Source: a virus. From it: DNA of 35,306 bases. This document shows, one piece after another, positions 1 through 35,306 of this stretch (positions are counted from its first letter, which is position 1; every line of letters starts with the position of its first letter). Both the position numbers and the translations under genes were made by a program. The stretch lies in the IMG/VR virus record IMGVR_UViG_3300037042_007690, positions 1 to 35,306 of that record; one strand, written 5' to 3'. The notes beneath the pieces were generated by a model. It saw only the letters and a list, made by a program, of their open reading frames with translations, made no database searches and had not been told where the DNA came from.

Positions 1-141
1 AGTAAAAAAACCTTGTCCAGGGACAATTACTGAAGTACCACTAACAAATCCAGTTGTATCTAAAGCGCATACCGCATTTAAATTTGGATAAGAAGGAAGA
101 TTATTTGAAAAATTAGAAAAATAATGGCTCATATCAGACAT
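1..141 (-). CDS. Tail protein, 5' part (gene continues across the circular join)
   Basis: This is the N-terminal 47 codons of a tail protein whose remainder is at the right edge (34754-35293). The reading frame is open to base 1 and continues without interruption in the repeated sequence at 35168, giving a joined product of about 184 residues. Two in-frame starts exist: ATG at 141, directly against the AAGGA ribosome site, and ATG at 132, nine bases from it. Spacing favours 132. The N-terminus (MSDMSHYFSNF) shows no signal peptide. It lies downstream of the 714-residue fibre gene, separated from it by a hairpin, and is the first gene of the second tail cluster. I recognise no domain in this part. 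Its tail role is inferred from position. Confidence 0.8.
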   Translation of the reverse strand, partial: MSDMSHYFSNFSNNLPSYPNLNAVCALDTTGFVSGTSVIVPGQGFFT

Positions 142-185
142 TCCTTGTCATATATATATAATTATTCTAACATAATAAAAATAAA

Positions 186-220
186 TTAACAATATTTTTT
201 TATTAAAAATATATTGTTAA
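186..220 (-). terminator. AT-rich hairpin between tail genes
   Basis: An inverted repeat (TTAACAATAT arm, about 14 paired positions with one bulge, loop near 200-205) lies just after the stop of the 714-residue fibre gene. On the minus strand it is followed by a T-rich stretch. It could be a partial Rho-independent terminator that lowers expression of the following tail genes. The stem is almost all A-T, so its strength is doubtful. Confidence 0.5.
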
Positions 221-223
221 CTT

Positions 224-2368
224 TTACAATTTTACAATATAAGGTAAAGATAATGTTGGTTGATATTGATTTGTTTGAGATACAAAAGCATTAATATTTC
301 CAAATGTATCTACTTGTGCAACATTAAATCCGCCATTTGTCCAAGTAAATCCAGGTTGTGGATTTCCTAATCGTGTTTCCCCTTGCTGTAAATGAACATG
401 GGGACCAATTTCTGAATTAATTTGTTGATGATAAGCTTCGCCAAAAAAATCTGCCAATTCATTAGGAGAAGCTGTTTCATTATAACTAATTGTTTGAATT
501 CCTGTTCCTGCTGTTGTTAATGGAAGAATAACAGGCGCACTTCCTGTTGGCCCTCCAATTGCATTTGATAATGTAGTTGCTAATTGAAAATGTCCTAAAG
601 TAGATGTGGCAATAATATAATAAACAGTTGAAATATTTAAAGGAGCGGGTAACGTACCTGTTGTAGAAAATTTAACGGGTTTTCCTGTATATAAATTTTC
701 TGAACCTAATAAATCCATTATTAAAATATTACTAACACCATCAGTTGTAAATTGAAAAGAAAAATTTAATGACCCAATATTTGATATAGTTCTTCCAGAA
801 GGAAATGGAAATGCTAATTGATTATTAGCATCAAAATCTGCCTCAGCCGTTGCCCCTCGAACAATTGGAACGCCTGATGAATTATAAATAGGACAACGAA
901 CATTATTACAAGCTGTCCAATAAAATAAAAATAACGATTTTGCTTCTTGATTTGCATAAATTGTTGCATTACTTGATGGATTTCCAATAGTTCCATTTTG
1001 AAATGGAATCCATGTTCGAGGAAGATTTGTTAAATCTTGCCATAATTGAAGTGCGCCTGTTTTACCGGTTGTTGTTAAAGTACTTTGTTGTTCTTCTACA
1101 GTTAATTGATAAAAAGGCTGTACCGAATTAGTTTGTGTTAATTGATAATCGGAAAGTCCAATATTAAATGTTGAATTTAAAGGCATTCGAATTCTAATAA
1201 TTAATCGGCTTCCATTTTCAATATTTTTAGATGCCATAGAAGGAATTGCAATTACTCCTTGAAATTGTTGAAATTCATTAGTTAAATTGCAATTAAAACC
1301 AAATGTTACAACATCGGCTGATCCACCAACGCCAAATTGCTGAACCGCCTCTACAACTAAAGTAATAGGTGCTCCGCCTATTGATTGCGCCCAAATAGAA
1401 ACAGCAATACTTTCATTACTAAATGTACGCACATTATCATAAGGTTGATAAATATATTTATAAGTTTCGCCGCCAGTTCCAGCATTTGAACAAACATATT
1501 GTAGCCAATAAATCGAATCATTGTCTGGAAATAATGTAGCTTCTGCAAAAGTTTGGCGCGTAATAATATCTGTCCCATTGTTATTATTTTTTGTAAAAAA
1601 CCATTCATTTGCAATTTCAGTATAACCAACGCTTGGCATAACAGAAACATTAAACGTTGCATTTTCATCTATTGAAATTCCATTTTGGCCCCAAGAAGCT
1701 AAATCCCAAAAAGTAAATTGTGCATTTCTTCCATGATTTAAAACATCACCTCGTGAAACAGGTTGGCTTCCGCCTCCAGAAGTAGCATTAAAATTATCAA
1801 GTACGTACATTAAAACACCTATTGCATTACGAATTTCAAGATAATAATTGTCATTTAAATTTGATTGGTTAATTGCAAAATAAATTAATGCTTTACCGGT
1901 GTTGTCTAAAACAATTGGATTTGGAAGTGCAAAATTTCCTGTCCAGTCGGTATAAGTAGGTTTATAAACCGAATGATCTATAGAAGAATAAGTGGTAATT
2001 TTTCCATTAGATAATGGAATTATATAAGTCTGTCCTTCAGTCGTTATATATTGTTTTTGAATTCCTGGCGTTGTAATATCAACAGGTATTCCCGCCATTG
2101 CATTATCATAACTTGTTGCTAATTGATAATTATTTAAACCAATAACAATAATATAATAAGGAACACTTGGACTTAATGGACTTGGCAATGTATTGTTAGT
2201 GCTTAAAGTTACCGATAACCCCGTATAATAATTAGGATTAATGTTGCAAGTAATTGTATTTGTAACCGTATTAACAGTAAATTGAAAAATAGAAGGGGAA
2301 ACTAAAGAAACAAAGTCTTGAAATTCTTGCCAATAAGGTTTTGGTGCTGCAACGTATGAATAAGTCAT
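224..2368 (-). CDS. Large tail fibre / tailspike-like protein (714 aa)
   Basis: This is a probable receptor-contacting or fibre-attachment protein of the virion. Residues about 40-110 and about 565-635 are two diverged copies of one module (turns such as LPSPLSPSVPYYII and LPAPLNISTVYYII, followed by FQLATT or YQLATS). Related 'TGTLP..L..GT.YYV...FQL' segments are common in phage fibres. The middle (about 210-450) is beta-rich with many aromatic residues (ATFNVSVMP, SIAVSIWAQ, SRLIIRIRMPL) and resembles a carbohydrate-binding jelly-roll fold, which is inference. There is no coiled coil and no signal peptide. The start has a usable AAGGAAG site. It follows the ejection-protein block, where tail genes are expected. 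The exact role and receptor are unknown. Confidence 0.8.
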   Translation of the reverse strand: MTYSYVAAPKPYWQEFQDFVSLVSPSIFQFTVNTVTNTITCNINPNYYTGLSVTLSTNNTLPSPLSPSVPYYIIVIGLNNYQLATSYDNAMAGIPVDITTPGIQKQYITTEGQTYIIPLSNGKITTYSSIDHSVYKPTYTDWTGNFALPNPIVLDNTGKALIYFAINQSNLNDNYYLEIRNAIGVLMYVLDNFNATSGGGSQPVSRGDVLNHGRNAQFTFWDLASWGQNGISIDENATFNVSVMPSVGYTEIANEWFFTKNNNNGTDIITRQTFAEATLFPDNDSIYWLQYVCSNAGTGGETYKYIYQPYDNVRTFSNESIAVSIWAQSIGGAPITLVVEAVQQFGVGGSADVVTFGFNCNLTNEFQQFQGVIAIPSMASKNIENGSRLIIRIRMPLNSTFNIGLSDYQLTQTNSVQPFYQLTVEEQQSTLTTTGKTGALQLWQDLTNLPRTWIPFQNGTIGNPSSNATIYANQEAKSLFLFYWTACNNVRCPIYNSSGVPIVRGATAEADFDANNQLAFPFPSGRTISNIGSLNFSFQFTTDGVSNILIMDLLGSENLYTGKPVKFSTTGTLPAPLNISTVYYIIATSTLGHFQLATTLSNAIGGPTGSAPVILPLTTAGTGIQTISYNETASPNELADFFGEAYHQQINSEIGPHVHLQQGETRLGNPQPGFTWTNGGFNVAQVDTFGNINAFVSQTNQYQPTLSLPYIVKL

Positions 2369-2391
2369 TTTTATCTTCCTTAATTTTAAAA

Positions 2392-2408
2392 TGTGACGTC
2401 ATGTCACA
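2392..2408 (-). terminator. Hairpin between ejection protein and fibre gene
   Basis: TGTGAC and GTCACA pair around a 5-base loop, and on the minus strand the stem is followed by TTTTAAAA. It sits in the 42-bp gap between two leftward genes. A weak or attenuating terminator, or an mRNA-stabilising hairpin, is likely. Confidence 0.45.
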
Positions 2409-2410
2409 GG

Positions 2411-4510
2411 TTATTTCTGATAAGTATTTATTAATCCTGACAATAAAGCATTTAATTTTTGAGGAGAATTTTTTGCCATAGCTTGAAGAACGCTAGGAGT
2501 TATGCCATTATTTTTTGCAACGTAATTAATAAAAGAAGGATTTTCTAATAAACGTGCGCCCCCATGACCTGCTGCAATTGCACCTGCTAAACCAGTTAAT
2601 CCACCTGCAATTCCACCAGGAATACTTCCCTTGGATAAATCTTTTCCTTGTTGGTATCCAGCATATGCAGCACCACCTCCAAGCCCTAATGCTCCCAAAG
2701 TTCCTGAATTTAAACCACGAGCGCCCGTATTTGGTCTATTTAAAACATTATTTCTTGTTTCAGCGGTGCTATCATATAATGATTGTAAATTGTCTAAAGA
2801 AGACTTTGAATTGGGAAAAAGTGTTTTTTGTGTAATAGGATTTTTTAAAGCTTTATAAGCATTAACAATATTTTGTGCAGTTGGAGTTATAGCCCCCGTA
2901 TTAGCATCGGCCGGCGCATTTGACAAAAGATAAGCAATTCCGGGAAGCTCTCTTAAATCCTCGCCATTTTTTACTAAAGGAATATTATTAGCACTTTTTG
3001 GCATAACATCAACAAACTTTTTAGCCAATGCTGGATTACTTAATGCGCCTCGTTTAATTAATGTTTTTACATATTCTTGGCCAGTTAATGGGTTTCCTTT
3101 AGAATCTACGTCAAGCCCCTTATAAGGAACAACATTATTTTTATAATATTGTTGCGCATTTTTCCATGAATTAATAGCATTTAAAATTTGAGGGTCTTTA
3201 TTTCCCGTAAGTTCCGATGATAAATTCATGGCATTATCAAAATCATTTCGCAACCCCCCATTTAATTGATTAAGAACATGTGAATCAATATTATCACTTT
3301 GATTATTTCTTGATAATTTATTCATTCGCTGAATAGCTTTTGAGGTATTTTCAAAACTTGGAAAATTACTTCCAGCTCCTGAATTAATTGCATCATTTAA
3401 TACATTTATTGTCGATTGATTGTATTTTAAACTAGGAAAATCTTTAGATAATTGATTATTTTCATCCAATAACTGTTGCGCTTTAGAGCTATATTCGGCA
3501 GGATTAATATTAATTCCTGAATTTTTAGCTTTTAAAAAAGATTCATCATACATTTTTTCCGCATTATTTTTTATGTCGCCAATTCCTTTTTTAAAACTTT
3601 CAGAAACAGTATTAAATAAATTTTCATGATTTGATATTTTTTCTCCTGGAACAGAAGAAACCCCCTCATCTAATTCAGGAAGCATTTTATTAGCAATATC
3701 TGATGCGCGTTGATTCAGACTTTTTTCTGTATCAATTACTGATCCTTCAACCCCGGATAAAGGAAGTTTTCCCATTAAATCGGTATAAAAACTACTTAAA
3801 GCTGGAGAACCAACCACATCTCCCGCTTGCATGGGTACAGATGCCATTGCAGGTTCATTTTGTGCACTCATTGTTGCTTGAATTTGTTCAGGAGTTTTTC
3901 TAACGCCACCTTTTAAAAGAGATGACATGCCGGCCCCTAATGCTCGACCTACCCCACCACCAAAGGTTCCAGCTGCTGTTTCAATAAGGGGGTGATTTTG
4001 AGATTGAAGATATCCTATTCCTCCACCCAATGCAGAATCCGCCAATAATCCAATTCCTAAAGTTGGAGCTAACCCACCAGTAAAGGCATATAAAGGCATT
4101 GTTTCAGCCATATTTCCAGTAAATTCACCTGCCCCATAATAATTTGGATGTTGTTGAACTGAACTATTATTATCAAAATTAACACCGGGGGCTTGTAAAT
4201 TTGTGCCAAAAATTTTATTAACTGCGGGCGTTAATAATTTTTGATTAATACCTTGCCCTAATTCGCTTCCGCCTTTTAAAACGCCTAATCCAAATGATTG
4301 CATTTTAGGTAAAAAATTATTTTGATCAGGAATTAAAGCGATGTTATTATAAGCTGAAGAATTATCTATTAAATCAGTAGCCTTTAAATCTGAAAATGAA
4401 ATAGCGGGAGAATTAGCCGATGAACTAGTAAGATCATTTTTAGCAGCATTAATTACCCCCAAATCACTTGGATTAATATCATTAAAACTTACGTATTGAT
4501 CATTAGCCAT
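2411..4510 (-). CDS. Internal virion / DNA ejection protein (about 699 aa)
   Basis: This is the third and largest of three consecutive genes located where P22-like phages encode ejection proteins (gp7, gp20, gp16). It has glycine/alanine-rich, membrane-active-looking stretches at about 140-210 (GGGIGYLQ, GGGVGRALGAG) and about 610-660 (GLGGGAAYAGY, GGIAGGLTGLAGAIAAG), separated by a long helical, Asn/Lys-rich centre. This fits proteins that enter the envelope during DNA injection. An upstream in-frame GTG at 4522 exists, but the ATG at 4510 has GGTGGA at a better distance and starts MANDQYVSF. It overlaps the stop of the preceding gene by 8 bases, suggesting coupled translation. The function is from position and composition. 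I see no catalytic motif such as a transglycosylase. Confidence 0.7.
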   Translation of the reverse strand: MANDQYVSFNDINPSDLGVINAAKNDLTSSSANSPAISFSDLKATDLIDNSSAYNNIALIPDQNNFLPKMQSFGLGVLKGGSELGQGINQKLLTPAVNKIFGTNLQAPGVNFDNNSSVQQHPNYYGAGEFTGNMAETMPLYAFTGGLAPTLGIGLLADSALGGGIGYLQSQNHPLIETAAGTFGGGVGRALGAGMSSLLKGGVRKTPEQIQATMSAQNEPAMASVPMQAGDVVGSPALSSFYTDLMGKLPLSGVEGSVIDTEKSLNQRASDIANKMLPELDEGVSSVPGEKISNHENLFNTVSESFKKGIGDIKNNAEKMYDESFLKAKNSGININPAEYSSKAQQLLDENNQLSKDFPSLKYNQSTINVLNDAINSGAGSNFPSFENTSKAIQRMNKLSRNNQSDNIDSHVLNQLNGGLRNDFDNAMNLSSELTGNKDPQILNAINSWKNAQQYYKNNVVPYKGLDVDSKGNPLTGQEYVKTLIKRGALSNPALAKKFVDVMPKSANNIPLVKNGEDLRELPGIAYLLSNAPADANTGAITPTAQNIVNAYKALKNPITQKTLFPNSKSSLDNLQSLYDSTAETRNNVLNRPNTGARGLNSGTLGALGLGGGAAYAGYQQGKDLSKGSIPGGIAGGLTGLAGAIAAGHGGARLLENPSFINYVAKNNGITPSVLQAMAKNSPQKLNALLSGLINTYQK

Positions 4511-5843
4511 TAGGATTTCCACCTATTTTTTTTAATACTTCTTTTTGAATATTAGGCGAAAGATTAGAATACCAATTTTTTAAAACCCCATTAGATTTAT
4601 CCTGAGACGATACTTTTGGCAAAGAAACATAATATCCTTGATTGGGATTTCTTAATGATTGCAAGGCTTCTGGTGTAGTAAATGGTTGATAATCAGTTGC
4701 CCAAGAAGTAGATTTTCCATTTTTTTCGTCAAAATAATTTCTTTGATCTCTAAATTCATTATATAAAACATTTTTTTCAGTTGGCGTAATTCCGGGATTA
4801 TTATTTTCAACTTCATTTAAAAATTGTTGATAAGTTTTATCTTGATTTATTTTTGATTTATAAAAATTAATTAATTTTTCTTTAGCAGCAGGTTCTAATT
4901 TTCTACTAAGCCCTTTACTAGCTGCCGCTAAATTGTTATCTTGATTAGTTATATGACCCGAGCCAGCAATAGATTTTGCAATTGAATTTTTTAAATTATT
5001 TGCGGCAATATCGGTTAATTGTTCTGCACTTTTATCACCTGGCGTTAAAGCAATACTTGAAGAAATTTGGTCATCTCCAATTGCCGGTCCTTTTAAATTA
5101 CTTTTATTATAATTTTCATCAAACATATTAGCCCAATATTCTTGATCAATTAAATTTTTTTGATTAGCTGCAGCATCTGATTGCATTGTAGTATTCATAT
5201 TAGCGTTATTAATTGCTGCTGTATTAGCGCCTGCTTGCCCTGCTTGTAATTGCTGCATAAAAGAAAACCGTTGCTCTGGAGTCATTGTTAATAATTTATC
5301 TTGAAGACTTCCTGCTGTAATATTTGTAGCGCCTGGCGCTGCTTGAATTGATGGAACGTTGCTTGCTGAAACAGGATTTGGAGGATTTCCGCCGACTTGC
5401 ACTCCTGGAATTGGATCATTAATATCACCCGAATTAGAATTTCCAAAATCTCCAAAATTGTTATTTCCTGTATTTTGTGGCAAATTATTTACTGAACCAT
5501 TTTTAGCATAATTATCCAATTGAGCCATGGCGCGAACAGTTGGGTCTGTAAATTGATCGTTGTAAGCTTGCGAAATTCTACTTGGCGTAACTCCACTGGT
5601 TAAATTAGCATTTGCTTGTGCATTTGCAGCATTAGCATTTGTTAATCCCCCTTGAGCTTTTAATAAATTTAATTTAGCTTGCAAATTAGGCGTAACAAAT
5701 GGCAAACCCATTTGTTGAGCCTGATTATCCATTCTATTTTTTTGCCATTGTTGAAAATTTAAATAAGGTTGAGCAAAACTATTTGCTTGGTTTTTACCTT
5801 GATTGGCAAAAGCAGCCAAATCTGCCAATGATAAATCCGGCAT
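4503..5843 (-). CDS. Putative ejection / internal virion protein (446 aa)
   Basis: This is the second member of the three-gene ejection block. The N-terminal third is rich in Gln, Ala and Asn (QAKLNLLKAQGG, NANAANAQANANL), the middle has low-complexity Gly/Asn/Pro, and the C-terminal half is helical and charged. There is no signal peptide, membrane helix or recognisable enzyme motif. It starts 14 bases after the preceding gene and its end overlaps the next start. Composition and position match P22 gp20/gp7-type proteins, but sequence similarity cannot be claimed from reading alone. A scaffold or tail-assembly role is the alternative. Confidence 0.6.
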   Translation of the reverse strand: MPDLSLADLAAFANQGKNQANSFAQPYLNFQQWQKNRMDNQAQQMGLPFVTPNLQAKLNLLKAQGGLTNANAANAQANANLTSGVTPSRISQAYNDQFTDPTVRAMAQLDNYAKNGSVNNLPQNTGNNNFGDFGNSNSGDINDPIPGVQVGGNPPNPVSASNVPSIQAAPGATNITAGSLQDKLLTMTPEQRFSFMQQLQAGQAGANTAAINNANMNTTMQSDAAANQKNLIDQEYWANMFDENYNKSNLKGPAIGDDQISSSIALTPGDKSAEQLTDIAANNLKNSIAKSIAGSGHITNQDNNLAAASKGLSRKLEPAAKEKLINFYKSKINQDKTYQQFLNEVENNNPGITPTEKNVLYNEFRDQRNYFDEKNGKSTSWATDYQPFTTPEALQSLRNPNQGYYVSLPKVSSQDKSNGVLKNWYSNLSPNIQKEVLKKIGGNPNG

Positions 5844-5857
5844 ATATAATCCTTAAA

Positions 5858-6661
5858 TTAAAAAAAACTTGAAAGTGCTTGCCCAGCAGATCCTAAAAAA
5901 TTACCTATACCACTAGAGCGAGATTGATCACCATAAGCTCTAGCCATACCTTGATTTTGATGAGCATTACCAATTTCTGAACCTGTATTCATATAATTAT
6001 TAGAAAGCTGGTTGCTTGCGTTATACCCATTTTGCATGGCAGGATTAAAACTATTTTGAGCGCCGCTCATTAATCCCATCATATTGTTAAAATATTGTTG
6101 TTGATCTTGAGAGCTAATATCATTAGCCATATTCATAAGTCCTCGTTGATTAGCGTTTGAACCAATCATTCCGCTTGCAGCTGCCGCATTTTCTCCAGCA
6201 TTCATTCCTTGAGCCATATGATAACGAGCCATTGGAGACATTTGATAATTATCCATCCATGTTCCTCCTCCTTGCCCTCCACCTGAAGATAAATTCATAC
6301 CTGTAGCCTGTGGGGCGCCTCCTCCTTGATAAGTTCCTCCTGGGCCTAAAAGAGGCTTTTGAGAACCGTTTTGGCCCATTTGAGGGTTTTGCATGCCCCC
6401 TGGGCCTAACAAACCATTTCTTTGATTACCTGCCCCATAACCCCCACCGCCCATCATCATCATGGCTTGACGCATCATTTCATCACCCATTCCCATATTG
6501 CTTTGGGAAGCTTGTTGCCCTTGCTGGATCCAAGGATCTAATGTTTCTTTTGATTTATCTAAATATTTTTGATAATCATCAATTGATTGCCCATATGCAT
6601 TAGACATATCATTTGCAGCTGATTGCCCACCACCACCAAATACATCATCAAACCAACTCAT
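5858..6661 (-). CDS. Gly/Met/Gln-rich internal virion protein (267 aa)
   Basis: The protein starts MSWFDDVFGGGG, a beginning often seen in small podovirus internal proteins. Residues about 55-140 are extremely rich in Gly, Met and Gln (MMRQAMMMMGGGG, GLLGPGG repeated), and the rest is Asn/Ser/Met-rich with short helices. There is no membrane helix or enzyme motif. AAGGA precedes the ATG at good distance. It is the first of the three presumed ejection proteins, so a gp7-like injected protein is the best guess. A flexible linker or adaptor is also possible. Confidence 0.6.
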   Translation of the reverse strand: MSWFDDVFGGGGQSAANDMSNAYGQSIDDYQKYLDKSKETLDPWIQQGQQASQSNMGMGDEMMRQAMMMMGGGGYGAGNQRNGLLGPGGMQNPQMGQNGSQKPLLGPGGTYQGGGAPQATGMNLSSGGGQGGGTWMDNYQMSPMARYHMAQGMNAGENAAAASGMIGSNANQRGLMNMANDISSQDQQQYFNNMMGLMSGAQNSFNPAMQNGYNASNQLSNNYMNTGSEIGNAHQNQGMARAYGDQSRSSGIGNFLGSAGQALSSFF

Positions 6662-6706
6662 ATTTAATCCTTTAAATATAATTTTAAAAAATTTTAATGG
6701 CGCTAA

Positions 6707-7021
6707 TTACGAACTAATAAGACCAAAAGTTTTAAATACTGCGTCTACTCCTGCCGTTCCTGACTGAACACATATCCAGCCTGCAAAACCTCCAGCAATT
6801 GGATTTAAATTAAAAATTATATTTCCTTTTGCAAAAAGGCCGGTTGATGGAATCGATTGGCTAAACGTAATATTGCTATAACTGTTTAAAGAAACTTGAA
6901 CATTGCTAAACCATTTTCTCCAATCATTAGATGGCGTCAAGTCTTTTGATACCATTGGAGCGCGGTTGTTTGGCAAATTAATTTTGTTTTCTGAAACATA
7001 ACGATTTGCTTGATTGACCAT
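6707..7021 (-). CDS. Small structural protein with fibre-type C-terminal motif (104 aa)
   Basis: The start overlaps the stop of the gp10-like gene (TAATG), so translation is probably coupled. The C-terminal 45 residues (GNIIFN, GGFAGWICVQSGTAG, FKTFG) match a pattern widespread in phage fibre and head-tail proteins, in which a 'GD.V.N..P..GG..GW.C...GT.G.W..FG.I' segment forms a small beta domain. In P22 the gene after gp10 is the tail needle, but this protein has no long coiled coil and is shorter. I therefore call it a virion protein of unknown role, possibly a plug or adaptor of the tail. Confidence 0.6.
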   Translation of the reverse strand: MVNQANRYVSENKINLPNNRAPMVSKDLTPSNDWRKWFSNVQVSLNSYSNITFSQSIPSTGLFAKGNIIFNLNPIAGGFAGWICVQSGTAGVDAVFKTFGLISS

Positions 7022-8550
7022 TAACTGTTTCCTTCTTGAATGGTTAAATTAGCGCCCATTAAATAAACACGAACAGGATCATATATTTCAAGTTTTGCAA
7101 TAAAGCATCGCGTGTACCCTCTTGCAAACCAATACATTCGAGTTTTATATTGACCAATTTTTCCTAAAGTAGCTGGGCACGAATCACTAAATGTATGACC
7201 ATAATCATAACTAATTGATAAAAAAACTTTTGGGTTATAACCTGAAGGTTTATTTATTGTTGGGTTTGAAAGCCCAACGCCACCTTCAAAATCTACTTCA
7301 AATTTATTAATAAAAAATCTTTTATAATTAGGCGAATAAAATTCAGGACCAATTCGAACATATTTTATATTTTCAGCAATAGGATTATTGTTAATATCAT
7401 AACCACCAAAATTTGTTCTTATTTTCGTAGAAAAATTTAAAATTTCAGGACCTTTTAAATTGCCAATTAAATGCACCCCATTTGGCAAATAATAAGTATG
7501 GCAACTTGCTAAAAACATATCGTCATTTAACATAGCCATATTTGTCCAGGCTGGATAACCTTTATCATCAATCATGCTTAAATCAGCAAGCCACGTAACA
7601 TTTTCAGAAGGAAAAGTAATAAGATAAAAAGAATGTCCATCTTGGTTAAATGAAAATGCAAACGCATTACTTACATCACCATAATTTTGTATTTTCCAAT
7701 CGACAGAAGGCGTGCTAATCGCAACTGCTTTTCCTCCATCGCTCATCATAATTGAACTAATTCCATTTCTATTTGAACCCAACCAAATTAAAACCCCATC
7801 ATCTTTTTTTGTAGCATTGCACAAAGATGCGGTAGCTCCAAGGCCATATTCAAAAATGGCATTATTATCGCGAGAGTAAGGAAATTGAGGATAATTTTGA
7901 TTTACGCCCGCATACCAAGTTTCTGTAATATAATTTCCAAATAAAAACAGTCTTTGATTGACAACCCCCAATCCTTGAAAAGTATCCGCTTTCGCGCTAA
8001 TTGTTGCACTATTTGGGGCATTTAAAGTTGTCCAACTTGTCGCATCATTAGCATTAGAAACTTGCCAAACGTTTGTGTCGGAATCACAAACAATAAAAAA
8101 ATCACTAAAATATACGCAATAAAAAGGATTTGGCAAAAAATTACTATTCGTTATTTTTGAAAAAACACCGGTAACAAAGTTATAAACATAACCAGCGGCT
8201 CCATCAACAATTAAAATTTGATTAGGGCCACTGGACATGCTTATAAATCCGGATGATGTAGTAATTGTGCCAATAGGGTTAATGTCATATTCTTTATCAA
8301 ACGTATAAATTCTATTTTCAAGAACCACTAAACCAATTTCTTGATAAGAATAAATTTGTCTTATAGGACTTGTTGTTGCAGGATTAACATTTTTTATTAA
8401 TTCAGTTCCTGGAGTTGGCGCAAATGCCATATTTTTAACGGCTTTTTGGTCTTCTACTAAATAAAAATTAACCGTTTTTTGAATATCAAATTCTACCGAA
8501 CGCTCGGGATAAGAAAAACCAATTATTGGATAAGGAATATCAATGGCCAT
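7021..8550 (-). CDS. P22 gp10-like packaged-DNA stabilisation / tail hub protein (509 aa)
   Basis: It resembles the Phage_stabilise (P22 gp10) family, the second tail-accessory ring that closes the portal after packaging and carries fibres. Evidence is the N-terminal pattern (PIIGFSYPERS, QKTVNFYL, GTELIKNV), the beta-propeller-like series of strands with evenly spaced GxxVxxNxRxFLFG-type turns (GLGVVNQRLFLFGNYITE), and a length close to the family's roughly 470-510 residues. It follows the gp4-like gene by 5 bases, as in P22-like phages. The start is ATG, with no closer alternative. The stop overlaps the next start. Family assignment is good; the detailed fibre partner is unknown. Confidence 0.8.
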   Translation of the reverse strand: MAIDIPYPIIGFSYPERSVEFDIQKTVNFYLVEDQKAVKNMAFAPTPGTELIKNVNPATTSPIRQIYSYQEIGLVVLENRIYTFDKEYDINPIGTITTSSGFISMSSGPNQILIVDGAAGYVYNFVTGVFSKITNSNFLPNPFYCVYFSDFFIVCDSDTNVWQVSNANDATSWTTLNAPNSATISAKADTFQGLGVVNQRLFLFGNYITETWYAGVNQNYPQFPYSRDNNAIFEYGLGATASLCNATKKDDGVLIWLGSNRNGISSIMMSDGGKAVAISTPSVDWKIQNYGDVSNAFAFSFNQDGHSFYLITFPSENVTWLADLSMIDDKGYPAWTNMAMLNDDMFLASCHTYYLPNGVHLIGNLKGPEILNFSTKIRTNFGGYDINNNPIAENIKYVRIGPEFYSPNYKRFFINKFEVDFEGGVGLSNPTINKPSGYNPKVFLSISYDYGHTFSDSCPATLGKIGQYKTRMYWFARGYTRCFIAKLEIYDPVRVYLMGANLTIQEGNS

Positions 8551-8555
8551 AATAA

Positions 8556-9308
8556 TTAATTTCCACTTACGCCAAAAAAATAACTTCCATAACCAACACG
8601 CCTATTATTCATTGATTGAGAAGGTTGCAAAGTTAAATCCATTTTGTTTGATCCCATCATATCAGCCATGCTTTTTTTATACCGCTCAATAAAATCAGGC
8701 GAAATATCTTTTCCATACGACATGCAAATATCCATCATTAATCGATATTTAAGACACAAAAGAAAATTGTCTGGGAATTGAACACTTAAATCGACAAAAA
8801 TATTATCTTCAGGCAATGGAGACAATCGTTGTTTTGCTATAATGGTTGCGCTATAAGATTGAGAAGGTATTGGCTGAACTAATATTTCGGAATATTGCGG
8901 ATAATCTCTTAAAAGATAAACCGAAGGATAATTAGTTATTCCTCGATATGAAATATTTGCATATTGAGCTTCTGTAATGCGTGTAAGGTTTCGATTAACT
9001 TTATTAGTTGGAAGATCTAAAAAAAAAGAAAAAGTAATAACGTCAATAATTGATTGTGTATTTAAAAAAAGGCTTTTATTTAAACCAAACGTGTAGCTTT
9101 CTTGATTAGGAACAAAAGAAAATTTAATGGGTTCATTATTGTATGGAATAATTCCAGACATACCACCCCATGCTCTAATGATGTCATTAAGAAGAATAAA
9201 AGCATGTTTAATCATATACTCGGGTAAGGACCCGTAAGGGCCCCCTTCCTGAGGGATAATGCCGCTCTGTAAAATCGCATCCGTGATTAGACTATTAGCC
9301 GTCACCAT
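8556..9308 (-). CDS. P22 gp4-like head-completion / tail accessory protein (250 aa)
   Basis: The first 50 residues (ITDAILQSGII, PEYMIKHAFILLNDIIRAW) show the helical pattern of the gp4 family. Members bind under the portal after packaging and start tail assembly. In P22 gp4 is 166 residues, and longer versions of about 200-250 are usual in relatives. The central part is beta-rich and the C-terminal part helical (DNFLLCLKYRLMMDICMSYGK). The upstream region repeats GGATGGTGA twice, and the chosen ATG at 9308 is preceded by AAGGA and GATAGG. Its position between coat and gp10-like genes supports the call. Confidence 0.75.
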   Translation of the reverse strand: MVTANSLITDAILQSGIIPQEGGPYGSLPEYMIKHAFILLNDIIRAWGGMSGIIPYNNEPIKFSFVPNQESYTFGLNKSLFLNTQSIIDVITFSFFLDLPTNKVNRNLTRITEAQYANISYRGITNYPSVYLLRDYPQYSEILVQPIPSQSYSATIIAKQRLSPLPEDNIFVDLSVQFPDNFLLCLKYRLMMDICMSYGKDISPDFIERYKKSMADMMGSNKMDLTLQPSQSMNNRRVGYGSYFFGVSGN

Positions 9309-9366
9309 CCTATCACCATCCTTGGCAAATTCTTTTTAAATAATAATCATTATTTAATTACTAAAT

Positions 9367-9474
9367 TTAAATTCTTAATTTTTTTTTTAAATGTTCAGGC
9401 AAAAGAAATATTGCATTACGCAAAATTATATTGGCTTTTATTTTCCAAATTTCCAATGCTTCATTATTTTTCAT
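9367..9474 (-). CDS. Small helical protein (35 aa)
   Basis: ATG at 9474 overlaps the end of the 92-residue gene by 11 bases and has GAAGG just upstream. The product (starts MKNNEALEIWKIK, ends HLKKKLRI) is one amphipathic helix with a hydrophobic centre (NIILRNAIFLLP). It would be translated by coupling in the coat-to-gp4 interval. The remaining 58 bases to the gp4-like gene hold nothing evident. It is small, so it could be chance, but overlap and ribosome site favour a real gene. Confidence 0.45.
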   Translation of the reverse strand: MKNNEALEIWKIKANIILRNAIFLLPEHLKKKLRI

Positions 9475-9742
9475 TACCTTCAATTTCCTTTTCTTGTTGC
9501 TTTAATTTAATTTTTTGCTTTAATCGATCTATTTCTACTTTTAAATTTTTATTAATTAAATTTTTGTTTTCTTCATAAGATTGCATTGGTTTTTCGTAAT
9601 AACCTTGATCCAAATAATCATTTACTTCAAAATAATCAACAGTAATATAATTATCTATATCTTTATAAAGACATACCCTTTGATTACTTAATCTTGCCGC
9701 CGGGGTAATAAAAATTTCTTTTGGACACCACCTAATTTCCAT
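9464..9742 (-). CDS. Hypothetical late protein (92 aa)
   Basis: I do not recognise this protein. It begins MEIRWCPKEIFITP, has a beta-prone middle and ends in a highly charged coiled-coil-like helix (residues about 58-90). AAAGGA lies 8 bases before the ATG, which overlaps the previous stop (TAATG). It lies between the coat and gp4-like genes, where phages often keep small head-completion, decoration or assembly-helper proteins. No function is assigned. Confidence 0.65.
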   Translation of the reverse strand: MEIRWCPKEIFITPAARLSNQRVCLYKDIDNYITVDYFEVNDYLDQGYYEKPMQSYEENKNLINKNLKVEIDRLKQKIKLKQQEKEIEGNEK

Positions 9743-9879
9743 TATTTTGTCCTTTTTTTACTTGTACCCATTCCTGAAATTCCTTTAATAACAATTTTTT
9801 TCATTTGTGATTTAAGATCAGAATCACATTTTTGTCTTTTATCGTTTTCTGATTTTTTAATTTCTTTTAAATTAATCAT
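9742..9879 (-). CDS. Small basic protein (45 aa)
   Basis: ATG at 9879 opens a 45-codon frame (starts MINLKEIKKSEND, ends GTSKKRTK) that ends exactly in the TAATG start of the 92-residue gene. It is Lys-rich with a short Gly-containing segment (IKGISGMGT). The ribosome site is weak (GGTAAAA). It is the first gene after the terminator that follows the coat gene. The function is unknown; coupling to its neighbour is the main evidence. Confidence 0.5.
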   Translation of the reverse strand: MINLKEIKKSENDKRQKCDSDLKSQMKKIVIKGISGMGTSKKRTK

Positions 9880-9905
9880 TGTATTTTACCAATAAAAATA
9901 TTAAA

Positions 9906-9942
9906 AACGTGCCGAAAAAATTTAAATAATAATCGGCACGTT
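9906..9942 (-). terminator. Strong terminator after the coat gene
   Basis: A perfect 10-bp stem (AACGTGCCGA with its complement TCGGCACGTT) encloses 17 bases. On the minus strand it is followed by TTTTTAATATTTTT. It starts 12 bases after the coat stop codon. It is the best intrinsic terminator in the late operon and would make scaffold and coat the most abundant late messages, with read-through to tail genes. Confidence 0.8.
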
Positions 9943-9953
9943 ATAAATTTTGT

Positions 9954-11189
9954 TTAACTTAAGATCATAGTTCCATATGGGCCAAATGCTTTTGTTCCAT
10001 AAAAAATATCAATCCGCATAACGTCTTGGTCAGTTTGAATGTCATAAACAATATTAACGCGCATAGAAATATTGCTATCTTCGTCAGTAAATACTTTAGA
10101 ATATGCCGCACCCGATGAAATTGGGCCAGGGACACAAGCTAAAGTAAATGCTTCTCGAGAATAAACAAAATTTTTAATATATTGCGTAGCAGTACCTGGA
10201 GTAGTAATGCCAGAACATGAAACTGCAGCATTTAAAGCAGGAGCATTAGTTACATTTTGATAAGGACCAGTTAAAATTATTGGCGGAAGAATTGTTACAA
10301 CCGCATTTCCCGATGCATCAGAATTAACAACACTTTGAACATTAAATTGTGCAAGATTTTCAGATCCGTAACCAACTTGTGAACGATTTTGAGGATTAAC
10401 ACCAAAAACATTAGCAAATGTAATAATGTCTCCAGCATTTAAAACATTAGATTGGCTTGCTGTAAATCCAGTTAAATTTACAGTTGATGATCCATCAACG
10501 ACTGCCGTTGCAACGTTTGGAGTTCCTGGAAAAGTTCCTGTTGTATGAATTTGTAAATTTTGATCTTCAAGAAGATCATGAGAACCTAACGATCCAATTA
10601 TTGCACGTTGACTAACGTCTTTATTAAAAGCTTCGTTAAAAGAATTTTGTAAACTAGCGCGCAATGTTCCTGCAGGGTCCGGATGAAACGCCATATAAGC
10701 CGATTGACGAACACCATATTTTCTTTGTGTTGTAATAGCCATGTTAGGAACAGCAAAGCTAGTAACGCCGGCACCAGGAGTTCCAACAGCTCGATTAAAC
10801 TCAAGAGTGCCTGCAATACCTATTTGCGTATCTAAAATATTTGCAAGCGCTTGAGCCGCACCTTCGTATATATTGGTTTCAGGATCTTGTAAAAAACGTT
10901 GAGTTTCAACCGATGTAAATGCAACATCAACGTGTTGTTGAAATTGTATTGTTAAATAAGTTTGGTTTTCAACAACTGCTTGTACAGCTAAAGCAGCGCC
11001 AGAAGTTACTGTAAAATAAACGGGTTTACGAATTCGAACCGTGCTGCCAATTTTGTAAGCATTTTCTGAACCAAAATCGCCTTCATAATCTCTGTTTGCG
11101 GTATGAGTTAATCCTAAACTATTTACTAAACGAGCAAGTACATTGCGGCCTACAAAATCAACGTATAAAAATTGGTTGGTGGTAGTCAT
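9954..11189 (-). CDS. Major capsid (coat) protein, P22 gp5-like (411 aa)
   Basis: This is the probable HK97-fold major coat protein of the P22 gp5 type. Support comes from its position directly after the scaffold-like gene, its length of 411 residues (P22 gp5 is 430), and its N-terminal region. That region has a long helix (NVLARLVNSLGL), a YEGDFG loop, a G-x-V-R-I-R-KP strand and an ALANILDTQIG spine helix, as in P22-type coats. Two Ala/Thr/Val-rich beta stretches (about 215-330) may be an insertion domain. The start has GGAAGGAA upstream. The strong terminator just downstream agrees with very high expression. No protease gene is seen, consistent with an uncleaved coat. Confidence 0.85.
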   Translation of the reverse strand: MTTTNQFLYVDFVGRNVLARLVNSLGLTHTANRDYEGDFGSENAYKIGSTVRIRKPVYFTVTSGAALAVQAVVENQTYLTIQFQQHVDVAFTSVETQRFLQDPETNIYEGAAQALANILDTQIGIAGTLEFNRAVGTPGAGVTSFAVPNMAITTQRKYGVRQSAYMAFHPDPAGTLRASLQNSFNEAFNKDVSQRAIIGSLGSHDLLEDQNLQIHTTGTFPGTPNVATAVVDGSSTVNLTGFTASQSNVLNAGDIITFANVFGVNPQNRSQVGYGSENLAQFNVQSVVNSDASGNAVVTILPPIILTGPYQNVTNAPALNAAVSCSGITTPGTATQYIKNFVYSREAFTLACVPGPISSGAAYSKVFTDEDSNISMRVNIVYDIQTDQDVMRIDIFYGTKAFGPYGTMILS

Positions 11190-11238
11190 TTATATTTCCT
11201 TCCTTGGAAATACGTCAATTTATTTAAATTTTAAAAAC

Positions 11239-12336
11239 TTACATATTTTGACGCATTTTTTCCTTTATTCGTGCATTAAATTCACGTTGAGATAAAGAAG
11301 AAGCATCTTTTGGAACCGATTGAGCTTTACGAGCTCCTGACGAATGTTTTTGCTGAATTGGCGCTGGCGCTTTTGAAACAACGTTAGGTCTCATAACCAA
11401 TTCCATTTCAGCTTCCATTTTACCCAGTTCTACCAGTGCTTTAATTGGATTCATTGACAAAAATTCTTTCTGTAATTCAAGATCTTTGCAAATTCCATAT
11501 AACAAATGAGGCGCATATTTGCTTTGTTTAATAGCCTGCCCTAATTGCGGCTGATATTGATCAATTAACTCCAATTTTGATCGTGTAACAATATTATTAA
11601 AATCTTTATAAATATTTTCTTCCTGAACATTTTTAAGATTTTTAACAAAATCATCATCAGTTTTCTGATTTTCTAAAAATAATTTTTGTTGCTTTTTCCA
11701 AAAATTAAGTGCTTGTCCTTTACCTGTCCAAAAATTACGAACTGCTTCAAAATATTGCGGCATGTTTTGCCCAAAATTTTCAGCCCTCGGCATTTCAACA
11801 ATTTCTTGTGTGTTCGGATCAACATATTTATCATCATTGACCGTAGGAACGTTTTCAGGAAATTCAAGCGACTCTCTTTCCTGCAATTCTTTTAATTTTA
11901 GCTTTAATTCTTGAATTTCATCATGTGCATTATGTAATTTAGCAGTAACTTTGTTAATTTTCCGTTCTGCGTAATTTTTTACACCTTTTTGAATTTCAGG
12001 AACTTTATTATCTTCTTCAATTAATTGAGTTTCTTCAATTTCTTTATCAAGTTGCTCAATTTCTTGATCAGATAAATCAGAATTTTTTTCATTTGATACG
12101 TTTCCACTTTCTACACTAAAAGAACTTTCATCGTTTCCAGAAGATGCCTCATCATTCTTATCATGAATAATGCGGTTAATTTGCTCTTCCGGCTTTTTTA
12201 AAAGCTCGGGTTCGGATTGAATTTTATTCCGCGAAACAACAGCATCAAATTTTTCTTGATTCTGTATTCCGCCGACTCCAGTAATTCGATCCATTTTTGA
12301 TTGAATTTTTGCTTCAATCTCTTCCTTGCTTAACAT
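11239..12336 (-). CDS. Scaffolding protein (365 aa)
   Basis: This is the first gene of the late leftward operon, with AAGGAG 8 bases before the ATG. The protein is acidic and almost entirely helical or coiled coil. It has Glu/Asp-rich segments at about 75-110 (EQLDKEIEETQLIEEDNK), a coiled coil at about 130-160 and a short basic C-terminal tail (residues about 330-365, including REFNARIKEKMRQ). A basic C-terminal helix that grips the coat is the known arrangement in P22 scaffolding protein. The position immediately before the coat gene supports the same role. It has no signal peptide or enzyme motif. Confidence 0.75.
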   Translation of the reverse strand: MLSKEEIEAKIQSKMDRITGVGGIQNQEKFDAVVSRNKIQSEPELLKKPEEQINRIIHDKNDEASSGNDESSFSVESGNVSNEKNSDLSDQEIEQLDKEIEETQLIEEDNKVPEIQKGVKNYAERKINKVTAKLHNAHDEIQELKLKLKELQERESLEFPENVPTVNDDKYVDPNTQEIVEMPRAENFGQNMPQYFEAVRNFWTGKGQALNFWKKQQKLFLENQKTDDDFVKNLKNVQEENIYKDFNNIVTRSKLELIDQYQPQLGQAIKQSKYAPHLLYGICKDLELQKEFLSMNPIKALVELGKMEAEMELVMRPNVVSKAPAPIQQKHSSGARKAQSVPKDASSLSQREFNARIKEKMRQNM

Positions 12337-12436
12337 CTACGCACTCCTTGTGCTAAACCCGTGTTTAAAGTCTTACGCGTTGACTGTACATCATTTGACC
12401 GTGTTTTAATGGTTATCACGTTCCATTTGTATGTAA

Positions 12437-12465
12437 ATAATAACAAAAATTTTATTAACATGCAA
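12437..12465 (-). promoter_or_regulatory. Promoter of the late structural operon
   Basis: On the minus strand TTGCAT (12460-12465) and TATTAT (12437-12442) are separated by exactly 17 bases. This gives a leader of about 95 bases before the scaffold ATG at 12336. The -35 matches consensus at four of six positions, so help from an activator is plausible. The Cys4 zinc-ribbon gene ends 14 bases upstream. Confidence 0.65.
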
Positions 12466-12479
12466 CAAGTAATTATTAA

Positions 12480-12680
12480 TTAATAATTTTTTGTTTTTGA
12501 ATACCCGCACTGCAAATAACATGACTTGTAAATACAGCTTGATTTATCTTTAAAATTTATTGTTTTATAAGAAACAATAGTTTTTGAATTGCAACGCGGG
12601 CATATTTCATTTAATGAATTAATTTTAAAAGTTTTTAAATTTTCATTAGAAATAAAATTTTTTCTTAAATAATTAGACAT
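12480..12680 (-). CDS. Cys4 zinc-ribbon protein, possible Ogr/Delta-like late activator (66 aa)
   Basis: Cysteines at 27, 30, 54 and 58 form C-x2-C-x23-C-x3-C, with Tyr two to three residues before the third cysteine (YKSCYLQCGY). P2 Ogr and P4 Delta activators have C-x2-C-x22-C-x4-C with a comparable 'Y..C' context, and they recruit RNA polymerase to late promoters. The protein is close to Ogr in length (72). The gene lies on the late strand, immediately upstream of the late promoter and scaffold gene, which suits an activator of the structural operon. The cysteine spacing differs by one residue on each side, and a plain zinc-ribbon of other function is possible. The ribosome site is weak. 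Confidence 0.6.
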   Translation of the reverse strand: MSNYLRKNFISNENLKTFKINSLNEICPRCNSKTIVSYKTINFKDKSSCIYKSCYLQCGYSKTKNY

Positions 12681-12778
12681 ATTTTCACTAAAATTATAAA
12701 AAAAACAAAAACAACTAAAGTAAAAAATTACAATATAACTATACTATATAAAATAATTTATTGAAACAGAAAATTAAT

Positions 12779-12816
12779 GTAAAACAATGTTTGACAAGTA
12801 AAACAATGTATGACAT
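12779..12816 (+). repeat. Two 19-bp tandem repeats over the early promoter
   Basis: Two direct copies (12779-12797 and 12798-12816) match at 17 of 19 positions, with shared core TAAAACAATGT followed by a TGACA. The first copy contains the -35 hexamer and the second covers the spacer and start of the -10. Adjacent identical sites at this position look like a tandem operator for a repressor or activator. The HTH protein encoded at 13352-13567 is a candidate ligand. Confidence 0.6.
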
Positions 12817-12819
12817 AAT
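12791..12819 (+). promoter_or_regulatory. Strong early rightward promoter
   Basis: TTGACA (12791-12796), a 17-base spacer and CATAAT (12814-12819) form a near-consensus sigma70 promoter. Transcription would start near 12826, about 45 bases before the first early gene at 12872. The 12681-12778 interval upstream is AT-rich and holds the start of the divergent zinc-ribbon gene; I see no clear second promoter there. Confidence 0.8.
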
Positions 12820-12871
12820 TACTTTAACGATTGATTGAAACGAAATTTAAATTTTAGAAAGGAATAATATT

Positions 12872-12988
12872 ATGGAATCATTATCAGAGCAATTAGAAAA
12901 CAGCAACATTGAAGAAAAATATTATGAAAATAAATATAAAGAATACGATGAACAAATGTGGAAAATAATTAATAATGAAGAAATATGA
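12872..12988 (+). CDS. Small acidic early protein (38 aa)
   Basis: ATG at 12872 has AGAAAGGA at good distance and is the first frame after the strong early promoter. The product (starts MESLSEQLENSN, ends KIINNEEI) is acidic, rich in Glu, Asn and Tyr, and predicted helical. It has no recognised family. Its last 14 bases overlap the start of the next gene. A first-position, highly expressed, acidic micro-protein is typical of phage host-takeover or anti-defence proteins, but that is only an inference. Confidence 0.65.
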   Translation: MESLSEQLENSNIEEKYYENKYKEYDEQMWKIINNEEI

Positions 12989-13328
12989 ATTAACAAATCA
13001 GGTATTTGAATTTAATGGTAAAACGTTATTCAGGATCCGAGCATTACGAGATTTTGGTGATGTGAAATGCGGAGATTTTGGTGATGTGAAATGCGGAGAT
13101 TTTGGCGGATGGTTGCAGTTTGAAAATAATCTGAGCCATGAAGGCGAAAGCTGGGTTTTTGGTAAAGCAAAAGTTTATGACAATGCAAAAGTTTTTGGTA
13201 ATGCGCAAGTTTATGAGAATGCAAGAGTTTATGGTAATGCAATAGTTTTTAGTGATGCATGGGTTTTTGGTAATGCAAAAGTTTATGGTGATGCGGAAGT
13301 TTATGAAAATGTAAAAGTTTTTAATTAA
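12975..13328 (+). CDS. Beta-helix repeat protein of unknown function (117 aa)
   Basis: Residues about 58-115 are consecutive six-residue repeats of the form V-[YF]-[GDE]-[ND]-A-x (VYDNAK, VFGNAQ, VYENAR, VYGNAI, VFGNAK). These predict a left-handed beta-helix like hexapeptide-transferase proteins. The N-terminal part (LFRIRALRDFGDVK, GGWLQ, NLSHEGESWV) is shared with a family common in phages and bacteria and lacking a known function. An exact 24-bp tandem duplication adds eight residues (FGDVKCGD twice). No acetyltransferase residues are evident. It sits in the early operon just ahead of the HTH gene and the pentapeptide-repeat genes, which are another beta-helical fold. Confidence 0.75.
   Translation: MKKYELTNQVFEFNGKTLFRIRALRDFGDVKCGDFGDVKCGDFGGWLQFENNLSHEGESWVFGKAKVYDNAKVFGNAQVYENARVYGNAIVFSDAWVFGNAKVYGDAEVYENVKVFN
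13050..13097 (+). repeat. Exact 24-bp tandem duplication inside the beta-helix gene
   Basis: Units 13050-13073 and 13074-13097 are identical and in frame, duplicating eight residues. Perfect identity in a coding region indicates a recent slippage or recombination event. Confidence 0.9.
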
Positions 13329-13351
13329 ATATTTTTAGAAGGTATTTTTAA

Positions 13352-13567
13352 ATGAATCATTTAATAAATAAAGAATTTATAAAAAATTTTAGAATTAACA
13401 TGTTAAAAATTACACAAAAAGAATTTGCTAAACAATTTGGGGTTTGCAAAGGATGTGTTTCTTCTTGGGAAAGAGGTCAAAGAAATCCAAGCAAATCCGC
13501 CATTATTTTATTAAAAAAAATAATTAATGATTATTATAAAAATTTATCTAAGGATATTTTTAAATGA
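13352..13567 (+). CDS. XRE/Cro-C1-type HTH regulator (71 aa)
   Basis: This is a short DNA-binding protein. Residues about 20-60 give the XRE helix-turn-helix pattern: ITQKEFAKQFGV, then CKGCVSSWERGQRNPS as turn and recognition helix, then a third helix (SAIILLKKIIND). There is no oligomerisation or cleavage domain, so it is Cro-sized rather than a full CI repressor. AAGG precedes the start. Its last four bases overlap the next start (ATGA). It is in the operon driven by the early promoter that carries two 19-bp repeats, so autoregulation there is a reasonable hypothesis. Pentapeptide genes follow directly and share its 3' junction sequence. Confidence 0.8.
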   Translation: MNHLINKEFIKNFRINMLKITQKEFAKQFGVCKGCVSSWERGQRNPSKSAIILLKKIINDYYKNLSKDIFK

Positions 13568-13977
13568 AAGACAGATTTGGAAACAAACTAACACTTGAAG
13601 ACATTAAGCCGGGGGCAGATTTGGTCGGAGCAAACTTGCAAAAAGCAAACTTGAGTAAAGTGAACTTGTGCGGAGCAAATTTGTGCTTTGCAAACTTGGC
13701 CTATGCAGACTTAAGTGGCGCAGATTTGAGTGGAGCAAACTTGCGCGGAGCAAAATTAATCAGCGCATCTTTGATCGATTCGATTTTGATCGCAACTGTT
13801 TTGAGCGGGACTTGCTTGATCGCAGCTGTCTTGCGAAAAGCCGACTTGACCCGAGCAGACTTGAGCGACGCAGACTTGAGATGGGCAGACTTAAGAAGGG
13901 CAGACTTTAGCAATGCAAACTTGCGCAACGCGAACTTTATGGGCGCAATTTATAAAAATTGGAATATGATTATATGA
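13564..13977 (+). CDS. Pentapeptide-repeat protein 1 (137 aa)
   Basis: After a 16-residue cap (MKDRFGNKLTLEDIKP) the protein is about 22 consecutive A[DN]Lxx pentapeptides to residue about 128, predicting a right-handed quadrilateral beta-helix of five to six coils. In the middle (about 60-90) the rule weakens, with I/V/C at inner positions (LIATVLSGTCLIAAVL), which could be a kink or a dimer surface. Related proteins (Qnr, MfpA) mimic DNA and act on gyrase, but no such role is shown here. Many Asp/Asn on one face would fit mimicry. It is the first of four tandem paralogues, and its stop overlaps the next start (ATGA). Confidence 0.85.
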   Translation: MKDRFGNKLTLEDIKPGADLVGANLQKANLSKVNLCGANLCFANLAYADLSGADLSGANLRGAKLISASLIDSILIATVLSGTCLIAAVLRKADLTRADLSDADLRWADLRRADFSNANLRNANFMGAIYKNWNMII

Positions 13978-14690
13978 AAGATAGATTTGGAAACAAACTA
14001 ACACGTGCAAACATTAAACCCGGTGCAGACTTAAGCGGCGCAGACTTAAGCGGCGCAGACTTAAGCGGTGCAGACTTAAACCGTGCAGACTTAAGAGGAG
14101 CAAATTTAAGCGAAGCACAATTGCGTAAAGCGGACCTTAGTAATGCAGATTTAACGGGCGCAAACTTGAGTGCGTCATATTTGATTGATGCAATATTGAT
14201 CGATGCAAACTTGATCAGGGCAAACTTGAAAATAGCGTACTTGATCGATGCAAACTTGATCAAAGCAAACTTGAGCGGAGCAAATTTAAGCGAAGCAAAC
14301 TTAAGTGGAGCAAAATTGAGTTGGGCAAAATTAATCGTAGCAGACTTGACCAGCGCAAATTTAAGTGAGGCAAAATTAATCGGAGCTAACTTGCACGAAG
14401 CAAAATTAAGATTTGCAAATTTTTTCAATGCAAACTTAAGAGGTGCAGACTTAAGCTGCGCAGACTTGAGCGATGCTGACTTGAGTGATGCAGATTTAAG
14501 CAGAACGAACTTATTCGGCGTAAAATTTTGCAGAGCAAATTTGAGCGACGCAGACTTGAGATTTGCAAACTTGAGATTTGCAGACTTGATGGGGGCAAAC
14601 TTTAGCGGTGCAAACTTTATGGACGCAATTTATGAAAATGGGGATATTTTTAAATGTATGAAAATGGGGATATTTTTAAATGAAAGATAG
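13974..14690 (+). CDS. Pentapeptide-repeat protein 2 (238 aa)
   Basis: The start at 13974 is chosen because the sequence MKDRFGNKLT matches the caps of the neighbouring paralogues. An in-frame ATG at 13959 would add five residues. About 42 pentapeptides run from about residue 17 to 225, opening with perfect GADLS copies and containing an Ile-rich stretch in the middle (LIDAILIDANLIRANL). The C-terminus is odd: an exact 26-bp tandem duplication has displaced the original stop and added 11 residues (CMKMGIFLNER). Before the event the gene would have ended ...GDIFK with an ATGA overlap, as at the other junctions. Predicted cytoplasmic, beta-helical; DNA-mimic role possible but unproven. Confidence 0.85.
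   Translation: MKDRFGNKLTRANIKPGADLSGADLSGADLSGADLNRADLRGANLSEAQLRKADLSNADLTGANLSASYLIDAILIDANLIRANLKIAYLIDANLIKANLSGANLSEANLSGAKLSWAKLIVADLTSANLSEAKLIGANLHEAKLRFANFFNANLRGADLSCADLSDADLSDADLSRTNLFGVKFCRANLSDADLRFANLRFADLMGANFSGANFMDAIYENGDIFKCMKMGIFLNER
14631..14682 (+). repeat. Exact 26-bp tandem duplication spanning a start codon
   Basis: Units 14631-14656 and 14657-14682 are identical. Each contains GGGGATATTTTTAAATG, the ribosome site and ATG of pentapeptide gene 3. Since 26 is not divisible by three, the upstream ATG (14654) opens only a nine-codon frame, and pentapeptide gene 2 is extended at its end. Confidence 0.95.
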
Positions 14691-15453
14691 ATTTGGAAAA
14701 GAACTAACACTTGAAGACATTAAGCCACTCGCAGACTTGAGTGAGGCAGACTTAAGCGGCGCAGACTTAAGCGGCGCAGACTTAAGCGGCGCAGACTTAA
14801 GCGGTGCAGACTTAAACCGTGCAGACTTAAGAGGCGCAAATTTAAGCGAAGCACAATTGCGTAAAGCGGACCTTAGTAATGCAGATTTAACCGGCGCGAA
14901 CTTTAGTAAGGCAGACTTAAGCGAAGCAAACTTGAGCGGAGCAAATTTAAGCGAAGCAGACTTGAGTGGATCGAATTTGAAAAAAGCAAACTTGAAAGAA
15001 GCAATCTTAATCAAAGCAAACTGTGTTAAAACATATTTGCGCGAAGCAAACTTAAACGGCGCGGATTTGAGCAAAGCGAGTTTTATAAAGGCAAACTTAA
15101 TCAGTGTAAGTTTAATCGAATCAAACTTAAGGTTTTCCTGCTTGACAAATGCAGATTTTAGCAAAGCAAATTTGAGCGGAGCGGTCTTAAGCGGAGCAAA
15201 TTTGTTCATGTCAAATTTTAACGGAGCGGTCTTGAGCGGAGCAAATTTAAGCGAAGCCACATTGAACTATGCAAAATTGATAAAAGTAAACTTAACCTAT
15301 GCAGATTTAATCGGAGCAAGCTTGAGAGGAGCAAATTTAAGCGAAGCAATCTTAATAAAAGCGAATTTTACCGGGGCAATCTTAACCGACACAAACTTTA
15401 ATAATGCATATTTAACGAACGCAATTTTTAAAAATATAAACTTTAAAAATTAA
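14680..15453 (+). CDS. Pentapeptide-repeat protein 3 (257 aa)
   Basis: This is the longest of the four paralogues. The cap is MKDRFGKELTLEDIKP, followed by about 46 A[DN]Lxx units, of which the first five are near-perfect ADLSG copies. This gives roughly 11-12 predicted coils. The 5' end, including GGATATTTTTAAATG, matches that of pentapeptide gene 1, while the segment at about 14752-14900 is nearly identical to one in gene 2. The gene is therefore a mosaic of its neighbours. Ser, Asn and Lys interruptions occur in the second half. The start overlaps the end of gene 2 by 11 bases. The family is certain; the target is unknown. Confidence 0.85.
   Translation: MKDRFGKELTLEDIKPLADLSEADLSGADLSGADLSGADLSGADLNRADLRGANLSEAQLRKADLSNADLTGANFSKADLSEANLSGANLSEADLSGSNLKKANLKEAILIKANCVKTYLREANLNGADLSKASFIKANLISVSLIESNLRFSCLTNADFSKANLSGAVLSGANLFMSNFNGAVLSGANLSEATLNYAKLIKVNLTYADLIGASLRGANLSEAILIKANFTGAILTDTNFNNAYLTNAIFKNINFKN
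14752..14900 (+). repeat. Block nearly identical to 14030-14163 in the preceding paralogue
   Basis: About 130 bases of pentapeptide gene 3 match gene 2 with only about three or four substitutions (for example AGGAG versus AGGCG, ACGGGCG versus ACCGGCG), plus one or two extra 15-base repeat units. Flanking parts of the two genes are far more diverged. This points to recent gene conversion or unequal recombination. Confidence 0.8.
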
Positions 15454-15470
15454 TAATATTAAGAAAACAA

Positions 15471-15977
15471 ATGATGAAAGACAAAAACGGAAAGCTTTTA
15501 AAAATAAGCGATATTAAACCGAATGCAAATTTGAGCTTTGCAAACTTGAGCGGCGCAGATCTAACTGGAGTAAATTTAACCGGGGCAAATTTGGAAGGTG
15601 CAATTTTTATTCACGCAAATTTAAATGATGCGAATTTATTAGATGCTTATTTAAAATATTCAGACTTACGTTGTGCTTTATTAAATAAAACAAATTTTGA
15701 AGGCTGTAATTTAATTCGTTCAAATTTAACAACAACATATGGATATAAAACAATTTTTAAAAATGCAAATTTAAGCAATGCTGAAGTTATTTTTTCTAAT
15801 TTAAATAAAGCAAATTTTGATGAATCAAAATTAAATTATACGAATTTTATGTATTCTGACTTAAAAAATACAACATTTAAAAATTCAATTTTAATTAAAA
15901 CAAATTTAAATTTTACAAATTTAAGCTATGCAAATTTTACTAACGCATGTATATTGGATGTTGAATTATATAGATAA
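15471..15977 (+). CDS. Pentapeptide-repeat protein 4, diverged (168 aa)
   Basis: The cap (MKDKNGKLLKISDIKP) is related to those of the three upstream paralogues. Residues about 18-160 are pentapeptides with more F/Y/C and irregular positions (NLTTTYGYKTIF). Unlike genes 1-3 it uses the AT-rich codons of the rest of the phage (AAT, TTA, GCA AAT TTA), so it appears older or resident. ATG at 15474 is an equally good start and aligns better with the paralogues. It is separated from gene 3 by 17 bases and followed by SSB. Confidence 0.8.
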   Translation: MMKDKNGKLLKISDIKPNANLSFANLSGADLTGVNLTGANLEGAIFIHANLNDANLLDAYLKYSDLRCALLNKTNFEGCNLIRSNLTTTYGYKTIFKNANLSNAEVIFSNLNKANFDESKLNYTNFMYSDLKNTTFKNSILIKTNLNFTNLSYANFTNACILDVELYR

Positions 15978-16028
15978 AATCTATTGAATTTTGTTGTTTT
16001 TAAATAAACTTTAAAGGAATATATTATA

Positions 16029-16472
16029 ATGACGCAAAGTATTAATAAAATTATTTTAATTGGTAGAGTTGGTGCAGAAGTTGATTTAAAAATGACAACA
16101 TCTGGTGATTCAGTTGCAACAATTAATTTAGCTACAAGTGAATCTTGGAAAGATAAAGTAAGTGGCGAAAAAAAAGAACAAACAATGTGGCATAGAATTA
16201 TTTTTTATAAAAAATTAGCAGATCTTGCATACACTTATTTAAAAAAAGGTTCTTTATGCTATATCGAAGGCTCTTTAAAATATCGAAAATATAAAGATAA
16301 AAATAATGAAGAAAAATCAATTAGTGAAATATTATGTAATGAATTTAAAATACTGAGTTCAAAATCTCAAAATAATGAATTAATTCTTGATGATCAAGAA
16401 AAATTAGCAATGAAACCAAGCATCATTGTTAATGATAATAATTCAAATTTTGATGACGACATACCTTTTTAA
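16029..16472 (+). CDS. ssb: Single-stranded DNA-binding protein (147 aa)
   Basis: It coats ssDNA during phage replication and recombination. Residues 1-110 show the bacterial SSB OB-fold pattern: NKIILIGRVGAEVDLK, the strand pair ATINLATSESW, MWHRIIFYKKLADLAYTYLKKG and YIEGSLKYRKY. The C-terminus is a classic acidic tip, DDDIPF, which recruits partner proteins. The linker is short, so the protein is smaller than E. coli SSB (178). AAAGGA lies upstream of ATG. As last gene of the pentapeptide operon it links that array to DNA metabolism; it would work with the RecT-like annealase and YqaJ exonuclease encoded at 20-22 kb. Confidence 0.92.
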   Translation: MTQSINKIILIGRVGAEVDLKMTTSGDSVATINLATSESWKDKVSGEKKEQTMWHRIIFYKKLADLAYTYLKKGSLCYIEGSLKYRKYKDKNNEEKSISEILCNEFKILSSKSQNNELILDDQEKLAMKPSIIVNDNNSNFDDDIPF

Positions 16473-16477
16473 AATAT

Positions 16478-16624
16478 TTATAAACTAAATTTAGTTTTTT
16501 CAATTTCTTTATTTTCATTATTTTTAACATTTGATTGATAAAAATGAATTAATAAACAAAAAAATGCAAAAACAGTAATAAAATTGGCAATATTAATAAA
16601 ATTATTAATAAATTCTAAAGTCAT
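16478..16624 (-). CDS. Small single-span membrane protein (48 aa)
   Basis: ATG at 16624 opens 48 codons. Residues about 10-29 are strongly hydrophobic (IANFITVFAFFCLLIHFY), followed by a charged Asn/Lys/Glu tail ending KFSL. It is the last gene of the leftward replication operon, 8 bases after the preceding stop. The ribosome site is weak. Its function is unknown; small membrane proteins of this form occur as holin-like, exclusion or inner-membrane factors. Confidence 0.5.
   Translation of the reverse strand: MTLEFINNFINIANFITVFAFFCLLIHFYQSNVKNNENKEIEKTKFSL
16482..16497. terminator. Palindrome between convergent operons
   Basis: A perfect 16-base palindrome (AAACTAAATTTAGTTT) starts 10 bases after the ssb stop and is followed by T residues on the plus strand. 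It overlaps the end of the convergent 48-residue gene. The stem is short and AT-rich, so it is at most a weak bidirectional terminator. Confidence 0.35.
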
Positions 16625-16632
16625 ATAATATT

Positions 16633-17112
16633 TTAATATTCAATTTCAGAAATTTGTTCGCCGCAAGCTATAACCAATAAAAAATTTTCAGGATTATTAA
16701 TATTTTCATACCAAGAAAAACAATTTAAATCGGAATATTGTAAATCAATTTCAACTGCTCCAATTTCTTTATTGTTATTTTCTATAAAAAAATTTCCCAC
16801 TAATATTTTTTTTGTTTGAGAAAATTCATTAAAATAAGAAATTTTTATTTCTTTTTCAATTAAATCCGTTTGATTTGGCTTATTAATTAATACTCTTAAT
16901 TCAAAAAATCTTTTTGTATTAAAAATAATATAATTTCCTTTTTTATTTACTTCCAATTTAAAAAATTGTTTTTCTTTTTCTTTTCCAAGTAACCCAAAAT
17001 TAAAAATAGGTTTTTTAATTTCTAAATCTAAAGGCAAATTATATATTTTAGTAAAAATTTCCCCATCAACATTAAAATCTACTTCTACTTGTGAAATATC
17101 CGATAAGTACAT
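16633..17112 (-). CDS. Hypothetical protein, beta-rich (about 159 aa)
   Basis: I do not recognise this protein. The start is taken at ATG 17112 (MYLSDISQVEVDF), with GGA upstream and one base between it and the previous stop; an upstream TTG at 17124 is less likely. It alternates hydrophobic and charged residues in many short strands (KKGNYIIFN, FFELRVLIN, GAVEIDLQY), suggesting a beta-sandwich, and ends in an acidic segment. It follows the VRR-NUC gene. Several such proteins are paired with nucleases in phage replication modules, but no role is assigned. Confidence 0.7.
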   Translation of the reverse strand: MYLSDISQVEVDFNVDGEIFTKIYNLPLDLEIKKPIFNFGLLGKEKEKQFFKLEVNKKGNYIIFNTKRFFELRVLINKPNQTDLIEKEIKISYFNEFSQTKKILVGNFFIENNNKEIGAVEIDLQYSDLNCFSWYENINNPENFLLVIACGEQISEIEY

Positions 17113-17113
17113 A

Positions 17114-17392
17114 TTAATTTCCAAATAATTTTTTGTCTAATTTAATTAAATCATCAATTGAACGAATAATTGTTACTGTACCTAAAAAATTTTTATGAAA
17201 TTCTTTTTGTTGCAAAGTAAGCGATGAATTGCCATTTTTAATTTCCATTAAAAAATTTATGCCTTTTTTTCCTGCCACAAGGTCAGGAAACCCTTTTCCA
17301 ACTTCGTGAGTGTGGTGAACATAATATCCAAGCTTTCTAGCAACGTCAACTATTTCAGATTGATTTTTATCTACTCTTTTTAAATAGCTCAT
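17114..17392 (-). CDS. VRR-NUC-type PD-(D/E)XK nuclease (92 aa)
   Basis: This is probably a small phage endonuclease, perhaps a Holliday-junction or branched-DNA resolvase. The PD-(D/E)XK site is visible as GKGFPDLVAG (Asp37) and FLMEIKNG (Glu50, Lys52), followed by LTLQQKEF with the conserved Gln, as in VRR-NUC proteins. An N-terminal helix (QSEIVDVARKLG) carries Glu13. The length of about 90-100 is normal for the stand-alone phage form. The start overlaps the end of the upstream gene by four bases. It would act in replication or before packaging. Confidence 0.82.
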   Translation of the reverse strand: MSYLKRVDKNQSEIVDVARKLGYYVHHTHEVGKGFPDLVAGKKGINFLMEIKNGNSSLTLQQKEFHKNFLGTVTIIRSIDDLIKLDKKLFGN

Positions 17393-17868
17393 TTATTAAT
17401 TATTTGATTAAGTACATTTTTTTTCTTTTCTTTTGAAAGTAAATGATAATCATTAGGAATGTAATTATATTTATTATTTTTATAAACAATACCTTTTTTT
17501 ATAAGTTTTTTTTCATAATGATCATTTAAAATTACTATAATTTTTCCTTTTTTAATAGCTTTTTTATTTTTTTTAAAAAATTCTTTTATTTCTAATTTTG
17601 ATGGTGTTTTAAACATGCTATTTGGATGCGTTGGGCGAAAATCGTATAATTCTGGACCTTTATTAGTTACAATTTCGTACATTTTTTTTCTTATTGCTTG
17701 TTCTCTTTGCTCTTCTTTTAAACAAATATTTTTTACAACAGGAATAATACCTTTACTTTTAGTAAGTAAATCATCTGGTATCATTAAATCTGCTAAAAAT
17801 ATTTTTAAAAATATTAATATTTTTTTTATTAATTTTTTTATAATTTTATATACAATCATTTTAAACAC
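17389..17868 (-). CDS. Hypothetical protein with hydrophobic N-terminal helix (159 aa)
   Basis: Residues 1-30 are an alternating Lys and Ile/Leu/Phe helix (KKLIKKILIFLKIFLADL), more like an amphipathic membrane-surface helix than a cleaved signal. The rest is soluble and Lys-rich (about 40% charged), with KGPELYDFRPTHPN and VYKNNKYNYIPNDYHLL. The start overlaps the upstream gene, and its stop overlaps the VRR-NUC start, so all are probably translated together. No family recognised. Confidence 0.65.
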   Translation of the reverse strand: MFKMIVYKIIKKLIKKILIFLKIFLADLMIPDDLLTKSKGIIPVVKNICLKEEQREQAIRKKMYEIVTNKGPELYDFRPTHPNSMFKTPSKLEIKEFFKKNKKAIKKGKIIVILNDHYEKKLIKKGIVYKNNKYNYIPNDYHLLSKEKKKNVLNQIINK

Positions 17869-18095
17869 TCCAGCAATAACATTAATATTTTTTTTCTATC
17901 CCCTGTAAAAAGCAAAATAAAGGCCTTTAGAGCAACTTTAAATTTAACCCTTTCCGATGAGTTGCATTTTAATTTTAAATTCAACCTTGTGTCCTTATTG
18001 GCCGTTTTAATGTTTATTTTCATATTACCTTTATTCGTAATTAATGATTTGTCATTTATTAAATTTAAAAAAATTCTTTCTTGGGAATTATTCAT
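17856..18095 (-). CDS. Hypothetical protein (79 aa)
   Basis: AAAGGAT precedes ATG at 18095. The N-terminal half is polar; residues 40-79 are basic with a hydrophobic segment (VALKAFILLFTG), ending in LLLECLK. It overlaps the next gene by 13 bases. It lies directly after the replication protein gene, in the position where lambda-like phages carry a helicase loader, but it is too short and shows no ATPase motif. Function unknown. Confidence 0.6.
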   Translation of the reverse strand: MNNSQERIFLNLINDKSLITNKGNMKINIKTANKDTRLNLKLKCNSSERVKFKVALKAFILLFTGDRKKILMLLLECLK

Positions 18096-18128
18096 TTGAG
18101 GATATCCTTTCCAATTTTTTAAATGAAC

Positions 18129-19283
18129 TTACGAGTAATTCTCGATAGTTCCGATAATTTTAACCTCTTCTTTACACCAAAAATCAAACATTTTTTTATC
18201 TTTTTGCTTAAAATATTCCTTTGATCTTTTTATTGCTTGCAATTCTGAATCAAGATTCATTAACTTAATTTTCCTATCTGATTCTATTTTATCATCTTTT
18301 TTTTGTTTTGATAAAACAAGTGACGCAGGAGAAGTCCACTTACCCTCTTTAATTACGTTCAAAATCGCATTTAATTTTTTAATAAAATTGTTTTCGCATT
18401 TTGTAAAATCTTTTTTATCAAGCAAAGAACAAAAAATTTCATCTAAAATTTCAATATCATACTTGCCAATTTTTAACATTTCTTGAATTACATAATCGCG
18501 CTGAAGATCACTAAGGATTTCTCCAATAATTAAATTACGATCTTTTAAAATAATTTTTGAAGAAACAGCGGCAGCAATTTTTTTGGTTTTTGATTTCGTA
18601 TTTAATTGCTGCTGTTTTTTTATATCTTGTTCTTTTATGTTATTTGTTATTTTATATGCGTCACTATTATTCACTCTTGAATTATTCACTATTGAAGAAC
18701 AGGGAAGTGGTGAACATTCAACAACTTGAATAATTTCACTAAAAACTTCACTTGATTTTTCATCAAATTCTAAATATTCAACACTTTGATCGTTCGTATT
18801 GACCAATTTCCTGTTTTTGGGAACTGGTGAACATTCAACAACTTGGCTTTTATTAAACGGCCTCTTTATATTCTGTTCTAAAAGAGGTTTTTTCATTCCC
18901 ATTTTTTGAACTGCTATATCTCTTACGACGTAATAAAACTCTTCAAATTGACCTTTCCCATTTTTTTTTCTTATCGGAAATCTTTCTAAATACCCTGCGT
19001 CTATTAGCTCATTAAATATTGCGTAAGTTTTATTTTTTCCACATCCCAGCCTATTAGAAATATCACGAACTCCAATATTCCATCCGTCTTCAAATCCCAT
19101 AACAGTAGCTAATGCTGCTTTGGCACCAATAGACATATCAGTTCTTTGAAATATTTCTTGGCTCATTGTGACAAAATTATGTTTTATATAATTTTCAGCA
19201 TGATTTTCACGATAAACTTTATCAACAGATGGGCTTAAAGTCCTTCGACTATTATCAATAGTATGGCGCTTTTCTTTATACAT
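18129..19283 (-). CDS. Phage replication initiation protein with winged helix (384 aa)
   Basis: Residues about 35-125 match the helix-turn-helix 36 / replication-protein-O-like pattern: a 'MSIGAKAALATVMGFEDGWNIGVRDISNRLGCG' type arrangement, seen as GAKAALATVMG, NIGVRDISNRLG, then TYAIFNELIDAGYLERFP. The centre (140-235) is polar linker. The C-terminal part is helical and Lys-rich, probably for helicase or loader contact. Two linker segments repeat QVVECSPVP and QVVECSPLP, encoded by DNA identical at 26 of 27 bases. AAGGA precedes ATG. It follows the YdaS-like regulator. It is a lambda O-like initiator binding an origin probably inside its own gene. Confidence 0.75.
   Translation of the reverse strand: MYKEKRHTIDNSRRTLSPSVDKVYRENHAENYIKHNFVTMSQEIFQRTDMSIGAKAALATVMGFEDGWNIGVRDISNRLGCGKNKTYAIFNELIDAGYLERFPIRKKNGKGQFEEFYYVVRDIAVQKMGMKKPLLEQNIKRPFNKSQVVECSPVPKNRKLVNTNDQSVEYLEFDEKSSEVFSEIIQVVECSPLPCSSIVNNSRVNNSDAYKITNNIKEQDIKKQQQLNTKSKTKKIAAAVSSKIILKDRNLIIGEILSDLQRDYVIQEMLKIGKYDIEILDEIFCSLLDKKDFTKCENNFIKKLNAILNVIKEGKWTSPASLVLSKQKKDDKIESDRKIKLMNLDSELQAIKRSKEYFKQKDKKMFDFWCKEEVKIIGTIENYS
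18666..18845. repeat. Iteron-like repeats within the replication gene (candidate origin)
   Basis: Two 27-base copies (18702-18728 and 18819-18845, 26 of 27 identical, core TGGTGAACATTCAACAACTT) lie 117 bases apart. Two adjacent 15-base copies (18666-18680 and 18681-18695, 14 of 15 identical, ATTATTCACT core) flank the first. More TTCACT elements follow near 18735-18750. Identity extends through synonymous positions. Lambda has its origin iterons in gene O in the same way. Confidence 0.55.
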
Positions 19284-19304
19284 AATTTTTCCTTAAATTA
19301 ATAT

Positions 19305-19556
19305 TTACTCTTCATCATCATAAAGAATGGATATTTCTGGACAAAATCGATAACGATTAATCCTTCCTTTTGATATTTCCTCTAATTTTATTGCGCATTT
19401 TCCCCTGTCTTTAAAAGGTACTCCGCGAAGTTTCCACGATGAAACCGTTGCTCGGTGTATTTTTAACTTTTTTGCAATGTAAGAACTTGACGCAATTGTA
19501 AATAATTCTTCAAGGGCCTCAATTGATTTTTTTCTGTTTTCACTATTTCTTATCAT
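19305..19556 (-). CDS. YdaS/Cro-like transcription regulator (83 aa)
   Basis: This is a compact DNA-binding protein. SSSYIAKKLKIHRATVSSWKLRG is the helix-turn-helix (given as SSSYIAKKLKI plus HRATVSSWKLRG, residues about 22-45), followed by VPFKDRGKCAIKLEEISKG, then RINRYRFCPEI. This matches the YdaS/Cro pattern '..W..RG.P...C..IE..T.G.V.RY.LRPD.'. The start at 19556 is chosen over 19637 because AGGAAATATTC precedes it and the promoter at 19591-19619 would lie inside a longer gene. It probably acts on inverted repeats in the divergent region and controls both the replication and recombination operons. Confidence 0.78.
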   Translation of the reverse strand: MIRNSENRKKSIEALEELFTIASSSYIAKKLKIHRATVSSWKLRGVPFKDRGKCAIKLEEISKGRINRYRFCPEISILYDDEE

Positions 19557-19590
19557 GAATATTTCCTGTGGGCGGTAATTATAATATGAG

Positions 19591-19619
19591 ATAGTAATAC
19601 GTACGCTAACGTAATGCAA
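19591..19619 (-). promoter_or_regulatory. Leftward promoter for regulator and replication operon
   Basis: On the minus strand TTGCAT (19614-19619), 17 bases and TACTAT (19591-19596) lead to a start about 28 bases before the regulator ATG. The spacer holds an imperfect inverted repeat (ATTACGT ... ACGTATT) that could be an operator. The -35 is the same TTGCAT used at the late promoter. Confidence 0.6.
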
Positions 19620-19713
19620 CCACTCCTTTGTAATCAATGGATATTTTTAATGTAAGAACATAATATAACATTTTGTTTTTTTTAAAAAAAAAATACAATT
19701 GTTACCCAAAAAA

Positions 19714-19760
19714 ACAAAAAGTATTGACAAACCCTTTTTGTATGCTTACAATGAGCATAC
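19714..19760. promoter_or_regulatory. Two inverted-repeat operators over the rightward promoter
   Basis: ACAAAAAG (19714-19721) and CTTTTTGT (19734-19741) bracket the -35 hexamer. GTATGCT (19740-19746) and AGCATAC (19754-19760) bracket the -10 hexamer. Both repeats are perfect. A dimeric HTH protein bound here would block or tune the promoter; the adjacent YdaS/Cro-like protein and the XRE protein at 13352 are candidates. Confidence 0.6.
19724..19752 (+). promoter_or_regulatory. Strong rightward promoter for recombination operon
   Basis: TTGACA (19724-19729), 17 bases and TACAAT (19747-19752) form a near-consensus sigma70 promoter. The leader of about 100 bases (19760-19860) holds a 10-bp stem (GTTATTAATT at 19766-19775 with AATTAATAAC at 19805-19814) around a purine-rich loop. 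The 19557-19860 interval is otherwise non-coding. Confidence 0.8.
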
Positions 19761-19860
19761 ATCAAGTTATTAATTTTTGGCTTTTGGAAAGGGTAAGGGA
19801 CAAGAATTAATAACGTGATGATTAATTAAAAATTAACAAAGATTAACAAGGAGATAAAAG

Positions 19861-19977
19861 ATGAAAAGACTCAACAAATTTATTGAAGAAATTAATGAAA
19901 TTTTATATAAAGTTATTCCATGGTTTTGCACGGGCTGGTTATTTTCAGAAGCATTACATTATTTTTTTTCAATATAA
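19861..19977 (+). CDS. Small early protein with hydrophobic C-terminus (38 aa)
   Basis: A strong AAGGAGAT site precedes ATG at 19861, the first frame after the switch promoter. The protein has a charged helix (KRLNKFIEEINEIL) and then a hydrophobic aromatic part (VIPWFCTGWLF, ALHYFFSI) that could insert in a membrane. No family is recognised. First-gene position and the best ribosome site of the window suggest high early expression. Confidence 0.7.
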   Translation: MKRLNKFIEEINEILYKVIPWFCTGWLFSEALHYFFSI

Positions 19978-20002
19978 ATTTTAATATTATTAAGGAATTA
20001 CA

Positions 20003-20269
20003 ATGGAAATTAAATTTACAAATAGAATTGAATTAATTAATCAAGTTGACATAAATAATTCAATTTTTGATATTTTAAAAATAATTCAAAGAGAACAAAT
20101 AGATTTAAATCAGGGAATTAAAGAAGGGCAAAAATGTTATGATGATTTAAAAGAAAAATTAAACTATTTAGAAACAAAATGTTATGAAGCAGGTTTATTT
20201 ATTAGAACTCTTGAAGATGAAAAAATTGAAGAGTGGAATGAAATTTTAAGCCCAAAGGAAAAATTATGA
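20003..20269 (+). CDS. Hypothetical early protein (88 aa)
   Basis: This is a helical, Glu/Lys-rich protein with a probable coiled coil (residues 32-80, including KEKLNYLETKCYEAG). AAGGAATT precedes the ATG and its stop overlaps the RecT-like start (ATGA), so expression is coupled with recombination. Short helical proteins upstream of annealases are common in phages and are often unstudied. Function unknown. Confidence 0.65.
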   Translation: MEIKFTNRIELINQVDINNSIFDILKIIQREQIDLNQGIKEGQKCYDDLKEKLNYLETKCYEAGLFIRTLEDEKIEEWNEILSPKEKL

Positions 20270-21159
20270 ACAACGAATTAATTACTAACGAATTATTACC
20301 TGAAAAATTTAATTCTGAAATAACACCTGGTTTTTTTAGCGCTTCAGGATTTGAATTAATGCAAAGAATTTGCAAAGCTTTAATGACTGCAAATATTGTT
20401 CCTAAAGAATACCAAGGAAATTTAGGAAATTGTATGATTGCTTTTAATATTTCTGTAAAAATGAATATTGATCCAATGACTGTAATGCAAAATTTAAATA
20501 TAATTCATGGAAAACCCGGATGGGGAGCAAAATTTTTAATTGGTACTTTTAATACATGCGGAAAATATTCGTCAATTCAATATGAATTTTCTGGAGATAA
20601 AAATACTGACGAATGGTCTTGCACTGCATTTGCGATTGAAAAATTAACAGGTTTAAAATTGCCCGGAAGTACCGTGTCCATTAAAATTGCTAAAGACGAA
20701 GGGTGGTACGGTAAAGCAGGAAGCAAATGGAAAACAATGCCTGAACAAATGCTTCGTTATAGATCAGCCGCTTGGTTTATTAATGCTCAAGCTCCAGAAC
20801 TTTCGTTAGGAATGCAAACTGTTGAAGAAATAGAAGATTCAGGAGGTTATTATGATGGAACAACAGGAAATTATATTAAAACAATAAATAATAATGAAAA
20901 TGAAAATCAAAATGAACTTTTAAATAAAATAAATAATTCACAAACAGCTGAAGAAGCTAATTTAATTTTTAAAAATGCAATGTATTTATTTTTAGATAAA
21001 AAAATAAACCCAACAATTATAAGAACTGCATTACTAAAAAAATTAGAACAATTTTCAGATAACATTAATAAAAAAATTGAACCAATTAAAGAAAATAAAA
21101 CCACTATAAAAAATGAAAACAATGAATGGATTAAAGAATTTGAAGGGGAAATAAAATGA
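20266..21159 (+). CDS. RecT-family ssDNA annealing protein (297 aa)
   Basis: It anneals complementary strands in phage recombination, working with the exonuclease encoded just downstream and with SSB. The RecT core spans about residues 20-200: NCMIAFNISVKMNIDPMTVMQNL, split as AFNISVKMNIDP and TVMQNLNIIHGKPGW, then KWKTMPEQMLRYRSAAWFI and the family's ending GMQTVEEIED. The C-terminal third (205-297) is Asn/Lys/Glu-rich, low-complexity and probably the partner-binding tail. It starts in an ATGA overlap. Length is normal for the family. Confidence 0.85.
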   Translation: MNNELITNELLPEKFNSEITPGFFSASGFELMQRICKALMTANIVPKEYQGNLGNCMIAFNISVKMNIDPMTVMQNLNIIHGKPGWGAKFLIGTFNTCGKYSSIQYEFSGDKNTDEWSCTAFAIEKLTGLKLPGSTVSIKIAKDEGWYGKAGSKWKTMPEQMLRYRSAAWFINAQAPELSLGMQTVEEIEDSGGYYDGTTGNYIKTINNNENENQNELLNKINNSQTAEEANLIFKNAMYLFLDKKINPTIIRTALLKKLEQFSDNINKKIEPIKENKTTIKNENNEWIKEFEGEIK

Positions 21160-21185
21160 TTGATAAATATAAATGGAGATAAGAA

Positions 21186-21845
21186 ATGAATTTAATAATT
21201 TCAAATCACGTTCAAGGAAGTTTAGAATGGCATGAAGATCGATTAGGAAAAGCAACCGGGTCAAAAGCTTCAATAATAACTTCTAAAGGAAAAACAAAAG
21301 GTAGCGAATCAATAACAAGAAAAAATTATAAATATCAATTGGCACTTGAACGAATTACTCGGGTTTTAGGAGAAACCCCATTTACAAATAAACATTTGGA
21401 ACGCGGAAAAGAATTAGAAAAATATGCACGTATGTTTTATGAGCTTCATTATAACTTTAATAGTGATTACACAGTAACAGAAATTGGTTTTTGTTACCCA
21501 GAAAATAAAAAATACGGATGTTCAGTAGATGGTTTAATTAATAATGAGGGAATTATAGAAATTAAATGCCCTATTCCGGCAATTCATTATAGGTATATTG
21601 AAGAAAATACTTTGCCTTCCGATTATTTTTTTCAAGTAATGCATAATATTTATACTACAAAACGTAAATATTGTGATTTTATTAGCTATAATGAATCAAT
21701 GCCAGAAAAACTTAAATTATTTATTAAAAGATTTGAGCCATCAGAGCAAGAATTAAAAAATTATGAAGAACAATTATTTGTTTTTTTAGACGAAGTTGAT
21801 TTATTAACAAATTCAATCATTGAAAAATGTAAGGAAAATCAATAA
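21186..21845 (+). CDS. YqaJ-type viral exonuclease (219 aa)
   Basis: This is a lambda-exonuclease-fold 5'-3' exonuclease that makes ssDNA for the RecT-like annealase. The N-terminus has the family signature SLEWHEDRLGKATGSK. Glu72 and Glu76 lie in LERGKELEKYAR. The catalytic core is CSVDGLI (Asp115) and GIIEIKCP (Glu125, Lys127), followed by YFFQVMHNIYTT, matching the family's Q-x2-xN/H motif. GGAGATAA precedes the ATG. The RecT-YqaJ pairing is standard in phages, so the function is secure. Confidence 0.88.
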   Translation: MNLIISNHVQGSLEWHEDRLGKATGSKASIITSKGKTKGSESITRKNYKYQLALERITRVLGETPFTNKHLERGKELEKYARMFYELHYNFNSDYTVTEIGFCYPENKKYGCSVDGLINNEGIIEIKCPIPAIHYRYIEENTLPSDYFFQVMHNIYTTKRKYCDFISYNESMPEKLKLFIKRFEPSEQELKNYEEQLFVFLDEVDLLTNSIIEKCKENQ

Positions 21846-22072
21846 TGAAACATTTAATTTTATTTAGTTTTATATTTTTAACGGGTTGTGCAACTTATTC
21901 TAAAACTCCTAAACCGCCTTATTTAGCACCGCTTGATTTGCCAATATGGCATATGAAATTTAACATTTCAAACGGAGATTTTGCAAAAAAAATAGTTGAA
22001 AGCAATCAAATTTGTGTAAGTCACGATTCAACCTGTTATAATTATCTTGAAGATTATATGGAGAAAAAATAA
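21845..22072 (+). CDS. Small lipoprotein (75 aa)
   Basis: The N-terminus is a lipoprotein signal: MKHLILFSFIFLTGC, with lipobox LTGC and Cys15 as the lipidated residue. The mature part is about 61 residues with a Pro-rich start (KTPKPPYLAPLDLP) and a later pair of cysteines (C58, C64) that could form a disulfide in the periplasm. Its start overlaps the exonuclease stop (TAATG). An early lipoprotein is unusual and suggests superinfection exclusion; an o-spanin (Rz1) role is possible, as the lysis cassette lacks one, but the distance and opposite strand argue against it. Confidence 0.75.
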   Translation: MKHLILFSFIFLTGCATYSKTPKPPYLAPLDLPIWHMKFNISNGDFAKKIVESNQICVSHDSTCYNYLEDYMEKK

Positions 22073-22124
22073 AAAAAAAATTTAATAAAAACGAATTTTA
22101 TGAATTTTTAATTCATTAGTAGCG

Positions 22125-22164
22125 TGCTATAATTAATTTATTATAATTACATGAAGTAATTATA
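22125..22164 (+). promoter_or_regulatory. Extended -10 promoter with downstream palindrome
   Basis: TGCTATAAT (22125-22133) is an extended -10 box; the -35 at proper distance is poor. A perfect inverted repeat (TATAATTAC, five bases, GTAATTATA; 22142-22164) lies where transcription would start. It could be an operator or a 5' hairpin of the message. Confidence 0.5.
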
Positions 22165-22173
22165 CAAATCAAA

Positions 22174-22197
22174 GGACTGACTTAATAAGGTTAGTCC
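22174..22197 (+). promoter_or_regulatory. Leader hairpin holding the ribosome site in its loop
   Basis: GGACTGAC and GTTAGTCC pair (eight positions, one G-T) around an eight-base loop, ending one base before the ATG at 22198. The AAGG ribosome site is at the loop/stem edge (22187-22190). Translation is therefore probably controlled by this stem. Confidence 0.5.
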
Positions 22198-22344
22198 ATG
22201 AAACAATTAAAATTAAAACAATTTTCTAAAAAAAAACTTAATCCATTAAAAATAACTCGAGAAGAACGGCGTGAGCGTAAAGAAGATTATTTTTATTCAA
22301 AAATGTTTCAAAAGTTAAATTTAAGAAAATTAACTATTTTTTGA
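22198..22344 (+). CDS. Very basic micro-protein (48 aa)
   Basis: The frame starts MKQLKLKQFSKKKLNP and continues with EERRERKEDYF and a basic end (KLNLRKLTIF). About 40% of residues are Lys or Arg. It has its own promoter-like and hairpin elements immediately upstream, rather than lying in the recombination operon. It may bind nucleic acid or ribosomes; no family is recognised. The 254 bases after it are non-coding and AT-rich and hold a pair of direct repeats. Confidence 0.55.
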   Translation: MKQLKLKQFSKKKLNPLKITREERRERKEDYFYSKMFQKLNLRKLTIF

Positions 22345-22395
22345 TTTTTTAAAATTTTCATTTTGTAACTTTTTCATTTGAAAACAACAAGTTTT

Positions 22396-22602
22396 AAAAA
22401 TCAACTGTTTATTGATTACTATTAATAAATAAAACTGGTAAAAAGATTTAACATCGAGTGATAATTTAATTAACATTATAGATTATATTTTTCTTTATTA
22501 TCAATATATTATAATTAATTTGTAATGATAAACATTTAACAAAAACATTGTTAACTTTTAACAAGGCATGTTTAAAAAAGTTAACCGTTTATTGATTATT
22601 AT
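22396..22602. repeat. Pair of imperfect direct repeats near the recombinase gene
   Basis: Copies at about 22396-22422 and 22575-22602 share GTTTATTGATTA and match at about 19 of 22 aligned positions, with their cores 180 bases apart. The differences are all C/T. Between them the DNA is AT-rich with repeated AACATT/TTAAC words. They could be recombinase sites or replication repeats; the second copy overlaps the end of the 59-residue gene. Confidence 0.4.
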
Positions 22603-22778
22603 AAAGAATCAAAAATATCAAATTTTGTTGCAAGAAAATAATTCAATTCGTTATAATCAGTTATATTTTCTTTTTCTATAAAATTTTTTAATAAATCACC
22701 AAGTATTTGCAAATGCACTTCGGTTACATTTTCGTCATTTATTTTAATATTAGTATAAGTAGTTAATAAATTGGTCAT
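22599..22778 (-). CDS. Small acidic protein coupled to the recombinase (59 aa)
   Basis: ATG at 22778 overlaps the recombinase stop (ATGA), with AAGGAAAA upstream. The product begins MTNLLTTYTNIKIND and ends KFDIFDSL; it is acidic, helical and has no cysteine or membrane helix. Tight coupling indicates that it is made with the recombinase and may be its accessory or control protein, which is inference. Confidence 0.65.
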   Translation of the reverse strand: MTNLLTTYTNIKINDENVTEVHLQILGDLLKNFIEKENITDYNELNYFLATKFDIFDSL

Positions 22779-23332
22779 AAATTTTCCTTAAGTTTTTTAT
22801 AAAAAGTAACATGTGAAATTCCAGATAATGAAGCAGCTTCAAAACAATTTACTTCTTTTAAATTATACATTTTAATAGCAAGATTTAATTTTTTAGGATC
22901 TACTTTTTTAACAGGACGACCACCAAAACGGCCTCTTGCTCGCGCCGCTTCTCTTCCTGCATTACTTCGTTCAATTAATGTTTCTCGTTCAGTTTGGGCA
23001 AGAAGAGACATCATATGATAAAAAAACTCACCCATTTTAGTTGAGGTATCAATATTTTCGGTTAAACTGATAAAATGGATGTTTTTATTTTTTAGGGTTT
23101 CTAATAAAATTACACGATCTTTTATAGATCGACCAATTCGATCCAGTTTCCACACAACAATTTTATCGCCCGGACGGACAATATCTAATAATAAATTAAG
23201 CTGCTCCCGATCTAAATTCTTTCCACTTTTTTTTTCTTCAAAAATTCGTTCGCAACCATATTTTGTTAAAGCATCGATTTGAAGATCTAATTTTTGTTCT
23301 ATGGTTGAAACTCTTGCGTAGCCTATTATCAT
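22775..23332 (-). CDS. Serine recombinase, resolvase/invertase family (185 aa)
   Basis: This is a small serine recombinase like Hin, Gin and Tn3 resolvase. The catalytic domain has YARVSTIEQ (Ser9, Arg7), KLDRIGRS (Arg65, Arg68), LTENIDTST, then MGEFFYHMMSLLAQTERE and the E-helix into R-x-G-R-x2-GRP (GRFGGRPVKK). Residues about 143-185 are the HTH DNA-binding domain (FEAASLSGISHVTFYKK). Length is normal, so it is not a large integrase. It could invert or resolve a phage segment, or resolve multimers of the circular genome. It has no ribosome site of its own and appears coupled to an 11-codon leader. Confidence 0.9.
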   Translation of the reverse strand: MIIGYARVSTIEQKLDLQIDALTKYGCERIFEEKKSGKNLDREQLNLLLDIVRPGDKIVVWKLDRIGRSIKDRVILLETLKNKNIHFISLTENIDTSTKMGEFFYHMMSLLAQTERETLIERSNAGREAARARGRFGGRPVKKVDPKKLNLAIKMYNLKEVNCFEAASLSGISHVTFYKKLKENL

Positions 23333-23364
23333 ATAGAAACACTGACTTTAAAAAATTTTTTCAT
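23329..23364 (-). CDS. Possible leader peptide of the recombinase (11 aa)
   Basis: ATG at 23364 begins MKKFFKVSVSI and stops with TGA overlapping the recombinase ATG (ATGA). GGTAGG lies upstream, while the recombinase has none, so the leader probably supplies the ribosome. The peptide has no domain. It may only deliver translation. Confidence 0.4.
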   Translation of the reverse strand: MKKFFKVSVSI

Positions 23365-23556
23365 TGTACCTACCAATTCAGCATAGACGTTTTAATTAAA
23401 TTAATTGGGTAGTTTATTTAATTTTTTACATGATCGTTTTTTACTATTTCATTTGTTTAAAATTTACTTAATAATTTTAAACTAACTCATGAAATAAATC
23501 AAGTTAAAGTAATTTATTATTTTATGGAGTTTATTTAAAACTAAGCACAAAAAACA
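23365..23556. other. AT-rich non-coding interval upstream of the recombinase
   Basis: No gene or good promoter is visible. An imperfect inverted repeat (CTACCAATT near 23370 and AATTGGGTAG near 23403) could be a recombinase-binding site or hairpin. The rest is low-complexity A/T. Confidence 0.4.
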
Positions 23557-23574
23557 TAAAAAACCCGTCGGGGT
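23557..23574 (-). terminator. Short GC hairpin with T-run
   Basis: On the minus strand ACCC, four bases and GGGT are followed by five further T residues. It lies after the lysis genes and the tRNA-like element and could end that transcript. The stem is only four pairs. Confidence 0.45.
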
Positions 23575-23671
23575 GCGTTTAAATAAATTTATAGGCGTGG
23601 CGGGTATATTTGAATTATTCGAGATTTTTGAATAACTGATTTTAAATTATTTTTGTTTAATTTAGAATTTT

Positions 23672-23750
23672 GGCATCAAGGAAGAGTTAAAATCTTCACA
23701 CTCTCAGAAAATTACTGAGGCTCTATAATACATTTGAGCTACTTAATGCC
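23672..23750 (-). ncRNA. tRNA-like cloverleaf element (79 nt), non-canonical
   Basis: Read on the minus strand, four stems form a tRNA-like cloverleaf. These are a nine-pair outer stem (GGCATTAAG with CTTGATGCC, one G-T), a D-like arm (GCTC/GAGC after TA), a five-pair anticodon-like arm (CTCAG/CTGAG, seven-base loop TAATTTT), a five-base variable region and a five-pair T-like arm (GAAGA/TCTTC, seven-base loop TTTTAAC). It departs from tRNA: the outer stem has nine pairs, the D-loop lacks GG, position 33 is A rather than T, the T-loop lacks the TTC start, and no CCA is encoded. It lies 34 bases after the lysis cassette, with TATAAT 11 bases ahead. A decayed tRNA, a tRNA mimic or an unrelated structured RNA are all possible. 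Confidence 0.45.
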
Positions 23751-23784
23751 AATACCATTATAACAAATAAACTAATTTAAACTA

Positions 23785-24084
23785 TTAAGTATTTTTTACA
23801 AGTTCATTTTTTATCCAATCAAGAGCTTCTTGAGGATTATTGGAAACTTGAGCTTTCTGAATTTTTTTAAGCGCTTCAACTTGGTTTGGTTTTTTACGTT
23901 CTTCTTCTTTAATGGATTGATCAAGACTGGATTCAATCATTTTAGAGTTTTGTTCCATCGATAAAATAACATTTTTATAATGTATTGATTTAAAATGCCA
24001 ATATTCAGCATAACCAATTAATATAAAAAATAAAACAAATTTATAATAATTCTTTAAAAATACAATAATTAATTCAATTGCCAT
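23785..24084 (-). CDS. Rz-like i-spanin candidate (99 aa)
   Basis: This is probably the inner-membrane spanin that disrupts the outer membrane at lysis. Residues about 8-27 form one membrane helix (FLKNYYKFVLFFILIGYAEY), followed by a soluble, charged, helical part (30-99) rich in Lys/Glu and typical of a periplasmic coiled coil. It starts in a TAATG overlap with the holin-like gene and ends the cassette, as Rz does. No nested Rz1 lipoprotein frame is visible. It could alternatively be a second holin-like protein. Confidence 0.6.
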   Translation of the reverse strand: MAIELIIVFLKNYYKFVLFFILIGYAEYWHFKSIHYKNVILSMEQNSKMIESSLDQSIKEEERKKPNQVEALKKIQKAQVSNNPQEALDWIKNELVKNT

Positions 24085-24317
24085 TACTTTACTTGTTCTT
24101 TAGGTTCAGTATCTTTTTTTATAAAAATACCAGCAGCCCATCCCGCAATATAAGTAACTAATCCGGTGCATGCTTCAAGAAAAGTTGGGTGAATATAATA
24201 CATGTAAAAAATTAAACCAAAAAAACCAAACCCACCGCATACTTTTATAATATCTTCTGTTTGATTATCTTGACCTGTAACGCAATTTTTAAGAACTTTT
24301 AATAATGTAGCGATCAT
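24084..24317 (-). CDS. Holin-like membrane protein (77-80 aa)
   Basis: Two hydrophobic helices are visible: VCGGFGFFGLIFYMYYI and LEACTGLVTYIAGWAAGIFI (listed from the protein starting at ATG 24317), with a charged C-terminal tail (KKDTEPKEQVK). This is the shape of a class II or pinholin-like holin. Two starts are possible: TTG at 24326, four bases from AGGAG, and ATG at 24317, thirteen bases from it; use of both would give two forms. It overlaps the endolysin 3' end by about 30 bases. Function from topology and neighbours. Confidence 0.65.
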   Translation of the reverse strand: MIATLLKVLKNCVTGQDNQTEDIIKVCGGFGFFGLIFYMYYIHPTFLEACTGLVTYIAGWAAGIFIKKDTEPKEQVK

Positions 24318-24774
24318 AATTATCAATGAACTCCTGTTCAGTGCCTTTCCCTAATGAACTATTATAATATTTTTTCCAATAATTAGCCATTCCTTCAATG
24401 TCTTTTGGATCTAAATCAACAAATTTTTTATGCCTAAAATAACTCATAAATGCCATTGCTGTTGCATATTTTAAATTCCAAGTTAATTGAAAAAATAAAT
24501 TTGTTTTATCGTCAGCTTCTATATCTGATATTTTTTTATATAAAACTCCATTAAATTTTAAAAAATTTTCCCAAATATCTTCATAAGTTTTTTCTTCCAT
24601 TTGATAAATTCCGCGTGCCGGTCCACCATTTAATTGAGAAATATAAGTCCCCATGTTGCTTTCTTGAGCGCAAGTTCCTAATATTAAATTTTCTCTAAAA
24701 TTACTCCATAAATTTAAATAACTTAAAGTGGGCCTAATAATAAATGTGCGTAATTGATTTGCATTTATTCCCAT
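24289..24774 (-). CDS. Endolysin, lysozyme-like / lytic transglycosylase fold (161 aa)
   Basis: It probably cuts the peptidoglycan glycan strand at lysis. The central part has the lysozyme-superfamily signature: CAQESNMG with catalytic Glu38, followed by GGPARGIYQME, as in transglycosylase 'ESG...A.GL.Q' segments. The rest is helical. There is no signal peptide, so export relies on the holin. The size matches simple Gram-negative phage endolysins. GGAG precedes ATG, and holin- and spanin-like genes follow, supporting the role. Confidence 0.72.
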   Translation of the reverse strand: MGINANQLRTFIIRPTLSYLNLWSNFRENLILGTCAQESNMGTYISQLNGGPARGIYQMEEKTYEDIWENFLKFNGVLYKKISDIEADDKTNLFFQLTWNLKYATAMAFMSYFRHKKFVDLDPKDIEGMANYWKKYYNSSLGKGTEQEFIDNYDRYIIKSS

Positions 24775-24792
24775 TATGTTACTCCTTTAAAT

Positions 24793-25056
24793 TTAATTTT
24801 TTTCTAAATTTTTTTTATACGCGTCATTAATAAATGTATGCAAATACATTTCAATATTATCAACACGGCCATTCATTTGAGATAACATAACAGTTTGTTT
24901 ATCATCAATTTTTTCTAATTTTTCAATATTGTTTTTATTTTCAAGGGCAATATGTGCAAATTCTTGGACAAACCAAATTGCTCCAAGAACCCAACCTACC
25001 AAAGTTACAATATTTGAAAAAGTTGAAATTTTACTTTTTAAATTTTTAAATTTCAT
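24793..25056 (-). CDS. Membrane-anchored coiled-coil protein (87 aa)
   Basis: The start is set at 25056 (MKFKNLKSK), with GGAG upstream; a longer frame from 25098 lacks a ribosome site. Residues about 15-34 form one membrane helix (VTLVGWVLGAIWFVQEF), followed by a coiled coil (NNIEKLEKIDDKQTV). It is the first gene of the lysis cassette, with promoter-like TATAAT upstream at about 25087. It could be an antiholin, a spanin or a holin of unusual type. Confidence 0.65.
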   Translation of the reverse strand: MKFKNLKSKISTFSNIVTLVGWVLGAIWFVQEFAHIALENKNNIEKLEKIDDKQTVMLSQMNGRVDNIEMYLHTFINDAYKKNLEKN

Positions 25057-25135
25057 AAACACTCCATTGTTTATATTTAAAAATACATTATAATACATTT
25101 ATTAACATAATACTTTATGCAACGGATTTGCAATT

Positions 25136-25591
25136 ATGACTTATGAAGAAGTCAAAGAATATTGGAAAAATAGAACTAACATTAAAATTAATGATAAAAA
25201 AATAAATAAAATTTTATTTGCTTATAAAAATGGTTCAACTCAAAAATTAGCTGCACAATATGCCGGAATAACTCAAAATACGCTTAAAAATTGGATTAAA
25301 AAAGGCGAAACATGCGCTCAAAAATTTGAAGAAGGTCAAAACATTGATCAAGAAGACTTTGTTTTTTATGAACTTTGGCAAAAAATATGCGAATGCGAAA
25401 CTGAAATTCAAATAGAAGCTTTTAATCAAATTCGTAATGCCGCCGCAGAAAGCTCCTACAATTGGCGCGCCTCTGTTGAAATTTTAAAAATGCGTTTTGG
25501 TAATGAATATTCACAACAAAAAGAACAACAAACAACGAATGAAGAAAACGTACCTTTCAAAATGAACTGGTATTATACAAAAAAAGAATAA
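25136..25591 (+). CDS. Terminase small subunit (151 aa)
   Basis: It recognises the packaging start and feeds DNA to the large subunit. Residues about 30-56 are a helix-turn-helix (GSTQKLAAQYAGITQNTLKNW); the centre is helical with Glu/Cys; residues about 108-130 read YNWRASVEILKMRFGNEY, the 'W.A....LE..FP..Y' motif of small terminases. It lies directly upstream of the large subunit. The ATG is 37 bases from the divergent lysis region; no strong promoter is evident there, but AT-rich -10-like boxes exist. Confidence 0.85.
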   Translation: MTYEEVKEYWKNRTNIKINDKKINKILFAYKNGSTQKLAAQYAGITQNTLKNWIKKGETCAQKFEEGQNIDQEDFVFYELWQKICECETEIQIEAFNQIRNAAAESSYNWRASVEILKMRFGNEYSQQKEQQTTNEENVPFKMNWYYTKKE

Positions 25592-25627
25592 AATAAATAG
25601 AAATTTTAATGCAAATCAAGGATGATA

Positions 25628-27061
25628 ATGCAAGAATTTGATCAATATATTGCAACTTATACTGCGACAGAATTTCATCTTGATAAATCCCCAATTAGAG
25701 CGCTTATGGGGCCGGTTGGCTGTGGAAAATCAGTAGCTTGCTGCATGGAAATATTTCGAATTATGTGCTCTCAAGAGCCTGGGAAGGATGGATTTAGAAG
25801 AACAAAAGCAGTTTGCATTAGAAATACTTACCCGGAATTAGTTACTACTACTATAAAAACTTGGAAAATGTTATTTCCAACACCTCAAACGGGGCGGGTC
25901 GTTCATGGATCGCCAACAATTCATTATTTTGAATGGCAAGATATTCGCGCAGAAGTGATTTTTATGTCTTTAGGGTGCCTTGACGACATTAAAAAATTAA
26001 AATCTTTAGAATGTACAGTTGTTTGGTTAAATGAATGCCAATTCTTATTTAGAGAAGCTATTGATATTGCTTTAGAACGAGCAAAACGCTACCCTCCAAA
26101 ATCACACAGTTTAGCAACTCAAAATGGCGTTATTTTAGATACCAACCCACCCGACAGCAATCATTGGTTTTTTAAATTGTTTGAACTAGAAAACCCAAAA
26201 GGCTATAAATTATTTAAATATGAGCCGGCAATTATAAAAATAAATGGAGAATGGAAGGCTAATCCAGAAGCCGATTATCCAAAAAATCTTGGTGAAGGAT
26301 ATGATTATTATTTAAGCCAAATTGAAGGAAAAACAGATGAATATATAAAAGTAATGTTTCAAGGCCAATACGGATCTTGTTATTCTGGGCGACATGTTTA
26401 TCCTGAATATAATGATTCATTACATTATGACGAATCTTTAAAAGCAAATCCTGAATTGCCTTTAATTTTAGGAATGGATTTTGGATTAACGCCTGCGGTT
26501 GTTATTGCTCAATATAATTCTTTGGGACAACTTTTTATTATCGATGAAATAACAACAGATTACATGGGGCTTACTAATTTTTTAACAGACATTGTTATTC
26601 CTCATTTTGCCACTTATTATTCAAATTTTCAAATAGAAACAACAATTGGCGATCCTGCAGGATCGCAAGGAAGTCAACAATTAACCGAAAAAACAACTTG
26701 TTTTACGGTTCTTGCTGATCATGGATTTACTGCACGACAAGCTAAAACAAATAAATTTTGGCCTAGAAAAGAAGCAGTTTCAAGAAGGCTTGGAATATTA
26801 GTTGCAAAAGGATTGCCGGCATTAGTAATAGGGCCAAAAGCACAAAAAATAAGAAGTGGTTTTTTAGGAGGTTATCATTTTAAAGAAATAAATTCAACTT
26901 CATTTGGTGAAACGCAATACAAAGAAGAAGCAAATAAAAACCAGTATTCGCATCCACATGACGCTTTGCAATATATTTGTCTTTATAAAGAAAGTTTTAA
27001 AACGGAAAAAATAGATAATAAAAAAGAAAAAGAAATTATGAGAAAACTTGGATATATTTAA
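25628..27061 (+). CDS. Terminase large subunit (477 aa)
   Basis: This is the packaging ATPase and nuclease. Walker A is GPVGCGKS (about 28-35), Walker B VVWLNE (about 131-136). The RNase H-like nuclease domain begins GMDFGLTPA (Asp284), continues with FIIDE (about 306) and TIGDPAGSQGSQ (Asp342), and ends HPHDALQY. ATG at 25628 is preferred because AAGGA lies five bases away; the ATG at 25622 is directly against it. Length is as expected for P22-like headful terminases. The portal gene follows. Confidence 0.92.
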   Translation: MQEFDQYIATYTATEFHLDKSPIRALMGPVGCGKSVACCMEIFRIMCSQEPGKDGFRRTKAVCIRNTYPELVTTTIKTWKMLFPTPQTGRVVHGSPTIHYFEWQDIRAEVIFMSLGCLDDIKKLKSLECTVVWLNECQFLFREAIDIALERAKRYPPKSHSLATQNGVILDTNPPDSNHWFFKLFELENPKGYKLFKYEPAIIKINGEWKANPEADYPKNLGEGYDYYLSQIEGKTDEYIKVMFQGQYGSCYSGRHVYPEYNDSLHYDESLKANPELPLILGMDFGLTPAVVIAQYNSLGQLFIIDEITTDYMGLTNFLTDIVIPHFATYYSNFQIETTIGDPAGSQGSQQLTEKTTCFTVLADHGFTARQAKTNKFWPRKEAVSRRLGILVAKGLPALVIGPKAQKIRSGFLGGYHFKEINSTSFGETQYKEEANKNQYSHPHDALQYICLYKESFKTEKIDNKKEKEIMRKLGYI

Positions 27062-27079
27062 CTACAAAAGGAAATTGTT

Positions 27080-29296
27080 ATGGGAATTACTTCAGAACTT
27101 ATTGGTTTGGCGCCTGATGAATCAGTAAAATTTTCAAATTTAGATGATCAACAAAAAATTGCAACAATGGTATCTCGAGTAAATGATTTTTTTCAATTTT
27201 TTGAAATTAATATTAGATCTGGAAAAGAAGATTACGATTTTTTAATGCAAGAAAACCAACAATGGGATCCAGAACTTTTGTCTGCTCGACAAAATTCAAA
27301 ACAACCTACTTTTCAAATTAATTATATTTATTCAATTGTTACTTCTTTATTAGGAAAAATTAGACAAAATACCCCTGAATTTAAAATTTATAGCGATGTT
27401 GACGAAAGTAATGCAAAAGTAAAAATTGATCAAGAGGGAATAGATATTAGAGAAAATTATTTACGTCAAATTTCATATGAAAATAATGCGCCAATTCAAT
27501 ATCAAATGTGCGCTGAAAATCAATTGGGACGTGGATATGGAGCCCTTTCAATTTATCTTGAATATGAAAATGAATTTTCTTTTAAACAAAAAATAAAAAT
27601 TAAATCTATAGATCCCTCCTGGTGTTTTTGGGACACAAGCGATAATTCCCTTTGTAAAACAGATTCAAGATATTACGGTTATCTTGAACAATTTACTTAT
27701 GAAGAATTTAAAGAAAATTGGCCCGATTCAAAATCAGTTAAAAATAAAAATAAACCTTCTTCTTTTCCATCCATGACATTATCAAAAAATATGGATTATT
27801 TATGGCAAGGTGAAGATTATATTTCAATTTGTAATTATTTTGTTAAAGAATCTCACCCAATTATTTTATATCAAATGAATAATGGAATTGGGATGACTTT
27901 AACTCAAGCAGAAAAAGAAATTGAAATTGATCGACAAAAAAGAAAAAAAGCAAAAGTTGCAGAAAATTTAATTAAAAAAACAATTATGAAAATAAGCGGT
28001 AAAAAACAAAATCAAGAATTTTCTTTAGAAAAAATATTGCCATTAGATTTTGCTTATGATGATAAAGGAAAAAAAATAACAAGAAATTCATTAGAATACA
28101 AAATAATACATTATGTCGCAACAAAAACAGAAATTTTAGAACAATCAGAATGGCCAAGTCATTTAAATGGTTTAATTTTTGTTGACGGCCATTCCTGGTG
28201 GAAAGACGGACAACAATATACAAAATCTTTTCACAAAACTGCCAAAGATCCCCAGCGTATTGCTAATATGATGATGAGTGAATCGGTTGGAAATTTAATT
28301 AATTCCCATAAAAGTCAATGGCTTGGAACACCTGAAAATTTTAATGGCTATGAACATATTTGGAGAGATCCATCAATTCCAAAAGGAGCATTAATTGCTA
28401 AAAGAGATGAAATGGGACAAATGCCTATACAAATACAACCTCCTCAAATTTCGCCAAATTATGCCCCTTTAATTACTCAATCTATTTCAGATATTCAAAA
28501 TTGCATGGGATTTGTTAATCCTTCTCAAAAAGAATCCGATTCTGAAATAAGCGGAAAAGCATATAACTCAAGAGTTAGACAAAGTGAATTATCCAGTTTT
28601 ATTTATTTAGATAATTTATCAGAAGCAATTGCTCAAGCTAATAAAGTAATGCTTTCATTAATGCCTTTTATTCTTGATACAAAACAATCAATTATGGTTA
28701 GAGATAAAAATAACCAACAAAGAATAGAAGATATTAATGTCCCCACCGCTGACGGAATTAAAAATGATATGACGGCAGGAAAATTTAATGTTGAAGTAAC
28801 AATTGGAAATGATTACCAAACTCAAAAAAGCGAAAATTTAGATCAATTGTTACAATTAACAAGTATAATTGCTCCAATTAACCCTCCAGCTGCATCTTTA
28901 ATGATGGATCTAATTGCAGCCAATACTAATTTAACTAATACCCCACAAATTGTTGATCGACTTAGAGCGGCAATGCTTGGAATGAATCCATCAGATATTT
29001 TAAAACATGAAATGGGAATTCCTGCTCAAAAACAACAACAACAAAATGGCCCAGATCCTGCCCAAATGCAAATAGAAATTCAAAAAATGCAACTTCAAAA
29101 TGAATCTGAAAAAATAAAAGTAGAACAACAAAAAATTCAAATGGAATCCCAAAAACTTCAAGTTGAACATGAAAAAAATTTAATTGACCGGCAAAAATCA
29201 TTGGATGCAGTTAAAATGAAAGAACTTGAAGTTAAAAGAGAAGAAATTGCAGCTAATGCTGAAATAAGCAAAAATTTAGTTGTTCAAAAAGAATAA
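27080..29296 (+). CDS. P22 gp1-like portal protein (738 aa)
   Basis: This is the dodecameric portal at the capsid vertex. Residues 30-110 (FEINIRSGKEDYDFLM, QWDPELLSAR, FQINYIYSIVTSLLGKIR, NTPEFKIY) match the P22-like portal family, and P22 gp1 is 725 residues. The C-terminal residues about 645-738 are a long Gln/Lys/Glu coiled coil, corresponding to the P22 barrel, with highly repetitive IQKMQLQ, VEQQKIQ and ESQKLQV segments. AAAGGAAA precedes the ATG. Unlike in P22, the scaffold and coat genes do not follow: they are on the other strand. Confidence 0.92.
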   Translation: MGITSELIGLAPDESVKFSNLDDQQKIATMVSRVNDFFQFFEINIRSGKEDYDFLMQENQQWDPELLSARQNSKQPTFQINYIYSIVTSLLGKIRQNTPEFKIYSDVDESNAKVKIDQEGIDIRENYLRQISYENNAPIQYQMCAENQLGRGYGALSIYLEYENEFSFKQKIKIKSIDPSWCFWDTSDNSLCKTDSRYYGYLEQFTYEEFKENWPDSKSVKNKNKPSSFPSMTLSKNMDYLWQGEDYISICNYFVKESHPIILYQMNNGIGMTLTQAEKEIEIDRQKRKKAKVAENLIKKTIMKISGKKQNQEFSLEKILPLDFAYDDKGKKITRNSLEYKIIHYVATKTEILEQSEWPSHLNGLIFVDGHSWWKDGQQYTKSFHKTAKDPQRIANMMMSESVGNLINSHKSQWLGTPENFNGYEHIWRDPSIPKGALIAKRDEMGQMPIQIQPPQISPNYAPLITQSISDIQNCMGFVNPSQKESDSEISGKAYNSRVRQSELSSFIYLDNLSEAIAQANKVMLSLMPFILDTKQSIMVRDKNNQQRIEDINVPTADGIKNDMTAGKFNVEVTIGNDYQTQKSENLDQLLQLTSIIAPINPPAASLMMDLIAANTNLTNTPQIVDRLRAAMLGMNPSDILKHEMGIPAQKQQQQNGPDPAQMQIEIQKMQLQNESEKIKVEQQKIQMESQKLQVEHEKNLIDRQKSLDAVKMKELEVKREEIAANAEISKNLVVQKE

Positions 29297-29307
29297 TGTT
29301 ATTAAAC

Positions 29308-29331
29308 ATTTTGTTCAAATTCGAACAAAAT
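29308..29331. terminator. Hairpin after the portal gene
   Basis: ATTTTGTTC and GAACAAAAT form a perfect nine-pair stem around six bases, starting 12 bases after the portal stop. It is nearly symmetrical and can act on either strand, but its T-tract is weak. Confidence 0.6.
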
Positions 29332-29361
29332 GGCATTAATAATACTATTATTTTGTATTTT

Positions 29362-29400
29362 AAAACCCATTTTTAACAAAAAAATGTTAAAAATGGTTTT
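29362..29400. terminator. Strong bidirectional terminator between convergent operons
   Basis: A 16-pair stem with one bulged C (left 29362-29378, right 29385-29400) and a loop of A residues ends two bases before the stop of the leftward fibre gene. Both flanks have A/T runs suitable for Rho-independent termination of the packaging transcript and the long late tail transcript. Confidence 0.75.
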
Positions 29401-29402
29401 TG

Positions 29403-30500
29403 TTAATTAAAAACAATATTATTTAGTGCAGGGCCAAAATTGCTAATATTAGTTAAAATCCAAGAATTATTGGTTTCTACGCAAATAAAAGTAACGCCCA
29501 TTCCACTTCCTTTAACAATACAATTTCCACCCGAGGTACTTTGCCCTTGTGGGGCAGTGCCAAAAGTACCGTAAATTGTTTGCCCTGGATTTAAATTAAA
29601 AGTACATTTTGCAAGATTTCCTGACCCGGATGCAAAATATTGAATAACACTTCCAACAGGTGCTGTTTGAGGAAATAAAATTTTACCGTCATAAGACGGT
29701 GTAATTCCTAAAGGAAAATAATAAAAAGTATTTATTGCCCCTTGTATTTGGGTAGGATTTGGAATGGTAGAATAAAATAAATTACTTGGAGGAGTAGTTA
29801 CGTTTAAAATATTTCCAGAAAAACTTAATCCGGTTCCAAGAGTAACTGAACCGGGAGCTGAAGGAACGTTTGCTGAATTTCCCAATAATGTTGATGCAGG
29901 AATATCACCATCTGCATCAACATTTAATGTATTGCCTGAAAAACTTAATCCAGTTCCAACTAAAATATCAGTGGCAATTGCAGGCGCATTGGTTGAATTT
30001 CCTAATAAAGTTTTTGCTGGAATATTTTTTTCTTGGTCAACATTTAATGTATTGCCTGAAAAACTTAATCCATTTCCAAGAATTACTCCTTCGGCAAGCG
30101 CTGGCAAATTTGTTGGGTTTCCAAGCAAAGTTGTTGCCGGAATGGGTATTGGCCCTGCTCCGGTAGCAACTAAGTTTCCCGACCCGTCAATTGCCAAGCC
30201 ATTTCCTATTCCAACTGCTTTTGCTGGACCAGAAATTGCTTTTGGGTTTCCTAACAATTTTTGTCCTGGCAAAATAATAATGCACACAATCCATCGGCCA
30301 ACTCCTGAAACTGGCTCAATAATAGTAACATTATCAACAACATCGGTAGAATTTTTATTGTAATAAAATAATGTGCCCAAATTTTCTACAAGACAAGTTA
30401 CCCCATTTAAATAATCAGAAACGTTTAAATGTATTAATTCATCAATATTTTTAACAGGGTTAACTACTTTATTTGGCCACAAAGTAATATCGGTATACAT
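29403..30500 (-). CDS. Tail fibre protein with LLGN repeats (365 aa)
   Basis: Residues about 20-75 are an attachment-like module (NGVTC, LGTLFYYN, VTIIEPVSGVGRWIV) that recurs in the 746-residue fibre. Residues about 79-240 hold four repeats of about 40 residues (KLLGNP, TLLGNPTN, TLLGNSTN, TLLGNSAN, each followed by LGNGLSFSGNTLNV-like text); such repeats form fibre shafts. The C-terminal 125 residues form a beta-rich tip (FYYFPLGITPSYDG, GSGMGVTFICVE). AAGGAT precedes the start. It is the last gene of the late leftward transcript. Receptor binding is inferred. Confidence 0.75.
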   Translation of the reverse strand: MYTDITLWPNKVVNPVKNIDELIHLNVSDYLNGVTCLVENLGTLFYYNKNSTDVVDNVTIIEPVSGVGRWIVCIIILPGQKLLGNPKAISGPAKAVGIGNGLAIDGSGNLVATGAGPIPIPATTLLGNPTNLPALAEGVILGNGLSFSGNTLNVDQEKNIPAKTLLGNSTNAPAIATDILVGTGLSFSGNTLNVDADGDIPASTLLGNSANVPSAPGSVTLGTGLSFSGNILNVTTPPSNLFYSTIPNPTQIQGAINTFYYFPLGITPSYDGKILFPQTAPVGSVIQYFASGSGNLAKCTFNLNPGQTIYGTFGTAPQGQSTSGGNCIVKGSGMGVTFICVETNNSWILTNISNFGPALNNIVFN

Positions 30501-30531
30501 TTATCATCCTTAATAAATGTTTTTTTGAAGC

Positions 30532-30696
30532 CTATTTTTTTAAAGTTACATTTTTTTTAATGCCAACCGAAGAAGGTGAATTAGTTGAACAAAATGGAAT
30601 TTTAATAGGTTTTGGTGAATCCAAACCAAAACCTGAAGTTGTTTTTCCGGATTTTGCATCTTTTGGTTGCATTGTTTTATCGCCTTTCATTTTCAT
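30532..30696 (-). CDS. Small hypothetical late protein (54 aa)
   Basis: A strong AAGGAG site precedes the ATG at 30696 (a second ATG is at 30690). The product is basic, Ser/Pro/Lys-rich and disordered-looking (KSGKTTSGFGLDSPKP, CSTNSPSSVGIKKN). It lies between two fibre genes. It may be a fibre-assembly helper; no family recognised. Confidence 0.65.
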   Translation of the reverse strand: MKMKGDKTMQPKDAKSGKTTSGFGLDSPKPIKIPFCSTNSPSSVGIKKNVTLKK

Positions 30697-30715
30697 TTGA
30701 TATACTCCTTTTTAA

Positions 30716-32956
30716 TTAAACTGATGTAAATGCTGGAACGGAAATTCCAGTTAAAAATATACTTGGAACGCAAACATCACATAAAATAAAAACATTGTTT
30801 TCTACAATGCATTTTAATGAAAATTTAGTCCCATAAATTTTATTTTTTAAAGATCCGCCTGTTCCATTTGTAGTATATTGATCGCCTCCTAAATAAATTT
30901 TTTGCGAAGCATTTTGATGAACAATTAAATTTTTTGCCAATGCGTTATAATCAAGCGTGTTTATAATATGCACCGTATCTCCAGGTTTTGCTGAAGTTGG
31001 AAGTAATAAATCTGCATCAAAATCACCATTAAAATAATAAGTTTGATTTACTTGCATTTGAACTTGTGTATCACTTGAAACTAAATTCATTGTTGATAGC
31101 CAAGGTGTTGGGCCGCCATCAATAACCGAACCTGCATTATCAAATTTTGCATAACTTCCATCAGAAAAACTGGAAAGCATTACAGCGTTTGTTTTGCTTG
31201 CGTCAGTAACACCAACAACAGCTGCCGCGCCTAAACCAAGATTTGTTCTGCTAGTAGATATATTATTTAAATCAGATAAATTATTAATTGCAGTTAAACA
31301 ACCCGCAGCTGGGTTACCGCCACCATCAACAAGGGACCCTTTGCTATCAAATTTTGGGTAATTACCGTTTGTAAAACTTGATAACATTACAACATTTGCT
31401 TTTGCAAGATCAGTAACTCCTTTAAGTGCCGAAGCGCCTAAACCAAGATTAAGACGACTTGTTGTAATAGATTCAAGGTCTGAAAGATTATTAGTTGAAA
31501 CTAAACAACCCGCAGCTGGGTCTCCACCACCATCAACAAGGGAACCTTTGTTATCAAATTTTGCGTAATTACCGTTTGTAAAGCTTGATAGCATTACGGC
31601 ATTTGTTTTGCTTGTATCAGTAACACCAACAATTGCCGCTTCTCCTAAACCTATATTTGTTCTGCTTATGGCTATATCTTCTACATCTGAAAGATTATTA
31701 GATGAAAGAAGAGCCCCAGCAGGAGTACTTCCACCATCAATTAACGAACCTTTGCTATCAAATTTTGCATAATTACCGCTTGTAAAGCTTGAAAGCATTA
31801 CCGCATTTGTTTTAGTTGTATCCGTTACATTAACAACAGCGGCTTCTCCTAACCCAATATTTTCTCTTGCATTTGCTCTATTTGAAACATCTGCAAGATT
31901 ATTAGATGCAATTAAACATCCTAACGCGGGATTGCCACCACCATCAACCAATGATCCTTGGCTATCAAATTTTGCATAATTTCCAGAAGTAAATGTTGAT
32001 AACATAACTGCCGTTGTTTTTGTATTATCCGTAACATTTTTTAATGCGGCATCAGATAATTCTAAATTAAGTCGACTGGTTGCTATATCATCAACATCTG
32101 AAAGATTATTTGATGCAATTAATGTTCCGGCCGGATCCGCACCGCCATCAATTAAAGAACCATTATCATCAAATTTTGCATAAGATCCACTTGTAAAACT
32201 AGAAAGCATGACAGCTTTTGCTTTTGTTTGATCAGTAATATCTTTTAAAGCCGCTTTACCTAAACCTAAATTATCTCGAGCCGTTGAAATGTTATTTAAA
32301 TCTGATAAATTATCAACTTGTAATAAAGCGCCAGAAAGTCCTCTAGCATCTAATTTTCCATCTTCAGTAAAATATAAATTGTCACCAACAAAAATTTCTT
32401 CAATATTGTGAGAAATTTGTTTTGAATTTCCAAGTAATGAAATTGGACTGCTTTTTTTAATTAATGAATAATTAATTGAATTTTCATTAATAGAAGTAAC
32501 ACCTAAATGCGAAGTAACTTGTGGCCCAATTAAATCACCGCAATGTCCGGTTACACTAATCGGCCACGTTCCTGTTGCATTTGATCCGGAAAGAGAAGGA
32601 GATGATATTGCGTTTCTAATATTTGCACCGCTGGATGCATTAAGTATTGAATAACCAAGATCGGTAAAAGGAATTTCTGATGAAGGGCCAATACTTCCAT
32701 CCAATAACCCTAAAAATCTATTGTTATTAGAAATTGTAGGTTTTTGAATAAGCCATCGGCCAATTCCTGAAGTTGGTTCAATAACAGTAATATTATCAGC
32801 AGTAGCTGAAGAACTATTGTTATAATAAAAATTTCCAAGACCTGGAATATTACAAGTAATTCCATTTACTGCCCCTGAAACATCAAATGCCGCAAGAGAA
32901 GAAGCGCTTGAAAGTGGCGGAACAATTGTAGTTTTTGATAATAAAACATTTCCCAT
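30716..32956 (-). CDS. Long tail fibre protein with six NNLSD repeats (746 aa)
   Basis: This is a receptor-binding or side-fibre protein. The N-terminus (NGITC, LGNFYYN, ITVIEPTSGIGRWL) is the same attachment module as in the 365-residue fibre. Residues about 205-615 are six tandem repeats of about 69 residues, each opening with NNLSD(V/L), then ...R.N.GLG..A, VTD..K, AVMLSSFTSG, YAKFD and ending GSLVDGG. NLSD..A.ARxNLGL repeats are well known in long phage fibre shafts. The C-terminal 120 residues (LLPTSAKPGDTVHIIN) form a beta tip. DNA repeats of about 207 bases make it prone to length change by recombination. Confidence 0.82.
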   Translation of the reverse strand: MGNVLLSKTTIVPPLSSASSLAAFDVSGAVNGITCNIPGLGNFYYNNSSSATADNITVIEPTSGIGRWLIQKPTISNNNRFLGLLDGSIGPSSEIPFTDLGYSILNASSGANIRNAISSPSLSGSNATGTWPISVTGHCGDLIGPQVTSHLGVTSINENSINYSLIKKSSPISLLGNSKQISHNIEEIFVGDNLYFTEDGKLDARGLSGALLQVDNLSDLNNISTARDNLGLGKAALKDITDQTKAKAVMLSSFTSGSYAKFDDNGSLIDGGADPAGTLIASNNLSDVDDIATSRLNLELSDAALKNVTDNTKTTAVMLSTFTSGNYAKFDSQGSLVDGGGNPALGCLIASNNLADVSNRANARENIGLGEAAVVNVTDTTKTNAVMLSSFTSGNYAKFDSKGSLIDGGSTPAGALLSSNNLSDVEDIAISRTNIGLGEAAIVGVTDTSKTNAVMLSSFTNGNYAKFDNKGSLVDGGGDPAAGCLVSTNNLSDLESITTSRLNLGLGASALKGVTDLAKANVVMLSSFTNGNYPKFDSKGSLVDGGGNPAAGCLTAINNLSDLNNISTSRTNLGLGAAAVVGVTDASKTNAVMLSSFSDGSYAKFDNAGSVIDGGPTPWLSTMNLVSSDTQVQMQVNQTYYFNGDFDADLLLPTSAKPGDTVHIINTLDYNALAKNLIVHQNASQKIYLGGDQYTTNGTGGSLKNKIYGTKFSLKCIVENNVFILCDVCVPSIFLTGISVPAFTSV
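31110..32335 (-). repeat. Six tandem repeats of about 207 bp in the long fibre gene
   Basis: Each unit contains an AAATTTTGC(A/G)TAA word (near 31140, 31350, 31556, 31760, 31967 and 32170) and encodes one 69-residue shaft repeat. Neighbouring units are close in sequence, especially those between 31330 and 31960. Confidence 0.8.
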
Positions 32957-33009
32957 AAATAAACATCCTTGTTTATTAAAAAATAAAAAAAATTAAATTT
33001 TATATTTAA

Positions 33010-33093
33010 TTAAATTCGCCCTTCTATATAAAAATTTCCGTCTTCATCAACATATTTTTCATTACTTTTGTTAACATAATAAGTAGCGTCCAT
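33010..33093 (-). CDS. Micro-protein (27 aa)
   Basis: ATG at 33093 begins MDATYYVNKSNEKY and ends YIEGRI, two bases after the preceding stop. GGGGA lies eight bases upstream of the ATG. The 'YYV....KYVDEDGNFYIEG' style is beta-hairpin-like and acidic. It is tiny, but the ribosome site and close spacing support expression. Confidence 0.5.
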   Translation of the reverse strand: MDATYYVNKSNEKYVDEDGNFYIEGRI

Positions 33094-33095
33094 TT

Positions 33096-33404
33096 TTAAT
33101 ATCCCCAATGCAATCCAGTTGCCGTTGTTCCAACAGAAATAACTCGCCGAGCAATAATTTTAAGCGGAACAGCAGCTAAAATTGGCAATACATCAGTAGT
33201 TCCATCTAAAAATTCAAGCGCTATTTCTCCTCCTTGCTGGGCATAAATAGCTCGAGAAACATAAGCTCCCGTAATAGGATCTAAAAAATGAGCGTCTAAA
33301 GTAACTGGCAATGTTTTTTGAATTTCTCTTGGAGTATATGCAAATCCTGCATGAGCATCGTAAGGAAAAATAGACCCCATTGTAAAATTTTTTGAAAATG
33401 GCAT
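33096..33404 (-). CDS. Small virion protein, spike-base-like (102 aa)
   Basis: The sequence runs from MPFSKNFTMGSIFPYD through beta segments (GAYVSRAIYAQQGGEIALEFLDGTTDVLPILAAVPL) split here as AIYAQQGGEIALEFLDG and VLPILAAVPLKIIARRV, and ends VGTTATGLHWGY. A Gly-rich strand, a 'V.AG..LP....RV' region and a final 'GT.AT......Y' are features of small phage 'spike base' and similar virion proteins. It is expressed among fibre genes. This is a good structural guess, not a firm family identification. Confidence 0.6.
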   Translation of the reverse strand: MPFSKNFTMGSIFPYDAHAGFAYTPREIQKTLPVTLDAHFLDPITGAYVSRAIYAQQGGEIALEFLDGTTDVLPILAAVPLKIIARRVISVGTTATGLHWGY

Positions 33405-33456
33405 GTTTAAATCCTTTTAAACATATAAAAATTAATCTATTAAAAAATAAAAACAT

Positions 33457-34107
33457 TTAAATTACAATTTGTTGCCCTACAGTCATATAACTAATATTAA
33501 CAATACCAGGAGGATTTACAAATTTAATATTGCAAGAAGAATTTGTTAATTGAACATTTTTAAACCATACATTTGATGATGGATTAATTGAATTAATTTG
33601 TAAAATTATAGCGTGTAATGCTAAAAATCGTGAATCATATAAAGTTATTGATGAAGAATTACCCGCATTAACAATAACATTTGATCCTTGTGCAAAAATT
33701 TGATAAGGATACCCTGGAGCTGCTGAATTTAATTGATTAAGATCAATTCTATTTACAAAAGGATAATTTAAAATAGTTGCTCCTGAAGAAGTGTCAGCAT
33801 TTAATAACATAATAGAAGGATTATATTGACACTGAGGAATAATTGTATTGTTTGAATTTACAAAAAAATAAGGTTCTTCGCAAATCCAAACATCTTTTCC
33901 GTTTGGTGCTATTGTAGCTAATGTATTATTTTGCAATATTGATTTTGGAATAGTAGAAATTGAATCTTTAAAAAGTTTAAAAATATTTCCGTCAATATAA
34001 TATTCTGCTCCATCCAAAAGATCTGAAGTATCAATAAGATTAGGTTGAAAACTACTATTTACATAAGGTTTTATTTGATTATATAATGGTTTGCAATATT
34101 TTGGCAT
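33457..34107 (-). CDS. Putative tail/fibre-associated protein (216 aa)
   Basis: The whole protein is beta-prone and rich in Asn, Ser and Ile. The N-terminal part (LLDGAEYYIDGNIFKLFKDS, PNGKDVWICEEPYFF) may be a distant copy of the attachment module seen in the other fibres, since both end with a Gly-x-x-W strand. The later part (QGSNVIVNAGNSSSITLYDS) suggests parallel beta strands. It starts 21 bases after the preceding gene. No enzyme motif is seen. Confidence 0.6.
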   Translation of the reverse strand: MPKYCKPLYNQIKPYVNSSFQPNLIDTSDLLDGAEYYIDGNIFKLFKDSISTIPKSILQNNTLATIAPNGKDVWICEEPYFFVNSNNTIIPQCQYNPSIMLLNADTSSGATILNYPFVNRIDLNQLNSAAPGYPYQIFAQGSNVIVNAGNSSSITLYDSRFLALHAIILQINSINPSSNVWFKNVQLTNSSCNIKFVNPPGIVNISYMTVGQQIVI

Positions 34108-34128
34108 AATAAATTCCTATAAATTTCT

Positions 34129-34728
34129 TTAAATAATTGGCCTGATAATTACTACAGAAAAAACAGAAGCGCCTGGAGCGCCATCTAAAGAAAAAGTAAC
34201 CTGGCCTGGGGAAGAAGTATCGATAGAATAAACGCCATTTGCAATACAAGTATCGGGGCCTGAATAACTTAAACAAGTTACGAATGCAATATCGCCGGTT
34301 AAAGAACCTGGAGTTGCTAATGTAATTGTATTAGATGCCCCTGCGTTTGATATATTTGATCCAAAAATTACATTACTTGCATGTTGCCATTTTGAATAAT
34401 TTGGAAGATTAGAAAAATCAATAGAAGATGGTTGACTATTTGATTGAATTTTTAAAATACCTAATTCAGGGGTTCTTACCCATCTTCCATTTTTCCCACC
34501 CGCCGATAATACTTGATTCGGGATTAATGGAAGATTAGAATTAAGATAAAAAGTAAATATGCCTAAAGGTGGATTTGTGGAAGCACTGTTTCCAGAAGAA
34601 ATAAAAGCATAAGAATGATCAGAATATCCCGTAGTGTCAACTAAAGATAATTCATTAACGCTATTATATTGTTTTATATTAATAAAAAAATTTCTTATAT
34701 ACTGCCCAGACATGACCGTGTTTACCAT
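34129..34728 (-). CDS. Tail protein with attachment-like N-terminal domain (199 aa)
   Basis: The N-terminal 90 residues (SVNELSLVDTTGY, YAFISSGNSAST, GIFTFYLNSNLP, GGKNGRWVRTP) resemble the fibre attachment module by order: a hydrophobic start, a central aromatic strand and a terminal GRW. The C-terminal half is beta-rich with ITLATPGSLTGDIAFVTCL and ends SVVIIRPII, a layout seen in small tail or spike proteins. It is coupled in a compact run of tail genes. Specific role unknown. Confidence 0.65.
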   Translation of the reverse strand: MVNTVMSGQYIRNFFINIKQYNSVNELSLVDTTGYSDHSYAFISSGNSASTNPPLGIFTFYLNSNLPLIPNQVLSAGGKNGRWVRTPELGILKIQSNSQPSSIDFSNLPNYSKWQHASNVIFGSNISNAGASNTITLATPGSLTGDIAFVTCLSYSGPDTCIANGVYSIDTSSPGQVTFSLDGAPGASVFSVVIIRPII

Positions 34729-34753
34729 ATAAATTCCTTTTAAAATTATTTAT

Positions 34754-35306
34754 TTAATCGTGAGGAAACGCAACTAAATTATAATTAGTAGGCCCTGTTG
34801 GAGTTCCGTTCCATTTAATGGTAACTGAATTAGTATTTACTTGAATATTTAATGGAGCTGTTGGCACTCCTCGTATTGATGGCGAACCTAATGGAGATAA
34901 AAATACCGCATCCCCTTGATTAACAAAATTAAATGGAATTACATCAACGGCAGCAGGAACACCGGAAATATATTTTGTTGCTTCAGGCCCCATCCATGAA
35001 TTTGCCAAAATAGGCAAATTTGAAACATCAATTGTCCCGTCATCATTAACTAAAACACCCAAATAAGTTTGAATCCAAGCATAACCATAAGTTGTTGGAT
35101 ATAAATTTCCATAAAATTGATCGTTGCTTAAAAGATTTTTTGGAATTTCATTTTTAGTTAAATACCAAGTAAAAAAACCTTGTCCAGGGACAATTACTGA
35201 AGTACCACTAACAAATCCAGTTGTATCTAAAGCGCATACCGCATTTAAATTTGGATAAGAAGGAAGATTATTTGAAAAATTAGAAAAATAATGTTCCTTC
35301 TTATCC
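34754..35306 (-). CDS. Tail protein, 3' part (gene continues from the left edge)
   Basis: This continues the gene that starts at 141/132 and is open through 35293, giving about 184 residues in the circular form. Visible parts are LLSNDQFYGNLYPTTYGYAW, then YLGVLVNDDGTIDVSNLP, and a C-terminal piece (GVPTAPLNIQVNTNSVTIKW, TGPTNYNLVAFPHD) that looks like a fibronectin-III-type or similar beta sandwich. The ATG-started frame at 35062 is only the C-terminal half. The last 13 bases of the window (35294-35306) are not part of the gene: they are an inverted copy of 35253-35265. Confidence 0.75.
   Translation of the reverse strand, partial: DKKEHYFSNFSNNLPSYPNLNAVCALDTTGFVSGTSVIVPGQGFFTWYLTKNEIPKNLLSNDQFYGNLYPTTYGYAWIQTYLGVLVNDDGTIDVSNLPILANSWMGPEATKYISGVPAAVDVIPFNFVNQGDAVFLSPLGSPSIRGVPTAPLNIQVNTNSVTIKWNGTPTGPTNYNLVAFPHD
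35168..35293. repeat. 126-bp direct terminal repeat (matches 1-126)
   Basis: Bases 35168-35293 are identical to 1-126 and lie within one tail gene. They indicate a circular or circularly permuted genome assembled with overlapping ends; the joined unit is about 35,167 bp. The length is close to common assembler overlap sizes, so it is more likely an assembly overlap than a biological terminal repeat. Confidence 0.9.
35253..35306. repeat. Terminal foldback (13-bp inverted repeat)
   Basis: GGATAAGAAGGAA at 35253-35265 recurs as its reverse complement at 35294-35306, the very end of the window. The matching left copy (86-98) is followed by different sequence. A chimeric foldback read, common in amplified DNA, is the simplest explanation. 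Confidence 0.8.

What the first reader, a model, noticed from the sequence alone, without database searches (positions are those of the whole stretch)
13564..15977. Array of four tandem pentapeptide-repeat proteins in the phage early operon
Four adjacent genes (137, 238, 257 and about 167 residues) share a cap of the form MKDRFGNKLTxEDIKP and otherwise consist almost only of A[DN]Lxx pentapeptides. They lie between an HTH regulator and SSB, downstream of a strong early promoter. Pentapeptide proteins such as MfpA and Qnr are known DNA mimics that bind gyrase. A paralogous array in a lytic-looking phage could make a set of DNA mimics of different length against gyrase, nucleases or restriction systems. 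The array and paralogy are seen; the function is inference.
Basis: partly seen in the sequence, partly recalled or inferred. Interest (0 to 1): 0.85.

Follow-up and report, generated by a model that had tools for sequence, protein, structure and literature searches.

The report
Tandem pentapeptide-repeat gene array in phage
An environmental virus that infects bacteria carries four neighbouring genes for rod-shaped 'pentapeptide-repeat' proteins, at least three of which arose by copying and reshuffling; such arrays recur in unrelated phages and probably help the phage take over or disarm its host, but nothing in the sequence shows that they imitate DNA or bind gyrase.

Summary
Four adjacent genes (137, 238, 257 and 167/168 aa) at 13564-15977 are pentapeptide-repeat (PF00805) proteins with a shared 16-residue N-terminal cap, in a P22-like podovirus, between an HTH gene and SSB. 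AlphaFold gives confident right-handed quadrilateral beta-helices for genes 2 and 4 (pLDDT 93 and 97). Genes 1-3 are recent, mosaic duplicates; gene 4 is much more diverged. The junctions HTH-1, 1-2 and 2-3 overlap, so translation is probably coupled.

The proposed function, a set of DNA mimics against gyrase, is not supported. Net charges are +3, -3, -3 and +3. No Qnr/MfpA family cut-off is met. No confident C-terminal dimer helix is seen in the two models. Compared with 104 other phage pentapeptide proteins these four lie on the neutral side.

Tandem, cap-sharing arrays occur in ten other viral contigs, the clearest with five genes (L294). Single phage pentapeptide genes can sit in early recombination/anti-nuclease modules (P22-like ST64T orf-232 beside ral; Listeria phages near a host-nuclease inhibitor, Gam, Sak4, SSB).

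Best reading: accessory early host-takeover or counter-defence solenoids, diversified by repeat recombination. The target is unknown.

The parts
12791..12819 (+). Candidate operon promoter, TTGACA-N17-CATAAT with extended -10 TG
   Evidence: Best site of the region, 11 of 12; about 5% chance in a 310-base shuffled leader
12872..12988 (+). Small leader ORF, 38 aa, with AGAAAGG upstream
   Evidence: Read from the sequence
12975..13328 (+). YdcK-type beta-solenoid repeat protein, 117 aa; a second, unrelated solenoid class in the same operon
   Evidence: PF18836 E 8.5e-09; phrog_5070 E 5.3e-42
13352..13567 (+). HTH_3 regulator, 71 aa; its stop overlaps the start of gene 1 by 4 nt (ATGA)
   Evidence: PF01381 E 2e-07; sequence
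13564..13977 (+). Gene 1 (P1): pentapeptide-repeat protein, 137 aa, net charge +3
   Evidence: PF00805 E 4.9e-40; charge
13974..14690 (+). Gene 2 (P2): pentapeptide-repeat protein, 238 aa, net charge -3; AlphaFold pLDDT 93.3
   Evidence: PF00805 E 6.4e-61; model
14680..15453 (+). Gene 3 (P3): pentapeptide-repeat protein, 257 aa, net charge -3
   Evidence: PF00805 E 8.2e-96; charge
15474..15977 (+). Gene 4 (P4): diverged pentapeptide-repeat protein, 167 aa from the MKD start, net charge +3; AlphaFold pLDDT 97.2
   Evidence: PF00805 E 1.4e-32; model; GC3 0.15
14025..14167 (+). Block of 143 nt in P2 shared with P3 14761-14903, 3 differences, all synonymous, register-shifted by two pentapeptides
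14761..14903 (+). P3 partner of the 143-nt shared block
14627..14678 (+). 26-nt direct duplication (14627-14652 and 14653-14678, 96%) at the P2/P3 junction; it accompanies a longer P2 tail and an 11-nt P2/P3 overlap
   Evidence: sequence
16029..16472 (+). Single-strand DNA-binding protein downstream of the array
   Evidence: PF00436 E 5e-30

Best explanation
The locus is an accessory array of four right-handed quadrilateral beta-helix (pentapeptide-repeat) proteins in the early regulator/SSB operon of a P22-like podovirus. The small N-terminal cap is kept while the number of coils and the outward residues vary. The copies arose by tandem duplication and were reshuffled by recombination between 15-nt repeats. 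The gene overlaps allow translational coupling, so the proteins are probably made together early in infection. I infer that they bind host proteins, most likely enzymes that act on DNA or defend against phage, as part of host takeover or counter-defence; changing the length and surface would let one scaffold meet different targets. Shown: genes, fold (genes 2 and 4), paralogy, mosaic structure, overlaps, recurrence of such arrays in other phages. Inferred: early expression, host-protein binding, counter-defence role.
For: PF00805 in all four; confident beta-helix models of P2 and P4. ATGA overlaps HTH-P1 and P1-P2 and an 11-nt overlap P2-P3. Mosaic relationships: cap P1-P3 95% over 59 nt, P2-P3 repeats 96.7% over 151 nt at a 30-nt shift, 3' end P1-P2 78% over 115 nt. 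Accessory: 0 of 44 terminase-relative records carry PF00805. Recurrence: cap-sharing arrays in L021, L042, L054, L057, L212, L213, L219, L271, L283 and L294. L294 has five genes, all 4-nt overlaps, near-identical 5' ends, 3' 54 nt 100% identical in four of five, middles 70-86%. Context: L271 ERF - three pentapeptide genes - YqaJ exonuclease; ST64T orf-232 beside ral and near erf/abc1/abc2; Listeria phage LP-HM00113468 near host nuclease inhibitor, Gam, Sak4 and SSB; here SSB adjacent and RecT/YqaJ-type genes in the same record.
Against: No phage pentapeptide protein with a tested counter-defence function was found in the paper searches. In one published test the pentapeptide proteins McbG and QnrB did not relieve BREX (PMC7261183). 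PADLOC shows nothing for the array, which is uninformative for counter-defence. The context argument rests on a handful of loci, not on a statistical test. Early expression is inferred from position and one promoter-like site.
Confidence: 0.45

Rival explanations
1. DNA-mimic gyrase or topoisomerase modulators of the Qnr/MfpA type: the solenoids occupy the DNA-binding saddle of host gyrase and shift supercoiling in favour of the phage.
For: Same fold class: Foldseek matches to QnrB1 (E 7.5e-09), MfpA (2.1e-08) and AlbG (5.0e-07). Phages are known to encode gyrase inhibitors, Gip and Igy, though these are not pentapeptide proteins (PMC10886550).
Against: Best structural matches are designed solenoids, HetL and NP275-276, not gyrase binders. 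Net charges +3 to -3. Qnr and MfpA cut-offs missed: at most 82 of 240 and 70 of 360 bits. No confident C-terminal helix in the P2 and P4 models.
Confidence: 0.15
2. Auxiliary factors of the phage's own replication/recombination (scaffolds or clamps for SSB, RecT or the exonuclease) rather than host-directed proteins.
For: Array next to SSB here; L271 array between ERF and YqaJ exonuclease; Listeria phages near Gam, Sak4, helicase and SSB.
Against: 0 of 44 terminase relatives have the family. Array size and surface vary widely, which is unusual for a replication partner. Accessory genes often cluster in such modules without sharing their function.
Confidence: 0.15
3. Largely neutral repeat expansion: 15-nt repeats duplicate and shuffle easily, soluble beta-helices are tolerated, and the array has no strong function.
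For: 26-nt junction duplication and recent P2/P3 homogenisation. Phages L and ST64T differ by one 15-bp repeat unit in orf232, the reading frame being kept (PMC8022706).
Against: All four frames are open over about 800 codons with clean repeats; gene 4 has the phage's own codon use, which suggests long residence, yet models at pLDDT 97. The three differences in the newest P2/P3 block are all synonymous (few events). Arrays recur in other contigs with different caps.
Confidence: 0.15
4. A lysogenic-conversion or envelope-directed role (superinfection exclusion or host-surface change).
For: ST64T orf-232 lies beside gene 17, annotated as superinfection exclusion.
Against: No signal peptide or hydrophobic segment is apparent by eye in the four sequences; position with HTH and SSB points to intracellular early genes.
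Confidence: 0.05

Closest known systems
orf-232 / orf232 of the P22-like phages ST64T and L
   Same: Pentapeptide-repeat gene in the early operon of a P22-like phage, beside ral and near erf, abc1, abc2; repeat number varies by one 15-bp unit between L and ST64T (PMC8022706).
   Different: A single gene, with a different cap (LxxILxxHxxW type) and a non-repeat C-terminal part; the window has four genes, a different cap and no C-terminal domain.
Five-gene array in viral contig IMGVR_UViG_3300035130_000222 (L294)
   Same: Tandem pentapeptide genes with a shared cap, length variation and 4-nt overlaps, in an AT-rich (28% G+C in the locus) contig.
   Different: Different cap (MKKLTQAEIDxKLKNDDKDW), conserved 3' ends, acidic proteins (net -2 to -21).
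Qnr / MfpA / AlbG gyrase-binding pentapeptide proteins
   Same: Right-handed quadrilateral beta-helix made of pentapeptides.
   Different: Qnr and MfpA family cut-offs not met; near-neutral charge; no confident dimerisation helix in the models; the window's repeats are more regular.
HetL, NP275-276 and designed 'beta1' pentapeptide solenoids
   Same: Closest solved structures by sequence and fold: regular, mostly uninterrupted helices.
   Different: Cyanobacterial or designed; no phage context. HetL cut-off not met (164 of 260 bits).
Phage gyrase inhibitors Gip and Igy
   Different: About 50-aa peptides, not pentapeptide-repeat proteins.

Membership tests
Pentapeptide repeat proteins (Pfam PF00805) | Score over the curated cut-off with tandem A(D/N)LXX pentapeptides | tested here: met
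   135, 202, 313 and 111 bits against a cut-off of 20.2
Pentapeptide repeat proteins (Pfam PF00805) | Right-handed quadrilateral beta-helix | tested here: met
   AlphaFold pLDDT 93.3 (P2) and 97.2 (P4); Foldseek matches to solved pentapeptide proteins. P1 and P3 not modelled.
Qnr (NF033086) | Score over the NCBIfam cut-off (240 bits) | tested here: not met
   40, 71, 82 and 41 bits
MfpA (NF000349) | Score over the NCBIfam cut-off (360 bits) | tested here: not met
   34, 68, 70 and 27 bits
Qnr / MfpA | C-terminal helix used for dimerisation | tested here: inconclusive
   None in P4; only H224-229 at low confidence in P2; P1 and P3 not modelled; monomer models cannot show dimers
DNA mimics | Strongly acidic surface laid out like the phosphates of B-DNA | tested here: inconclusive
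   Net charge +3, -3, -3, +3, outward repeat positions mixed; the first coils of P3 are acidic; no electrostatic map could be computed; QnrB19 itself is only -6
Gyrase-binding pentapeptide proteins | Binding to or effect on DNA gyrase | not testable with these tools
   Needs biochemistry
HetL (NF047416) | Score over the NCBIfam cut-off (260 bits) | tested here: not met
   At most 164 bits
Alr5209 family (NF052603) | Score over the NCBIfam cut-off (125 bits) | tested here: inconclusive
   P2 151 and P3 173 pass only by summing several repeat stretches of a 113-position model; P1 108 and P4 73 do not

The most novel reading that the evidence does not exclude
Phage pentapeptide arrays are recombination-driven repertoires: constant ends (cap, and in L294 also the C-terminal end) flank a shuffled middle, so a phage lineage keeps making solenoids of new length and surface against changing host targets, in the way other systems diversify binding proteins.
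Probability: 0.22. Interest if true: 0.68.

Novelty: new variant of a known kind. Interest (0 to 1): 0.42.

Why it matters
Pentapeptide proteins are common in phages (409 GenBank phage records match gene 2), and the papers found describe none with a tested function in phage infection. Arrays that keep the cap and vary the middle give a tractable way in: the paralogues are natural variants of one scaffold, and if they act on host defence or DNA enzymes the variable coils should point to the target.

Tried and rejected
Exact cap MK[DN]RFGxxLT in genomes of 84,980 species: 58 matches, none followed by pentapeptide repeats, so no bacterial source was found. Portal and coat protein searches of viral contigs found no relatives; the terminase alignment gave only distant ones. 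PADLOC found nothing for the array. Rfam and tRNA searches were empty. Plasmid DNA similarity gave only generic pentapeptide or ssb matches. The L329 'array' is a false positive of my repeat pattern (no pentapeptide cap or repeats in the sequence shown). Co-occurrence of the upstream YdcK-type solenoid with pentapeptide genes was tested: 1 of 18 records, so the two are not generally linked. A codon-use argument that genes 1-3 came recently from a G+C-richer source is possible, but repeat homogenisation could also preserve old codon use; left open.

Full report
What is there. The window is a whole linear IMG/VR virus record of 35,306 bases, 31% G+C. It encodes a P22-like portal (PF16510 E 2.6e-94), a P22-type coat protein, a terminase and a head-closure protein. 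The finding's four genes are real: 137, 238, 257 and 167/168 aa, at 13564-13977, 13974-14690, 14680-15453 and 15471-15977. All four score far over the Pfam pentapeptide cut-off, and a genome-wide scan places 25 pentapeptide matches in this array. Upstream lie a 38-aa ORF, a YdcK-type beta-solenoid protein and an HTH_3 regulator; downstream lies SSB.

Anatomy. Each protein is a 16-residue cap followed by pentapeptides: 23 of 27, 42 of 47, 48 of 51 and 27 of 33 quintets (cap included) have L or F at the centre. Structure prediction gives confident quadrilateral beta-helices for P2 (pLDDT 93.3) and P4 (97.2), each with the same small capped start; only the last residues of P2 are poorly modelled. 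P1 and P3 were not modelled. HTH and P1, and P1 and P2, overlap by 4 nt; P2 and P3 overlap by 11 nt next to a 26-nt duplication. The best promoter-like site of the region lies at 12791-12819, though about 5% of shuffled leaders contain one as good.

History of the array. P1-P3 are DNA-level paralogues, P4 is not. Different segments point to different closest pairs: P1 and P3 at the cap (95% over 59 nt), P2 and P3 in the repeats (96.7% over 151 nt, at a 30-nt shift), P1 and P2 at the 3' end (78% over 115 nt). In the cleanest 143-nt block P2 and P3 differ at three sites, all synonymous. This mosaic pattern fits duplication followed by recombination between repeats. Third-codon G+C is 0.39-0.49 in P1-P3 against 0.15 in P4 and 0.11-0.21 in the other genes of the phage that I measured: either P1-P3 came later from elsewhere, or repeat homogenisation kept old codons.

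Distribution. No close relative of this phage was found. The nearest terminases are about 43% identical, and none of 44 such records holds a pentapeptide match, so the array is accessory at that distance; many of those records are fragments. The exact cap followed by repeats was found in none of the 84,980 species genomes scanned, but its end, IKPGADL, recurs in other viral pentapeptide proteins. Cap-sharing tandem arrays were seen in ten other viral contigs: L021, L042, L054, L057, L212, L213, L219, L271, L283 and L294; L301 is a further possible pair. In a sample of 120 loci picked by the pattern ADLSGADLSGA, 7 had two or more adjacent pentapeptide genes, counting L301, and 2 of these had three or more, after removing one false call. 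L294 is the clearest: five genes with 4-nt overlaps, 5' 84 nt 89-100% identical, 3' 54 nt 100% identical in four of five, middles 70-86%.

Context. In contig L271 three pentapeptide genes lie between an ERF annealing protein and a YqaJ exonuclease. In P22-like ST64T a single pentapeptide gene, orf-232, overlaps ral, the antirestriction gene, near erf, abc1 and abc2; phage L has one 15-bp unit fewer (PMC8022706). In Listeria phage LP-HM00113468 the gene follows a host nuclease inhibitor and precedes a methyltransferase, Gam, Sak4 and SSB. These are selected examples, not a test.

Function. The DNA-mimic idea was checked as far as sequence allows. Net charges are +3, -3, -3, +3 and the outward positions carry both signs. 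Among 104 phage pentapeptide regions the median is -5.8 per 100 residues; the four here are +0.9, -3.0, -2.1 and -0.7. QnrB19 is -2.8 per 100 over its whole length, so charge alone cannot exclude gyrase binding. Qnr and MfpA cut-offs are not met. The best structural matches are designed solenoids and HetL, with QnrB1 and MfpA weaker. The literature searched gave no tested function for a phage pentapeptide protein; one review names two unrelated phage gyrase inhibitors (PMC10886550), one paper notes by HHPred a Listeria phage gene related to gyrase-inhibitor pentapeptide proteins (PMC12282133), and one shows McbG and QnrB do not relieve BREX (PMC7261183). From position, accessory nature and recurrence beside recombination and anti-nuclease genes I favour early host-takeover or counter-defence binding proteins, at 0.45.

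Verdict. Its fold reading is right and its DNA-mimic reading is unproven and not favoured. As phage pentapeptide genes go this is a known kind; the cap-keeping tandem array is an unusual arrangement for which the papers searched gave no description, and it turns out to recur.

Noticed in passing
12975-13328: A 117-aa YdcK-type beta-solenoid protein with an internal repeat of GDVKCGDF opens the same operon; relatives occur in 25 viral contigs and PHROGs 5070 and 7964 give no function. It is not generally linked to pentapeptide genes.
   Followed up: partly
9954-12336 and 25622-29296: Structural genes are split by strand: terminase and portal on +, coat and most other virion genes on -, unlike the contiguous portal-scaffold-coat order of ST64T.
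   Followed up: no
22775-23332: A 185-aa DNA-invertase-type serine recombinase (phrog_125 E 4.1e-66) in a phage without an identified integrase; it might invert a tail-fibre segment, not tested.
   Followed up: no
30716-32956: A 746-aa protein has several copies of a repeat like TDxTKTNAVMLSSFTSGNYAKFDSKGSLVDGG, probably a tail-fibre or similar virion protein.
   Followed up: no
L294:8884-11906: Five-gene pentapeptide array with identical 3' ends in four genes and near-identical caps, a better case than the window for studying diversification.
   Followed up: partly
L050 and L051: Long open frames in two viral contigs join IKPGADL-type pentapeptide repeats to extra domains.
   Followed up: no
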